DNA from: a virus | Strand: one strand, 5' to 3' | IMG/VR virus record: IMGVR_UViG_3300046722_000050 | Span: 1 to 35,849 of that record | Length of the DNA stretch: 35,849 bases | Shown: positions 1-35,849 of the stretch, one piece after another | Numbering within the stretch: position 1 is the stretch's first letter | Layout of the letters: every line of letters begins with the position of its first letter | Notes under the pieces: generated by a model | Seen by the model: the letters and a program-made list of their open reading frames with translations, nothing else | Told to the model about the DNA's origin: nothing | The model's database searches: none | Position numbers and translations under genes: made by a program

Positions 1-64
1 GCTCATGGATGTGCAGCGCGATGGTATCGGCGACGTCGTTCTTGAACTTGTCCTCGGCGGTCAT
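1..64 (-). CDS. 5' end of an unknown gene, cut by the window edge
   Basis: The first 21 codons of a minus-strand gene are visible, starting MTAEDKFKNDVADTIALHIH, and the frame is open to the window edge. Its ATG overlaps the TGA of the upstream 77-residue gene in an ATGA, the same translational-coupling arrangement seen at many junctions here. The short N-terminus is acidic and amphipathic and gives no family hint. It is probably the next gene of the recombination/replication operon, but too little is visible to name it. Confidence 0.6.
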   Translation of the reverse strand, partial: MTAEDKFKNDVADTIALHIHE

Positions 65-294
65 CGGCACCTCCCTATCGTCCGCCAGATACGATCGAGC
101 CTCTCCGCGACTGTTTCTAAGACGCGTGCGAAGCGATCTGTCTCATCGTGGGTCATGCCACCGTTGAGCCAGTGGATGTAGTCTTCCATAGCCACCTTGT
201 TAGTGAAGGTGCGTAGGTAGGTAGTGTCAGCGCCCTCGCCGAACACACCTACCTCCCATTGCTGGTCGCCCAGCTGGCGCACAACACACGTCAT
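61..294 (-). CDS. Hypothetical 77-residue protein
   Basis: A small acidic protein starting MTCVVRQLGDQQWEV and ending IWRTIGRCR. I see no signal peptide, membrane segment or catalytic motif. The central part (about residues 25-50) looks like a short mixed alpha/beta domain and the C-terminal third is probably a helix. It is coupled on both sides: its ATG overlaps the stop of the ERF gene in an ATGA, and its own TGA overlaps the next ATG. The tight packing with ERF suggests co-expression with the recombination gene. The function is unknown. Confidence 0.7.
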   Translation of the reverse strand: MTCVVRQLGDQQWEVGVFGEGADTTYLRTFTNKVAMEDYIHWLNGGMTHDETDRFARVLETVAERLDRIWRTIGRCR

Positions 295-1535
295 TGGCCA
301 CCTTTCATCGCTGTAGCGGCCAGTTCCTCATGGGCGGTAACGAGCGCCGCATCGAGGATGAGGTCATCGTTGTTCCATCGGCCCTTGTATTTCTCAGGCA
401 CGTAGTTGTCTATCCACCATGTGAGGTCTTTGGCGCTCATCTTGCCTAGCTGTGCGCCTTTCTTTTTGCCGAAGTGGATAGCCACGCCACGCCACTCGCC
501 CACTTGGGCGTCCGCCAGTGTCTGATGCGCATCGCTGCCATCTATCGTCTTGCGCATCGCCCAGCCCTCAGGCACCGTCGCCGTCTTAGCCTTTGGGTCA
601 TCGAATGGCCCACGCTCCTGCTTACCGTTGCCGGACGCTATCTCGGCAGCGTCGGAGTCACTAGCGCCCGCGTCTGACGCTTTGAATGCTTTGAGCAGGC
701 GATCTTTCGACGACAGGACGCGCCTGATCACGCCAGCTGGGGCATTGGCCAGCTTCGCCAGATTGGGAGCGACTAACTTGCGCTCCTTGAGCATGGCTAA
801 CACGAAGCCCTCTGGTATTTTGTTCTCAGCTATCCACTTGCTTAGCTCTAACAGCCCGCTCACATCGCTCTCCGCTGTCTCAGATGTGACTACCTTGCCC
901 TTGGCCTTCTTAGCGGGTAGAGGCTCGGCCTCATACTCGCGGAAGCGACTGTGCTTCGCGGGTGGCGCGGTCGCCTTCTCTGCGTTGTCATCCTCGTCGC
1001 CAGTAAGGATGCCAAAGCCATTGCAGAACGCATAGCGCTTGGCAAAGGTGAGCGCCGATGCAAATCGCTGTGGCTCGTTCATGAACGCATCCTTGTCGAT
1101 GGGCACGCCGAATGAGGACGTTTCCGCGTGGCCCGCCTTGTGAGTGATGATGCAGATGGCCGACACGAAGCCCGCTTGCTCGATCTTAGGCGAGTCGGTC
1201 TTGTAGTTGAAGCCGTGTTCTTCGATGAGGTCCTTAGTCTGATTGACTATGCTCTCGATGGGCGCATAGCGGAATCGCTCTGTGCCGTCTCTGTTGCGGA
1301 CGATCTTGTCCTTCTTGATCACTGGGCACGCCCTCTGGAACGCGGCTAGTGACTTGTGGTATTCCTCTCTGGCCCACTCGGCCTTTAGCTCCCGCCTCAT
1401 GCTGAGTAGTTTCTCCATCGTCTCCACGGTGGAGTTCTTGTCGATAGCTCGCGCTATCAGCTGCTCCACGTTCTCACGTGGAACGAGCGCCATGTCGTTC
1501 TCGACTGTGCGTTTGACTGCTTTTGGTTTTGTCAT
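291..1535 (-). CDS. erf: ERF-family single-strand annealing protein
   Basis: A 414-residue protein of the ERF (essential recombination function) superfamily, which anneals complementary single DNA strands in phage recombination and circularisation. The ERF core is at about residues 45-190: a basic helix rich in Arg/Lys, then a beta-rich stretch with RFRYAPIESIVNQT, then the hallmark helix QRFASALTFAKRYAFCNGFG followed by an acidic GDEDDNAE. The remainder is a long, low-complexity, Lys/Ala-rich linker and a C-terminal segment (about 325-400) resembling the small C-terminal domain attached to some phage ERF and RecT proteins. It is longer than typical ERF proteins (about 200 residues) because of this tail. 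It lies between the small HTH-like gene and the 77-residue gene. No exonuclease partner is visible in the window. Confidence 0.85.
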   Translation of the reverse strand: MTKPKAVKRTVENDMALVPRENVEQLIARAIDKNSTVETMEKLLSMRRELKAEWAREEYHKSLAAFQRACPVIKKDKIVRNRDGTERFRYAPIESIVNQTKDLIEEHGFNYKTDSPKIEQAGFVSAICIITHKAGHAETSSFGVPIDKDAFMNEPQRFASALTFAKRYAFCNGFGILTGDEDDNAEKATAPPAKHSRFREYEAEPLPAKKAKGKVVTSETAESDVSGLLELSKWIAENKIPEGFVLAMLKERKLVAPNLAKLANAPAGVIRRVLSSKDRLLKAFKASDAGASDSDAAEIASGNGKQERGPFDDPKAKTATVPEGWAMRKTIDGSDAHQTLADAQVGEWRGVAIHFGKKKGAQLGKMSAKDLTWWIDNYVPEKYKGRWNNDDLILDAALVTAHEELAATAMKGGQ

Positions 1536-1573
1536 ATGGTTGTTATCCGTCGTTTGCTATGTTGCTTGTTATG

Positions 1574-1607
1574 AGGCGCACAGGGTTATTCTTGTGCGCC
1601 TTCTTTT
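1574..1607 (+). terminator. Rho-independent terminator-like hairpin facing the + strand
   Basis: A perfect 9-bp stem (AGGCGCACA with TGTGCGCCT, 10-nt loop) is followed on the + strand by TCTTTTG. Read on the minus strand, the sense strand of all genes here, the stem is not followed by a U-run. As a terminator it would therefore stop antisense transcription, or it may act as a leader hairpin about 40 bases before the ERF start codon. Confidence 0.5.
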
Positions 1608-1621
1608 GTCCATAGGGGAAC

Positions 1622-1651
1622 GCCAACTATCCTGAAATCAAGTTAGTTGGC
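1622..1651. repeat. Palindrome P1 (intergenic inverted repeat family)
   Basis: Two 14-nt arms, GCCAACTATCCTGA and TCAAGTTAGTTGGC, flank an AA centre, with two mismatches. The TAA stop codon of the upstream 82-residue gene lies inside one arm (GCC AAC TAA = Ala-Asn-stop). It is one of six copies of the same palindrome in this window, all in or at the edge of intergenic gaps. It could be an operator for a dimeric repressor or an RNA hairpin acting at the 3' end of the upstream message. Confidence 0.75.
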
Positions 1652-1891
1652 CGCTGCTGGCTCCTGTGTTGGGAATAGCGCCTTCAAGTCCGACAGTCGG
1701 ACGTAGTAGCGGCTATACTTGCCCGCTGGCGTGCGCCTAGCGAACACTCTGCCCTCAGCCACGGCCTGCCGGATGCTAGTATGGGGCATCCACGCCGTTA
1801 GCGGGTCGGCCCTTAGGCGTCTTAGCGCTTCCGCCAGCTGTATCAGTGGCTCGTCGCTGTCGCCCTCGGGTGGTAGCTGTGTCTTTTTCAT
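1643..1891 (-). CDS. Small putative helix-turn-helix DNA-binding protein
   Basis: An 82-residue protein with ADPLTAWMPHTSIRQAVAEGRVFARRTPAGKYSRYYVRLSDLKALF. This looks like the short winged helix of excisionase/MerR-type proteins: a recognition helix, a basic beta-hairpin, and a final helix (LSDLKALF). The start is supported by GAAAGGAAACC just upstream of the ATG. The start lies inside the end of the upstream reading frame (1776-2171), a long overlap of 116 bp. The stop codon is embedded in palindrome P1. The assignment is by pattern only; it could be a regulator of the left operon. Confidence 0.6.
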   Translation of the reverse strand: MKKTQLPPEGDSDEPLIQLAEALRRLRADPLTAWMPHTSIRQAVAEGRVFARRTPAGKYSRYYVRLSDLKALFPTQEPAAAN

Positions 1892-2171
1892 TGGTTTCCT
1901 TTCGTGTTATGGGAGGTGCTATGTGGTATTTGTAGATGAGGCCACCTCTGAGCCTCATGCCGTTCAGATAGACGTGGCGCTGGTCGATCTCGCTAAGACC
2001 TGCCAGTAGCGCATCCATCTCGGCTCGCTTCTTGGGGTTGGCATGGAGCGCGGCCCATTGCTCTGCGCGATGGCGTAGCTCCGCTGCATGGTCGCGCTGG
2101 GGTGGCGCGGGTGGTGGTTTCGCCATGGACTTGCCATGGCCCGTTGCTGGTGCTGCTTGCTTTTTGGGCAT
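1776..2171 (-). CDS. Hypothetical basic protein, 131 residues, overlapping the next gene
   Basis: It starts MPKKQAAPATGHGKSMAKPPPAPPQRDHAAELRHRAE in short form: a basic, Pro/Ala-rich N-terminus, then a convincing amphipathic segment AAELRHRAEQWAALHANPKK and MDALLAGLSEIDQRHVYL. The last 39 codons run through the next gene in another frame and are Thr/Arg/Gly-rich without order, so the functional part is probably residues 1-92. Either this is a true long overlap or a downstream frameshift has extended the frame. The function is unknown; the helical core recalls small phage proteins beside helicases. Confidence 0.5.
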   Translation of the reverse strand: MPKKQAAPATGHGKSMAKPPPAPPQRDHAAELRHRAEQWAALHANPKKRAEMDALLAGLSEIDQRHVYLNGMRLRGGLIYKYHIAPPITRKETNEKDTATTRGRQRRATDTAGGSAKTPKGRPANGVDAPY

Positions 2172-2305
2172 AAAACGTGATTTGACTGCGGGCAGAAGTG
2201 GCCCGCGCTGCCCCGACGATTGCCGCTACGTGCCGTTTGGGAGCAATCCTTAGTCAAGGGGCAGGAACGGTGTCAGGACGCGTTCTGCGGCATCCTCGGC
2301 ACTTT
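2170..2305 (-). repeat. Dispersed repeat, copy A (about 135 bp)
   Basis: In minus orientation this element reads GCCGAGGATGCCGCAGAACG ... GCGTCCTGAC ... CCCCTTGACTAAGG ... GCGGCAATCGTCGGGGCAG ... ending near ACGTTTTATGCCC. The same blocks occur in the same order in copy B (29419-29550, opposite strand) and, more divergent, in copies C, D and E. The ends form a long-range inverted repeat (GAGGAT with ATC[C/G]TC). It fills the gap between the helicase/Cys-rich gene pair and the 131-residue gene. Confidence 0.7.
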
Positions 2306-2464
2306 ACGGTGGTTTTTAGTATGGCGTGGCCTGTAGGTAGGATCGATCAGCGCCAGCGCCCGCCTCGCGTGACATGGCCCGCATAGGCAGACCGTCCCGC
2401 AATTAGATCGCTGGCATGGCTGATCGCCCGCCCATCGCAGACCATCGCGAATGTGTCTGCTCAT
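2273..2464 (-). CDS. Small Cys-rich protein, 63 residues
   Basis: The ATG overlaps the TGA of the SNF2-like helicase gene in an ATGA, which favours a real coupled gene. The protein has a cluster C17, C22, C26, C28, C31, H32 in PCQRSNCGTVCLCGPCH, able to hold a zinc ion. The C-terminal basic half (RPRHTKNHRKVPRMPQN) is encoded inside repeat copy A, so the present C-terminus may have been created by arrival of the repeat. The function is unknown; it may be a helicase accessory or a relic. Confidence 0.5.
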   Translation of the reverse strand: MSRHIRDGLRWAGDQPCQRSNCGTVCLCGPCHARRALALIDPTYRPRHTKNHRKVPRMPQNAS

Positions 2465-4170
2465 ACCGCTAAGTCGCCATCGTTCAATGTGGCGATGTTA
2501 CGTAGCTTGCGCCTGACCTGTGCGCAGGCCCGCTCCTCTACCGTGTCAGCGGCAAAGACGATCTTCTGCACACTGGGCGCACCGCCCGCCCTATGGACGC
2601 GGCCCAGCGCCTGCTTCAAGTCGATGGCGCTGTAGGTGGGACTGATGATGGCCATACGCGGTCGCCCACTGGCCTTGCCCTGTAGGCTAACGCCAGTGCC
2701 GCCCGCCTTGATGTTACACACGATGAACATGATCTCGTCATCGTTGAACATATCTATGAGGCGTTGGCGGTCCTCCAGTCTATCAGCGCCAGTGATCGTG
2801 TTATGAGCTAGGCGCTCTCGACTACGCTTTATGAGGCGCTTGCTCACCGCCTGTATGCTCGCATCGAAGTTGAGGAACAAGGCCACGCTCATGCCTTCAT
2901 CTACGGCGTCGATGGCCATGTCCACCATCATAGGCACTTTGAGCAATTCGGCCCGCTGCCTAGCTCGTAGTATCTGAGTCAGCACGTTAGCGCCCACGTC
3001 CCTAGCCTCGGTCGCCTCTAACTCGGCGATCTCGCGCCTCATCTCGGCATAGACCGCCTGTATCTCGCGGGTCTCCTTCTCACCCATGTCGTATGGCTCA
3101 GGCTGCACCTGAGTGGCTGGGAAACGGTTGCCTAGGTCAGCTATGCGTATCCTGTTACCACGATGAGGGAAGATGGCGCGGTGTATGTCAGCGAGCACCT
3201 TGCGCCCGCCCACGAACACATAGCCCCACTTGCCCTGCTTGACGCCATGATCCTGCATCCAGCCGAAGAAATGCTCAGCCTTCGATATGAGGCCAGTGAG
3301 CAGCGCCACGAACTTCATCTGCATCGGGTTGTCAGCCGCTGTAGCTGAGCCAGCCAGCACGTGGTAGCCCTGCTTGATGGCGTTGATTCCCATTAGGCAG
3401 TTCCATGTCTTGAAGTCTTTCATCTTGTGGCAGTCATCGAACACGATGAGCCACTCCTCAGGGTCAAGCCGCGTCTCGTCCCACACGAAACGTTTGCGGC
3501 GTTTCTCATTGCCGAATCGATCTACCACACGCTCATTGAACGCATAGGCGAACTCGGTGTTACCCGTTCTCAGCGCCTCATAGTTAATCACGATGGCTTC
3601 CACGCCGAACAGCTTAGCTATGCGATACCACGGATGGATGACGCTCTTAGGGCACACGACGAATATCTTGCGGCCTAGCACCTTGGCTACGCCACATGAC
3701 ACAGGCGTTTTGCCCACGCCAGTATCGCTCGCATCCAGCCCGCCACGCCACTCGTAGATGGCCAGCGCCAGTATCCGGATTGACGGTAGCTGGTAGCGGT
3801 AATCGAGTCCCGTCTCAGCCTCGATGCTGTCGTAAACGCGCTCTACCTCCTCGTAGCGTGCTTGCAGCGTCGCGGGTAGCTCAACGTCCACGGCCTCAGG
3901 TGCGGCACTATCTCGGGCATCCTCGGCGGTCGCGCCGTTGACCTCCATGCCAGTGCCATCGGGCCTCAGCCACTCGCTTAGCTGCCAGTCATCCTTCCAT
4001 CGTCGGAGCGAGTAGCCTTGCGCCTTCAGATCGCCAGTGGCCCACGCTATCCAGAATGGATGGTTGCGGTCAGCGGGCGGTGTGCAGTTGCGGACTAGTC
4101 GCGGCCCGACCTTAGTCTCGACGAGCTTGGGTGGTTCCCATGGAAGCTCATCTATGTTGAAGTTACTCAT
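2461..4170 (-). CDS. SNF2/superfamily 2 DNA helicase-translocase
   Basis: A 569-residue SF2 ATPase of the phage SNF2-like type, expected to translocate on DNA in replication, recombination or remodelling. Visible motifs: Walker A DTGVGKT (about 149-155), motif II DDCH (245-248) in place of DEAH/DExH, motif III GSAT (about 274-277), motif V AGGTGVSLQG and motif VI QALGRVHRAGG in the C-terminal lobe. The second Asp and Cys in motif II are unusual but Asp-x-x-His is kept. An N-terminal region of about 120 residues precedes the core. The start follows GAGAGGAAAAC. Upstream lies the Cys-cluster gene; downstream, a small Cys-rich gene overlaps its stop codon. The organisation with ERF suggests a replication/recombination block. 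Confidence 0.85.
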   Translation of the reverse strand: MSNFNIDELPWEPPKLVETKVGPRLVRNCTPPADRNHPFWIAWATGDLKAQGYSLRRWKDDWQLSEWLRPDGTGMEVNGATAEDARDSAAPEAVDVELPATLQARYEEVERVYDSIEAETGLDYRYQLPSIRILALAIYEWRGGLDASDTGVGKTPVSCGVAKVLGRKIFVVCPKSVIHPWYRIAKLFGVEAIVINYEALRTGNTEFAYAFNERVVDRFGNEKRRKRFVWDETRLDPEEWLIVFDDCHKMKDFKTWNCLMGINAIKQGYHVLAGSATAADNPMQMKFVALLTGLISKAEHFFGWMQDHGVKQGKWGYVFVGGRKVLADIHRAIFPHRGNRIRIADLGNRFPATQVQPEPYDMGEKETREIQAVYAEMRREIAELEATEARDVGANVLTQILRARQRAELLKVPMMVDMAIDAVDEGMSVALFLNFDASIQAVSKRLIKRSRERLAHNTITGADRLEDRQRLIDMFNDDEIMFIVCNIKAGGTGVSLQGKASGRPRMAIISPTYSAIDLKQALGRVHRAGGAPSVQKIVFAADTVEERACAQVRRKLRNIATLNDGDLAV

Positions 4171-4187
4171 AATGCTTGTTTTCCTCT

Positions 4188-4625
4188 CTAATACTCGATG
4201 GGCCTATAGCTTGTCGCATAGTCCAATTCGTTTCTCAATGCTTGATACGATGGCTGCGCGCATTCATTCACTAGCCATAGCGAACGGGGCATAGCCCTCT
4301 CGCGGCTCATGTGAACGTCGAAGTGGGAGCAGCCGAATGGCGCGACTGGATGCACCTTGCAGCGATCATCGTCGCCTAGGAACACGCACCGTCCACGCCT
4401 CATCTTAGGCGTGATGCTTCCCACTCTAACCGTCTTACCATCTACTCTCACTAGCGCTCCCGGACTGGCGCAGAAGTGCCGCTTGGCGTCCTCCACGCTC
4501 TCGCCTAGGTGCGCCGCTATGCGCTCCAAGTCACCGCCCGCTATCGGGCCTGCCTGTCGCTTGCAGCACTTGACGCACTCGCTACAGGCGCATGTGGTGC
4601 GCTTGAATTCATCGGGTGCGCTCAT
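4188..4625 (-). CDS. CxxCxxCC-type (YkgJ-like) cysteine-cluster protein
   Basis: A 145-residue protein with C-x-C-x2-C-x2-CC near the N-terminus (CACSECVKCC) and a second group GRCVFLGDDDRCKVHPVAPFGCSHF. This is the pattern of the putative Fe/Zn-chelating CxxCxxCC family (YkgJ type). That family is widespread and biochemically poorly defined; it probably binds a metal or Fe-S centre. Here it sits between the helicase and a small zinc-ribbon gene, with the next upstream stop overlapping its start in an ATGA. The role in the phage is unknown. Confidence 0.75.
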   Translation of the reverse strand: MSAPDEFKRTTCACSECVKCCKRQAGPIAGGDLERIAAHLGESVEDAKRHFCASPGALVRVDGKTVRVGSITPKMRRGRCVFLGDDDRCKVHPVAPFGCSHFDVHMSRERAMPRSLWLVNECAQPSYQALRNELDYATSYRPIEY

Positions 4626-4816
4626 GGCTCACCTACCTTCAGCGCCAGTTGGACTAACTGCTCACAGTCGCGGCATCGTTTCCGCTTAGGCAAGCCTGCG
4701 CTTTTCTTAGCGAACTCGAAGTGGCCGCACTCCATGATGTGCTTGTATGAGCCTTCATTGGGGCGGTTGTATCGCGTCGTCATCCACTCGCGCTTGACTA
4801 CCTTGCGGAAGATCAT
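4622..4816 (-). CDS. Small zinc-ribbon-like protein, 64 residues
   Basis: I take the start at MIFRKVVKREWM because its ATG overlaps the TGA of the upstream gene in an ATGA; a longer version starting 11 codons earlier would overlap that gene by 37 bp. The protein has MECGHFEF ... RCRDCEQ, that is C-x-H and C-x2-C, a minimal zinc ribbon. It ends in an ATGA overlap with the Cys-cluster gene. Small proteins of this kind are common in phage early regions; no specific function can be given. Confidence 0.7.
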   Translation of the reverse strand: MIFRKVVKREWMTTRYNRPNEGSYKHIMECGHFEFAKKSAGLPKRKRCRDCEQLVQLALKVGEP

Positions 4817-5100
4817 GGCTGCTCTGTCTTTCCCATGAGGCGCTTCCATAGGAAGTCGGCCACGTCTTTTGGATCGAAGTCTGACTTGCGGCTCACACAG
4901 AAGCCACTGGCGTAGCGGCTGGTTTGCCAGTCCCAGTGTTCGCTCCTAATGAGGACTGTGCGGACGCCACCCAACTCCATGATGGTGAACGTGCCGAAGC
5001 CATCGTAGTCCACTGACGCCTCAGTTTCCCATACTTCCCATGTCGTTACATTCGGGCCGCTCATGCCGCCCTCTGCTATTGCTATGTTGATTGTGCTCAT
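4813..5100 (-). CDS. Hypothetical 95-residue protein
   Basis: It starts MSTINIAIAEGGMSGPNV and has a beta-rich central part (TWEVWETEASVDYDGFGTFTIMELGG) and a helical end (DPKDVADFLWKRLMG). No catalytic motif is visible. It is the first gene after the 229-bp gap that holds palindrome P2 and the tRNA-like element; P2 and its adjoining GCCTCA hairpin lie just upstream of the start codon and could control it. The function is unknown. Confidence 0.65.
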   Translation of the reverse strand: MSTINIAIAEGGMSGPNVTTWEVWETEASVDYDGFGTFTIMELGGVRTVLIRSEHWDWQTSRYASGFCVSRKSDFDPKDVADFLWKRLMGKTEQP

Positions 5101-5143
5101 ATTTGCTCGTCGTTTCTAAGTGCCTCAGGATGAGGCGTTGCCC

Positions 5144-5169
5144 CAACTATCCTGAATTCAAGATAGTTG
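5144..5169. repeat. Palindrome P2
   Basis: CAACTATCCTGAA and TTCAAGATAGTTG form 13-nt arms around a GAATTC centre with one mismatch. A second small hairpin, GCCTCAGGATGAGGC (5122-5136), lies next to it, and the pair is repeated at 34190-34240 in reverse orientation. It is about 45 bases upstream of the 95-residue gene and about 20 bases 3' of the tRNA-like element. Confidence 0.8.
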
Positions 5170-5189
5170 AGAGATTTACCATCGAAAAA

Positions 5190-5265
5190 TGGAGTGCGCG
5201 GTCGGCGTTTACCCGACATCTGCGGCTCGCTGGCCGCTCATTCTAAAACCTTGAACTACGCGCAC
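5190..5265 (-). ncRNA. tRNA-like element with encoded CCA
   Basis: Read on the minus strand, 76 nt fold as a complete cloverleaf: acceptor GTGCGCG/CGCGCAC (7 bp, perfect), TA at positions 8-9, D stem GTTC/GAAT with loop AAGGTTTTA (contains GG), anticodon-arm stem GCGGC/GCCGC (5 bp), 4-nt variable region, T stem GTCGG/CCGAC with 7-nt loop GTAAACG, then T-CCA. The length, stem lengths and terminal CCA match a tRNA. The anticodon loop has only six bases (CAGCGA, no U33) and the T loop lacks TTC. It is therefore either a decayed tRNA or a tRNA mimic; I would not assign an amino acid. Confidence 0.55.
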
Positions 5266-5328
5266 AAGATGGGCAACCACTACGCAGGTTACCCAGTCGC
5301 GCACCGCGTTAGGTGAGACGCTACGCGG

Positions 5329-6117
5329 TTACTTGTTCTCTGGCTTCAATTCCTCGATGAGGAAGCCATAGATGACCTGCCTCACCTGTCGGCGCTGCTG
5401 TGGAGCGAACGCCTTCATGAACCTGTCCCACTTCTCGAGCACCTTGTCCTCGAATGACTTCTCAGCCTTCGCCTTCTTAGGCTTCGATGGTGCGCTCGCT
5501 GCGGCCTGCTTGAGCGATTTCTTCTTCTCGATGACCGCACCTAGTTGGCCCGCCTTAGCCGCCTTGACCGCCTGCTCCGCCTTGTGAGTGCTCACCTCAG
5601 CCTCCTTGGCTATGTGAGCGGCCACAGAGCCTTTCTTCCCATCGGCGCTAGGTGCGCCGAAACTGCCCTTCTTAGCCATGCGATCTTTGGCCTCGGCTTC
5701 CAGCTGTGGGAGCCTGATCTTCGCGACGAGAGCGACGCGCTGGTCGTCATTCAGATGGCGTCTGAATATGTTACGACTGAGAATCACCTGTGGTATCTCG
5801 TCGTCAGTGCCTTTGAATACTTCCATCGGCACCTGCTTGGCGTCAGTTAGGTCTAAGCCCAACTCCATCGCGATCATGTATCGGTTTCGGCCGTCGATGA
5901 TCGTGTCCTTAGCCTTGTTGACTAGGATGGGAACGCTAATCCCATGGGCCTCGATGTCGCCCTTCAATTCCCGCATTAGCTTGGCGGGTATGGTCGGGAA
6001 CATCTTCGCTATAGGGTGAATCTCCATCGCACTCGCGGTGGTCTTGCCCTCTTTTGCTGCCTGCTTGATAGCTGCCGCTCCAGCGGCCAGCTTATCTTTA
6101 TCTGCTTTGGTTGCCAT
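5329..6117 (-). CDS. ParB-like N-terminal domain protein (second ParB of the window)
   Basis: A 262-residue protein. Residues about 30-130 form a ParB/Srx-type domain: IHPIAKMFPTIPAKLMRELKGDIEAHG (split here as IHPIAKMFP and ELKGDIEAHG), PILVNKAKDTIIDGRNRYMIAMELG with the D-G-R-N-R box, then IPQVILSRNIFRRHLNDDQR, typical of phage ParB-like proteins. The C-terminal half is Lys/Ala-rich with a helix-turn-helix-like stretch (AHIAKEAEVSTHKAEQAVKAAKAG) and a final helical domain. Such proteins may bind DNA or hydrolyse nucleotides; a partition role needs a ParA partner, which is absent. The start follows GGAGGTAGCC. Confidence 0.8.
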   Translation of the reverse strand: MATKADKDKLAAGAAAIKQAAKEGKTTASAMEIHPIAKMFPTIPAKLMRELKGDIEAHGISVPILVNKAKDTIIDGRNRYMIAMELGLDLTDAKQVPMEVFKGTDDEIPQVILSRNIFRRHLNDDQRVALVAKIRLPQLEAEAKDRMAKKGSFGAPSADGKKGSVAAHIAKEAEVSTHKAEQAVKAAKAGQLGAVIEKKKSLKQAAASAPSKPKKAKAEKSFEDKVLEKWDRFMKAFAPQQRRQVRQVIYGFLIEELKPENK

Positions 6118-6133
6118 GTGGCTACCTCCTATG

Positions 6134-6298
6134 TTACTTAGTCCCTTCCGATGAAGGTGCGGCCTTGGGACTAGGCGACCGCATCTGAAATTGTTTGAAG
6201 CCGCATCTGATACACTCGCGGCCCGCGTTAGTGTCAGCGATGGTAAGCCAGCGCCACTTGTGGCCTAGCCACCGACATAGCCAGTTACTCCTTTTCAT
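6134..6298 (-). CDS. Small zinc-finger protein, DUF1660-like
   Basis: A 54-residue protein starting MKRSNWLCRWLGHKWRW; I prefer this ATG to one 16 codons upstream because it follows AAAAGGAG and overlaps the upstream gene by only 14 bp. C-x4-GHKW ... GRECIRCGF resembles the small prophage zinc-binding family DUF1660 (C-x(n)-GH-x-W and C-x2-CG). The tail is Ser/Pro-rich. It is probably a zinc-stabilised micro-protein of unknown target. Confidence 0.65.
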   Translation of the reverse strand: MKRSNWLCRWLGHKWRWLTIADTNAGRECIRCGFKQFQMRSPSPKAAPSSEGTK

Positions 6299-6542
6299 AT
6301 AGGTCTTGGAGTGTATCGAATAACGTGATCTCCTTGAGACACGCATCGAGGATTAGAGCGTTGACTCGCGCTGTCATAGTCGCCATGACAGGTGGCGGGT
6401 GAAATTTGTCCATCCACGCCACTACGCGGTTAGGGCCGATGCCGCCCTTAGCCATCGCCAGTGTGATGCGTGCGGCCAGCTGGGCGCTTGTGCTCGCTAT
6501 CGTCTCGACGAGTAGGTTGAGCCGTGCTTCCTCGTCGCTCAT
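6285..6542 (-). CDS. Hypothetical 85-residue helical protein
   Basis: The start MSDEEARLNLLVETIAS is chosen because the ATG overlaps the stop of the upstream gene (ATGA). The sequence is almost all helix (LVETIASTSAQLAARITLAMAKGG and TARVNALILDACLKEITLFD in two stretches) with a loop containing KFHPPPVM. There are no cysteines beyond one and no catalytic motif. It belongs to a string of coupled small genes; the function is unknown. Confidence 0.65.
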   Translation of the reverse strand: MSDEEARLNLLVETIASTSAQLAARITLAMAKGGIGPNRVVAWMDKFHPPPVMATMTARVNALILDACLKEITLFDTLQDLYEKE

Positions 6543-6769
6543 GGTCGCCACTCCTTGGGCAGCTTGGCTACGAGCGTGTCGCGGAGCAGCCAGAGCGCCC
6601 TGTAGATGACGTTTGTATTCATCCGCTTGGATGGTGGTAGCTGGTCGAGCTCGCGGTCTATCTCGGCAATCGTCGCTCGGTCTTGACCTATCCTCCGCTC
6701 CTTCGCTGTGGGCTTATATGGCCTGCCCTCAATAGGCCGTTCTTGATGGTCGGGTTCTACGTGACTCAT
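6539..6769 (-). CDS. Hypothetical 76-residue protein
   Basis: A polar, basic N-terminus (MSHVEPDHQERPIEGRPYKP) followed by helical segments (RATIAEIDRELDQLPPSKRM, VIYRALWLLRDTLVAKL). It is probably a small helical DNA- or protein-binding factor, but the family is not recognised. It is the first gene after a short spacer with a hairpin and starts after GAAAGGACAC. Confidence 0.65.
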   Translation of the reverse strand: MSHVEPDHQERPIEGRPYKPTAKERRIGQDRATIAEIDRELDQLPPSKRMNTNVIYRALWLLRDTLVAKLPKEWRP

Positions 6770-6807
6770 AGTGTGTCCTTTCGTTGTGTGTATGTCTGCC
6801 TGACGCC

Positions 6808-6825
6808 CACCATGCCTTCATGGTG
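6808..6825. promoter_or_regulatory. Spacer hairpin CACCATG/CATGGTG
   Basis: A perfect 7-bp stem with CCTT loop lies in the 84-bp gap between the methyltransferase-like gene and the 76-residue gene. The surrounding CCTTCATGG(T) sequence recurs in the spacers at 10545-10561 and 11449-11460, which suggests a shared small RNA structure ahead of genes in this cluster. Confidence 0.45.
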
Positions 6826-6853
6826 AGCGGGTAGGGAGACACCTCTATCTTAC

Positions 6854-7522
6854 CTACCAAGGTCTCAGTGATACCACGGCTGGCGGCAACATGCTGTGCA
6901 TGGGCTGCGCCAGATAGTAGGCGTGCATGTGGCGGCTCACTCGGGTGATCGTGTAGCGGTAGTGACTCCATAGGAGCTTATTGAAGCAGCGAATGTAGTC
7001 GCCATAGCTCACTACAGGCTCGTTGAAAAAGTCGCTGTATAGATGGCGGAACCATCCTATGCGTCTGAGCGCCGTGTCGCTCCAGATGAGATACTTGGGC
7101 GCTTTCGGTCGCTGCATGACCTTAGCTACGGGCCAGTCGCGCTCAAAGAAGCGCACGTTCATGGTAGGGAAGTCGAGCACTACCATGTCTGCATCTACCG
7201 TGCCCATGAGTTCCTTAGCGTCACCTATGCCTACGGTAGCTCGACCATCGAAGGCGCTGTGTAGCTGCCTAACACAGTCGGGGTCTATGTCGTAGATGGT
7301 GTGCGCGCTCGGTCTGAGCGTTTCCTGCACGATGGTAGCGAAGATGCCTACGCCACCGAAATACTCCACGACGCTAAGCCCTTGTGGGAAGTCGCGGATG
7401 ATGTGCATGAAGCAGGCCTCGTTCATCTTCGACGCCTCGCGGTCGATGTGGGCGAAGTGACCGCCAGCGCCACCCTCGACTAAGGGCAGAGGCCAGCGGC
7501 CACCTACAAGTAGCTCCCTCAC
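6854..7522 (-). CDS. Rossmann-fold SAM-dependent methyltransferase-like protein
   Basis: A 222-residue protein starting with GTG in a GTGA overlap with the upstream stop codon. The core has SAM motif I LSVVEYFGGVGIFATIV (about 49-65), then acidic strand-2 end TIYDIDPDCVRQL, GIGDAKELM, and motif-IV-like VDADMVVLDFPTMN. This matches a class I methyltransferase, with DFPT where DNA adenine enzymes have (D/N)PP(Y/F). It lacks the PC dipeptide of cytosine-C5 enzymes and has no target-recognition domain. The substrate is unknown; it might act on DNA, a modified base or a small molecule. The first 30 residues are less ordered, and an internal Met (MNEACFMHII) is an alternative start. Confidence 0.6.
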   Translation of the reverse strand: MRELLVGGRWPLPLVEGGAGGHFAHIDREASKMNEACFMHIIRDFPQGLSVVEYFGGVGIFATIVQETLRPSAHTIYDIDPDCVRQLHSAFDGRATVGIGDAKELMGTVDADMVVLDFPTMNVRFFERDWPVAKVMQRPKAPKYLIWSDTALRRIGWFRHLYSDFFNEPVVSYGDYIRCFNKLLWSHYRYTITRVSRHMHAYYLAQPMHSMLPPAVVSLRPW

Positions 7523-8058
7523 TTAGTGACGCCTACGACGTTGCCCTTCTCAAACATCAGGCCGTTACTATACACGTCGATCTCGCGTTTACCCACGATG
7601 CGACGTATGGCGGGCGTGCCTTCCACTTGGCCCGCCGTCTGCCGCTCGATGACCCAGTCATGGTGCTCCACCTTGCGGACGCCATGCTCGCGCCTGTCGT
7701 CGGCCTGCGCCATCTGGATTACCATCGCCAGGACTATGAGACCGATGACGCCACGGATGGCCGTGTGCCACACGCTAGACGCCCATCGCCTAACAGCCTC
7801 ATCGGTGTCGGCATAGTGGCACGTCACGGGGTTAGCGTTGCCGCTCACACTCGCTATGAAGCCCTCGCCAGTTCGCACCAGTGTCACATTGGCGAATGGC
7901 CCTCTGAAACTGAGCATGTTAGGCCCAGTCTCCATGTTGCGCCGATGAGCCTTACCGCACTGAGGTGCGTCATCTACGGGCTTGCCCGCCAGCCATGGGC
8001 TGATGCGTTGCTTCCAGACGGGAAGCGTTCTTACTAGTCGTGCTACGTTAGTGTTCAT
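7519..8058 (-). CDS. Hypothetical protein with one membrane segment
   Basis: A 179-residue protein. Residues about 103-118 (VIGLIVLAMVIQMAQA) form one hydrophobic segment, flanked by a soluble N-terminal region with SFRGPFANVTLVRTGEGFIASVSG (beta-rich; see SFRGPF and GEGFIASVSG) and a C-terminal beta-rich tail ending FEKGNVVGVTK. This could be a signal-anchor protein with about 60 residues on the far side of the membrane. The stop overlaps the GTG start of the methyltransferase-like gene. The role is unknown. Confidence 0.6.
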   Translation of the reverse strand: MNTNVARLVRTLPVWKQRISPWLAGKPVDDAPQCGKAHRRNMETGPNMLSFRGPFANVTLVRTGEGFIASVSGNANPVTCHYADTDEAVRRWASSVWHTAIRGVIGLIVLAMVIQMAQADDRREHGVRKVEHHDWVIERQTAGQVEGTPAIRRIVGKREIDVYSNGLMFEKGNVVGVTK

Positions 8059-8061
8059 ATG

Positions 8062-8388
8062 TTACTGCCTCCTAATCCAGCCCTGATGTGTGTTAGTGAG
8101 ACCGACTAGCGCGGGCTGAACGCCATCGGGCCACGTGCCGAAGCCAGTAGGCTCAACTTCCTCGTAGTGACGATAGATGAGTAACTGACTCCGCTTGGCT
8201 TTCATAGGCACTGACTCCTGCGCGAGCAGGATGGCCTGTGCAGGGTCACGATGTGCCCCATAGCCGTTGTGATGAACTGCGATATACCATGGCGGCTCCA
8301 CGTTCCAGTGGGTCGTCAGTGGTGTTCTAACTGTCGCTTCTACTGGCTCCGCCGTGAGCGTGAGCCGTTTCTTTGCTATGCGTCTCAT
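8062..8388 (-). CDS. Hypothetical 108-residue protein
   Basis: The start MRRIAKKRLTL is set by a strong AAGGAGGTGG upstream of the ATG; an in-frame ATG 11 codons earlier has no ribosome site. The protein has a basic N-terminus, WNVEPPWYIAVHHNGYGAHRDPAQAILLAQES and a Trp-rich C-terminus. I recognise no family. It belongs to the small-gene cluster and lies 3 bp upstream of the 179-residue gene. Confidence 0.65.
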   Translation of the reverse strand: MRRIAKKRLTLTAEPVEATVRTPLTTHWNVEPPWYIAVHHNGYGAHRDPAQAILLAQESVPMKAKRSQLLIYRHYEEVEPTGFGTWPDGVQPALVGLTNTHQGWIRRQ

Positions 8389-8533
8389 AGCCACCTCCTT
8401 GTTGCTTGTTGTCGGTCGCATTGACCCGCGACCATCGTGGGTTGGATTGCTCCGTGTCGTGCGCCACGCTTACGACGCCCTGTCCCACGGGTGGAGACTC
8501 GGGGTGCGGTCAGCCGTGACGCACGATATCGGA

Positions 8534-8580
8534 ACGATCTATACTCGATCGCGCTCTCGCGATTTAGGAATTAGCTTCCC
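8534..8580. repeat. CG-rich palindromic repeat, copy R2
   Basis: In minus orientation AAGCTAATTCCTAAATCGCG followed by AGAGCGCGATCGAG. The TAATTCCTAA block plus TCGCGA/GATCGAG palindromes recurs at 16757-16810 (R3) and, with a changed core, at 30711-30781 (R1). It lies in the 206-bp gap before the 108-residue gene, 15 bp after the stop of the 114-residue gene. The rest of this gap contains only a small hairpin (GGTCGC/GCGACC) and no ORF I can support. Confidence 0.55.
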
Positions 8581-8594
8581 TCTCTCGATGGCGC

Positions 8595-8939
8595 TTAGAT
8601 GAGACTAAGGATGAGGCGCTTAGCTGTCGCTGGGCTAGTTAGTCTGACTGACTGCCCGCCGCTCGATAGGTAATCCATCGTGCCTTGCGTCGTGTTAGGC
8701 ACGACTGAGCCGATGCGTTGGCCATCGAAGATGACCTCAGCCGACTCGCCATAGGACTCCATCTCGCGCTCCACTTTACCGAACGGGCCTAAGGCCTCCT
8801 GTAGCTCGGCATACATGGCTTTGCGCGTGTCATCGAGTAGCTTCGCATCGTCCTCACCGAAGTCGAGGAAGCCATCTGACGCTGCAATGGCGAGTAGCTT
8901 TTTGCTGACGCGCCCATCTAACTTGCTGAATGTGTTCAT
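8595..8939 (-). CDS. Hypothetical 114-residue protein
   Basis: I take the start at MNTFSKLDGRVSKKLLAIAA because AGGAGACACCT stands directly before this ATG; the longer frame runs through repeat copy D. The protein is helical/acidic (DGFLDFGEDDAKLLDDTRKA, AELQEALGPFGKVEREM) followed by a beta-rich end with EVIFDGQRIGSVVPN. It is one of seven genes sharing the same initiation cassette. The function is unknown. Confidence 0.7.
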   Translation of the reverse strand: MNTFSKLDGRVSKKLLAIAASDGFLDFGEDDAKLLDDTRKAMYAELQEALGPFGKVEREMESYGESAEVIFDGQRIGSVVPNTTQGTMDYLSSGGQSVRLTSPATAKRLILSLI

Positions 8940-8974
8940 AGGTGTCTCCTGTGTTGTTGGTTTACTGCGGGTGA

Positions 8975-9105
8975 AATTCGGGGTCTTGATCAGCGCGAGG
9001 ATGGCCCGCGCCGTTGCGAGGATGCCGTTCTGCGCGTCTTTCCGTTGATCTTGCCCAATCGGGCAGGACGGTGGGTTGAACGCTGAGACGGCAATCCTCG
9101 CGTGA
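8975..9105 (-). repeat. Dispersed repeat, copy D
   Basis: In minus orientation: CGCGAGGATTGCCG at the left, then GAACGGCATCCTCGCAACG, then a spacer, then GATCAAGACCCCGAA at the right. Copies C (34031-34168) and E (19191-19322) have the same right half, including the 15-nt GCATCCTCGCAACG block and TCA(A)GACCC. It lies just upstream of the ribosome site of the 114-residue gene. Confidence 0.7.
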
Positions 9106-9116
9106 TTTAGGCCCAT

Positions 9117-9437
9117 TCAGGCGTAATGCGCGAATGGGAACACGTCTTGCATTAGCTTGTGGAAGCGAGGCCAGTGGTAGTGTTCCTCGATCCACGGCGC
9201 AAGCCTCAAGCCGTAGAATGGGAGCCAGTCTTTAGTGAACTGCTCGCCATACATCCTCATGTGATCGGCGTCGAGCACTAGCTCGATAACGTCCTTACGT
9301 GGCATCTCAGATAGGCCAGCGTTGGCCCATAGGGAGTTAATCATGTCCTGCCCTATGGTCTGCCATGTGCGCTGGCAGGCCCGTTTGAACCTATCGAACT
9401 CATCGGGTGTTAGCCCAAGATACTTATCGTTTTCCAT
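9117..9437 (-). CDS. Hypothetical 106-residue protein
   Basis: It starts MENDKYLGLTPDEFDRFKRA after GAAAGGTTACA. An all-helical protein, acidic and aromatic (QTIGQDMINSLWANAG, PRKDVIELVLDADHMRM, WIEEHYHWPRFHKLM). The fold suggests a compact helical bundle. The start overlaps the stop of the upstream zinc-ribbon gene by 14 bp. The function is unknown. Confidence 0.7.
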   Translation of the reverse strand: MENDKYLGLTPDEFDRFKRACQRTWQTIGQDMINSLWANAGLSEMPRKDVIELVLDADHMRMYGEQFTKDWLPFYGLRLAPWIEEHYHWPRFHKLMQDVFPFAHYA

Positions 9438-9681
9438 TTGTAACCTTTCGTGTTGGTGGGTAGTAGCCACGGTCAGTGGGCTTCCGCACTAAGCATGGAT
9501 GCGAGTGCGCCGCGCCACCGAGTGGCCGATTGGCTGGCAGCACCATCGCGGCCAGTCGTGTTTTGAAGTCCGCTATGGACTCTGGTTGGCAAAGCCACCA
9601 GCGCCTAGCGCCACTGCCGCCTAGATGCGACAGGCGCGGAGCCATAGTGACCTTACAGTTAGGACAGACGTTAGGCTTCAT
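9424..9681 (-). CDS. Small zinc-ribbon protein, 85 residues
   Basis: It starts MKPNVCPNCKVTMAPRL: a C-x2-C knuckle, with WWLCQPES as a possible second half (only one Cys), so the zinc site may be incomplete or use His. The C-terminal part contains AAHSHPC and is basic. It is probably a small nucleic-acid-binding protein; the family is not recognised. Confidence 0.6.
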   Translation of the reverse strand: MKPNVCPNCKVTMAPRLSHLGGSGARRWWLCQPESIADFKTRLAAMVLPANRPLGGAAHSHPCLVRKPTDRGYYPPTRKVTNGKR

Positions 9682-9684
9682 GTG

Positions 9685-9954
9685 TTACTTGCCTCCCGTC
9701 CAGCTGGCGAAGATGTTCGCCACGACTGGCGAGACCTTGGTAGAACCATGGCCTAAGCCGCCGTCTTGAACCTTCACATACCAGCCATACTCGCGGCACT
9801 CGATGTGGCCGCTCTTTTCGAGCGTGCGCAGGTGTCGGCGCTGCGATGGTAGAATGTCCTTTGCCTGAATTCCCGGCACCGCCCTAATGGTAGCGATGCA
9901 AGCCGTTTGCTGCCTAGCGTCTCGCGTGGCGAGTTGCTCTGCTGTTAGTTTCAT
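9685..9954 (-). CDS. Putative winged-helix protein, 89 residues
   Basis: It starts after the AGGAGACACCT signal. Sequence order: helix (TAEQLATRDARQQTACIATI), AVPGIQAKDILPSQRRHLRTLEKSGHI (two helices, quoted as AVPGIQAKDIL and SQRRHLRTLEKSGHI), then a basic beta-hairpin ECREYGWYVKVQD. This is the layout of a small winged helix with a recognition helix ending SGHI and a wing, as in phage regulators. It may control the small-gene cluster. Confidence 0.55.
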   Translation of the reverse strand: MKLTAEQLATRDARQQTACIATIRAVPGIQAKDILPSQRRHLRTLEKSGHIECREYGWYVKVQDGGLGHGSTKVSPVVANIFASWTGGK

Positions 9955-9971
9955 AGGTGTCTCCTTGTGTT

Positions 9972-10017
9972 AGTGGGCTGAATTGCCCGCTCTGGCGACG
10001 CCCTGTGGTGCCGCCAG
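9972..10017. promoter_or_regulatory. Two spacer hairpins
   Basis: AGTGGGC/GCCCGCT (loop TGAATT) and CTGGCG/CGCCAG lie back to back in the 70-bp gap between the winged-helix gene and the zinc-finger gene upstream of it. In the transcript both stems precede the AGGAGACACC ribosome site and may act as processing or attenuation structures. No U-run follows. Confidence 0.45.
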
Positions 10018-10024
10018 TTTCGGG

Positions 10025-10294
10025 TTACTCTTGCCGTAGTAGGTTGAGATGGGCCGCGTGTAGGTCATCGCGTTCGCGGTTGAGAGCGTCGATCCTCCGA
10101 TCAATCGCCTTCATCCTACGCTTGAGGCCCGCCCGCCCGCCGTGCTTATCCGATAGCTTCATCCAGTAGTCGTAACTGGCTTGAGCCATCGAGCGCTTCT
10201 CGCCCGTAGCCACTGGGCAAAAGCCCATATGGTTATAGGGGTAGCGCTGGCCGCACTGCGGGCACTGATGCATCTCCTTAGTGACGCGGATCAT
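10025..10294 (-). CDS. Zinc-finger protein with helical tail, 89 residues
   Basis: The N-terminus MIRVTKEMHQCPQCGQRYPY holds a C-x2-C knuckle and a second Cys in MGFCPVA. The C-terminal half is a long, charged helix (LKRRMKAIDRRIDALNRERDD) likely to form a coiled coil. It starts in an ATGA overlap with the upstream gene. Probably a DNA- or RNA-binding dimer; the family is unknown. Confidence 0.7.
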   Translation of the reverse strand: MIRVTKEMHQCPQCGQRYPYNHMGFCPVATGEKRSMAQASYDYWMKLSDKHGGRAGLKRRMKAIDRRIDALNRERDDLHAAHLNLLRQE

Positions 10295-10524
10295 ATGCCA
10301 CCTCCCACTAACGTCCTAAGGTGGACTGTGGCGTCCTTGGCGGCTATCTCCCGAGTGACGCACATCTGTTTGTGGTCGGCTGGGCTACGGCCCTTCCAAT
10401 ACATCTCATTGTGGTTGTTAGCGGTGTTGACGAGATAGCTTTCCATCTCGCGGACAATGCTAACCAGCTTGCTCTTAGGCAGGCCATCGAGGAATTTGCG
10501 GGTGATTATTGCTTTGCTTTTCAT
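10291..10524 (-). CDS. Hypothetical 77-residue protein
   Basis: It starts MKSKAIITRKFLDGLPKSK with the AGGAGACACCT signal. It is basic and helical (LVSIVREMESYLVNTANNHN) with MYWKGRSPADHKQMCVTREI in the middle. No motif is recognised. The stop overlaps the zinc-finger gene's start. Confidence 0.7.
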   Translation of the reverse strand: MKSKAIITRKFLDGLPKSKLVSIVREMESYLVNTANNHNEMYWKGRSPADHKQMCVTREIAAKDATVHLRTLVGGGI

Positions 10525-10544
10525 AGGTGTCTCCTTGTTACCGA

Positions 10545-10604
10545 CTGACCTTCATGGTCAGCGGATGGAAGGGCAGCGCCCTGTGGCCTGCCCTCTTAAT
10601 CCGC
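10545..10604. promoter_or_regulatory. Structured spacer with nested hairpins
   Basis: CTGACC/GGTCAG with a TTCAT loop is followed by a nested pair: GCGGAT/ATCCGC enclosing GGGCAG/CTGCCC. The whole gap between two genes is used in base pairing. In the transcript these structures come right before the AGGAGACACC site of the 77-residue gene, so an effect on translation or mRNA decay is plausible. Confidence 0.5.
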
Positions 10605-10795
10605 TAAACGTCCACAGCGAACGACCAATTGGAGCGATAGTGATTCCAGTGCCACAGTGGGCACTCCCATCGGCGGTCCGCTGGATGACCGTAGATGTCG
10701 AGGATGCTGGTCGCTGTAGCTCGATAGACTTGATCGCCTATGAGCCAGTAATGCCACCTATCGCTGGTAGCTATGAGCTTAGCTGGGAGCGCCAT
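10604..10795 (-). CDS. Hypothetical 63-residue Trp-rich protein
   Basis: MALPAKLIATSDRWHYWLIG followed by a short beta-rich domain with an unusually high content of Trp, Tyr and His (RRWECPLWHWNHYRSNWSF). It overlaps the end of the upstream gene by 17 bp, so translation may be coupled. The composition suggests a compact beta fold, possibly carbohydrate- or nucleotide-binding, but there is no recognisable family. Confidence 0.55.
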   Translation of the reverse strand: MALPAKLIATSDRWHYWLIGDQVYRATATSILDIYGHPADRRWECPLWHWNHYRSNWSFAVDV

Positions 10796-11165
10796 CGGCC
10801 ATCCTCCTCGCTAAGTCGAGCGTCGATGGGCAAACCTCACCGCGCACCATGAGAGCGATGTGCCTCAGATGCGACAGCCGCCTAGCCTTATCGGCGATCA
10901 GCTGGTATGACGAGGCCACTTGGATGTGGCCACGCGGCCCGATGAAGAAATGCCCGCCATCGCCGCAGATGATTGCGCGTGGCGAATACTGGTCGCAGTC
11001 GATCCGCTTGACCTTGACGGTCATATTCAGATGCGTCTCGAAGCCTAACGGGACAATCTCAGATGAGATGTGGTAGTTACCCTTATCGTAGCTCACGCTG
11101 TTCTCATAGAAGCGCATGATGCGGTCTATAGCGCGTTGCTGTGACTTATTGATTTTGGTTTCCAT
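10779..11165 (-). CDS. Hypothetical 128-residue protein
   Basis: It starts METKINKSQQRAIDRIMRFY after AGGAGACACCT. A helical N-terminus is followed by a beta-rich core (GNYHISSEIVPLGFETHLNM, VKVKRIDCDQYSPRAIICG, GHFFIGPRGHIQVAS). The fold looks like a small alpha+beta domain. The N-terminal KSQQRAIDRI pattern is common in phage-encoded unknowns. There are no catalytic residues I can name. Confidence 0.7.
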   Translation of the reverse strand: METKINKSQQRAIDRIMRFYENSVSYDKGNYHISSEIVPLGFETHLNMTVKVKRIDCDQYSPRAIICGDGGHFFIGPRGHIQVASSYQLIADKARRLSHLRHIALMVRGEVCPSTLDLARRMADGAPS

Positions 11166-11175
11166 AGGTGTCTCC

Positions 11176-11421
11176 TTATGAGTTGATTAGTCCAAGCACC
11201 ATCTGGAGCGACCTAACGTCGCCAGCGGTGCACCGATGCCCGAAGGCGTTTCGGTAGATGTTGTGAGCCAGTGCCCAACGAGTGTCCTCATCGGCCTCGT
11301 CGAGTAGGAACTCGGTCACGGCTCCATCGCCGTAGCTAACGCTCGATTGGTCGTTGGCCTCATCGTGCGCTATGTGAACGTATTTACCACCGATTTCGAT
11401 GGTGATGTTTTGTAGTGTCAT
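11176..11421 (-). CDS. Hypothetical 81-residue protein
   Basis: It starts MTLQNITIEIGGKYVHIAHD after AGGAGACACCT. It has beta strands (NITIEIGGKYVHI, SSVSYGDGAV) then an acidic helix (TEFLLDEADEDTRWALAHNI). It is separated from the next gene downstream (128 residues) by only 10 bp, just enough for its ribosome site. The function is unknown. Confidence 0.7.
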   Translation of the reverse strand: MTLQNITIEIGGKYVHIAHDEANDQSSVSYGDGAVTEFLLDEADEDTRWALAHNIYRNAFGHRCTAGDVRSLQMVLGLINS

Positions 11422-11497
11422 AGGTGTCTCCTTGTTACTGCTTCCTTCATTGGAAGATCAGATCTAGCGGCCACCGCAGTGACCGCCGCATCTAACC

Positions 11498-11695
11498 TCA
11501 GTGTTTGGCGGGTATCGCCGCCAGCGTCCGCCAGATGGCCAGCGCCTCACGCGCTACCATGCTGTGGCAGATGCAGCCCCACGCCGTATCGGCGAAGCGA
11601 CTCATCCCGCTGCATGGCATCCATCCATGGCAGCGCGGACAAGCCGCCGCATAGCCAGCGTGGTGAGCGTTGGCCTCATTAACCATGTTATCCAT
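11498..11695 (-). CDS. Small Cys/His-rich protein, 65 residues
   Basis: MDNMVNEANAHHAGYAAACP begins the protein; C-x2-C (CPRC), a further C in MPCSG and C-x-C (GCICH) make a likely zinc site. The start is set by AGGAGACACCT directly upstream. Upstream of it lies the 122-bp inverted-repeat element at 11715-11836. The function is unknown. Confidence 0.65.
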   Translation of the reverse strand: MDNMVNEANAHHAGYAAACPRCHGWMPCSGMSRFADTAWGCICHSMVAREALAIWRTLAAIPAKH

Positions 11696-11714
11696 AGGTG
11701 TCTCCTTTCTTGAA

Positions 11715-11836
11715 CGGTAGATCGACCACAGCTAGCGGCTTCGCTGGTCTGCTAGGCCCGCACTGGCGGATATTTCCATGGGCTCTCCCTGTCGGGTCGG
11801 CCTCCATAGTGCTAACTAACTGCGGTCGATCTACCG
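11715..11836. repeat. 122-bp element bounded by perfect 13-bp inverted repeats
   Basis: CGGTAGATCGACC at the left and GGTCGATCTACCG at the right are exact inverted complements 96 bp apart. No target-site duplication is visible outside. A further stable hairpin (ACTGGTCGCC with GGTGGCCAGT on the minus strand, loop GATG) lies between this element and the next upstream gene, at about 11853-11877. It may be an RNA switch or leader ahead of the 65-residue gene, or the remnant of a small mobile element. The 196-bp gap holds no ORF I can support. Confidence 0.6.
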
Positions 11837-11891
11837 CTCTGTGTTACTAACTAAAGCTACTGGCCACCCATCGGCGACCAGTGTGTCTTAG

Positions 11892-12311
11892 CTAAGTAAG
11901 TTCATCCATCCCGCTCGCAGCGACCTTGTCGGTCACCTCAAACTTGCCTATCTCGTCGCCCTTGTGAGTGACTTTGACGTTGAGCGTGTAGCCGTAGTAG
12001 CTTTTTGCATAGCGGCCACCGCCCTCCTCTAGCTGGTCGCACCCATCCTCCTCGGCCTCGAAGTCGTCGCTGCTACCATCGGGGTTAGCCAGCGCGAGCT
12101 CGTCCATCTTCTTAGCGATCTCGGCGGGTAGCTCAGCGTCGGTGTTGAACGTGTATTCTTTCATCTCGTCGCCACAGCAGCTGCTGTTTCGGACGATGCG
12201 AACTTCGACGGCCACCGATTTGTTTTCGGCGTCGAACTCGACTGAATTCACCTCTGGGTCTTGAAGCTCAAGGCCCGCGAATTTGTTACATGAGGGACAT
12301 AGCTGTGCCAT
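11892..12311 (-). CDS. Acidic zinc-ribbon-type protein, 139 residues
   Basis: The N-terminus MAQLCPSCNKFAGLEL has a C-x2-C knuckle, and RNSSCCGDEMKEY a second Cys pair, making a split zinc ribbon. The core is beta-rich (SVAVEVRIVRN, GYTLNVKVTHKGDEIGKFEV) and the middle is very acidic (SSDDFEAEEDGCDQLEEGGG). It could be a small DNA-mimic or transcription-associated factor; I see no named family. It starts after CAGGAGTATTAT and follows a spacer with four hairpins. Confidence 0.65.
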   Translation of the reverse strand: MAQLCPSCNKFAGLELQDPEVNSVEFDAENKSVAVEVRIVRNSSCCGDEMKEYTFNTDAELPAEIAKKMDELALANPDGSSDDFEAEEDGCDQLEEGGGRYAKSYYGYTLNVKVTHKGDEIGKFEVTDKVAASGMDELT

Positions 12312-12328
12312 ATAATACTCCTGTGTTG

Positions 12329-12447
12329 GTGGAGCTTGATTGCTCCACGCTGACCGCCGTGACGATCAGCGTGGAACACCCTCGGGTTGCCCCGAGGATG
12401 CCCGCCTTAGTGCTTTTGGGTCGTGGGCTGACTGATCGTCCACGACC
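12329..12447. promoter_or_regulatory. Leader with four hairpins, two of them mutually exclusive
   Basis: Stems: GTGGAGC/GCTCCAC (12329-12348), CCACGCTGA/TCAGCGTGG (12345-12374), CCTCGGG/CCCGAGG (12380-12397) and GGTCGTGG/CCACGACC (12419-12447). The first two share bases 12345-12348, so they cannot form together. This is the architecture of an attenuator or switch, located in the leader of the 139-residue gene. No ligand class is recognised. Confidence 0.5.
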
Positions 12448-12459
12448 GCTCACGCGGCC

Positions 12460-12864
12460 CTACCTCAGCGATTCTAGCACCTTGAAGGCGCTGCCCCTCT
12501 CGGCTACATGGCGCTTGGCCGATTTCAGGTAGTAGTCCAGTGGCTCATCAAGGCGCTCATGGATGTGAACGAGGATGTCGTGGGCCTTGACGCCGTGGTT
12601 CAAGTAGATGGCGACCGCCTTAGCGAACGCCTTCACTGACCGACTGTTTTTGCTATCGTTGCAGCGTTTGCACGCTGTGATGAGATTGTGTTCATCATTG
12701 GTGCCGCCATGGCAGCGGCTAACAATGTGGTCGAGACAGAGCGAAGCGCCCTGCTCGACTGACTGACCACAGTAGGCGCACGCCAGCCCATCGCGAAGAT
12801 AGATGGCGAGGCGCTTAACCTGACTGATCCAATTCATACCGTGTTTGTTACCGTGTGGTTTCAT
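12460..12864 (-). CDS. HNH endonuclease
   Basis: A 134-residue protein with a complete HNH motif: CAYCGQSV (first zinc Cys pair), CLDHIVSRCHGG (DH catalytic pair), NDEHNLITACKRCNDSKNS (Asn, His and second Cys pair). It resembles small phage HNH nucleases and restriction-type HNH proteins (McrA-like) and may nick phage or host DNA. The start MKPHGNKHGMNW is set by the AGGAGACACCT signal; the longer frame would include 16 codons of the upstream His-rich gene. The stand-alone size and position among small genes fit a homing-type or host-takeover nuclease. Confidence 0.8.
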   Translation of the reverse strand: MKPHGNKHGMNWISQVKRLAIYLRDGLACAYCGQSVEQGASLCLDHIVSRCHGGTNDEHNLITACKRCNDSKNSRSVKAFAKAVAIYLNHGVKAHDILVHIHERLDEPLDYYLKSAKRHVAERGSAFKVLESLR

Positions 12865-12874
12865 AGGTGTCTCC

Positions 12875-12988
12875 TTAGTGCATCCATCCGTGAACCAGAT
12901 GGGCGATCTCAATGATCGTGTGAAGCGTGTGGTGGTGGTGGTGGGCCTTGTGAATGGCCATGTGAGCGAACTTGATTACGTGTTTCAT
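12875..12988 (-). CDS. His-rich 37-residue mini-protein (not in standard ORF size range)
   Basis: ATG AAA CAC to TAA encodes MKHVIKFAHMAIHKAHHHHH and then TLHTIIEIAHLVHGWMH: 12 histidines in 37 residues, with an i/i+4-like spacing that would put them on faces of one or two helices. Its TAA sits directly before the AGGAGACACC of the HNH gene, and AGTAACACG precedes the ATG as it does at the tape-measure gene. A metal-binding or zinc/nickel-loading role is conceivable, but the ribosome site is weak. Confidence 0.45.
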   Translation of the reverse strand: MKHVIKFAHMAIHKAHHHHHTLHTIIEIAHLVHGWMH

Positions 12989-13920
12989 CGTGTTACTAGG
13001 CGGCGACATATCCCGTCGCCATTGGTGTTAACTACCATCGTTAATCGATGGCAGAGATGGTAGCAGCCTTAGGCGCTGTCGCCGTAGCTGCTACCGTGCT
13101 CTGCTATCTGAGCCTCCGCGTCATTCCGCGACTGACATCCTCAGCGATCCGAGTGGGCCTGCCCTTACGCGCTCCCTCCGCACCGTCGTGTGCCTCATTG
13201 GGTTTGCCTGTGAGCTACCTTTCATCCTGAGCGACTACGTGTCGCGACCTACGCTATACACCGCGTGTCGTCCCTCCCAGCGCCGTGTGGCGTTGAGGTT
13301 GTCCGTTAGTGGGCATCCCACTGTGCCGGATAGACTTGGCCCGTTTTATTAGCGTCGCGTAGCGGCGACGAGTGGCTCCCGACCGTTACCGATCGAGTTT
13401 GGTAAAGCGGCAATCACTATAGCCGCGTATGAACTACTCATCTGCACTACAGCGACCCCAACGACACATACGCCACGATTGACTGTCATCGTGGCGCGAT
13501 TCGTCGAGCGGCTGACCCTTGGGCTAACGCCGTTATTCACGGGGCGCTTTTTCAGGTTTGCTTCGGTTTCGTTCATCAGGCCATTACTAAAGCGCCTAAA
13601 CAAACAAAAGAAAACAACTATTTTTGCTGAGGGCAAAATACTTTGTAAAGCGCACGTCCTTAGAAAGTTACGCTATCACGATGGGATTCCATCGGGTTTT
13701 AGATAGGGTGGCGTCACGGACTCCATTCTACGCGGCCATGGTGAAAAGTTGCCTCTCGTTGATTTGCCCCATCGAGTGCCCGATAGAAGTGCCATCGAGG
13801 AGGATCAACCGTGGCCGCAGGCAACTTACGGCACACGCCCATCTGCACTATGAGCCAGCCGTTTGCATAGTGACGATGGACAGGCCGCAGCGCCCATCGT
13901 CGATGAGGCCCGCGCCCGCG
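12989..13920. other. About 0.9 kb without a convincing gene, rich in inverted repeats
   Basis: Minus-strand frames here are short or compositionally unconvincing (a 95-codon frame at 13349-13636 has no ribosome site). The sequence holds many perfect hairpins: GGCGAC/GTCGCC (about 13002-13020), CCATCG/CGATGG (about 13033-13049), GGTAGCAGC/GCTGCTACC (about 13057-13094), AGTGGG/CCCACT (about 13307-13321), CGTCGC/GCGACG (about 13354-13371) and CGCCACGAT/ATCGTGGCG (13471-13496). An A/T-rich patch at about 13590-13650 is the most AT-rich stretch of this region and could hold a promoter for the leftward small-gene operon or a replication or packaging site. Confidence 0.5.
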
Positions 13921-14445
13921 CTATCGGCCTATGGAGTCGGCTATCTGGTCGGCGTTGCGCTCAAGCTCACCAGCGGTCTCATTGGACAGCTCGATGGCCT
14001 TGTAGCGTGCGAGGATGCCCGCTATCAGCGTGCGCCTACTCTGCGTGAAGGATCGTGGCTGAGTGTCGCCGCGAGCCTTATGGCGTCGATCTCGCTCGTC
14101 CTCGGAGCACACGATGTGGAACAACTGAAGCTCGTCGTATGTGACCGACGATAGGAAATTGTGGCGGGTCAGCCTGTCGCCCTCAAAGGCCACCGTCGCC
14201 GTAGCTGGGCGCGTCTTGAGGAATTTGATGGCATCGCCATAGACCGCCATCGAGAGTTTGTCCGTGCCCGCGAAGATTTCATGGTCGTTGTAGAGGCCGA
14301 GCACATAGCGGTCGCGTGTGTAGGCCCGCCCGCGAAGCAGCCCGAATTTGAACTTCATATACTCCAGTCCAAGCCGCCTCAAGATGGAGCGCATGAGCGC
14401 TGTTTTACCTGTCGCTGGCTCGCCGATTATGCCAATTAGCTTCAT
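13921..14445 (-). CDS. P-loop kinase of the putative base-modification cassette
   Basis: A 174-residue P-loop NTPase starting MKLIGIIGEPATGKTALMRS; Walker A is GEPATGKT at residues 8-15. Further acidic and Arg motifs (VAFEGDRLTRHNFL; CSEDERDRRHKARGD as lid) look like a small nucleoside/nucleotide kinase. In thymidine-hypermodifying phages a P-loop kinase (5-hmdU DNA kinase) phosphorylates the hydroxymethyl group before amine addition; I infer the same role from the position directly after the transferase-type gene. It lacks the helical domain fused in the known kinases. Palindrome P3 and a GCCTC-containing hairpin lie just before its start. Confidence 0.65.
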   Translation of the reverse strand: MKLIGIIGEPATGKTALMRSILRRLGLEYMKFKFGLLRGRAYTRDRYVLGLYNDHEIFAGTDKLSMAVYGDAIKFLKTRPATATVAFEGDRLTRHNFLSSVTYDELQLFHIVCSEDERDRRHKARGDTQPRSFTQSRRTLIAGILARYKAIELSNETAGELERNADQIADSIGR

Positions 14446-14474
14446 ATTCGTAAGTGCCTCGGGATGAACGGTCC

Positions 14475-14506
14475 CGCCAATGAACTTGAATTCAAGTTAG
14501 TTGGCG
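14475..14506. repeat. Palindrome P3
   Basis: Arms CGCCAATGAACTTGAA and TTCAAGTTAGTTGGCG, 16 nt each, two mismatches, centred on GAATTC. As in P1, the stop codon of the upstream gene (GCC AAC TAA) lies inside one arm. A short run GAGGCACTTACGAATATG in the minus strand follows, and is shared with the leader after P2. Confidence 0.8.
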
Positions 14507-15414
14507 CTTCCATTGTGTGAGTTGGCCTCCTTTAGATGCTCGGGCTTGAAGGTTTCAGCGCGGTATGCCCACAGGACGCTCCAATCTACGCCCTCAGTCA
14601 CGTGTGCCTGTAGGTGCGCTATCTCGTCGTGCTGGCGGTTGATGTAGTAGCCCGCCCATCGTTTGCCTAGGTGGTATTTTTTGTAGGCACACAGGGTAGT
14701 CTCCATGTTCCACATGTTATTCGCTGGGTCGAGCGCCTTGAGGTCGCGCAGGCCCGCGTCCAGCGACACCTGTAGCATCTTCATGTCGGTCTGTTTGATC
14801 TGATGACCGTCCTCATGGTTGCTTAGATCGGGCCTGCCTATCGCCAGCGCTAGTCCGTTGCGGCATGACTGAGCCTCACGCACGTTCATCGTGGGCGGTT
14901 CCATCGGGAAGCCCGTGACCACATGGACAGCCTCGGTGTAAAGCCACAGGCCGAAACGTCCCATCTGAAACCACTGTGAGGCGTCCTTGCTGACTACGTC
15001 ATAGGTGGCGAGCGGGTCGCGTGGCACTTCTCTCGATCGCATCCACATCTCCTGGCTGAGCGGGCGCACCGCGTCCGCGTAGGAGCGTAGCATCTGAACC
15101 CACTGATTGCGGGAGCGCACCCATCGGCGGTCAGTCTGGAACAAGACCTTTTCGCGGTTGAGTTTCCACCATCGCGCCGCCCTATCGAAGTCAACGTTTT
15201 CCCAGTCCGGAAACTCGTTGTAGATGTAGAACGTGGTCGCGCCGCAGTAACACGTTGAGTAGATGTAAGCCAGCCAGTAGCGTTGCTCCGTGTTAAGCTC
15301 GTAGCGTTCGCAGATGTAACGAAGCATTGAGTAGCTAGGGTCAACGTCACCTATGGCCCGACTGTAGGTGTGGTAGTCCACATAGCTCATCTTGTCGCTG
15401 TAACTAGCCCACAT
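14497..15414 (-). CDS. Alpha-glutamyl/putrescinyl-thymine pyrophosphorylase-type protein (amino acid:DNA transferase family)
   Basis: A 305-residue protein. The start MWASYSDKMSYVDYHTYSRA overlaps the end of the amidotransferase gene by 11 bp and follows AGGGACG; an upstream in-frame extension of 34 codons is unlikely. The all-helical, Trp/Tyr-rich pattern PSYSMLRYICERYELNTEQR, YWLAYIYSTCYCGATTFYIY, EFPDWENVDFDRAARWWKLN, DRRWVRSRNQW is what I know from the aGPT-Pplase/ADDT clade, whose members replace the phosphorylated hydroxymethyl of thymine in DNA with an amine or amino acid (putrescine, glutamate, serine or glycine in known phages). Recognised from sequence pattern only. Here the nucleophile is unknown. 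It lies between a kinase and a glutamine amidotransferase. Confidence 0.65.
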   Translation of the reverse strand: MWASYSDKMSYVDYHTYSRAIGDVDPSYSMLRYICERYELNTEQRYWLAYIYSTCYCGATTFYIYNEFPDWENVDFDRAARWWKLNREKVLFQTDRRWVRSRNQWVQMLRSYADAVRPLSQEMWMRSREVPRDPLATYDVVSKDASQWFQMGRFGLWLYTEAVHVVTGFPMEPPTMNVREAQSCRNGLALAIGRPDLSNHEDGHQIKQTDMKMLQVSLDAGLRDLKALDPANNMWNMETTLCAYKKYHLGKRWAGYYINRQHDEIAHLQAHVTEGVDWSVLWAYRAETFKPEHLKEANSHNGSAN

Positions 15415-16042
15415 GGTAGGTCGTCCCTGCTTCGATGGACTTAGGCAGCTTGAAGCCTGAGCGCCTGAATATGTCCTGTGTTGAGCCGATGTAGTGGGCG
15501 CTGGCCTCGCGCACATGGTAGAGCGGGCGCTGGCGATTGCGGAGCGCCAGTAGCTCGCCGTGGTAGAGCATGACGCCCGCGAAGCTAAACGTGCCTAGCC
15601 TAACCCACTGCTCCCAGTCCTCGCCGTCTAACACCTTGCGCACGAAGATTTCTCCATCGTTATCCGTCTCGGGCTTGAAGCCGAACTCCTTGCCCCACTG
15701 CTCCTTAGTGGTCATACGGATGACGCCATTGAACGCCATAGCTACGTCACCTATGACGATGGGCTGGTTAGCGTCATCGTCGTGCCAGTCGCCGCTGGTC
15801 GAGTAACGGCAATGCGCGATGAGGCTTAGATGGCGGCCCACATACTCGAGAGCGAGCGCGGCCAGATACTCTCGCGCCTGCTCGCGAATTAGGAACTTGT
15901 CGCACCCGAGCGCGCCATCCGCATGCACGTGCGCGACTCCGAACGAGTGCAGCCCGCGTATCTTACTCGCATCGAAAAGCGCAAGCAGCCGCGCAGCCGC
16001 TCGCTCGCCGCCCTTGCCTGAGTAACCTATGACCGCGCACAT
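15404..16042 (-). CDS. Stand-alone class II glutamine amidotransferase
   Basis: A 212-residue Ntn-hydrolase-type GATase: Met removal would expose Cys2 of MCAVIGYSGKGG as the nucleophile. Other family marks are HCRYSTSGD (Arg79), ANQP (92-94), FNGVIRM (Asn105-Gly106), TDNDGE (127-131) and LRNRQRPLY. It liberates ammonia from glutamine. Unlike asparagine synthetase or GlmS, no synthetase domain is fused, so the ammonia must go to a partner, most likely a cassette neighbour that aminates a base or activates an amino acid. It overlaps the GNAT gene by 16 bp and the transferase gene by 11 bp. CG-rich palindromic patches inside it (about 15838-15930) resemble the R repeat weakly. Confidence 0.8.
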   Translation of the reverse strand: MCAVIGYSGKGGERAAARLLALFDASKIRGLHSFGVAHVHADGALGCDKFLIREQAREYLAALALEYVGRHLSLIAHCRYSTSGDWHDDDANQPIVIGDVAMAFNGVIRMTTKEQWGKEFGFKPETDNDGEIFVRKVLDGEDWEQWVRLGTFSFAGVMLYHGELLALRNRQRPLYHVREASAHYIGSTQDIFRRSGFKLPKSIEAGTTYHVG

Positions 16043-16665
16043 AAAAGGAAGTCATAATCATGGTCGGGTTGCCAGTTGCGTGCAAGGATTTCATGGTGCA
16101 ATTCTTCACCGCTCATGGCGGTAACACGACTGGTAACACCGCGAGCGCCGATGGGCGTCTTGTCGGTCGGGAACTTAGCCGCCTGATGCGGGAGTGGCGA
16201 GTCGATCTGGATCTCGCCGCCCTCACAGAAGCCCCACACCTGATGCCCTAGCGACCAGTGTAGGCGTAGCCCTAGGTAGCTGCCTGCCTTTGACTTGATG
16301 CGGGCGCAGCCTAGGAACGCACAGTGTTGTAACATGGCCCGCGACAGTTGGAGCGCGTAGCCTTGGCGACGATGGGACGGTGTCGTGTAGGCGAGCGTCC
16401 AGTTGCAGTAGGGTTCCCATATGTTCTTTTTGCGCCGCCCGATGTGGATGGTGCCAAAGCTCAGTGGGCCTTCTGGCGAGTCCAAGGCGAACACAGCCGC
16501 CTTGCGAAACAACTCCACTCCAATGTCGCCTAGGCAGTCATAGCTGTCCTTAGGATAGCCGCCTCTACGCTCGCGTAATGCACGCGCCATCGTCTCGCAC
16601 TCGGATGGGAGCAGGAGCTCGCGGACTCTCGCGTGCTCGATCGAGTTGCATGTGTGCACGCTCAT
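16027..16665 (-). CDS. GNAT-family N-acetyltransferase of the cassette
   Basis: A 212-residue protein; I start it at MSVHTCNSIEHARVREL because a longer frame (GTG) runs through the R3 repeat. GNAT motif A is LAYTTPSHRRQGYALQLSRA with the acetyl-CoA loop RRQGYA (99-104); IKSKAGSYLGLRLHWSLGH is motif B-like. It probably acylates an amine, such as an aminated base made by the neighbours; acetyltransferases also occur in described thymidine-hypermodification clusters. The C-terminus overlaps the amidotransferase start by 16 bp. No ribosome site is seen in front of the ATG. Confidence 0.75.
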   Translation of the reverse strand: MSVHTCNSIEHARVRELLLPSECETMARALRERRGGYPKDSYDCLGDIGVELFRKAAVFALDSPEGPLSFGTIHIGRRKKNIWEPYCNWTLAYTTPSHRRQGYALQLSRAMLQHCAFLGCARIKSKAGSYLGLRLHWSLGHQVWGFCEGGEIQIDSPLPHQAAKFPTDKTPIGARGVTSRVTAMSGEELHHEILARNWQPDHDYDFLLCARS

Positions 16666-16810
16666 GGGCGAGCGCGTCTGTTTCCTAAACGCGAGAGCGC
16701 GTAGAGCGCGAATATCGCGAGCGTGAGTAACGCGGATGCATACGCCCACTCGAATACGCGAGTGACGTGCACGCGAGCGAGTCGCTCGAGCGCGTTAGGA
16801 ATTAGCTCCC
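16629..16810. repeat. CG-rich palindromic repeat R3 at the TET/GNAT junction
   Basis: Two blocks: 16629-16668 (GCTCGATCGAG, GCATGTGTGCACGC, ATGGG), nearly identical to the right end of R1 at 30751-30781, and 16757-16810 (in minus orientation GCTAATTCCTAACGCGCTCG), matching R2 at 8560-8580. The last codons of the dioxygenase gene (Ala-Asn-Ser-stop) and the first codons of the GNAT gene are encoded inside the two blocks. The 129-bp gap between the stop and start codons is thus filled by repeat sequence. Confidence 0.55.
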
Positions 16811-17880
16811 TTGGATACATGGCTCTCGATGGGAGGACGTCTGAGCGCCTTAGCGCGGGCGAGTTCTTCATCGGCGCTGCCACAGCGCTGCATCTTCTCG
16901 CGATAGTAGAACACCAGCGATACCCGCTCAAACATCCCATGGTTGCCTTTCATGGGCGTGTTACCGTGCCACTCATGCACGTCCGCACAGAGGACACAGC
17001 CAGTCCTCATGTCTAACGCCACGCGATACTTAGGGAACACGAAGTAGCAGCCCTCGTAGCGGCCACGCCTGAGGCACGACATGACGCCGAAGCCCTCCTT
17101 CAAGTCGCCCACGTCCTTATGCACCGCCGTCTGGAAGTTGCGGTTGACGGTCACTGTGGTGAAGCAGGTGTCCGCGATGTAGAAGTCGGCGCTGGTGGCG
17201 CGGATTAGATCAGACTGCGCTAGGTAGCGGTCAGGGACTAAGGCCGCGAACTCCCTGTCTATCCGCTGGATGAAGGGCATGACAGCCGCAAAGCGCCTCG
17301 GGTGCGCTAGGTTGTAGGCAGTCAGGCGACAGTAGGGAAAGCGCGGATTCCTATCGAAGAAGCCCACTATGCCGCTGTTGACTAGCTTGGCGACGTTCGT
17401 GTTACTCAGTGTGCCATCGTGTTTGATAGCCTGCGCTCTCGTCGGGCTGACCAGCTTGATGCCTATGCCGCCTCGCTCCTTGGCGATCTTCACTAGCTCC
17501 TCCTCTGAGTTGATCTGCCCTGCCGCGTAGCCACGGTTGCCAGTGGGGTTGGCCGCGTCCTTCCATACAGGGAAGGCCGTTAGGCAGTCGGCCTCCTCTA
17601 TGACGTTCTGGCGAAACCTGCACAGCAACGAGCCATCGGGCTTGTAAATGTCCACGTCATCGGTGTGGAGCGTATCGTAGGCATCCTCGCCAAGTAGATG
17701 ACCAGCAAGAGCGTCGGTCTGCTCGTCGTTGAGCGCGTTGCGTTTCAATCGCACGACCTTGGGCGGTGCCTCAGTCTTGTGGCGATAGTCGAGTTTAAGC
17801 GACGGTGGTAGCTCGGTGCTCCGTGGTATGCTTAGCGTGGCCATTGGTGCGTTTGGTTTGTAGTTGGCTGAATGTAGCAT
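16795..17880 (-). CDS. TET/JBP-type 2-oxoglutarate/Fe(II) dioxygenase
   Basis: A 361-residue protein. The C-terminal part carries the TET/JBP signature: RNFQTAVHKDVGDLKEGFGV (HxD at H254/D256), GRYEGCYFVFPKYRVALDMR, GCVLCADVHEWHGNTP (distal His H302 or H305) and ERVSLVFYYREKM (2-oxoglutarate-binding Arg319). This is close to trypanosome JBP, which hydroxylates the methyl of thymine in DNA, and to TET, which oxidises 5-methylcytosine. The N-terminal about 200 residues include SDLIRATSADFYIADTCF, typical of phage members. The start may be the second Met (MATLSIPR, residue 13). It overlaps the Gp88-like gene by 50-86 bp and ends in repeat R3. I infer it supplies 5-hydroxymethyl-pyrimidine for the kinase/transferase pair downstream. 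Confidence 0.85.
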   Translation of the reverse strand: MLHSANYKPNAPMATLSIPRSTELPPSLKLDYRHKTEAPPKVVRLKRNALNDEQTDALAGHLLGEDAYDTLHTDDVDIYKPDGSLLCRFRQNVIEEADCLTAFPVWKDAANPTGNRGYAAGQINSEEELVKIAKERGGIGIKLVSPTRAQAIKHDGTLSNTNVAKLVNSGIVGFFDRNPRFPYCRLTAYNLAHPRRFAAVMPFIQRIDREFAALVPDRYLAQSDLIRATSADFYIADTCFTTVTVNRNFQTAVHKDVGDLKEGFGVMSCLRRGRYEGCYFVFPKYRVALDMRTGCVLCADVHEWHGNTPMKGNHGMFERVSLVFYYREKMQRCGSADEELARAKALRRPPIESHVSKGANS

Positions 17881-18550
17881 CGCCCTGCTTTTTGCGAAAC
17901 ATCGGGATGCGGTTAGCGACTAAGCCTATGTGCTTGGGCGCGTAGATGGCGAACAGGTCTGAGGCTTCGCGGTTCTCATAGCCGGCAGCGATAGCAGCCT
18001 CCTTAGTCGGGAACACGTCCGCGTGGCGGTCATGTGCGCGATCTACGAGCGCGTCCTCCTTGCCGCCCAGTGAGTATATCCAGTCGAAGTTGGCGGGCGG
18101 GTCAGGCTCGACCAGTCGCTTGAACTTACTGACCTCCTTAGTGTAGGCGTAGAAGGTCGCCCATGGCGAGCGCCTGATGATGCGTAGCCATGCGCTCAGA
18201 TAGGCGTCGCTGAAGAAGTCGCCGCTGTCGTGTATGCGCACGTGTCGCCCACGATAGCGCGGGTCGCGTAGCTCGCACGTCATGCGTGTCTCCCACCATG
18301 GCAGATGATCGAGCACCATGAGCAGGTTGCGCTCATGGGCCGCTCTCACCTCGGGTAGTAGGAAGTTACCGCTCCTCGCATAGCACAGCTGGGCGCACAC
18401 TCCGGCGTTAGGGCAGACATTGAAGTTTCGGCCGTCGCTCAGTCGAAGCGCCCATGCTGGTAGCGTCCAGTTGTAAGCGCCATCGCGCTTGAGCAGGCTA
18501 TTCTGTGTGAGCAGCCACTTGGGCAGTAGCTTTTCCATTGCGCTTACCAT
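17795..18550 (-). CDS. Gp88-like Cys-cluster protein
   Basis: A 251-residue protein (start Met1 or MEKLLPKWLL, residue 5). It has the Cys cluster C46-x5-C52-x3-C56 (NVCPNAGVCAQLCYARSGN), VRIHDSGDFFSDAYLSAWLR (105-124) and FYAYTKEVSKF, then YSLGGKEDALVDRAHDRHAD and IGLVANRI. This is the pattern of a phage family often annotated Gp88 after mycobacteriophage genes; its biochemistry is unknown to me. The Cys triad recalls a metal or Fe-S site, and HDSGDF may be catalytic or metal-binding. Between ParB and the dioxygenase, it is a candidate modification enzyme or specificity factor. The last 35 residues are low complexity and overlap the dioxygenase gene. Confidence 0.65.
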   Translation of the reverse strand: MVSAMEKLLPKWLLTQNSLLKRDGAYNWTLPAWALRLSDGRNFNVCPNAGVCAQLCYARSGNFLLPEVRAAHERNLLMVLDHLPWWETRMTCELRDPRYRGRHVRIHDSGDFFSDAYLSAWLRIIRRSPWATFYAYTKEVSKFKRLVEPDPPANFDWIYSLGGKEDALVDRAHDRHADVFPTKEAAIAAGYENREASDLFAIYAPKHIGLVANRIPMFRKKQGDATFSQLQTKRTNGHAKHTTEHRATTVA

Positions 18551-19337
18551 AGCACTCCGCTACCGCTTTAACGACTGTGTCGGTGATGTTAGTGATCTCC
18601 CAGTCTTCGCCTAGGACGCGCACTTGCTCCATGAACTCGGGCAGAGTCTCCACTGTGAGGAACAGCTGCACCATCCGTATGTGAGCGGGTATGGTCTCGT
18701 CGCCCTCGCCAGCGATAGTCGTCTCTGCATCGGTGTCAGGCGTCATCTTAGTCAGCATGGCCTCTAGCTCCTTAGCTGAGAAGCCAGTGAGCGGTAGCTC
18801 ATAGCCTTGGCCATCCAACTCGGTGAGGATTTCAGATAGCGCTGGCAAATCCCAGTCGCCACCGTGTTTGTTGGCCGCGATCATGGCCGCGTTCTCGGTG
18901 GCCTCGTCCCACTTGACCTCACGATAGACGAAGCGTTCGCCGCGATACAGCACGACGCCCTCCGCGACGGTGCCGCGTGGCGTGGGCTGAGGGAAGCGCC
19001 TGAGTATCTCGACTGGCAGGTTGCCGAGGATCTTCACGCGCTGGTGGCCGCCTACGAGGTGGCCTGTGTTGAGGTTCACGACGAGTCCACTGAGGTCGCC
19101 ATACGCGGCCATAGCTTTCTTCAGCGCCTCCAGTTGTTCGTCAGTGATTTTGCGCGGGTTGCGCGGATTGGCCGAAAACTGCGAAAGCCGTATTTCGGGG
19201 TCTGATTGACGTTTCGGAGGTGTCTCCGCGTTGCGAGGATGCCCTGTAGCACGTTTGTTTGGGGCGTCCGCTACCTTGACCCTACCCGATTTGGCGGACT
19301 CGTTCTCGGGCATCGTCGTTGCTTTTGGTGGTTTCAT
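18498..19337 (-). CDS. ParB/Srx-domain protein of the modification cassette
   Basis: A 279-residue protein. Residues about 46-200 are a ParB-like domain of the type found beside DNA methylases: IRLSQFSANPRNPRKITDEQ, LEALKKAMAAYGDLSGLVVN, GHLVGGHQRVKIL with the box GGHQR (96-100), then KWDEATENAAMIAANKHGGD. ParB/Srx folds bind or hydrolyse nucleotides, so it may be a helper NTPase or site-selection factor in base modification. The ATG is in an ATGA overlap with the tail-fibre gene. The first 45 or so residues are disordered, Lys/Pro/Asn-rich, and are encoded by repeat copy E. The C-terminal part (FLTVETLPEFMEQVRVL) overlaps the Gp88-like gene. Confidence 0.8.
   Translation of the reverse strand: MKPPKATTMPENESAKSGRVKVADAPNKRATGHPRNAETPPKRQSDPEIRLSQFSANPRNPRKITDEQLEALKKAMAAYGDLSGLVVNLNTGHLVGGHQRVKILGNLPVEILRRFPQPTPRGTVAEGVVLYRGERFVYREVKWDEATENAAMIAANKHGGDWDLPALSEILTELDGQGYELPLTGFSAKELEAMLTKMTPDTDAETTIAGEGDETIPAHIRMVQLFLTVETLPEFMEQVRVLGEDWEITNITDTVVKAVAECYGKRNGKATAQVAAHTE
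19191..19322 (-). repeat. Dispersed repeat, copy E, inside the ParB-like gene
   Basis: In minus orientation GACGATGCCCGAGAACGAG at the left, then CAGGGCATCCTCGCAACGCG, then GGAGACACCTCCG and ATCAGACCCCGAAAT at the right. The blocks match copies C and D in order and spacing. It encodes about residues 6-49 of the ParB-like protein. The GGAGACACC in it is the ribosome-site sequence seen before seven other genes, so this part once looked like a spacer plus start region. Confidence 0.65.
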
Positions 19338-21121
19338 GGTGTGAGGATGGAGATGTAGCCACCGTCCGGCCCGAGCACTTGATTGGCTGGGCTATAGTGG
19401 CCTGAGTTGTTGACGTTATGGACAATCGCTATCTGCGCGCCAGAGGCGGCTTGGCAATCCAGTGTGACGTTACCTGTGACCGCGTTAGTGGCGTTCAGAG
19501 CGGTCATGATCAGCCCTAGCTCGACGGCTACGAGGCCTTTGCCGTTGAAGCCTACCACGATGCCGCCCGTGGTAGCGGGCGCATTGCTGTTGCCGAAGAA
19601 CGCCTGTGTGTCGCCTCTCACGCCAGTCGCGTTGCCGCAGATGTAGGAGTAGGTGCCACCACCGCCCGTGTAAGAGCCTGCCACAATCCAGACGCCATAG
19701 GTGAAGCAACCAGTCCATGACACGCGATTCCATCCATCCGGACTGTTGGGTGCTATGGCTATGCTCCCAGCTGGGCCTGCCGAGATACCTATCTGACAGC
19801 CGTTGGCCGCGACCACGGGGTTCACGTTCAAGTTACCATTGGAGCTACCGTAGCCCACTTGGAAGCCTACGACCGCCATGTTCTCGATGGTCGAGTTACC
19901 GTAACAGGCGACGCCGTTGCCTACCTGTGCCGTGGTAGATCGCAGGCCGAAGTTCTTGATGAGGCCGATGCCAGTGCGGCAGTCGAACATGGGCGTGCTC
20001 GCGCTGAGCGTGCAGGCGTATTGCGATGGGAACAACACGACCTTTGTGTTGCCTAGGGCCGCTATGGTGGCGGGTGGCGCGACCGCTTGCATGATCATCC
20101 TGACCACGATGTTCTGGCCAGCGCGGATTGAGGTGACGTAGCCACAGCTTTCGAGTAGGGCGTGCGGCGCATTCCATAGGTAGATAACATCGTTGACCGC
20201 GATTCCCGATGTGTCCGCCATGTTGAGGGTCACGCTCATGTTCGGGAGCGTGCCAGCGACCGTCACGTTGCCCGTGACCGCCCGCGAGATTAGATCGTGG
20301 CCGATGATTTGTATCTGGCCCGCGTTCGGGTGGTCAATCACGATCGGTGCGCTCTGATTGAAGTTACCTGACCACACGTGCACTGTGACCTTCCTGTTAG
20401 TCGGGATGACAAGATCGGCCACGCTCGCGAGGGCCGCTTCGATGGTCGGGAACAGGACGTTAGGATCGCTGATGCCCGGATATGTCTGTGGCACATAGAA
20501 GTCCAAGTCACGCGGCACTACCTTGACGCCGATGGTAAGGAAGTCCTCACTCGGGTCTTCAATGATCTCCACATGGTAGCCCGCGACAAGGCGCTTGAAG
20601 TTGAGGACGTTGCCCGCTGCATCCTTGTAAACGCCAGCGCCTACCGTGTCAGGCCCGATGTTAGAGCCGATGACGTTCTCGCTAGGCCCGATCTGCACGA
20701 CAAGGTTTGCCGTTGGTATGCGGTCCACTATGAGCTTGATCTTGAAGGTCTGGACTGTGGGCGCGGCTGGGTCAACTGGGATGGGCGCGTCTGTGAAGCA
20801 GTTAGCGACTGAGTATAGGCGGTCAGCCTCAGTGCCTATGTGCGCCAAGATGCCTACCTCTTTCATCAGGAACGCATGAGGCGCTTGCTGGCTAGTGAAC
20901 GAGCCTTCGACTAAGAGCGTGCCTTGGCCGTAGTCGCGCTTAGCTGAGATGGTAACGTCCATCTCATGAGCTATGAGGGCGGTGAGCGGCCATAGGTCGC
21001 TGGGTTGGGCGGCTGCTCCGCTGCCCACTGTGATCTTAGTGATCGTGAGTGTCGCGCCGTTCTGTGCGCGCCCGAGCATCGAGCGTCCAGCGTCGGTGAA
21101 TTCTTGTTTAGATAGGCTCAT
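19334..21121 (-). CDS. Tail fibre protein (DUF3751-like N-terminus, beta-helix shaft)
   Basis: A 595-residue fibre. The N-terminal about 150 residues (MSLSKQEFTDAGRSMLGRAQ, ITKITVGSG, HAFLMKEVGILAHIG) match the phage tail-collar fibre module that joins a fibre to the baseplate (gpH type). Residues about 230-590 are Gly/Asn/Val-rich with repeated short strands (VTVHVWSGNFNQSAP, IENMAVVGFQVGYGSSNG), typical of a right-handed beta-helix, ending in GPDGGYISILTP. It probably binds the host surface. The stop overlaps the ParB-like gene's start, linking host-range and modification genes in one transcript. Confidence 0.85.
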   Translation of the reverse strand: MSLSKQEFTDAGRSMLGRAQNGATLTITKITVGSGAAAQPSDLWPLTALIAHEMDVTISAKRDYGQGTLLVEGSFTSQQAPHAFLMKEVGILAHIGTEADRLYSVANCFTDAPIPVDPAAPTVQTFKIKLIVDRIPTANLVVQIGPSENVIGSNIGPDTVGAGVYKDAAGNVLNFKRLVAGYHVEIIEDPSEDFLTIGVKVVPRDLDFYVPQTYPGISDPNVLFPTIEAALASVADLVIPTNRKVTVHVWSGNFNQSAPIVIDHPNAGQIQIIGHDLISRAVTGNVTVAGTLPNMSVTLNMADTSGIAVNDVIYLWNAPHALLESCGYVTSIRAGQNIVVRMIMQAVAPPATIAALGNTKVVLFPSQYACTLSASTPMFDCRTGIGLIKNFGLRSTTAQVGNGVACYGNSTIENMAVVGFQVGYGSSNGNLNVNPVVAANGCQIGISAGPAGSIAIAPNSPDGWNRVSWTGCFTYGVWIVAGSYTGGGGTYSYICGNATGVRGDTQAFFGNSNAPATTGGIVVGFNGKGLVAVELGLIMTALNATNAVTGNVTLDCQAASGAQIAIVHNVNNSGHYSPANQVLGPDGGYISILTP

Positions 21122-21131
21122 AGTAGTGTTG

Positions 21132-22562
21132 TTATGGTTTCACGACCCACACTTGTAAGAAGGTATCGTAGATGGTGTAAGGTGCCCAAGCGCCACTCTG
21201 TAGTGACGATGTGTATCCGGGATTAGCTGTGCCGCCGAAGTAGTAGTGAATCCCACCGCCAGTCCCAGTCCATTCGACAGATGCGAAATACCAAGCGCCA
21301 GCCTTGAGGTGGACTTGATTCCCGCCATTGAATACGAAGTCGGTCGAGACGGTTAGCGCCGTTGGGAGCGTAGCTACGTCAACAGGATCGGATGTAGCTA
21401 CGAGTCTGGTGGGCGCTTGGGCTGGCGCTTCGTAGATCTTCACGACAGCGTTACCTGTGGGAGCGCCTACCTTCCATATCCACTGAGGCACTTTCGCTAT
21501 GCGGCCACCTGTGGACAGGAAGCTCTCGCCTGAGCCTGTCTGTGTTGTCCCGTCTATGGACGCTTCGTTGTAGGCGTCCAGTGTCGTGTAGTCCACATCG
21601 ACCACGGGTGCGCCTGCATAAGCGCCCACGGGTGGCGTCCAGATGGCCTGTTTGTCGCCGATGTATTTGTCGATGGTCATGCGGTCGATGGTCGAGAGCA
21701 CGCCCGCGTAGAGCAGGATAGCCTTCATGTAGGCCGCGTTACACGGGCTGCCATCGCCGCGCATTCCTATCCTGTCGAGCGTCGTGCCTGATGCCCACGG
21801 CCCGCTGTTACCCATGATTCGTGGCTGGCCGTTCTGCCACACCTTGAAGTGAAAGTTAGTCCCATAGTCGGATTCCAGAGTGACTAGCTGGAAACTGTTT
21901 TGTAGTCCATAGGGATCGTTGTAGGTAGTCCAGCGTAGATACGCATCATTGAAATACCAGTTCGGCCCATCGCAATCTATGGCCTCTGGCGATGGCGCAC
22001 CTGCTCCATTACTCATCACCTTAGCGTTTCCATTCATGCCCCAGTAGCCGAAGAAGAACAGAGTGTAACCGCCAGTTATAGGGAACGATGGGAAGTTAAA
22101 GTAGCAGTTAGCTCCAGTCGGGAAATACAAGGCTGGCCCTGTCGTGGCATACGGTGTTCCTTCCAGATGCGATGGCCTTATGATATCCGCTTCAGCCATG
22201 GCGTCCCTGAGTAAGTCGCGCATCAGGACGTTAGCCGCGTAGTAGGGCGGATTGACTGCCACTGCATCGCGGACGTTCCCGTTCAGGTCGGGCCAGAGCG
22301 TGCATGGAGCGCCATCTGCGAGAACGAGCGAGTCGGCCTCCCACCATCCGGCCAAGCCCGCTACCGTCTGCGGGATGGCGAGTGCATTGAACGCTAACGG
22401 GTCGGGGTCTTTATAGGCACTGTCGTTGGTAGCACTGATGATCTTGTTACCCTTAGAGGCAGGCCTATAGGTGAACGTAGCCGATGGCGTAGCACCATCG
22501 AGCACCACGCTCGGAGGCGTGAAGCTCCCTCCATCGCCGTCGTCGCCAAGTGTTACTTTCAT
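21132..22562 (-). CDS. Lectin-like (concanavalin-A fold) tail adhesin with N-terminal half Ig-like domain
   Basis: A 476-residue protein. Residues about 1-60 are the C-terminal half of an Ig-like domain (KVTLGDDGDGGSFTPPSVVL, ATPSATFTYRPASKG, KIISATND). Residues about 70-320 look like a concanavalin-A/LamG-like jellyroll: LAGWWEADSLVLADG, YAANVL, ALYFPTGANCYFNFPSFPI, GYTLFFFGYWG, WQNGQPRIMGN, ILLYAGVLSTIDRMTIDKYI. The rest is a second beta-rich domain. It is a strong candidate for carbohydrate binding in receptor recognition. Its Ig half completes the truncated Ig domain at the end of gpI (see findings). Confidence 0.75.
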   Translation of the reverse strand: MKVTLGDDGDGGSFTPPSVVLDGATPSATFTYRPASKGNKIISATNDSAYKDPDPLAFNALAIPQTVAGLAGWWEADSLVLADGAPCTLWPDLNGNVRDAVAVNPPYYAANVLMRDLLRDAMAEADIIRPSHLEGTPYATTGPALYFPTGANCYFNFPSFPITGGYTLFFFGYWGMNGNAKVMSNGAGAPSPEAIDCDGPNWYFNDAYLRWTTYNDPYGLQNSFQLVTLESDYGTNFHFKVWQNGQPRIMGNSGPWASGTTLDRIGMRGDGSPCNAAYMKAILLYAGVLSTIDRMTIDKYIGDKQAIWTPPVGAYAGAPVVDVDYTTLDAYNEASIDGTTQTGSGESFLSTGGRIAKVPQWIWKVGAPTGNAVVKIYEAPAQAPTRLVATSDPVDVATLPTALTVSTDFVFNGGNQVHLKAGAWYFASVEWTGTGGGIHYYFGGTANPGYTSSLQSGAWAPYTIYDTFLQVWVVKP

Positions 22563-22567
22563 GGTCG

Positions 22568-23635
22568 CTAGTCTAACTGGACTGTGAACGGTGTCGAGTC
22601 CGCGCCCACTCCACCCGAGGTCGGGCCTGTGATCGAGTATGTGGGCGTGGCGCTGGTCAAGACGATGGGCGGTGGATTCTCTAAGCCGCCATCGTTGGTC
22701 ACTGTGATCGTCACGTCGCCCTCCATAGCGGGTATGTAGGCAAACGTCGCGCTCCTATCGGTAGTCGCCAGTGACACGCTAGGCGGCTCAAACGTGCCGC
22801 CCGCTCCATTGTCGCTGGGCGTAACGATGACTGGCTTGACCGCGCTGCCTATGAGGATAGCGCCTGTCCTTAGCTGCACTGTGAACGACTGGGATGGCTG
22901 TGAGGGTATGGCCGTGGCTGGGCCATCCATCTCAAAGCCATGGGCCTCAATGATGTAGTCTGGTGAGTCACTGATGAGCACCATGAATCGCAGCGCAGCG
23001 CCTGCCCATATGATGTTGCAGTCGCTCACCACGCTGGGCCTAAAGATGCCTTCGCACCATCGGCTGATAGGCTTGTAGTGCTCGATCAGCTTGAGCACTT
23101 GCTGCTCATCGTTGGGGTCGATGATGCGGTTGTCGATGTAAACGCGGAACCGATATCGGTCATGCCACGATGGGCCTACGGGCGGGACTATGGGCGGCGA
23201 TTGTAGCGCTGGGTATGGGATGGCTGGCGGGACTGTGGGCGAGAGAGGTGGCGGCAGCGGGTTGTAATACGTGAACCACTCCGCGATGGACGCTCCTCCT
23301 GGCCAGTATGTATCGAGCACCCACTGGACGAGGGCAGGCGTGCCTTTGGTCATGTGCCACTGGATGGACATTTGGACTAGGTTCTTGCGGAACTCCAACG
23401 GCTTAGAAGCCGCTTCGTCGTAGAAGTCCACATGGAATTGCCACGCCAGAATGTCGATGAGCGTAGGGTCGTTGATACCCATGATGCTCGGGATCATGAT
23501 GACCTGCCCAGTCTCGTCGATGATCTCATACATCTGGTGATCGAACGCCTCGCTCGCGGCCTGCACTTGGGCATCGTAGTTGATGCTGGGCGTGCATAGC
23601 TCAATCAGCTTGGCCGTTCGCAGGGTAGTGCTCAT
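22568..23635 (-). CDS. I: Baseplate/tail protein I with C-terminal Ig-like domains
   Basis: A 355-residue protein. I start it at MSTTLRTAKLIELCTPSINY, where the ATG overlaps the stop of the small Cys-rich gene (ATGA). Residues about 1-200 match P2 gpI: DAQVQAASEAFDHQMYEI, LIDILAWQFHVDFYDEAASK, KGTPALVQWVLDTYW, with a Pro-rich insertion (NPLPPPLSPTVPPAIPYP). Residues about 230-330 form an Ig-like domain (SFTVQLRTGAILIGSAVKP, TPSDNGAGGTFEPPSVSLAT). A second Ig domain begins at GPTSGGVGADSTPFTVQLD and is cut by the stop codon. Its position in the baseplate is between J and the fibres. Confidence 0.8.
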   Translation of the reverse strand: MSTTLRTAKLIELCTPSINYDAQVQAASEAFDHQMYEIIDETGQVIMIPSIMGINDPTLIDILAWQFHVDFYDEAASKPLEFRKNLVQMSIQWHMTKGTPALVQWVLDTYWPGGASIAEWFTYYNPLPPPLSPTVPPAIPYPALQSPPIVPPVGPSWHDRYRFRVYIDNRIIDPNDEQQVLKLIEHYKPISRWCEGIFRPSVVSDCNIIWAGAALRFMVLISDSPDYIIEAHGFEMDGPATAIPSQPSQSFTVQLRTGAILIGSAVKPVIVTPSDNGAGGTFEPPSVSLATTDRSATFAYIPAMEGDVTITVTNDGGLENPPPIVLTSATPTYSITGPTSGGVGADSTPFTVQLD

Positions 23636-23850
23636 CGCTTGGCCTTCGGTATGAACATAGAGCAGGAACACCGATGGCGCTTCCACGCGAGCTCGTAGCA
23701 GCGTCCGCGCTTCGCGTCGTGGGCGCACCGCTTGTGGCCGCACCTGCATAGATCGGTCTCGAGTAGGGGTGGCGCGGGTTGCCACGTGGCATCCATCACG
23801 TTTGACAGTCGCCCGCGCCGATTACTCGTTGTGTTATGAGTTAGAGTCAT
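23632..23850 (-). CDS. Small Cys/His zinc-binding protein between J and I
   Basis: A 72-residue protein with CRCGHKRCAHDAKRGRCYE and HRCSCSMFIPK: C-x-C-x2-[H] and C-x-C groups, likely a zinc ribbon of the compact C.CG...C.C..F type. Both ends are ATGA overlaps (J upstream, I downstream), so it is translated with the baseplate genes. No role in the baseplate is known to me; a similar gene is absent from P2. Confidence 0.65.
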   Translation of the reverse strand: MTLTHNTTSNRRGRLSNVMDATWQPAPPLLETDLCRCGHKRCAHDAKRGRCYELAWKRHRCSCSMFIPKAKR

Positions 23851-25109
23851 GCCGCTTCAAGGCCCATGTAATTCACGATGGGCGCGGTGTTAGGGTCGTG
23901 GACGGCCAGCTGGTTGTAGGCCATCGTTTGGAAGGTGGGTGTGGGAGTGTGAACGACGATGCGCTTAGCGCCAGCTTCTAAGCATCGCTTGCGTAGCTCA
24001 TCGCAGTTTAGATCGCGGCTCACATAGGACTTTTGCCACAGTATCCAGTCGTTGGCCGCTTGTAACACGTTGTGTTGGATGGTGTCAGCTAACACCTCAT
24101 TCACTTCCTCGATGTAGTAGTCCATGTTGAGCACGTAGTTGAACGGGGTAGGTGCAAACACACTGACGTAGTCGGTCAGCGGCCTCCGCGTCCACGCGCT
24201 ACAGCTGGCCTTGACAGCGTCCAAGATGGGCTGAGTAGGCAGCTGCCCGCCCGCCAATAGCGGGTAGATCCAAACTTCGCCTGCTATGTTCGGGTCGCTA
24301 TACACGACCGCTTGGATGATGTCGGGGTGAGCACTAAGCGCCCAAAACTCGTAGGCATCGTGCGGGCCACAGGTGCTGAAACTCTCGATGGCGAGCCATA
24401 CGCGGTAGCGATATTGCTCATCGTTCTCTGCATCGCTGCCGCCCGCTGTTATGTCCGTGTTAGTCACGCTCAGCGCATAGGGCTGGTTCCAGTTGACGAT
24501 GCCGCTAATCTGGCCCTGTATGAAGCCGTTGCCTACCACGCCTGTCGCTGTGGCCTTAGCGTCCACTTCGCCCGTTAGATCGCCGCTCGCTATGACGCAA
24601 TCAGTCAGCGTCTCAAACACGACCGAGTTAGGCGCTGAACAGAGCGTGCCCTTAGGGATGACAGCGTTGAAAGCCAGCTGCGCGGCCAGTGTGAACTGTA
24701 GGGTGGTCAGCGCGGGCGCGGCTGGGAGTCGCATCGCCCGCTGACCGTAGAGGGCAGCTAGGTTGTCCAGATAGTCGCCCTTAGCGTATTTGAGGAGGTT
24801 TTGTTTGCCCGTGAAGTCGATGATGACACGCTGTTGACTCAGCCAGTGGCACACGACTAGCAGATGCAGACGCACAGGGTCTCCGGGCGCGAGCGTCTTG
24901 GCGATGCCAGTGAGCGCGAGGAACGCCTGCTGATAGTCGATGACGACCTCGTTGACGATGAGCGTAGGGTCTTTCACCGCGAAGTCGATGTCAGGCACGA
25001 ATGGCAGGCCATACGCGGGCGAGCTCGCGTCCACGTTCGGGCCTAGGAGCGTGATGGGCGGTGGGTTCCCTATGATGGGAGGCGGGTCGATGGTCGCTTT
25101 CGTGGGCAT
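23847..25109 (-). CDS. J: Baseplate wedge protein J
   Basis: A 420-residue baseplate J-like protein (P2 gpJ/T4 gp6 family). Recognised by IDYQQAFLALTGIAKTLAP, LLVVCHWLSQQRVIIDFTGK, NLLKYAKGDYLDNLAALYGQ, AFNAVIPKGTLCSAPNSV and ENDEQYRYRVWLAIESFSTC, then ALSAHPDIIQAVVYSD. It joins I and W in the wedge. A Pro-rich N-terminus of about 35 residues precedes the domain. It starts after AAGGAGAACAC and ends in an ATGA overlap with the small Cys-rich gene. Confidence 0.9.
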   Translation of the reverse strand: MPTKATIDPPPIIGNPPPITLLGPNVDASSPAYGLPFVPDIDFAVKDPTLIVNEVVIDYQQAFLALTGIAKTLAPGDPVRLHLLVVCHWLSQQRVIIDFTGKQNLLKYAKGDYLDNLAALYGQRAMRLPAAPALTTLQFTLAAQLAFNAVIPKGTLCSAPNSVVFETLTDCVIASGDLTGEVDAKATATGVVGNGFIQGQISGIVNWNQPYALSVTNTDITAGGSDAENDEQYRYRVWLAIESFSTCGPHDAYEFWALSAHPDIIQAVVYSDPNIAGEVWIYPLLAGGQLPTQPILDAVKASCSAWTRRPLTDYVSVFAPTPFNYVLNMDYYIEEVNEVLADTIQHNVLQAANDWILWQKSYVSRDLNCDELRKRCLEAGAKRIVVHTPTPTFQTMAYNQLAVHDPNTAPIVNYMGLEAA

Positions 25110-25126
25110 GTGTTCTCCTTATCGTT

Positions 25127-25300
25127 TTACCAAGTGGGTTTCAACATCTTAATCCCGATGATGACAAATAGGATGATCGCGATGATCCATGTAGCTCGCG
25201 GTGCATACGGCCAAGCAGAGGCTGGCACGAACACGCCGATGGCGGTCAGGAGCAGCAACACCCAGTAGAAAATTACCAGTAAGCCAGTGTTGTCTTTCAT
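25127..25300 (-). CDS. Small two-segment membrane protein, 57 residues
   Basis: An ATG after a strong AAAGGAGGTGAG encodes MKDNTGLLVIFYWVLLLLTA (first membrane segment to about residue 27), a Trp/Pro turn with a few charges (SAWPYAPRATW), and IIAIILFVIIGIKMLKPTW (second segment). It lies between the amidase and gpJ. Two tight membrane helices beside a holin-like gene and an endolysin suggest a second holin or antiholin. It is shorter than most automatic gene-calling limits. Confidence 0.75.
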   Translation of the reverse strand: MKDNTGLLVIFYWVLLLLTAIGVFVPASAWPYAPRATWIIAIILFVIIGIKMLKPTW

Positions 25301-25356
25301 ATGTTTCTCACCTCCTTTGGTCTTGGGTTGTAAGTGGTTGGCGACGAGTGACTTTA

Positions 25357-25380
25357 AGCTATCTTGAATTCAAGTTAGTT
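25357..25380. repeat. Palindrome P4
   Basis: CTATCTTGAA and TTCAAGTTAG around the GAATTC centre, with weaker outer bases (A/T, G/T), a shorter copy of the family. It begins 7 bases after the amidase stop codon and precedes the 57-residue membrane gene, so it separates the amidase message from the J operon. Confidence 0.7.
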
Positions 25381-25386
25381 GAGAGG

Positions 25387-26013
25387 CTATTTGACGATGA
25401 GGTTGACGCTGTTGGGCGGGTCGATGACGATTGTGACCGTCGGCTTTACGGCGCTGGTAGGTGGCGGCTGAGTGGGCGGTGGCGTGACCGCGCCCGAGGA
25501 CTTGCCCGAGATGGCCTGACAGATGGCCTCGCAGATCGGGTCAAGGTGCGCGTTGTAGATGCCCGCGTCGGCGGTCGAGTCCACGAAGCACACCTCGATG
25601 AGTATGGACTTCTCATCGGTGTTGTTGAGGAAAAACAGATCGGTGCGCTTCTTAGGCCCGCGATTCTTGAGGCCCGAGGCGTCGGCGATAGCGCCCGCGA
25701 CCTTCTGAGCGAGCGCGTCCTGTGTCACGTATAGGCACTCAGTGCCCATCGGTGAGCCTGTCGTCTGATAGGCGTTGAAGTGGACGCTCACATCGAGCTC
25801 GCGTGACTTGCTGTTGTGGAAGTCCACGATGCGATTGAGGTTCTCGTTCTGTGACGTGCTCACGTCATCGTGGAAGACTGTGGCGTTGACGCCGTAGTTC
25901 TTCATGCGCTCAGCCACCTTGTTGACTACCTTGCGAGCTTCATCTACCTCATCGAGATAGCCGCTCGCGCCTCTGATGAGTTTCCCATGACCGCTGCTGA
26001 TTACGATGTTCAT
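25387..26013 (-). CDS. Endolysin, N-acetylmuramoyl-L-alanine amidase (Amidase_3 type)
   Basis: A 208-residue lysis enzyme that cuts the amide bond between muramic acid and the peptide. Zinc ligands of the Amidase_3 fold: H9 in SSGHG, a glutamate in YLDEVDEA (22 or 25), H78 in DVSVHFNAY; the catalytic glutamate is E140 in ILIEVCF. A Pro/Thr linker (about 178-190) leads to a short beta tail (AVKPTVTIVIDPPNS), possibly wall-binding. No signal peptide is seen, so it should need the neighbouring holin. The ATG overlaps the holin-like stop (ATGA). Confidence 0.9.
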   Translation of the reverse strand: MNIVISSGHGKLIRGASGYLDEVDEARKVVNKVAERMKNYGVNATVFHDDVSTSQNENLNRIVDFHNSKSRELDVSVHFNAYQTTGSPMGTECLYVTQDALAQKVAGAIADASGLKNRGPKKRTDLFFLNNTDEKSILIEVCFVDSTADAGIYNAHLDPICEAICQAISGKSSGAVTPPPTQPPPTSAVKPTVTIVIDPPNSVNLIVK

Positions 26014-26297
26014 AGCTGTGTTTTCTCCTTCTTGTTGTTACCGTTCTTGCCATTGCCGCTGACATGCTCCCATGTGCGGAGGCCCGCTAGCCCGAACACT
26101 AGGATGGCTAGCGCCCTCTGAAATTCGTATAGGTATTTGAACTCGGTCTGTGGTAGCTCCTGTGACAGCCAGTTAGGGAACGACAGCGCGGCCAGTTGGA
26201 TGATGAGCACTAACAGTGGCATCGAGAAGAACATGATGATCGCGCCCCAGTTCAGAAACTGCTTCCATTTCTCCTCCCGTGGGTATTCGCCGCTCAT
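26010..26297 (-). CDS. Holin-like membrane protein
   Basis: A 95-residue protein with an N-terminal charged region, a hydrophobic helix (AIIMFFSMPLLVLIIQLAAL), a connecting soluble part, then a second shorter hydrophobic helix (ALAILVFGLAGL) and a basic tail (GKNGNNKKEKTQL). This fits a two-segment holin. It directly precedes the amidase and is coupled to it and to the collagen-like gene by ATGA overlaps. Family membership is not certain from the sequence. Confidence 0.65.
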   Translation of the reverse strand: MSGEYPREEKWKQFLNWGAIIMFFSMPLLVLIIQLAALSFPNWLSQELPQTEFKYLYEFQRALAILVFGLAGLRTWEHVSGNGKNGNNKKEKTQL

Positions 26298-27085
26298 GGT
26301 AGTTCAATCGCTTGCACTTGGGCTAAGCTCGCTGCCGCGTTGGCCGCTGCGTTGCTACTCTGGAGGATAGCATCGAACCAATAGGTCGTGCCCACGGCCA
26401 GCTGTAGCAGCTGTGTTACCTCACAGGCAGTAACCTTGCCGCCGTCTTGGACTGGCGACTGGACTGTGTTGCCAAACGTGGTGCCTGTGACAGCCGCGTT
26501 GAGGGCTGGCGCTACACCTGTCCCGTATTGGCCCGCGCCTAGCGAGAAGTAGTTGAGGTTAGAGGGATTAGTCGAGAAACTGCCTATGACGATCCTGACT
26601 AACACCTTGCCAGAGGTGGTTGGAGTGATCTTAGCCGTAGCTCCAAAGCCGCAATGCTTAGTCACAGAACCAGCGATGGTCGCTGACAAGTTGCAAGCCG
26701 TCTGGAGTATCGCGTAGGATGGGAACGTCCCAGCTGGCCCTTGTGGCCCTTGTGCTCCCTGTGCGCCAGTTGGGCCTTGAGCGCCCGCTGGCCCTTTCAT
26801 GTTGCCTCGCTTAGTCCACGTCGAGGTGCCAGTCTTCTCGTAGAAGTCGCCGTTAGACGTGTCAATATACCAGTCGTTGACGTTGCCAGTGGCGGCTGCT
26901 GGCGGGCCTAGTCCCGTTGACCATCCTTCGCCCACGCCCGCGACGCCCTGTGGCCCTTGAGCGCCAGTCGTTCCCTGTGGGCCTTGTGGCCCTGTGTTAC
27001 CTATCGGGCCTTGTGGCCCTTGCGCTCCCTGTAGCCCAGTGTCGCCCTTTGGCCCTTTGATGTTGCCCTTAGGTTGCCAGCCCAT
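26294..27085 (-). CDS. Collagen-like tail protein with beta-rich head domain
   Basis: A 263-residue protein starting [20 protein letters not shown]: two collagen-like (Gly-X-Y) runs, about residues 10-48 and 96-118, with a small [20 protein letters not shown] module between (49-92), then a head of about 145 residues (from about 119) that is beta-rich and ends VQAIELP. The head reads as a C1q-like or phage receptor-binding trimeric beta domain ([33 protein letters not shown]). It is probably displayed at the fibre or baseplate. Just before the lysis genes. Confidence 0.75.
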
Positions 27086-27088
27086 GGG

Positions 27089-27412
27089 TCACTCCTTCCC
27101 TTCCATGACCATCTGCCAGCCCTTGCCCGCCACGAATTGGTAGATGTCGCCAGTCGTCGAGTTGAGATACAGATCGCCAGCCAACACTCCGGGAGCGAGG
27201 TCAGATGGAGCTGAGGTGCCTATCGTCCACTGGCTCCCTCGCACGCCCGCTGGCCCAGTCGCGCCTGTCGATCCCGCTGGCCCAGTCGGCCCAGCTGGTC
27301 CTTGCGGGCCTTGTGGCCCAGTCTGTCCCTGTGGGCCTGTGTTACCCGTTGGCCCTTGTGGGCCTACTGGCCCTGCTGGGCCTTTGATGTTGCCTTTAGG
27401 TTGCCACGCCAT
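27089..27412 (-). CDS. Short collagen-like protein
   Basis: A 107-residue protein starting [20 protein letters not shown], a collagen-like run to about residue 60, then the small module [48 protein letters not shown]. The N-terminus and the module are copies of those in the neighbouring 263-residue protein and in the end of W. A 17-bp overlap with the W gene couples them. Confidence 0.75.
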
Positions 27413-28139
27413 TGAAGATCATCCTCCATGTAGTGCCGTCGAACTGAAAGATCGCGGCTGTTGTAGTGTTGAGATACATGTCGTTCAACTGAGCGCCTAC
27501 AGACGCGCCTACGAATGGATCACTCGCCCCTGTGAACCATATGCTACCGCGAGGCCCAGTCGCACCTGTAGCTCCTGTCGGGCCTGCTGGCCCTTGTGGC
27601 CCTGCTGGCCCTTCCACATAGACGATATCGCCGCCTCCATCGCCGCCAGAGGGTGGCGTGGGCGGTGGCGTTGGCATCACCTGCACTATGCGCTGAGGCG
27701 AGTCGAAGATGTTGTTTCTATCGTAGGGCGTGTCAGTGCCGAAGATGGTGTTACTCATGTTCAGCTTGAGGTTGCATACGAGGCGACCGCTGATCACGTC
27801 GCTGGCGAACTCGATGTTGACCACTTGGACGCGAGGCTCCCAAAAGTAGAGCGCATCGAGGATGGCTATGGTCGCTTGTGACGCCTGACCTATAGGCAAG
27901 TCCACTATGGTCTGATCAACACCTAACAGGCGCTCTAAGGCCGCGCTGTAGAGTGGCGTGGCTAGGATGGTCTTGACGTTCTGAAAGATTTCCTTGTAGG
28001 CGATAGCCCCAAAGTCTATCTGCTCAAACGAGAGCATGTTGAGCGGGATGCCATCGGCGTCGAAGAACTTGATGCGCCAGTTACTGCCTAGGTCTGACTG
28101 CTGGCCATAGCCAGCCCACACTGGGTCTGCGGCTGTCAT
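27396..28139 (-). CDS. W: Baseplate wedge W (gp25-like) fused to a collagen-like tail
   Basis: A 247-residue protein. Residues about 25-135 are the gp25/W wedge domain ([54 protein letters not shown]). After a Pro/Gly-rich linker ([15 protein letters not shown]), residues about 175-200 are a collagen-like run ([19 protein letters not shown]) and the end is the small [39 protein letters not shown] module. P2 W and T4 gp25 have no such tail. The ATG overlaps the U stop (ATGA). Confidence 0.85.
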
Positions 28140-28606
28140 AAGCTCCCACTCCCTATGAAGCCGCCACCGAATCCGGGCACGCCTAGCATCGAGAACAAGC
28201 CCTCAGTGAACGGTATGTATTCCTTGAACGTCACATTAAGCTCCACGGCTAACAGCTGACCGCCCTTGAGCCAGTGCTTGTGATGCTCAACTAGCTCTGT
28301 GATTACAAATAGGCTTAGTCCAGGACCCATCGGCTTCCCACCTATGATGAGCGGTGCCATGAGTGCGTTCTCATGGAAGAAGTGCCATTGCGCTAGGAGC
28401 GGGAGCGGGTCGCCACACCATGACGAGTTCAGGTTGACCTTCATGTTGATCTCCACTAGGTCGTTGCCCGCCCACTCTAACAGCGGCTTGCGCAGGTGAA
28501 CCATGTGAGCGCCGAAGCGTCCGGCATACTTGCGCTCGATCTCATGGAACGTCATGATGCGCCCTTGCAGACGGCCGAAAACGATAGCGCCGTAGAGTCC
28601 TTCCAT
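28136..28606 (-). CDS. U: Tail protein U
   Basis: A 156-residue protein; the start MEGLYGAIVFGRLQGRIMTF is set by GGGAGGCTC and lies 1 bp after the V stop codon. It matches P2 gpU: RLQGRIMTFHEIERKYAGRF, PLLEWAGNDLVEINMKVNLN, HEN...PLIIGGKPMGP, GQLLAVELNVTFKEY, and a Gly-rich end. gpU acts in tail completion/assembly. In P2 it follows the tape measure; here it is between V and W. Confidence 0.8.
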   Translation of the reverse strand: MEGLYGAIVFGRLQGRIMTFHEIERKYAGRFGAHMVHLRKPLLEWAGNDLVEINMKVNLNSSWCGDPLPLLAQWHFFHENALMAPLIIGGKPMGPGLSLFVITELVEHHKHWLKGGQLLAVELNVTFKEYIPFTEGLFSMLGVPGFGGGFIGSGSL

Positions 28607-28607
28607 T

Positions 28608-29375
28608 CTAAGAGCCTCCCTCCAATTCCCTAACGCGAGCCTCAAGCGCGTCGATGCGAGCGATGAGCGCCTGCACGTCTCGCGTCCCGCCAGTGTGCAG
28701 CCCGTTCGCGTCCGTATGGTGGCCGCTGGTCGTCATGTCGCCAGTATGCACGATGTTGCCCTCGATGGTAACTGTGCCTTTGAGCACGATGTTCTGTTGC
28801 TCGATGTTGACCTTGCCAGATGGACTCTGGATGTTCACGTCGCCAGTGGCAGACTTGATGGTCACATGACCGTCGCTCTCGATGTTCGTCTTAGCGCCAT
28901 CGGTCGTCTTGAGGTTCACGTCCTTCTTTATCGTGGCGTTCCAGCCGCCCTTGAAGTCCTGCGTGAGAAACACATCGGCGTCATCGTTGGAGTCGCGCTT
29001 CTCGGTGTGACCGCCCTCCCATTCGCAGTAGTCCACTCGCGGATCCGTTACGGGCGGTGGCTCTTTCGATGTGTAGAACGAGCCGAGGATGGCGTAGTTA
29101 CTCGTCCCGTTGGGCAGCTTCACCATGAGGACGTTATCGCTTTGCCTAGGCATGGAGAACGACCGCTTACCCTTGGACGCTATCTGAAGCACAGGCACTG
29201 GCTTCGATATGAGCGGATTGTCTTCGTGGTCGAGTCGGTCGGGCATGATGATACGGGCGTTCGCGCCTTTCTCGCTGCACTCGATCTTGGACACCTTGCC
29301 GATGCAGACCGCCACGCCGAACCGATTGTCCCAGCCTTTGGTGTAATCCGTATCTGAGAGCAGGTTCTTTTCCAT
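28608..29375 (-). CDS. V: Baseplate spike V
   Basis: A 255-residue protein of the P2 gpV type, the membrane-piercing central spike. OB-fold-like N-terminal half (KVSKIECSEKGANARIIMPD, SDNVLMVKLPNGTSNYAIL, GSFYTSKEPP), beta-helix-like repeats in the middle (TIKKDVNLKTTDGAK, NIESDGHVTIKSATG, DVNIQSPSGKVNIEQ), then a tip GHHTDANGLHTGG, which resembles the HxH iron-binding spike tip, and a coiled-coil tail (ALIARIDALEARVRELEGG). Palindrome P5 overlaps the region of its ribosome site (GGAGCACGCTA-ATG). Confidence 0.9.
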   Translation of the reverse strand: MEKNLLSDTDYTKGWDNRFGVAVCIGKVSKIECSEKGANARIIMPDRLDHEDNPLISKPVPVLQIASKGKRSFSMPRQSDNVLMVKLPNGTSNYAILGSFYTSKEPPPVTDPRVDYCEWEGGHTEKRDSNDDADVFLTQDFKGGWNATIKKDVNLKTTDGAKTNIESDGHVTIKSATGDVNIQSPSGKVNIEQQNIVLKGTVTIEGNIVHTGDMTTSGHHTDANGLHTGGTRDVQALIARIDALEARVRELEGGS

Positions 29376-29385
29376 TAGCGTGCTC

Positions 29386-29411
29386 CAACTAACATGAAAT
29401 CAGGATAGTTG
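29386..29411. repeat. Palindrome P5 over the gpV ribosome site
   Basis: CAACTAACATGAA and ATCAGGATAGTTG, the most degenerate family member (three mismatches). In the minus transcript its 3' arm GTTAGTTG runs straight into GAGCACGCTAATGG, so pairing of the arm could hide the gpV ribosome site. It abuts repeat copy B on the other side. Confidence 0.7.
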
Positions 29412-29418
29412 CGAAATT

Positions 29419-29550
29419 GCCGAGGATGCCGCAGGTAGCGTTTTGTGGTTGCCGCTGCCCCTTGACTAAGGACACGGCCCTAAAGTGCCGAGAACGCAAT
29501 CCTCGGGGCAGCGCGGGCCTGTCTTGCGGGTGATCAAACGGCATTTTCAG
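29419..29550 (+). repeat. Dispersed repeat, copy B (opposite orientation to A, C, D, E)
   Basis: On the + strand GCCGAGGATGCCGCAG, CTGCCCCTTGACTAAGGAC, GCAATCCTCGGGGCAGCGC, GGGTGATCAAACGGCATTTT: the same blocks as minus-strand copy A in the same order. It fills the gap between D and V. Its inversion relative to the other copies argues that the element can move as a unit or is a two-way structure. No ORF I can support lies in it. Confidence 0.7.
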
Positions 29551-30695
29551 TATCCTTGAAGGCATTTGCGAATTTGTAGCTCTGTCGTGTATTCGGGAGC
29601 GACCTTGTGGTGCGCGGTCTCCACGAACCATTTACCATCGAACTGCCCGCAGCCGACCAGCATAAACGTTTGGCCAGCGGCTACGAGCGGGTTGCCTATC
29701 GAAAGCTCAGCGCGGCACTGGTCTTTCTTTTTGTTCTTGTCCCTCACATGGGACTTTGCCTTGAGGTCTGCGCCCGCGTCGTCCTTGTTGAAGCTACCCA
29801 CTAGCTCCTCAGTGCGGGCAGAACCACCGTTGCCGCCGCCATCGCCGCCTCCATCCTCCGACTCTGTGTCGGTGTCCACGTTCTCCTTGTCCTCAGTGCT
29901 CTCGGGTAGCTCCTCCACCTCAGGCGCTGTGAACTTCCCTTGGCTAGTCCAGCCGTCGCCTAGGTTGGCGTGACTGATCTTAGCGCCCTTAGTCGTGTCG
30001 GTAATCATCGTCACGAAGTGAGCGCCACTGAGCCGATAGGACGCGCCTGTCATGGCGACCGCCGTGTTACCGTAGAGCAACGTGAACGATGGCGCGGCTT
30101 CCTCCATCTTCTGCTCATCGAACACGATGATTTTCCCATTCTTGATTTTGACCGCGAGCTTAGCGTCGTTGCAGCGCTTCATGAGGAAACTGAGGCTGCT
30201 CTCCGCGTGCATCTCTGTGCGCGTGTAACGCGGGTTGTTGCCCGCCTGCCAGTCGAGCGTCATGTTGTTCTCGCCTGCTATCTGATTGGCTATGTCCTGT
30301 AGGCTTGTGCCATCCCATCCACGCGTCTCGGTGCTGCCTTTCAAGCGCACATCGGTAGGGATGGACGTTCCTTTGATGGACACCTTGTGGTCAGGTAGCA
30401 GGAACTCGACGCTGTCTATCCAGAACTTCCCACAGTCGAGCTTGATCTGACTGCCTATGGGTGAGAACCATCGCTCAGCTATGATGGACGCTTGGAAGGT
30501 AGCGCCCTTCTTAGGCATCCAAGTGCTGATGAATTTACCATCGCGGTCAGCTAGCTCTAGGTTGAAGTCATCGGCCTTCTTCCCATCGCAGTTGTCCTCG
30601 TAGAGCGCCGTGATGAGATAGGGCGCTAACTGACTTCCGTAGCTCTGCCCATCGAGGCTAATGTCCACATGGGCCGCTCTGACTTGACCTAGCAT
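29547..30695 (-). CDS. D: Tail hub protein D (late-control-D type)
   Basis: A 382-residue protein; I start at MLGQVRAAHVDISLD because GGGAGGCG precedes this ATG (Met5 of the longer frame). It matches the P2 gpD hub: ALYEDNCDGKKADDFNLELA, FWIDSVEFLLPDHKVSIKGT, LQDIANQIAGENNMTLDWQA, SSLSFLMKRCNDAKLAVKIK. An unusual Glu/Asp/Gly-rich insert (about 285-315; ESTEDKENVDTDTESEDGGG) is inserted near the C-terminus. D is a hub adaptor between tail tube and spike; it is also needed for late transcription only in older naming. Confidence 0.9.
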   Translation of the reverse strand: MLGQVRAAHVDISLDGQSYGSQLAPYLITALYEDNCDGKKADDFNLELADRDGKFISTWMPKKGATFQASIIAERWFSPIGSQIKLDCGKFWIDSVEFLLPDHKVSIKGTSIPTDVRLKGSTETRGWDGTSLQDIANQIAGENNMTLDWQAGNNPRYTRTEMHAESSLSFLMKRCNDAKLAVKIKNGKIIVFDEQKMEEAAPSFTLLYGNTAVAMTGASYRLSGAHFVTMITDTTKGAKISHANLGDGWTSQGKFTAPEVEELPESTEDKENVDTDTESEDGGGDGGGNGGSARTEELVGSFNKDDAGADLKAKSHVRDKNKKKDQCRAELSIGNPLVAAGQTFMLVGCGQFDGKWFVETAHHKVAPEYTTELQIRKCLQGY

Positions 30696-30710
30696 AGCGC
30701 CTCCCATCTA

Positions 30711-30781
30711 TCGCGCTCGATCGCTCGCGAATTAGGAGTCTGACTCGCTCGCTCGATCGTGCATGTGTGCACGCCTATGGG
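30711..30781. repeat. CG-rich palindromic repeat R1
   Basis: GCGCTCGATCGCTCGCG, AATTAGGAG, CTCGCTCGCTCGATCG, GCATGTGTGCACGC, then ATGGG. The right part is nearly the same as 16629-16668. It fills the 79-bp gap between X and D and contains the X stop codon. The repeated GCTCG/CGAGC blocks can form alternative hairpins. Confidence 0.55.
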
Positions 30782-31116
30782 CCTATGGTCGCGGTCGTCC
30801 ATGGGACTAGTGGTATCTCAGTCTGGACTTCGATGGTAGGAACGATGACAGGGATGCCTGCCGGAAAGTGGGCCATCTCGCGCAGAGGGTAGTTGGCCTC
30901 TAACAGCCGATACATGAGGTGCTCGTTGCCCCGCTGAGCGCCATACACGCGAATGGCGATCATGTCCCACCAGTCGCCTTGCATCGAAACGTAGATGCGC
31001 TGTGGCTGTGGCTGGCCCAAGGCAAGCCATGTGGCGTCGGCCACGAAGTTAGTGAGCGGGTTCGGGTTAGGCTCTGGCCCGCCATCTATGATCGGCCTGT
31101 CGAATGGGTCATCCAT
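30775..31116 (-). CDS. X: Tail protein X (LysM-like)
   Basis: A 113-residue protein of the P2 gpX family: YVSMQGDWWDMIAIRVYGAQ, HLMYRLLEANYPLREMAHFP, AGIPVIVPTI, a LysM-like peptidoglycan-binding module. A Pro/Asn-rich N-terminus of about 25 residues is extra. The ATG overlaps the tape-measure stop by 8 bp. Its stop codon lies inside repeat R1. Confidence 0.85.
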   Translation of the reverse strand: MDDPFDRPIIDGGPEPNPNPLTNFVADATWLALGQPQPQRIYVSMQGDWWDMIAIRVYGAQRGNEHLMYRLLEANYPLREMAHFPAGIPVIVPTIEVQTEIPLVPWTTATIGP

Positions 31117-33379
31117 AGCCGCCCTCGTAGCTCAGTCGCCGTTCATGTTTCTGCGCCCGCTTGAAGTCGGCCACGAAGTCGCGTGCTAGGTCGCGGAGCT
31201 TGGCGTCCAAGGTCTGTTGCGCCGCATCTGTGGCACCGCCATGTATCGTGATGTTTGGCGTGAAGTTCACATGGGTGCCGACTGAGCCGCCCATGCCTAA
31301 GGCGCGACTGGCGTAGGCCAACAAGCCCTCAGAGCGACGACCGCCCGATAGCGGGATGACTGCCTCAGGCCCGCGCTCGCCCAATAGCGCGTGTGTTGCG
31401 CGGCCTATGATGCCGCCACGCGCCAAGCCTCGCGACATCTTAAACGCTGCCGTCTGCTCCTCGCCAGCTATGCCTAGCTTGCCGAAGTAGTCCTCGCCAT
31501 GGCGTTCCTTTATGTTGCCCTTGATCTCGTTCACCATGCCCTGATCAGTCAAGCCGCCTAGCGCGTTGCGGCCAGCGCCCATCTGGTTAATCATCTCGCC
31601 CACTTGCTCGCTACGTGCGTCAGACAGGCCTTTACTCATGACTGCCGCTGTCTCGCCTCTGTTATACGGCCCATAGAAGCCGCCCTTGATGAGAGCTTCG
31701 ACGCCCTTGTAGTTGCCTGCTCGTTGCTGTGCCACGCCTCGATTGACCAGCGCCTCTAGGACGTTCTTTTGATCCTCAGCGCCACCTGCTTCCGTGGATA
31801 GAGTAGCGGACACTAGGTTGCGTAACTCAGGACGCCTAAGGTCTGCTACTACACCTGCTCGCTCGGCTTGCACGGCCTTGAGCGCCTCGGGTGTAAGTGG
31901 CATCTGCGCTGCCGCTGTTTGCGCCATAGCTGTTGCAGCCGCCGACGATGAGCCGCCCCAAGCCGCTCCGCCACCATGACCGCCGAAGCCACCGCCTCCA
32001 CCCGTGAATGCGTTCTTGTCGCCTAGGCCAATCAGCCCTTTGAACTCCTTCCATCGGTTGATGATCGCGCCCAGTGGGTCGTGAATAAACTCCTTCATGT
32101 CATCGCCGATCTTTTTGAAGGCAGCATGGATGTGGTCGTCGTCTATTAGGTGTAACCACTCGGCGGTCTTGTTGTAGATGGCGTCCCAGTAGGGCTTGAT
32201 GACAGTCAAGCCGCCGTAGAAGTCGGCCCACCATGAGAGCGTTACCTGCTTGAGATGGGCGAAGCTACTGGCTAGGCGACGGTTATCCTCGGCGAACTGC
32301 TTCAAGTCCTTCATGATGAAGTCGCCTAGCATCGTGCCTAGCGTCTCATCCTTCTTGCCCTTAGGGACTGCACCAAAGGCACTGCCTAGGTCACGAATGG
32401 ACGCGGCTACATCATGCCACGTCTTAGCTGCCTCTGGCGTGCTTAGTCGCTTTGTTAGGTCGGCCATCTCGCGCCCTACCCACGTGCCTACTCTCGCTGC
32501 CACAATACCCACGTGCTCGAACAGAGGCTCGAGTTCGTGCAGCGCGCCGCGCCACGCCTCCGCCATCTGTGCTCTCGCGGGCAGGGTCGCGAGGCCCAGT
32601 CGAATCCGCATCTCGTCCATGTCGGTATGGAGCTTGTGGATGCGACCTTGATCGCTACGTAGCTCTCTGGCGTTAGTGCCAGCCGCGAAAGCGCCCAGCT
32701 TCTTCAGGTAGTTATAGCGACGCAGAGCGAAGTCGCTATACTGCTTCATGTCCTTGAACTCCTTCTGCTGGTTGTCAGTGAGGATAATGCCATACTCGCG
32801 CAGGCCGCGTGTCATGCCTGTGCGTATGGCGACGCCATAGACCTTAGTGAGCCGCGCCATCTCCTCCTGTGAGGCATTGACGCCCCTCGTAGCCACTAAC
32901 AAGTCAGCCATCCCGCCAGCCGCTTCCACGATGTATTTGGGCGGCATGCCCGAGTTGGCCAAGTTAGCCGCGCTAATGTCCAGTAGCTCCTTAGATACAA
33001 CACCTTGCTTGGCGAGCGCCTCATTGGCCTCAAAGATGGCCGCTGTCTGTGCCTTGGCCTTAGCTAAGCCGCCCTTGCGAATCTCATCGTTTTTAAGCAG
33101 GGCGACAGTGAGCTTACGCTGTCGATCTAAGAACTCATCAGCCGCCTCAGCCGCGCCCTCGAATATCGAGCTAAACATCTTGCCTGCACCTAGCACGCCT
33201 ACGAGAGCGCCTAGGCCGCTGAGCGATAGACCCAACTTGCTGAACGCCGACCCCATGCGATGGGCCGCGTTCTCGATGGAGCGCATGCGGGTATGGGCCG
33301 CTTGCATGACGCTCTTGAACGAGCCAGCCAGCTTAGCGCCTATGGCGAACGTGGCTGTGTAGGTCTTTTGAGCGGCCAT
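31109..33379 (-). CDS. T: Tail tape-measure protein
   Basis: A 756-residue protein; length sets tail length. The N-terminal 400 residues are helical with PhiMM/tape-measure-type motifs (NALAKQGVVSKELLDISAAN; in the sequence EALAKQGVVSKELLDISAAN), RGLREYGIILTDNQQKEFK. A Gly-rich hinge (about 460-480) is followed by residues about 525-600 with TLSTEAGGAEDQKNVLEALV, NRGVAQQ, GGFYGPYNRG, resembling SleB-type cell-wall hydrolases. The end has the usual LLGERGPEAVIPLSGG motif (about 664-677). A wall-opening role during DNA injection is plausible. Confidence 0.85.
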   Translation of the reverse strand: MAAQKTYTATFAIGAKLAGSFKSVMQAAHTRMRSIENAAHRMGSAFSKLGLSLSGLGALVGVLGAGKMFSSIFEGAAEAADEFLDRQRKLTVALLKNDEIRKGGLAKAKAQTAAIFEANEALAKQGVVSKELLDISAANLANSGMPPKYIVEAAGGMADLLVATRGVNASQEEMARLTKVYGVAIRTGMTRGLREYGIILTDNQQKEFKDMKQYSDFALRRYNYLKKLGAFAAGTNARELRSDQGRIHKLHTDMDEMRIRLGLATLPARAQMAEAWRGALHELEPLFEHVGIVAARVGTWVGREMADLTKRLSTPEAAKTWHDVAASIRDLGSAFGAVPKGKKDETLGTMLGDFIMKDLKQFAEDNRRLASSFAHLKQVTLSWWADFYGGLTVIKPYWDAIYNKTAEWLHLIDDDHIHAAFKKIGDDMKEFIHDPLGAIINRWKEFKGLIGLGDKNAFTGGGGGFGGHGGGAAWGGSSSAAATAMAQTAAAQMPLTPEALKAVQAERAGVVADLRRPELRNLVSATLSTEAGGAEDQKNVLEALVNRGVAQQRAGNYKGVEALIKGGFYGPYNRGETAAVMSKGLSDARSEQVGEMINQMGAGRNALGGLTDQGMVNEIKGNIKERHGEDYFGKLGIAGEEQTAAFKMSRGLARGGIIGRATHALLGERGPEAVIPLSGGRRSEGLLAYASRALGMGGSVGTHVNFTPNITIHGGATDAAQQTLDAKLRDLARDFVADFKRAQKHERRLSYEGGYG

Positions 33380-33383
33380 CGTG

Positions 33384-33988
33384 TTACTCCTGTTGTTCCT
33401 CGTTCTCCTTCTGTATCTGATCGGCTAACTCAAACATGTAGCCTAACAACTCTCCTATCGGCAGCTCCATCCAGTAACCGACACCACCTCCCATGGAGCG
33501 CGCAAGGCGGACTCCCAATGTGCGTAGCAGTCGGGCTACGCTTTCTCCTCGTCCGGCGAGCTGCCACAGGCTTTTAAAACTTCAGTCCTCAGCGGTGTGT
33601 AAAACCGCCGTGGTAGTTTCAGTATGAGGCCAAGTGGGACATCGGCGACGTGGGCGGCTATGATGCAATGGTAGAGGTGCTTCATCTCGGGCAGCGGCAT
33701 CTCGTTGCGGTCAGCCTTGTAGAGCCTGTTGAACTCTCGCTCTGCCCGTTGGAAGTCTTTGCCTATCATGGCGTCGAAGTCCAAGACGAGCTCCTTGTAG
33801 CTCTGGCCATCGTATTCCACAGGCGGCTCTAGCTTCATGCGTAGAGGCGGCTGTGGCTTCTCGATGCCGATCTCGCGGAACTCGCGCACGTCATCGGCGG
33901 GTTCAACTTGCTCAGGTTGGTCGTTGTTAGTGGGCGGCCTGTCGGCGGCTGTCACATTTGGTCGTTGGCTTAGTAGCTTTGGGTCCAT
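33384..33988 (-). CDS. E': Tail assembly chaperone E-E' made by -1 frameshift
   Basis: The 150-codon E frame (33536-33988) shifts to the -1 frame at T TTA AAA (33572-33578) and then reads 62 more residues: SLWQLAGRGESVARLLRTLG, VRLARSMGGGVGYWMELPIG, ELLGYMFELADQIQKENEEQ, Q-E, stop. The YWMELPIGELLGYMFEL part is just what P2-type E' extensions look like. The product would be 201 residues. It ends 5 bp before the tape-measure ATG, the usual order of E, E' and T. Confidence 0.85.
33536..33988 (-). CDS. E: Tail assembly protein E
   Basis: A 150-residue protein with a Pro/Asp-rich N-terminus (about 1-45) and the E-type chaperone domain: YDGQSYKELVLDFDAMIGKD, FQRAEREFNRLYKADRNEMP, MKHLYHCIIAAHVADVPLGL, ILKLPRRFYTPLRTEVLKA. 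It binds the tape measure during tail tube assembly with the frameshifted E-E' form. The C-terminus after the slippery site is CGSSPDEEKA. No strong ribosome site is seen before the ATG. Confidence 0.85.
   Translation of the reverse strand: MDPKLLSQRPNVTAADRPPTNNDQPEQVEPADDVREFREIGIEKPQPPLRMKLEPPVEYDGQSYKELVLDFDAMIGKDFQRAEREFNRLYKADRNEMPLPEMKHLYHCIIAAHVADVPLGLILKLPRRFYTPLRTEVLKACGSSPDEEKA
33572..33578 (-). promoter_or_regulatory. Slippery heptamer T TTA AAA for -1 frameshift
   Basis: In the E frame GTT TTA AAA GCC (Val-Leu-Lys-Ala), the run T-TTA-AAA is a canonical X-XXY-YYZ slippery site. After the slip the -1 frame is open for 62 codons and matches E'. A downstream stem is not obvious to me, but the sequence is GC-rich (GCAGCTCGCCGGACGAGG). 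Confidence 0.85.
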
Positions 33989-34030
33989 ATGGAATTCACC
34001 ATATCACGTAACGGCTACACGGTTCAAGCA

Positions 34031-34168
34031 GCAAAAACGGGTCTTGATCAGGCGCAGAGTTGGCCCTCCGCGTTGCGAGGATTGCCGCAGTAGCGTCAGA
34101 ACGGGCTGACGGCTACGGTCGGTCAGCCGCAGGGTCAGGACGCTTTCTCGGGCATCCTCGCGCTTTGG
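34031..34168 (-). repeat. Dispersed repeat, copy C
   Basis: In minus orientation: GCGAGGATGCCCGAGAAAGC and GTCCTGACCC at the left, a GCGGCTGACC/GGTCAGCCG-type hairpin, then GCGGCAATCCTCGCAACGCG, then CTGATCAAGACCCGTTTTTG at the right. It shares both halves with copy A and the right half with D and E. It fills most of the gap between the tail tube and E, with palindrome P6 at its side. Confidence 0.7.
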
Positions 34169-34189
34169 AGCAACACCCACCATGCGCGG

Positions 34190-34219
34190 CCCAACTAACT
34201 TGAATTCAAGATAGTTGGG
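34190..34219. repeat. Palindrome P6
   Basis: CCCAACTAACTTGAA and TTCAAGATAGTTGGG, 15-nt arms with one mismatch, the longest good copy. It adjoins GCCTCAGGTTGAGGC (34224-34238), the same hairpin as near P2 but in reversed order, so the P2 and P6 modules are inverted copies of each other. Confidence 0.85.
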
Positions 34220-34268
34220 ACGATGCCTCAGGTTGAGGCACTTACGCGATGGGAGCTCTGACGCCATT

Positions 34269-34796
34269 TCACAGGCCGATCAGCTGGCGGATTCGCTGCG
34301 CGCTATCCACGACTTGGATGCCATTGAACCAGCGGCACACGGCGTTCTCCTTGTCGATCTCCACCATGATCTTGTCGTTGCGCAGGATGCGGAGGCTGAT
34401 GAGTTCATACTCGCTTTCGCCCTCGCCTTTGGCACCGACTTCCAGCTTGCCTAGGTTGAAGCCCTTGGGCGCTGTGCCCATGATGTAGCGCCATCCAGTG
34501 TGGATGATCTTGTTGGTTCCGCTGTCGTGCAGCTGATGCGCGGCCCACGCGTCCAGCTGTGCGCCATCCTGTATGGTCGCGAACACGGCGTCGTCCACGA
34601 TCGTGATCCACTTGAGGACAACTGTGTAGGGCTTGAAGTGCGCCTGCACAGGCATGTCGATCTCGCCGAAGATGCCGCTACCCTTGAGCGTGTCACTTAG
34701 GTTTTCCAAGTGGGGCAGGGTAACATCCGCTAGGCCGATCAGTCGCTTCCCGCCTAGGAAGATTGAGTAGTTGGTAACGTGGTTGGGTATTTGCAT
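34269..34796 (-). CDS. FII: Major tail tube protein FII
   Basis: A 175-residue P2-type tube protein: NVTNYSIFLGGKRLIGLADV (sequence HVTNYSIFLGGKRLIGLADV), TLPHLENLSDTLKGSGIFGE, DMPVQAHFKPYTVVLKW, then SEYELISLRILRNDKIMVEI and WFNGIQVVDSAQRIRQLIGL. It polymerises inside the sheath. The ATG follows TAGGAGTCACTAC. It lies 27 bp after the sheath gene. Confidence 0.95.
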   Translation of the reverse strand: MQIPNHVTNYSIFLGGKRLIGLADVTLPHLENLSDTLKGSGIFGEIDMPVQAHFKPYTVVLKWITIVDDAVFATIQDGAQLDAWAAHQLHDSGTNKIIHTGWRYIMGTAPKGFNLGKLEVGAKGEGESEYELISLRILRNDKIMVEIDKENAVCRWFNGIQVVDSAQRIRQLIGL

Positions 34797-34823
34797 GTAG
34801 TGACTCCTATGGGTAGGTGGTTG

Positions 34824-35849
34824 TTAGACTACGGCCTGCTCCTCAGGGAACAGGTTCTGAATGTAGGGTATCCAGTATTCGATGCGGAAGTCCAGCCACT
34901 CGGCGGGCGTAGGCACCGCGATGAAGATGTGAAACACATAGTGACCGTTGAGCAGTTCGGTCGTTGGGTTTTCCGACTGGTTGAACTCGATGCGAGCGCC
35001 GAGCAGCGCCTCGCTGTTGCTCAGTCCATCCAGCCACAGCTGTAGCGAATTCACGATGGCGTCTATTAGCCGCCGATTTCCGGGTTCATCCACCTTCTGC
35101 CAGATGGTAAGCACGACCGTGTTACCGATGTAGTCGAACATCCGCCTAACAGGGATGAACATATCCTTCACATCGGTGTTCGATGGAAAGGCCGCAGTCC
35201 TGTTACCCCATGAGCGCCAGCCGCCAATCCAGTTGAGGGCAGTCACGACGCCTTGGCTGTTGAGCATGTTAGCGTCGAGCAGGTGCATGTTGACCTCACT
35301 CCCATCGGCCAGCTGTAGCGAGTTCATGCGCAGCGACTTGTTGGATGGCGAGTGATAGGGCAGGCCACCGCCACGATAGGCGTCCGTCCATTGAAGGAGC
35401 GGGCCTTGCTGACTGGCGAAGTTGAACACCTTGCTGTCAGTCGCGCCTACTAGCGCGGGCTTGCCGAATAGGCATTGCTGCCTGTTGAACACGATGTTGT
35501 TGTCCTGCTTCCACTGGTGAACGTCTTGGGCCGTCTTCACTGTGACCGTGTCCACGTCGATGAGGCACGTGCAGGCGAAGCAGCCGTTGATGTTTTCGCA
35601 CTTGGCCTCCATGGCAGCGGCTACCATCGGGTCACTGGAGAACTTCGGACAGATGATTACACCAGGCACTTGCCCAGTCTTTTGAAACACGTCCTCGATG
35701 ACTTCCAAGCCTGTGCGTGCGCCAGTGGATTGATTGATGCCGCCGATGATGTCACTGGCGGTTAGAGGCGTCGCTCCCGGAATCTTGCCTTCCAGTGTGA
35801 TCGCGCTGGTAGGCAACGGAATGTCGCCCGATGCTACGCGGGTGATGAT
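34824..35849 (-). CDS. FI: Tail sheath protein FI, 5' end cut by the window
   Basis: The frame is open to the window edge (before the visible TTG at 35816 it reads IITRVASGDIP), so this is the C-terminal about 341 residues. It matches the P2 sheath: TASDIIGGINQSTGARTGLE, VIEDVFQKTGQVPGVIICPK, NMHLLDANMLNSQGVVTALN, WIGGWRSWGNRTAAFPSNTD, VKDMFIPVRRMFDYIGNTVV. A sheath of this family has about 390 or more residues; about 50 should lie outside the window. The sheath contracts to drive the tube through the envelope. Confidence 0.95.
   Translation of the reverse strand: MITRVASGDIPLPTSAITLEGKIPGATPLTASDIIGGINQSTGARTGLEVIEDVFQKTGQVPGVIICPKFSSDPMVAAAMEAKCENINGCFACTCLIDVDTVTVKTAQDVHQWKQDNNIVFNRQQCLFGKPALVGATDSKVFNFASQQGPLLQWTDAYRGGGLPYHSPSNKSLRMNSLQLADGSEVNMHLLDANMLNSQGVVTALNWIGGWRSWGNRTAAFPSNTDVKDMFIPVRRMFDYIGNTVVLTIWQKVDEPGNRRLIDAIVNSLQLWLDGLSNSEALLGARIEFNQSENPTTELLNGHYVFHIFIAVPTPAEWLDFRIEYWIPYIQNLFPEEQAVV

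Follow-up and report, generated by a model that had tools for sequence, protein, structure and literature searches.

Is a cloverleaf of tRNA size, which ends in an encoded CCA and lies in a gap between phage genes, a relative of tRNA when its anticodon and T loops do not read as those of a tRNA, and what could such an RNA be kept for? The question is raised by a 76-nt element in a window of 35,849 bases (the window being the whole stretch of DNA that was analysed and also the whole virus record IMGVR_UViG_3300046722_000050 of IMG/VR). It belongs to a contractile-tail phage in which sheath, baseplate and tail proteins, an ERF annealing protein and a helicase are encoded. According to our gene list, non-coding DNA makes up 7.7% of the window, and the gap holding the element is the fourth longest among the 16 gaps of at least 60 nt; the element itself is wholly non-coding. 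Elsewhere in the window, a non-coding gap holds a strong hairpin of 12–13 pairs with a short loop (12344–12375). The coordinates of the locus are collected in Table 1.

Table 1. Features of the locus, with positions counted from the first base of the window.
Feature	Position	Strand	Remarks
tRNA-like cloverleaf	5190..5265	(-)	76 nt, the encoded CCA included; from G1 (5265) to A76 (5190)
Acceptor stem, 5' half	5259..5265	(-)	GTGCGCG; partner 5194-5200
D arm	5240..5256	(-)	GTTC-AAGGTTTTA-GAAT; 4 pairs, 9-nt loop, GG beside A15
Anticodon-position arm	5222..5237	(-)	GCGGC-CAGCGA-GCCGC; 5 pairs, 6-nt loop, no U33
T-position arm	5201..5217	(-)	GTCGG-GTAAACG-CCGAC; 5 pairs; T55, R57, A58 kept; T54, C56, Y60 lost
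Acceptor stem, 3' half	5194..5200	(-)	CGCGCAC, then U73 (5193) and CCA (5190-5192)
Second GTGCGCG	5298..5304	(-)	Rival partner of the acceptor 3' half when the transcript is longer
Gap	5101..5328	(-)	228 nt; holds the element, hairpins and palindrome
ParB-like gene	5329..6117	(-)	262 aa; upstream; stop codon 63 nt before G1
Palindrome	5144..5169	(-)	26 bp; downstream of the element, upstream of gene 4813-5100

The original prediction described, giving no strand, a 76-nt cloverleaf with arms of 7, 4, 5 and 5 pairs and a T-CCA end, located between the ParB-like gene and the palindrome, and all of this is found on the minus strand, which is also the strand of the neighbouring genes. Reading from 5265 to 5190, the acceptor stem is followed by TA at positions 8–9 and by the D arm with GG in its loop, both as predicted; GA leads to the anticodon-position arm, AGAT to the T-position arm, and the 3' half of the acceptor stem runs into T and CCA. 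All 21 of the 21 stem pairs form (7 in the acceptor stem, 4 in the D arm with one G-U among them, 5 in the anticodon arm and 5 in the T arm), which gives the four-arm 7/4/5/5 cloverleaf of a tRNA. The minimum free energy (MFE) fold of the 76 nt coincides with the centroid and with the cloverleaf, at −29.1 kcal/mol. Taken alone, the z-score of this fold is modest (−1.97, with 8 of 200 shuffles equally stable), and it is the shape that is rare. On the plus strand, the same positions fold into a single long hairpin, the cloverleaf being confined to the minus strand.

The six-base anticodon loop without U33 and the T loop GTAAACG, also read from the letters beforehand, are borne out by both sequence and fold. 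The anticodon-position loop, CAGCGA, lacks the seven nucleotides and the U33 of a tRNA, and the T loop departs from TTCRANY by having G54, A56 and G60 in place of T54, C56 and Y60. In the elbow of a normal tRNA, T54-A58 and G19-C56 contacts are made; these cannot form as usual here because T54, C56 and Y60 are lost. Moreover, the GG of the D loop (G18-G19) directly abuts A15 with no base between, which is an unusual spacing, and the D stem is separated from the anticodon stem by two bases (GA) instead of one. The residues that have been kept are U8, A14, R15, GG, A21, Y48, T55, R57, A58 and the G53-C61 pair; the D-domain core (U8, A14, R15, G18 G19, A21) is complete and accompanied by Y48. At the acceptor end, U73, G1-C72 and G3-C70 are present, 2-71 is U-A and C35 C36 are absent, which matches only in part the bacterial glycine identity set, as given in the consulted portion of PMC9976931. 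Global alignment to 39 Chloroflexi tRNAs gave the best score for tRNA-Asp (15.5), followed by Val, with Gly in fourth place (12.5), and the maximum for 200 shuffles aligned in the same way was 12.5. We claim no isotype for the element, in which putative identity elements are partly present.

Could this shape have arisen by chance? The element is the one perfect 7/4/5/5 cloverleaf on both strands of the window. Random DNA with the composition of the window, generated by a first-order Markov model and thus distinct from real genomes, contained 62 perfect starts in 166 Mb of both strands, 1 of them with NCCA; the chance expectation per window is 0.013 perfect cloverleafs, and 0.0002 with CCA. The same scan recovered a tRNA-Arg in contig L024 and found no other perfect cloverleaf in the sequences L001–L021, the positive in L002 being the window itself. 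Tested against 21 tRNA signature residues, the element has 17, versus a mean of 7.3 and a maximum of 13 in 99 random perfect cloverleafs, on a list of conserved tRNA positions that was drawn up after the element had been seen. For this reason, more weight is given to a covariance model, R1, built from 30 of 38 short tRNA rows (8 left out) of three Chloroflexi MAGs and including one Cys tRNA twice via overlapping loci. In an unfiltered run of R1 over the window, the element ranked first, at full length and with exact ends (28.3 bits, E 2.2e-5), the second-best match having 13.4 bits; the best match in 57.5 kb of kin loci had 13.4 bits as well. On 11 tRNA-bearing loci, where several of the matches are sequences used to build the model, 17 ordinary type-I matches scored 63.8–83.4 bits; the scores of two longer matches were 39.8 and 35.3 bits. 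The rank of the element, together with its score relative to those of the type-I matches, therefore indicates an RNA that is related to tRNA and very divergent.

The tRNA finders agree only in part. At default settings, the element was missed by both ARAGORN and Rfam. Rfam gave no match over the region at E up to 10, and RF00005 gave none over the whole record, its gathering cut-off of 29 bits not being reached; the 28.3 bits of R1 are on that model's own scale. ARAGORN relaxed to 95% or 90% reports this place alone, with the anticodon read only as 'gc', and at 80% it reports 30 places in the window, so this last level is taken as noise. Neither the rest of the window nor the 57.5 kb of kin loci that were scanned yielded another tRNA candidate. 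Genes of this kind, just below the ARAGORN threshold and missed by Rfam, are dropped by the default finders, and for this reason gaps in phage genomes may conceal more of them. Considering the rarity of the cloverleaf, the ARAGORN report at 95% and the R1 match, a relationship to tRNA explains the element, and chance does not; judged from its sequence, it is real, tRNA-related and non-canonical.

No homologue of the element was found in any sequence searched. Searches with the ParB-like protein against viral contigs, phages and genome contigs led to none; one contig (L001) matches this protein over its first 44 residues only and matches no other gene of the window. The helicase search returned the same phage only, neither the 95-aa neighbour protein nor a megablast of 25 kb opened a route to a homologue, and blastn of the gap gave short pieces only (best E 0.1). 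Neither half of the element, written as a degenerate pattern, had any match (0 each), and the exact pattern of the 5' half had one, in unrelated DNA without a cloverleaf (L008). In the kin contigs found via the palindrome, the region is not covered or the element is absent; L018–L020 have only the palindrome pattern in common and no protein. Two further records hold continuations of this phage, one stopping at 4648 (L009) and one starting at 29837 (L014), and neither reaches the element. The IMG/VR records L009/L021 and L014 extend the phage by about 12.9 kb to the left and 2.8 kb to the right of the window. A relative with about 77–81% DNA identity (L012) covers only 29–34 kb.

Several features of the surroundings deserve attention in their own right. 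A palindrome around TTGAATTCAA is present in six copies (1624–1649, 5144–5169, 14478–14503, 25356–25381, 29386–29411 and 34192–34217), none being expected, and it is also found in the kin contigs L011, L013 and L015. About 10–20 nt after several copies, some of them near a start codon, there is GAGGCACTTA or a like motif, an arrangement that suggests a phage operator/promoter unit; the two searched as a single-string pattern gave 0 matches, the assumed spacing being wrong. The copy at 5144–5169 is possibly an operator/promoter element of gene 4813–5100. Three Chloroflexi MAGs have a similar palindrome upstream of genes (L022 4440–4465, L023 5894–5919, L024 5055–5080), which could hint at the host or at a shared regulator. 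The minus strand also encodes a queuine tRNA-ribosyltransferase-like (TGT-like) protein (16795–17880) and a glutamine-amidotransferase-like protein (15404–16042), possibly for 7-deazaguanine DNA modification; action of the first protein on the element was considered and dropped, its loop having no UGU.

Since 4800–6200 shows no pattern of a sigma-70 promoter, the likeliest source of the RNA would be read-through from the ParB-like gene. The arms at the anticodon and T positions remain stable in 16 of 16 transcript windows (mean pair probability of at least 0.98), and the acceptor helix depends on the start, with probabilities of 0.91–0.99 for transcripts from 5300 or 5275, 0.39–0.78 from 5400 and 0.05–0.18 from 5328, this last start giving 0.03–0.11 for the D arm. 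In the MFE fold of the whole gap (z −4.57), it is the second GTGCGCG that pairs, and the cloverleaf and this alternative are 1.2 kcal/mol apart. The duplicated GTGCGCG is not read as a designed switch because the 7-mer is common in the genome, with 15 copies in the window versus 15.6 expected.

With a rough probability of 0.42, and thus tentatively, we think that the element is a tRNA-derived, non-decoding RNA of the ParB-like 3' UTR, which RNase P releases and which is retained because of its acceptor/T-arm/CCA end. It would be transcribed within the 3' UTR of the ParB-like mRNA, and host RNase P would cut at G1. The sequence has several features of an RNase P substrate (G1-C72, U at −1, encoded CCA and a 12-bp acceptor/T stack), and such processing would fit what has been retained. 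RNase P recognises its substrates through a surface that includes the T loop, which is altered in the element, and this counts against release by RNase P. Having lost U33, a seven-base anticodon loop and the T54-A58 and G19-C56 contacts, the RNA would be excluded from translation, and it would persist by virtue of an acceptor/T-arm/CCA half that still serves host enzymes as a tRNA end. Directly, the cut would punctuate the mRNA by setting a defined 3' end after the ParB-like gene and before the next unit, and the free tRNA mimic would be either a by-product or the purpose. Besides tRNA-like structures, RNase P cuts phage RNAs, intergenic RNAs and mRNAs (PMC11143913, in the sections available). 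We also count against this explanation the low acceptor helix probability from 5328, the low R1 score, the RF00005 miss, the lack of a homologue in the sequences searched and that of a sigma-70 promoter in 4800–6200.

The main rival of a useful tRNA mimic is a pseudogene, a phage-borne tRNA gene in early decay with no present function, which we regard as possible and rather doubtful. It would account for the loss of U33, T54, C56 and Y60, for an anticodon loop one base short and for a single copy with no homologue found, and phage tRNA pseudogenes are known, as in XacN1 (PMC5852040, in part). However, none of the 21 pairs is broken and 4 of the 17 loop signature positions are lost, a pattern with a probability of about 0.007 under equal neutral rates and of 0.13 at 7% divergence, both estimates presupposing a canonical ancestor. 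Decay is disfavoured because the stems are intact while loop positions have been lost, and constraint on the stems appears favoured over neutral decay, without proof. The relationship to tRNA is upheld by ARAGORN at 95%, the signature, the alignment and R1. Among the readings first offered for this locus, the decayed tRNA loses ground with the intact pairs, a processing or primer element would agree with the features retained for RNase P, and a decoy for anticodon nucleases is unlikely because the anticodon loop is precisely the part that is not tRNA-like.

It is improbable, in our opinion, that no cloverleaf forms in the cell and that the gap forms a more extensive 3' UTR structure or one resembling a terminator, or has a DNA-level role near the palindrome. 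The whole-gap z-score with its alternative MFE and the weak acceptor helix for starts at 5328 speak for this, but only 1.2 kcal/mol lies between the two folds, and the tRNA-type residues would be left unexplained. A role as decoy for enzymes attacking or modifying the acceptor/CCA end of tRNA, such as Cas12a3 or CCA-directed toxins, is quite unlikely. In Cas12a3, recognition is by the T-arm backbone, acceptor stem and CCA, and the removal of loops is tolerated (PMC12851939, available passages), and exactly this part is retained here; a precedent is a phage tRNA proposed as decoy or supplement (PMC13096335, available passages). Nevertheless, there is one copy only, and a sponge would need high expression, which sits poorly with the promoter search. 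More doubtful again is the narrower idea of a dedicated non-decoding mimic, with only the acceptor/T-arm/CCA identity left, that would soak up or block enzymes destroying or modifying tRNA 3' ends, useless in translation and invisible to anticodon nucleases. It is very unlikely, in our view, that the element is a functional phage tRNA, unusual in its loops and resistant to anticodon nucleases: phage tRNAs do bear anticodon-loop changes at nuclease sites, predicted to evade these enzymes (PMC10264068, as far as available), but a six-base loop without U33 leaves no readable anticodon (the 'gc' of ARAGORN), T54 and C56 are lost and the glycine identity is partial. Least probable of all is that the element arose by chance, or that a normal tRNA was misassembled. 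Although 5190–5265 is covered by one metagenomic record and no second one, the chance expectation and the R1 score argue against the former, and at least four separate departures would all have to be errors for the latter.

If the non-decoding tRNA-derived RNA that we prefer is indeed produced and retained, it would present the shape of an entire tRNA without the decoding role, as a natural test of the features read by RNase P, CCA enzymes and tRNA-targeting defences. In the open PMC literature, as far as its texts were available, we found no description of such a tRNA mimic from a phage. With bacterial type-I tRNA (RF00005) the element shares the 7/4/5/5 stems, the 76 nt, U8, A14, R15, GG, A21, Y48, T55, R57, A58, G53-C61 and the encoded CCA, whereas it has a 6-nt anticodon loop, no U33, T54, C56 or Y60, GG right after A15 and no RF00005 match. 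Compared with bacterial tRNA-Gly, it has U73, G1-C72, G3-C70 and a D arm near that of Chloroflexi tRNA-Gly, but U2-A71 and no C35 C36, and its nearest panel member is Asp. Like phage tRNAs and their pseudogenes, it is a tRNA-related gene in a phage; the XacN1 pseudogene, however, sits in a large phage tRNA set (PMC5852040, in part), whereas the element is a lone copy. With the tRNA-like structures processed by RNase P it has in common its place in a probable between-gene transcript, while the examples given in the sections available of PMC11143913 include pseudoknotted plant-virus ends and antisense RNAs, and the element is a full four-arm cloverleaf. We therefore take it, as a predicted RNA, to extend the known phage tRNAs and tRNA-like RNAs.

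Follow-up and report, generated by a model that had tools for sequence, protein, structure and literature searches.

A TET/JBP oxygenase cassette predicted to aminate thymine in the DNA of uncultured viruses

Seven adjacent genes on one strand of a genome fragment from an uncultured virus very probably form a pyrimidine hypermodification cassette. The fragment, 35.8 kb long, is the whole stretch of DNA analysed here and is referred to as the window. Because the profile and fold tests of its TET/JBP oxygenase and its amino acid:DNA transferase family protein (ADDT) came out positive, and because the cassette recurs in synteny, pyrimidine hypermodification is the best reading of these genes, as had been proposed from the sequence alone. 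We suggest that, once phage DNA has been replicated, the cassette converts thymine in it to an aminated and optionally acylated derivative, and put the probability of this whole mechanism at roughly 0.48. Its class II glutamine amidotransferase (GATase), which tracks ADDT and not TET, is predicted to be the ammonia donor for ADDT.

The seven open reading frames lie on the minus strand between positions 13921 and 19337 (Table 1), and their family matches in Pfam and PHROGs profile searches are far above chance. The one-strand run described earlier is thus borne out, and so is the claim that most junctions overlap: four of the six do (by 53, 86, 16 and 11 nt, the last between the GATase and the start of ADDT), and at the remaining two the genes lie 129 and 51 bp apart. 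A 129-bp repeat had also been reported at one junction. This part of the description fails, as the stretch is a plain, unrepeated spacer that separates TET from GNAT. A search of 13900-19400 for direct and inverted repeats of at least 60 bp found none, and TRF detected only two weak tandems, of 22 and 31 bp, in the spacer. Two gene starts were chosen for their better placement, ATG 16665 over GTG 16749 for the GNAT and 15414 for ADDT. No terminase, capsid or polymerase genes were recognised in the window. A defence system was considered and set aside, as the PADLOC matches were only ParB-domain hits to a methyltransferase model.

Table 1. Features of the cassette by position in the window.
Feature	Position	Strand	Basis
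P-loop kinase, Ploopntkinase3 family, 174 aa	13921..14445	minus	PF18751, Walker A
ADDT (amino acid:DNA transferase family, aGPT-PPlase2), 305 aa	14497..15414	minus	PF18724, fold
Class II glutamine amidotransferase (GATase), free-standing, 212 aa, Cys2	15404..16042	minus	GATase_6, phrog_14519
GNAT acetyltransferase-like, 212 aa from ATG 16665	16027..16665	minus	weak PF00583
Intergenic spacer, TET/GNAT, 129 bp	16666..16794	minus	no repeat found
TET/JBP 2OG-Fe(II) oxygenase, 361 aa	16795..17880	minus	PF12851, fold, active site
GP88-family protein, 251 aa	17795..18550	minus	PF17338 E=1.6e-54, cut-off passed
ParB-like protein, 279 aa, first cassette gene	18498..19337	minus	phrog_620 E=6.8e-29

The TET/JBP assignment is supported by profile, fold and active-site residues. 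The protein matches PF12851 with E=7e-23 (81 bits against a cut-off of 34.9), and its AlphaFold model (pLDDT 90.6) has the double-stranded beta-helix fold of TET type. All 26 top matches of the model in the PDB are TET-type structures (CcTet, TET2, NgTet1, CMD1; E 1e-11 to 1.4e-8), which outrank ABH2 and FTO. The iron triad HxD...H and the 2OG-binding arginine (H254, D256, H305 and R319) are invariant in 112/112 homologues. The enzyme is predicted to convert T to 5-hydroxymethyl-U in DNA. Relatives in viral contigs were found by profile searches, a single-sequence search having returned none, and fold comparison with the PDB succeeded where a sequence search with a small TET alignment gave nothing.

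ADDT matches PF18724 with E=1.4e-22 (81 bits against a cut-off of 26.2). At E<=0.001 its model (pLDDT 95.3) matches nothing in the PDB but chains of 8z2n (E 6.5e-4, probability 1.00, TM 0.58-0.61), the gp46/PUGT glycinyltransferase of phage PaMx11, which acts on 5-phosphomethyl-dU (5-PmdU). PDB sequence searches returned nothing with a small ADDT alignment and nothing significant with a large one; here too fold comparison succeeded. ADDT is predicted to swap the (pyro)phosphate of 5-(pyro)phosphomethyl-dU for an amine. The sequence-only reading had staked its case on HMM matches of the 361- and 305-residue proteins; both match, to TET/JBP and ADDT, and the folds agree. The P-loop kinase call also holds, with PF18751 above its cut-off (E=1.7e-7, 31.4 bits against 27) and a Walker A motif whose G8, G13 and K14 are invariant in 85/85 homologues. 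From its family, the protein is predicted to be a 5-hydroxymethyl-pyrimidine DNA kinase. The experimentally defined 5-hmdU DNA kinase family, HMUDK_hel (PF18723), was found neither in the window nor in any of 28 TET+ADDT contigs.

Syntenic cassettes are present in dozens of distinct viral contigs, and most of the 68 distinct ADDT clusters show the order ParB-TET-GATase-(GNAT)-ADDT-kinase. In the 51 distinct ADDT loci that are well flanked, TET is present in 43, GATase in 43, kinase in 48, GNAT in at least 30 and a ParB-like gene in 45, where it lies no more than 4 kb from ADDT and usually directly before TET. These counts are enriched for this configuration because the loci were collected through their similarity to window proteins, in some cases to the GATase itself. 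Adjacency by chance, with separate morons or nucleotide or cell-wall genes and no single pathway, would fit the wide occurrence of GP88 and ParB-like genes elsewhere in phages and the roughly ten changes of GNAT on the ADDT tree. Counter to this, gene order and proximity are kept across the distinct contigs, active sites are invariant, and the TET-ADDT-kinase order is the same in cultured actinophages. We consider chance adjacency highly improbable.

The sequence-only reading left T and 5mC undecided as the substrate; the comparative evidence favours thymine, which we regard as probable. Three observations point this way: the nearest ADDT fold is that of a 5-phosphomethyl-dU transferase, C5-methyltransferases are rare beside TET and ADDT (1/28 TET+ADDT contigs versus 2/4 other TET contigs), and TET-less relatives carry genes of thymidine chemistry. 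Specifically, four TET-less GATase-ADDT contigs, but 0/28 TET+ADDT contigs, have both a thymidylate-synthase-family gene and HMUDK_hel, with the qualification that L006, L157 and L166 are a single clade and that in G041 the synthase gene was searched for, and found, only after HMUDK_hel had been seen there. An alignment covered three of the synthase genes; all are similar to SPO1 dUMP hydroxymethylase and share the Asn of that enzyme at a position occupied by Asp in T4 dCMP hydroxymethylase. Neither PF00303 nor PF02511, the profiles used to look for a dUMP hydroxymethylase, matched in the window, and TET is the proposed substitute.

Alternatively, a methyltransferase of the host or one encoded beyond the fragment could make 5mC, TET could oxidise it to 5hmC, and kinase, ADDT and GATase could then produce 5-aminomethyl- or aminoacyl-cytosine. 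Arguing for cytosine, the TET fold resembles 5mC oxygenases, phage TETs acting on 5mC were reportedly described by Burke et al. in 2021, an HhaI-like methylase adjoins a distant TET in Melnitz phages, and the TET+ADDT contig G023 has a weak PF00145 match. No PF00145 C5-methyltransferase was found in the 35.8-kb window; as a fragment with no recognised terminase, capsid or polymerase gene, it leaves room for such a gene elsewhere in the genome, or for 5mC of the host. A class-I-methyltransferase-like ORF at 6854-7522 was rejected as support for cytosine, its PF02475 match being weak. Given the three observations above, we judge a cytosine substrate improbable.

The GATase call is supported by its catalytic residues, a PHROG match and its structural relatives. 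GATase_6 gives E=2.2e-5 (24.9 bits, just under the cut-off of 27) and phrog_14519 E=2e-9, and a profile search of structures found PurF and GlmS, the best relatives being PurF amidophosphoribosyltransferases. The N-terminal nucleophile C2 and the motif residues H77, R79, N105, G106 and D129 are invariant in 84/84 homologues. It is very likely that GATase acts together with ADDT. A GATase lies near ADDT in 56/68 distinct ADDT clusters, again a sample enriched for the pairing, compared with 0/35 loci that have TET without ADDT and 3/80 GP88 loci. Two loci from bacterial bins (L272 and L273) combine ADDT with the kinase and lack both GATase and TET.

A flavin-enzyme gene is present in 7/12 of the GATase-less clusters and in 0/56 of those with GATase; five ADDT clusters have neither. 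In L057 this gene matches over its full length the solved 'Flavin-dependent lyase' 8z2o/8z79 (E=2e-4). Only two changes of the GATase label are needed on the ADDT tree, so the mutual exclusion represents one or two evolutionary contrasts and its Fisher p-value overstates it; in an independent-pairs test of GATase against flavin enzyme the contrasts were too few for significance.

We propose the following pathway. Judging from sequence and model, TET/JBP would hydroxylate the 5-methyl group of thymine, the putative substrate, to give 5-hydroxymethyl-dU, and the P-loop kinase, if it acts as its family suggests, would phosphorylate the hydroxymethyl group. The GATase would hydrolyse glutamine and hand ammonia to ADDT. 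With this ammonia, and not with an amino acid, ADDT would displace the (pyro)phosphate, so that 5-aminomethyl-dU arises directly. By analogy, this step would mirror PurF, in which ammonia from a class II GATase displaces pyrophosphate. Where a GNAT is present, it may acylate the new amine. Lineages that lack GATase would arrive at this amine in the way already known, in which glycine transfer by ADDT is followed by a flavin-dependent lyase. The pathway gives no step to the ParB-like and GP88-family proteins. We hold ammonia-fed direct amination to be an even bet.

The same thymine chemistry could instead end with ADDT adding an amino acid (glycine, serine, glutamate or other, as in M6, ViI, PaMx11 and SP10), the GATase altering its side chain by amidation or by amide removal or exchange, and the GNAT acylating a free amine. 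The nearest solved relative of ADDT does transfer glycine, Ackermannviridae have ADDT without a close GATase relative, and amidoligase-like genes accompany GATase in six loci (L048, L058, L155, L006, L088 and L166) as well as in tf-like and Arthrobacter phages. Most GATase cassettes, however, have no such genes, no ATP-dependent ligase that could power amidation was recognised in the window cassette, and the proximity of GATase and ADDT is near-universal whatever other genes are present. Amino acid transfer therefore seems to us somewhat unlikely.

Returning to ammonia-fed amination, GATase-ADDT may be a glutamine-dependent DNA aminating enzyme that makes 5-aminomethyl-dU in one step, before acylation by GNAT. 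It would be a second, independent route to this base, widespread in uncultured viruses and able to follow on from TET as well as from a dUMP hydroxymethylase; we offer this tentatively, at somewhat less than even odds. 5-aminomethyl-dU is an already-known phage base, so the novelty would lie in the route and not in the base. Of the "new aminated, possibly acylated pyrimidine" first proposed, the amination and acylation are favoured by the GATase-ADDT pairing and the recurrent GNATs, but the predicted base is not new.

The GNAT call is partly upheld: the window protein's own PF00583 match is weak (E=0.005, 17.5 bits against a cut-off of 20.7), but its orthologue in L005, 52% identical, scores 20.9 bits, just over that cut-off, and GNATs of several families recur inside the cassette. 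Whether the GNAT acylates the installed amine, as predicted, we regard as evenly balanced. The ParB-like call stands on its PHROG match; a Pfam search gave none. The identity of the GP88-family protein is likewise clear, but a cassette-specific role is not borne out. As a dedicated tailoring enzyme it was rejected after a survey of 80 GP88 loci, in which ADDT occurs in 0 and TET in 2, and the operon probably carries it as a gene common to phages in general. In L125, GP88 and the cassette kinase form a fusion, and in L132 and L135 GP88 adjoins the cassette; the fusion leaves some slight room for a tailoring role.

If the proposed mechanism is correct, phages possess a compact means of DNA amination that draws its nitrogen from glutamine and occurs in many uncultured viral contigs. 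A primary amine gives duplex DNA a useful chemical handle, and TET, kinase, ADDT and GATase together would form a portable set of tools for installing it. A large group of viral TETs without an established substrate would be given both a base, thymine, and a product, and the mechanism would predict which phage DNAs are expected to resist restriction.

Phage TET cassettes for cytosine hypermodification were reportedly described by Burke et al. in 2021. Such cassettes, of Burke or Melnitz type, share the TET/JBP family and the phage setting with that of the window, but combine TET with a C5-methyltransferase, whereas TET+ADDT contigs nearly always occur without one. In phage 9g, Gat-QueC, which has a class II GATase domain, is required with DpdA for dG+ in DNA (PMC6884629, PMC5567051). 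There too a class II GATase brings nitrogen onto a modified phage DNA base; it differs in its fused QueC domain, its preQ0/deazaguanine substrate and its unrelated transferase chemistry. GATases can also serve amidoligases, which are found in some related cassettes. Pseudomonas phage tf and Arthrobacter phage Shrooms have a homologous class II GATase beside an amidoligase, but no ADDT, TET or cassette kinase in the stretches read.

Also among the closest known systems is the thymidine hypermodification of M6, ViI and PaMx11 (Lee et al. 2018, 2021/22; Wen et al. 2024; all as cited in other papers). The likenesses are the ADDT family (with the fold of PaMx11 PUGT), a DNA kinase, the GNATs of the window cassette, the flavin-dependent-lyase-like gene of its sister cassettes, and the thymidylate-synthase-family hydroxymethylase and HMUDK_hel of its TET-less relatives. 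In those phages the hydroxymethyl group comes from a dUMP hydroxymethylase, the kinase is HMUDK, and a flavin lyase, PLP or radical SAM enzyme acts; in the window cassette, TET would make the hydroxymethyl group in DNA, the kinase is Ploopntkinase3, and a class II GATase is paired with ADDT. A literature search, which did not extend to Iyer 2013, Lee 2021/22, Burke 2021 or Wen 2024, returned no report of a GATase beside ADDT.

A likeness in gene order is to the actinophages Tonitrus (Rhodococcus) and LittleMunchkin (Gordonia), which have ParB, TET, ADDT and kinase in that order; the kinase beside TET and ADDT in LittleMunchkin is a Ploopntkinase3, as in the window. The Tonitrus cassette is annotated as a thymidine hypermodification system (PMC11955845). 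In these two phages a GATase was not found and a GNAT is not annotated, and on the ADDT tree their ADDTs are placed outside the clades linked to GATase. The core of TET, ADDT and kinase is thus already annotated in cultured actinophages, and the GATase (+GNAT) module is the new part.

Within the cassette, the free-standing class II glutamine amidotransferase (GATase) belongs with the amino acid:DNA transferase (ADDT). Loci were gathered by TET, ADDT and GATase profile searches of viral contigs, and collapsing ADDT at 90% identity gave 68 clusters, of which 51 are sufficiently flanked on either side. In 56 of the 68, GATase is no more than 4 kb from ADDT; it occurs in none of 35 TET loci without ADDT and in 3 of 80 GP88 loci. 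Where both genes are present, they adjoin or overlap in about half of the loci and mostly enclose a single gene of ~380 bp in the remainder. Where read, this ORF encodes a short GNAT-like protein, a reading backed by a PHROG acetyltransferase match and by Pfam matches of a member that the same profile detected. The window and one retrieved locus, L005, have a GNAT of another kind, between TET and GATase. The recurrent gene order is ParB-TET-GATase-(GNAT)-ADDT-kinase, and among the well-flanked clusters TET is present in 43, ParB in 45, GATase in 43, a kinase in 48 and GNAT in at least 30. In L111, L129, L141 and like loci, the place of the kinase is taken by a second small P-loop protein. GP88, which has an invariant cysteine motif (CPNAG.C...CYA), is naturally fused to the cassette kinase in L125 and lies upstream of ParB genes in L132 and L135. 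Cassettes of GATase-ADDT or kinase-ADDT without TET also occur on contigs binned as Phocaeicola, Prevotella, WOR-3, Selenomonadaceae and Prevotellaceae (L268-L273), which are probably phage or prophage.

In the window itself, profile searches recovered the TET/JBP, ADDT, P-loop kinase, class II GATase, GP88 and ParB-like genes named in the sequence-only reading, the kinase as Ploopntkinase3-type; the GNAT also found a match, but a weak one. Most junctions overlap as described (four, by 11-86 nt) and two are gaps, of 51 bp and 129 bp; the latter had been called a repeat but is not one. The window is the entire 35,849-bp IMG/VR record and, since this is classed as linear, probably a genome fragment. 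Most of its genes are on the minus strand. ERF, a helicase and small genes lie on the left side and genes of contractile-tail and baseplate type on the right, and none of the translated ORFs was recognised as a terminase, capsid or DNA polymerase gene. A 26-bp palindrome occurs at six window sites with 0-3 mismatches (none expected by chance) and in none of the fetched loci. Its copies appear to sit at or between gene ends, one overlapping the ADDT stop just ahead of the kinase gene. The palindrome resembles an operator, a stoperator or a shared site of terminator type.

Coordinates of features in the window and in loci (L) retrieved by similarity to its proteins
Feature	Locus	Positions
Cassette, ParB (19337) to kinase (13921)	window	13921-19337 (-)
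Palindrome CAACTANCTTGAATTCAAGNTAGTTG	window	1624-1649, 5144-5169, 14478-14503, 25356-25381, 29386-29411, 34192-34217
Class-I-methyltransferase-like protein	window	6854-7522
ParB-TET, then FkbM-type methyltransferase	L002	6973-9195
GP88-kinase fusion	L125	10803-12089
'IPTKR' protein	L003	8868-9626
ORFs similar to 'IPTKR' proteins, in tandem	L006	11475-15361
'IPTKR' proteins	L025, L033, L068, L148, L151	
Amidoligase-like protein	L048	9526-10401
Amidoligase-like protein	L058	
Amidoligase-like protein	L155	9589-10506
Amidoligase-like protein	L006	8912-9850
Amidoligase-like protein	L166	10312-11265
Amidoligase-like protein	L271	8529-9911

The active sites are intact. Invariant residues include H254, D256, H305 and R319 of TET (112/112 aligned homologues), C2, H77, R79, N105, G106 and D129 of GATase (84/84) and the Walker A glycines and lysine of the kinase (85/85). 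In the PDB ranking of the TET model (pLDDT 91), CcTet, TET2, NgTet1 and CMD1 precede all other 2OG oxygenases. The ADDT model (pLDDT 95) has significant PDB matches to one structure only, gp46/PUGT, a 5-phosphomethyl-dU glycinyltransferase from Pseudomonas phage PaMx11. We propose a pathway in which thymine would be the substrate, phosphorylation and ammonia transfer would give a 5-aminomethyl product that may then be acylated, and the modification would protect phage DNA. By sequence profile, the solved proteins nearest to GATase are PurF enzymes, which use ammonia released by their GATase to displace the pyrophosphate of an activated sugar. Alternatively, ADDT may transfer an amino acid, with amide chemistry following on the side chain; in a second rival reading, the substrate would be 5mC.

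A flavin-enzyme gene is missing from all 56 GATase clusters; of the 12 clusters without GATase, 7 have it no more than 4 kb from ADDT. The copy in L057 matches, along its full length, the solved flavin-dependent lyases 8z2o/8z79, and that in L065 encodes a DAO-family flavoprotein. According to Lee et al. and Wen et al., a flavin lyase reportedly turns a glycine adduct into 5-aminomethyl-dU, with acetyltransferases downstream. Both patterns are explained most simply if GATase with ADDT and glycine-type ADDT with flavin lyase are alternative ways to one amine. Because the GATase label changes only twice on the ADDT tree (TET 6 times, GNAT 10), this contrast is suggestive, not replicated. An amidoligase-like protein lies near GATase-ADDT in some cassettes; the copies scanned have no Pfam or PHROG match, and that of L271 runs on into an extra C-terminal region.

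Three lines favour thymine over 5mC as the substrate: the fold match of ADDT to a dU enzyme, the scarcity of C5-cytosine methyltransferase (PF00145) in contigs with TET and ADDT, and the gene content of TET-less GATase-ADDT contigs. PF00145 is found in 1 of 28 TET+ADDT contigs (TET confirmed by profile), as a weak partial match, and in neither the window nor the L004 contig; by comparison, two of the four other TET contigs have it. The TET-less contigs of L006, L157, L166 and L165 have a thymidylate-synthase-family (TS) gene and the 5-hmdU DNA kinase family HMUDK_hel, the fourth having been checked for TS only after HMUDK_hel was seen there; each is absent from all 28 TET+ADDT contigs. The three TS genes aligned resemble SPO1 dUMP hydroxymethylase most and, like it, have Asn where T4 dCMP hydroxymethylase has Asp. 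A TS-family gene is co-located with this gene type (named aG/PT-PPlase1) in M6-type thymidine hypermodification (PMC9599517). Given the distribution of TS and HMUDK_hel, TET and hydroxymethylase look interchangeable upstream of a common GATase-ADDT core.

Other cassettes differ in content. In a group of ADDT-free cassettes, TET has beside it a protein of the 'IPTKR' family, whose members may be glycosyltransferases. Two of these cassettes also have a C5-methyltransferase, and the group may form a cytosine branch of viral TET cassettes. ORFs that look similar to 'IPTKR' proteins stand in tandem in L006. Gene order in Pelagibacter phage HTVC112P (L002) suggests that the TET product is methylated in pelagiphages. 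The methyltransferase-like protein of the window, with a weak TRM5/TYW2 match, lies outside the cassette.

Iyer et al. (2013) reportedly predicted that complex bases are built in phages from hydroxymethyl pyrimidines made by TET, and the core of TET, ADDT and kinase is already known in cultured actinophages. The GATase-ADDT pair went unreported in the literature searched, whose coverage did not include the most relevant papers. The cassette is best read as a form of pyrimidine hypermodification whose central reaction is plausibly new. Gat-QueC provides a precedent for class II GATases taking part in the chemistry of phage DNA bases (PMC6884629, PMC5567051).

Follow-up and report, generated by a model that had tools for sequence, protein, structure and literature searches.

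What does a glutaminase that lacks an acceptor domain do beside a DNA-base transferase in a phage genome? The 35,849-base virus record IMGVR_UViG_3300046722_000050 (IMG/VR), analysed over its full length and referred to here as the window, carries a minus-strand cassette encoding, in order, a ParB-like protein, a GP88 family protein, a TET/JBP oxygenase, a GNAT-like protein, a class-II glutamine amidotransferase (GATase), an amino acid:DNA transferase (ADDT) and a P-loop kinase, its genes overlapping or tightly spaced (Table 1). Comparison of this cassette with its relatives suggests that uncultured phages in which a GATase adjoins a DNA-base transferase would aminate their DNA with glutamine-derived ammonia and not with a whole amino acid.

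Table 1. Features of the base-modification cassette in the window
Feature	Position	Strand	Remarks
ParB-like protein	18498..19337	-	Steady companion, 5' end of most cassettes
GP88 family protein (PF17338)	17795..18550	-	Rare cassette member
TET/JBP 2-oxoglutarate/Fe(II) oxygenase (PF12851)	16795..17880	-	81.1 bits against a Pfam gathering score of 34.9, passes
GNAT-like acyltransferase, 212 aa	16027..16665	-	Weak family match; close relative in L001 only
GNAT stop/GATase start overlap, 16 bp	16027..16042	-	ATGTGCGCGGTCATAG
Class-II (Ntn) glutamine amidotransferase, glutaminase domain only, 212 aa, nucleophile Cys2	15404..16042	-	ATG start, begins MCAVIGYSG
GATase stop/ADDT start overlap, 11 bp	15404..15414	-	ATGTGGGCTAG, given an ADDT start at MWASY
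ADDT (PF18724, amino acid:DNA transferase), 305 aa	14497..15414	-	Model matches PaMx11 PUGT, Z 19.1
P-loop nucleotide kinase (PF18751), expected base-hydroxymethyl kinase	13921..14445	-	

The GATase gene is overlapped upstream by the GNAT-like gene and downstream by the ADDT gene, by exactly the lengths given in the first-pass annotation of this DNA, and the ADDT start on which the second overlap depends is backed by ADDT relatives. In 44 of 47 related clusters the GATase also overlaps the next gene, when the nearest start is chosen, a choice biased towards the stop; such overlapping starts would fit co-translation. Further GP88-family genes occur at L073:8788-10089 (where one ORF also includes the kinase), L080:1-660 and L083:4130-4804 (L numbers denote surveyed loci). 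Elsewhere in the window, about 1 kb between an HNH gene and the kinase (12913-13920) has no evident gene on the cassette strand, and positions 6854-7522, away from the cassette, give a weak TRM5/TYW2-type methyltransferase match (E 0.001, below cut-off). Several public labels are misleading, as the kinase is placed in a 'terminase small subunit' PHROG, the TET gene also matches a 'queuine tRNA-ribosyltransferase' PHROG, and TET relatives in phage records carry the annotation 'SNF2 DNA repair protein'.

The GATase was first described as a stand-alone protein with a Cys2 nucleophile, and this description holds: the ORF starts with Met-Cys, and no synthetase domain is present in its 212 residues. 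Its match to Pfam GATase_6 (E 2e-5) falls slightly below the gathering score, while profiles built from its relatives match the glutaminase domains of PurF, GlmS and asparagine synthetase in the PDB, EgtC being absent among these matches. An AlphaFold2 model (pLDDT 96.1) matches PurF and GlmS at Z of about 21 and EgtC at Z 18.7. Cys2, Arg79, Asn105-Gly106 and Asp129 are invariant among 46 aligned relatives with identities down to 33%, so that loss of Cys2 in homologues, which the first-pass annotation had named as evidence against its reading, was not encountered. Arg79 (the presumed glutamine-binding arginine), Asn105-Gly106 (the presumed oxyanion pair of PurF/GlmS) and Asp129 align with their PurF counterparts and, together with Cys2, are taken here to be the glutamine-binding and hydrolysing residues, on the strength of this alignment and of general knowledge of the class. 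Wherever an ATG start could be resolved (95 loci), the protein begins Met-Cys; six further loci read Leu-Cys, likely from a TTG start, and the remaining four are cut. Relatives with 33-59% identity occupy the same position in about 100 loci, and since the active-site residues are also invariant the GATase is no chance ORF. Overall, the protein looks like an active glutaminase, as predicted from its sequence and model, without an acceptor domain of its own.

A candidate acceptor is found in the adjacent gene. In known ADDT members an amine replaces the phosphate on 5-phosphomethyl-dU, and an enzyme of this family would thus offer an activated carbon open to attack by ammonia. The window ADDT passes the PF18724 threshold (80.5 bits against a gathering score of 26.2), and its profile matches PDB entries 25qc (E 7e-9) and 8z2m (E 2e-5), the latter being, by its title, PUGT, the 5-phosphomethyl-dU glycinyltransferase of phage PaMx11. 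Its model (pLDDT 95.3) superimposes on 8z2m over 258 residues, the next-best fold matches being 8-oxoguanine DNA glycosylases and related enzymes, with Z of about 9 or less. The window ADDT thus has the modelled fold of a 5-phosphomethyl-dU glycinyltransferase, amino-acid transfer by this clade being putative.

The gene neighbourhoods also link the two proteins. Viral contigs were searched with GATase and ADDT alignments, giving about 100 loci, and neighbours were scored by profiles built from the window genes. Eighty ADDT loci, chosen by similarity to the window protein and reaching down to about 39% ADDT identity, were dereplicated at 90% ADDT identity and, with a Prevotella contig from a genome scan (L115), gave 51 clusters, which represent one broad clade and not all ADDTs because of the way the loci were chosen. 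The GATase adjoins the ADDT in all 51, and nearly every ADDT relative has a GATase next to it, at most a single GNAT gene separating the two. The reverse search, starting from the GATase, placed an ADDT beside it in 22 of 24 loci; of the two exceptions, the L002 contig stops partway through the gene and L029 is an outlier of 25% identity. At L026:8001-8823 both genes are present only as fragments, perhaps through frameshift or decay. A kinase accompanies the pair in 49 of 51 clusters, although not always the same one, as L056-like clusters have a different P-loop kinase in place of the usual one (L056:6288-6755 and 14 related loci), with the TET gene after the ADDT. Adjacency of GATase and ADDT survives these varied gene orders and kinases, as well as changes of C5-group supplier and GNAT, is seen down to 33% GATase identity and extends to the Prevotella contig. 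The absence of a conserved neighbourhood, also put forward earlier as contrary evidence, is the opposite of what was found, and the breadth of these loci and their conserved neighbours rules out a rare or chance arrangement. The constant unit in these sequences is GATase, ADDT and kinase.

Around this unit the presumed source of the C5 group varies. A TET gene is present in 40 of 51 clusters, a radical SAM gene in five and a thymidylate-synthase-like gene in three (two by proximity and one, in L007, by whole-record search), and no cluster of the 51 has two such suppliers. The radical SAM genes (PA0069-like; L011:11532-12782, L028:10837-12189, L100:10068-12170, L103:11109-13298 and L115:10500-11750) are confined to clusters in which neither a TET nor a thymidylate synthase was detected, the L100 ORF also matching a glycosyltransferase family, and may supply the C5 group by another way. 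A DNA C5-methyltransferase (PF00145) was detected in only two of 37 records, some of which may be fragments, and not in the window, a scarcity that favours thymine as the target. For two of the three TET-less members with a thymidylate-synthase-like enzyme a comparison was possible, and these enzymes share 26-41% identity with their counterparts in phages that carry a ViI-type ADDT. These data hint at thymine or 5-hydroxymethyl-U as the substrate, cytosine being still possible given the fragmentary records and possible methylation by the host.

The GNAT was originally seen as the distinctive partner of the GATase, the two forming 'just this pair', and in this respect the survey leads to a different view. 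The window GNAT matches Acetyltransf_1 weakly (E 0.005, 17.5 bits against a gathering score of 20.7) and shows an RRQGYA motif by eye, but a PDB profile search and a small-GNAT profile gave no match. GNATs are present in 31 of 51 clusters and fall into at least five kinds: those between GATase and ADDT mostly belong to a small type scoring above Pfam cut-offs, others are found in L010/L011, L100 and L115, with a weak match in L056, and the type shared by the window and L001 is one more. None was detected in the other 20, including the close relative L006, so that a fixed GATase-GNAT partnership is ruled out, and the pairing is, in the genomes compared, a frequent case and not the core. Amidoligase-like proteins are found in five of 51 clusters. 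At L007:8912-10466, L030:1843-3485 and L123:6795-8242 an amidoligase-like gene precedes one resembling a low-molecular-weight phosphatase, an arrangement that recurs in ADDT clusters both with and without a GATase. With GNATs in 31 and amidoligase-like proteins in five clusters, acylation would be a common but optional last step. The earlier proposal that ammonia is passed to a neighbour and the resulting amine then acylated is still the best reading, in view of the conserved neighbourhood and invariant Cys2, but the constant partner is the ADDT with its kinase, and the GNAT is optional.

ADDT clusters outside the linked set provide a contrast. Ten were read over about 1 to 9 kb beside each ADDT, from ViI-like Aeromonas, Vibrio, Dickeya and Pseudomonas phages, Lysinibacillus, Caulobacter Cr30 and a relative, two actinophages and contig L123. 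Within these stretches no GATase was found, and two of the ten have an FAD oxidoreductase in the gap between ADDT and kinase. An FAD lyase is the known route from glycine to the aminomethyl group, and none of the 51 GATase-linked clusters, window included, matches FAD profiles. Although ten controls are a small sample, this pattern is as expected if GATase-derived ammonia and glycine-plus-lyase were alternative routes to the same amine. On a quick ADDT tree with some very long branches, on which L105 and L111 were assigned thymidylate synthase as supplier on the model of related loci, GATase linkage changes three times (one change being possible), the C5 supplier at least seven times and GNAT presence at least nine times, the GATase-ADDT pair persisting through these replacements. 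The linkage may have a single origin on this tree, and the clusters are therefore not to be counted as independent gains.

From these families, folds, active-site residues and gene orders we infer the target base, the catalytic steps and a contact between GATase and ADDT. The GATase would be one half, the glutaminase, of a DNA:glutamine amidotransferase encoded by two genes. The TET enzyme would convert the C5 methyl group of thymine (or 5mC) to hydroxymethyl, which the P-loop kinase would phosphorylate; the GATase would then hydrolyse glutamine and pass ammonia to the ADDT, where it would displace the phosphate and leave a 5-aminomethyl pyrimidine in DNA, the ADDT thus taking ammonia where PaMx11-type enzymes take glycine. 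Finally, the GNAT would acylate the amine, probably to 5-(acetylaminomethyl)-dU. Kinase activation and glutaminase-derived ammonia would in this way yield the 5-aminomethyl base in one step, much as PurF works, except that donor and acceptor would be two separate proteins, and a synthetase would be unnecessary since the kinase could supply the leaving group. One-step amination by the ADDT is the most economical reading, favoured by the absence of an FAD lyase, which conversion of glycine would require, and by the recurrence of GNATs or amidoligases, since enzymes of either type can acylate an amine; the EgtC fold match and the weak match of the window GNAT count against it. On balance we regard displacement of the phosphate by glutamine-derived ammonia, with possible acylation by the GNAT, as probable, if by no means assured. 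The wider proposition, that a widespread class of phages aminates bases directly with ammonia from glutamine, by a split GATase-ADDT enzyme downstream of three interchangeable C5 suppliers (TET, thymidylate-synthase-like and radical SAM), with TET acting on thymine and not methylcytosine, is advanced more tentatively.

Other roles for the GATase can be envisaged. The ADDT might load the phosphomethyl base with glutamine, or with a different gamma-glutamyl amine, the GATase then clipping the gamma-glutamyl group in the manner of EgtC and leaving the amine on DNA. Stand-alone class-II Ntn enzymes without a synthetase do exist in such a role, as the similarity to EgtC recalls, and ADDT relatives transfer amino acids; yet PurF and GlmS are closer in both fold and sequence, and the ADDT would have to react through glutamine's amide nitrogen, in contrast to PUGT, named a glycinyltransferase. 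We consider this unlikely, although genomics is unable to separate it from direct use of ammonia since the end product is the same.

Quite unlikely, in our estimate, is a scheme in which the ADDT, like its counterparts in known phages, transfers an amino acid, and the ammonia is used afterwards, for instance to convert the carboxylate of the attached residue to an amide, or feeds an amidoligase. Such a division of labour would agree with the location of related phage GATases within amidoligase clusters, with the few amidoligase-like genes found here, and with proposed phage amide ligases containing a glutaminase domain (PMC12783734). However, gene order binds the GATase to the ADDT, no amidoligase was detected nearby in 46 of 51 clusters, window included, and the window cassette showed no other recognisable enzyme for activating a carboxylate. 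A GATase working apart from the cassette, for example on host glutamine or in counter-defence, and merely co-inherited with it, appears very unlikely: linked genes of small phages do move together, and the linkage may trace to one event, but it has outlasted the divergence and rearrangement described above, in the Prevotella contig as elsewhere.

Ammonia transfer to the ADDT, if true, would place a primary amine on DNA bases in one step from a common cell nitrogen donor, replacing the amino-acid-plus-lyase route, would account for an uncharacterised gene in dozens of metagenomic phage lineages while naming its ammonia acceptor, and would provide a compact enzyme set for aminomethyl and acylaminomethyl DNA. 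Whether TETs from these cassettes use thymine would also become testable. No isolated phage with this cassette is found in INPHARED, nor an ADDT relative among PLSDB plasmids, and a GATase as constant ADDT partner was not found in the searchable literature, a mention in key earlier surveys being still possible.

Hypermodification of phage pyrimidines by TET or a hydroxymethylase, a kinase and an ADDT is already known, and amination is among the known steps of phage base modification (PMC12783734). Class-II GATases 24-30% identical to that of the window occur in phages phiEco32, RIO-1 and BroderSalsa, but are longer or fused and paired with amidoligase, ATP-grasp and gamma-glutamylcyclotransferase genes, with no ADDT seen in the stretches read. 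The CmoX/CmoY system of Synechococcus phage S-B43 (PMC12783734) likewise modifies DNA bases, and some CmoY homologues contain a glutamine-hydrolysing domain, but it is an ATP-dependent amide ligase acting on carboxymethylcytosine and has no kinase-ADDT route. Actinophage cassettes, among them the TET-ADDT-kinase cassette of Tonitrus (PMC11955845) and those of Microbacterium phage MO526 and of LilMcDreamy, also group the genes for ParB, TET, ADDT and kinase together. They have no GATase, MO526 (like contig L123) having an FAD oxidoreductase in its stead and LilMcDreamy an Asp/Arg hydroxylase-like protein. Pseudomonas phage PaMx11 trims its attached glycine with an FAD lyase. Its gp46/PUGT (PDB 8z2m, 8z2n) shares the transferase fold, and its 5-aminomethyl-dU pathway shares the expected substrate, a phosphorylated 5-hydroxymethyl pyrimidine in DNA, and the expected aminomethyl product; it differs in attaching glycine, the window cassette having a GATase and no FAD lyase, and the two transferases are 14% identical. 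The chemistry predicted here is reminiscent of PurF, the amidophosphoribosyltransferase, in which a class-II glutaminase domain provides ammonia that displaces a phosphate-type leaving group from carbon; PurF carries its own synthase domain in the same chain, whereas the acceptor here would be the product of a separate gene, with an unrelated fold.

Follow-up and report, generated by a model that had tools for sequence, protein, structure and literature searches.

Organization of the cassette

The window, a 35,849-base stretch that constitutes the entire virus record IMGVR_UViG_3300046722_000050, is a fragmentary myovirus genome carrying tail sheath, baseplate, tape measure, Erf, and helicase genes. 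Among the window proteins scanned, none was recognized as part of a head module or as a terminase or DNA polymerase. A putative metal-chelating domain protein with a CxxCxxCC motif (PF03692) is encoded at positions 4188–4625. The cassette analyzed here lies on the minus strand and reads, in transcription order, ParB-like protein, GP88-family protein, TET/JBP dioxygenase, GNAT-like acetyltransferase, glutamine amidotransferase-like protein (GAT), amino acid:DNA transferase (ADDT), and P-loop kinase. Adjacent genes overlap or sit no more than ~50 bases apart, which suggests an operon-like arrangement.

The first cassette gene (18498–19337, minus strand; phrog_620, E = 7e-29) encodes the ParB-like protein, presumed to be the DNA-site partner of the TET enzyme. 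Between it and the TET gene lies a GP88-family protein (17795–18550, minus strand; PF17338, E = 1.6e-54), which was seen in the window only, with no relative near any of the other TET loci examined. The dioxygenase itself, a 2-oxoglutarate/Fe(II) enzyme of 361 residues (16795–17880, minus strand), is followed by the GNAT-like acetyltransferase (16027–16749, minus strand; PF00583, E = 0.005, below cut-off). The latter gene has three matches among the TET loci, counting the window; the others are L026 and L027, and the L027 relative scores at the Pfam cut-off. Sequence comparison marks both the GP88-family protein and the acetyltransferase as accessory, the former being unconserved across related cassettes.

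The remaining three proteins form the more constant part of the cassette. The GAT (15404–16042, minus strand; PF13522, E = 2e-5, just below cut-off; phrog_14519, E = 2e-9) resembles class-II (Ntn, Cys2) glutamine amidotransferases and has the N-terminal Cys2; its gene is a conserved neighbor of ADDT, usually immediately upstream. The ADDT (14497–15516, minus strand; PF18724, E = 2e-22) scores 80.5 bits against a cut-off of 26.2, so that the window possesses the transferase of ViI-type thymidine hypermodification. The conserved final gene encodes a member of the P-loop nucleotide kinase 3 family (13921–14445, minus strand; PF18751, E = 1.7e-7, over cut-off), the proposed kinase of the hydroxymethyl group. 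An earlier note on this DNA had placed the oxygenase right beside the kinase and transferase genes. They do share one cassette, but the acetyltransferase and amidotransferase genes intervene, with ADDT starting 1.3 kb and the kinase 2.4 kb downstream.

Identity and predicted structure of the oxygenase

ORF 16795–17880 scores 81.1 bits on the Tet_JBP family (PF12851, E = 7e-23) against a cut-off of 34.9, upholding its earlier identification as a TET/JBP enzyme. The Fe(II) triad H254-x-D256…H305 and the 2-oxoglutarate residue Arg319 are present and invariant in all 147 of 147 relatives. An AlphaFold model of the protein (pLDDT 90) contains the double-stranded β-helix and matches TET2 (Z = 21.6), NgTet1 (19.6), CMD1 (19.5), and CcTet (17.9), whereas AlkB and FTO match at only Z ~13, well under the TETs. 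A phmmer search of the PDB with the single window protein returned no match, and a TET profile returned TET2 as the sole convincing one. Judged by sequence, catalytic residues, and predicted fold, the ORF encodes an intact TET/JBP enzyme. Its true start codon is probably further downstream than annotated, because the annotated start overlaps the GP88 gene by 86 bases and homologues begin near residue 40.

An Asp in NgTet1 and CMD1, or an Asn in TET2, bonds N4 of 5-methylcytosine (5mC) (PMC11040006). This position is Asp259 in the window enzyme, the same residue type as in NgTet1 and CMD1, and the position of TET2 His1904 is occupied by Arg327, as it is by Arg393 in CcTet. Pocket residues were considered as a source of thymine specificity and dropped: Asp259 and Arg327 resemble the residues of known 5mC enzymes and carry no thymine mark, so the pocket does not tell thymine from 5mC.

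Phage TET/JBP genes bear diverse GenBank labels. Those at L001 (7599–8507), L004 (5443–6789), L005 (3729–5165), and L007 (5410–6738) are named ‘SNF2 DNA repair protein’, ‘DnaJ chaperone’, or ‘queuine tRNA-ribosyltransferase’ (MementoMori).

Conservation of the cassette in phages

Scanning viral contigs with the single window TET protein gave no matches, and an 11-row TET alignment was too divergent as a query; a close 3-row alignment succeeded, and the TET-based sample comprises 80 TET relatives from IMG/VR. A ParB gene is located at most 400 bases upstream of TET in 68 of the 71 testable relatives. At 58 TET loci the sequence extends 3.5 kb downstream; ADDT is present at 38 of these, the kinase at 41, and the amidotransferase at 28, and 25 show the exact order ParB-TET-GAT-ADDT-kinase, the commonest. 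These neighborhoods identify ParB-TET-(GAT)-ADDT-kinase as a widespread predicted phage cassette. About one third of the TET relatives have no ADDT nearby, so members of this TET subfamily may take part in several different chemistries. At two loci, L200 (495–2464) and L204 (5203–6642), two tandem TET-like frames precede ADDT and the kinase, reflecting either a duplication or a split gene.

The closest long record, G003 (locus L028; 40.7 kb, incomplete), encodes a TET 69% and an ADDT 71% identical to those of the window. It has the window's tail genes plus portal, protease, and major head genes, and no terminase or polymerase was recognized among the large ORFs scanned. Neither a thymidylate synthase (TS) nor a C5-cytosine methyltransferase (C5-MTase) was found in its 40.7 kb.

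TET and divergent thymidylate synthase among ADDT carriers

Thymidine hypermodification is established to proceed via TS-made 5hmdU and a 5hmdU DNA kinase (PMC6449724, PMC7653180), with 5-hydroxymethyluracil (5hmU) on DNA being decorated through a phosphorylated intermediate (PMC6449724). A PF00303 search of the whole 35,849-base fragmentary record found no TS-like gene, in line with the earlier statement that the window holds no dUMP hydroxymethylase. None of 49 TET-bearing records contained a TS over cut-off, and our own TS profile, run on the DNA surrounding the 80 TET loci, matched at none of them. The window kinase belongs to PF18751 and not to the 5-hmdU DNA kinase families of the ViI type (PF18747/PF18748/PF18723). 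With no TS in the window or its 49 TET relatives, the window system is therefore better described as a variant of the ViI type than as a member.

Complete genomes display the same partition. Seven complete ADDT phages (Ackermannviridae and Vibrio phages) carry a divergent TS homologue scoring 40–59 bits and no TET. Two further complete genomes, those of mycobacteriophage VioletZ and Microbacterium phage MO526, have no TS; in both, a TET adjoins ADDT and a PF18751 kinase. The one exception is the complete Caulobacter phage Cr30, which combines TET and ADDT with a canonical TS (373 bits, PPCH type). An independent scan started from ADDT gave 98 new loci, 59 with TET only, 5 with TS only, none with both, and 34 with neither visible locally; a whole-record test of 50 of these loci found TS in 20, TET in 13, and both in none.

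Computed over 60 non-redundant ADDT tips, the Fisher p of the exclusion is 5e-7, a value to be read knowing that the tips are related and represent ~2 independent events. The ADDT tree places two TS-linked groups beside TET-linked relatives and needs at least two switches; with only about two independent switches seen, the exclusion counts are not independent either. The whole-record search missed the phiA8-29 TS in the IMG/VR copy of that phage and found it in another copy, and our own profile found it locally, so absences are not absolute. As far as gene content tells, ADDT carriers hold either a TET or a divergent TS, not both. The earlier proposal that the oxygenase acts in place of a dUMP hydroxymethylase thus gains good comparative support from this exclusion, from the two or more switches in the tree, and from the 5-hmdU kinases of TS-linked loci.

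Three GAT-ADDT-kinase cassettes in larger records, L122 (IMGVR_UViG_3300009085_000011, 9571–14389), L157, and L174, are accompanied by neither TET nor TS. In each, a radical-SAM-like gene follows the kinase, with Pfam matches below cut-off for L122 and L174; in L122 the gene also encodes, as a fusion, a TET-associated glycosyltransferase domain (PF20691). This gene is possibly a third front end, or it may belong to a different chemistry.

Residue and kinase signatures of TS-linked loci

Positions 147 and 177 of TS have been linked to modification (PMC8670742). Where E. coli TS has Asn177, the divergent TSs also have Asn, as expected of the dUMP type and not of the dCMP type, and Asn replaces His147; the Cr30 TS is canonical. 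TS-linked ADDT loci carry Pfam 5-hmdU DNA kinases, with HMUD2 in the Ackermannviridae and Vibrio phages. Of the eleven loci with the HMUDK helical domain, none is linked to TET, and an HMM of the PF18723 domain matches TS-linked ADDT records only. TS-linked and TET-linked loci have different kinase families, and the exchange therefore covers more than one gene.

Two records, G050 (locus L107) and G088 (locus L112), keep the window-like GAT-ADDT pair and have a TS and a 5-hmdU kinase instead of ParB-TET. Paired there with a TS and a 5-hmdU kinase, this ADDT branch presumably acts on 5hmU in G050 and G088 and, by parsimony, would do so in the window as well. The TS-linked record G050 also contains, at L111 (13697–16882), a tandem row of four ORFs that resemble one another and, by eye, glycosyltransferases, one of which was run against Pfam and gave no match, and an HD nucleotidase at 8847–9557.

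Thymine or cytosine as the substrate

Thymine already has a 5-methyl group, and cytosine would need a C5-MTase to acquire one. A PF00145 search found no such enzyme in the 35.8-kb fragmentary record, which agrees with the earlier note. A methyltransferase-like ORF at 6854–7522 was considered as a hidden C5-MTase and rejected: a six-frame scan revealed no PC(Q/N/D) motif, and its only match, to PF02475, is below cut-off. C5-MTases occur in 2 of the 49 TET-bearing viral records, one of which holds a full cassette (L082). They are absent from the complete VioletZ, MO526, Cr30, HTVC112P, and P12024L genomes and from all complete ADDT phages, whether of the TET or the TS type. Since cytosine would require an enzyme seen in just two of 49 TET records, thymine is favored, and the cytosine route, judged less likely from the outset, is disfavored by this near-absence, complete genomes included.

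Methylophilales phage Melnitz has a TET beside a C5-MTase together with a related kinase; at L006 (4010–8090; Methylophilales phage Melnitz-3), the C5-MTase, TET, and a PF18751-like kinase lie together, a possible set for kinase-based decoration of 5hmC. The kinase family was accordingly dropped as a marker of thymine, and part of the gene set can serve cytosine.

A cytosine pathway would have TET oxidize 5mC to 5hmC, and the kinase and ADDT decorate cytosine, the methyl group coming from the host or from a C5-MTase outside the fragment. Phage TETs studied by experiment reportedly act in cytosine hypermodification, a role said to have been established by Burke et al. 2021, and the Melnitz genes, the N4-bonding type of Asp259, and the full L082 cassette in a record with a C5-MTase all agree with such a pathway. 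It has to contend with the 47 TET records and five complete genomes that have no C5-MTase, with host methylation that would touch only host motif sites and do so across unrelated hosts, and with ADDT relatives that are paired with Asn177-type (dUMP) TS homologues and 5-hmdU kinases. We consider a cytosine substrate unlikely.

A dUMP hydroxymethylase might also be encoded outside the fragment and work in parallel, leaving TET to oxidize another methylated base or to over-oxidize 5hmU. Genes are indeed missing from the window, which has no head, terminase, or polymerase genes, and Cr30 does have both a TET and a TS; but the Cr30 enzyme is of the canonical PPCH type, a divergent TS and a TET never share one record, and the closest longer record, G003, has neither a TS nor a C5-MTase. 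Such parallel use seems quite improbable. It is more doubtful still that the cassette targets RNA, or a few regulatory sites picked by ParB, instead of thymines genome-wide, for although the near-constant ParB adjacency could mean site-specific modification, the ADDT relatives are part of genome-wide DNA hypermodification in ViI-like phages and the best fold matches of the oxygenase are DNA-acting TETs.

A proposed model for thymine hypermodification in finished DNA

We think it likely that the cassette makes hypermodified thymine in finished phage DNA, with TET generating 5hmU that is then phosphorylated and conjugated. The model builds on directly supported elements: the identities of the genes, the intact catalytic residues and fold of the oxygenase, the conserved cassette, the exclusion of divergent TS, and the near-absence of C5-MTases. 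First, the ParB-like protein would bring TET to phage DNA, the two acting together, and TET would hydroxylate the 5-methyl group of thymine in DNA, yielding 5hmU. The PF18751 kinase would then phosphorylate the hydroxymethyl group, ADDT would put an amino acid or amine in place of the phosphate, and the Cys2 glutamine amidotransferase and the GNAT-like protein would tailor the adduct. We infer each chemical step from the named protein families; thymine as the base, the order of steps, the role of ParB, and the final product are predictions too. TET would thereby do on the DNA polymer what, in ViI-like phages, a TS-family dUMP hydroxymethylase does on the nucleotide.

More broadly, we lean toward the view that a widespread phage lineage oxidizes thymine in finished DNA, with ParB choosing or loading the sites, and that one and the same ADDT can be served by either of two interchangeable front ends, a TET or a TS-type hydroxymethylase. 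If so, thymine hypermodification would need no altered nucleotide pool or special polymerase, and a phage could modify its DNA after replication and at chosen sites. Prokaryotic hydroxylases of thymine in DNA would offer an activity like that of JBP, which could be put to use in mapping and labeling, and would allow a direct test of a viral origin for JBP/TET chemistry. The model would also account for the common ParB-TET-ADDT cassette of cultured myco-, microbacterio-, and caulophages.

Comparison with known systems

To our knowledge, this would be the first thymine-oxidizing TET/JBP system of bacterial viruses. The general idea is already published and is not new: Iyer et al. 2013 reportedly predicted roles for phage TET/JBP enzymes in complex base modification, and the cluster of Rhodococcus phage Tonitrus has been annotated along similar lines. 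The present analysis adds that TET and divergent TS exclude and replace each other beside a common transferase, that C5-MTases are nearly absent, and that there are cultured phages suited to testing.

Thymidine hypermodification in Salmonella phage ViI and other Ackermannviridae, yielding 5-NeOmdU, is said to have been described by Lee et al. 2018. Those phages and the window both have a PF18724 ADDT near a P-loop kinase; theirs, however, is combined with a divergent TS acting at the dUMP level and a 5-hmdU kinase 2 (PF18747), with no TET, whereas the window has a PF18751 kinase and a TET.

Phage sets of C5-MTase, TET, and glycosyltransferase have been described (PMC12730594) and likewise employ a TET/JBP dioxygenase on polymer DNA. 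Neither a C5-MTase nor a glycosyltransferase was recognized in the window cassette, where the partners of TET are instead ADDT, the kinase, and the amidotransferase.

In a 2025 genome note, the ParB, tet-like JBP, aGPT-Pplase2, and 5-hmU kinase genes of Tonitrus were annotated as part of a five-gene thymidine hypermodification cluster (PMC11955845). The annotated Tonitrus cluster resembles the window in its ParB, tet-like JBP, and 5-hmU DNA kinase and in listing no TS, and differs in having aGPT-Pplase2 where the window has ADDT.

Kinetoplastid JBP1/JBP2 and base J offer a parallel beyond phages, with an enzyme of the TET/JBP family, proposed oxidation of thymine to 5hmU on DNA, and subsequent decoration. 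The phage cassette differs in the group that is attached, glucose in base J and, as predicted from the genes, an amino acid in the window.
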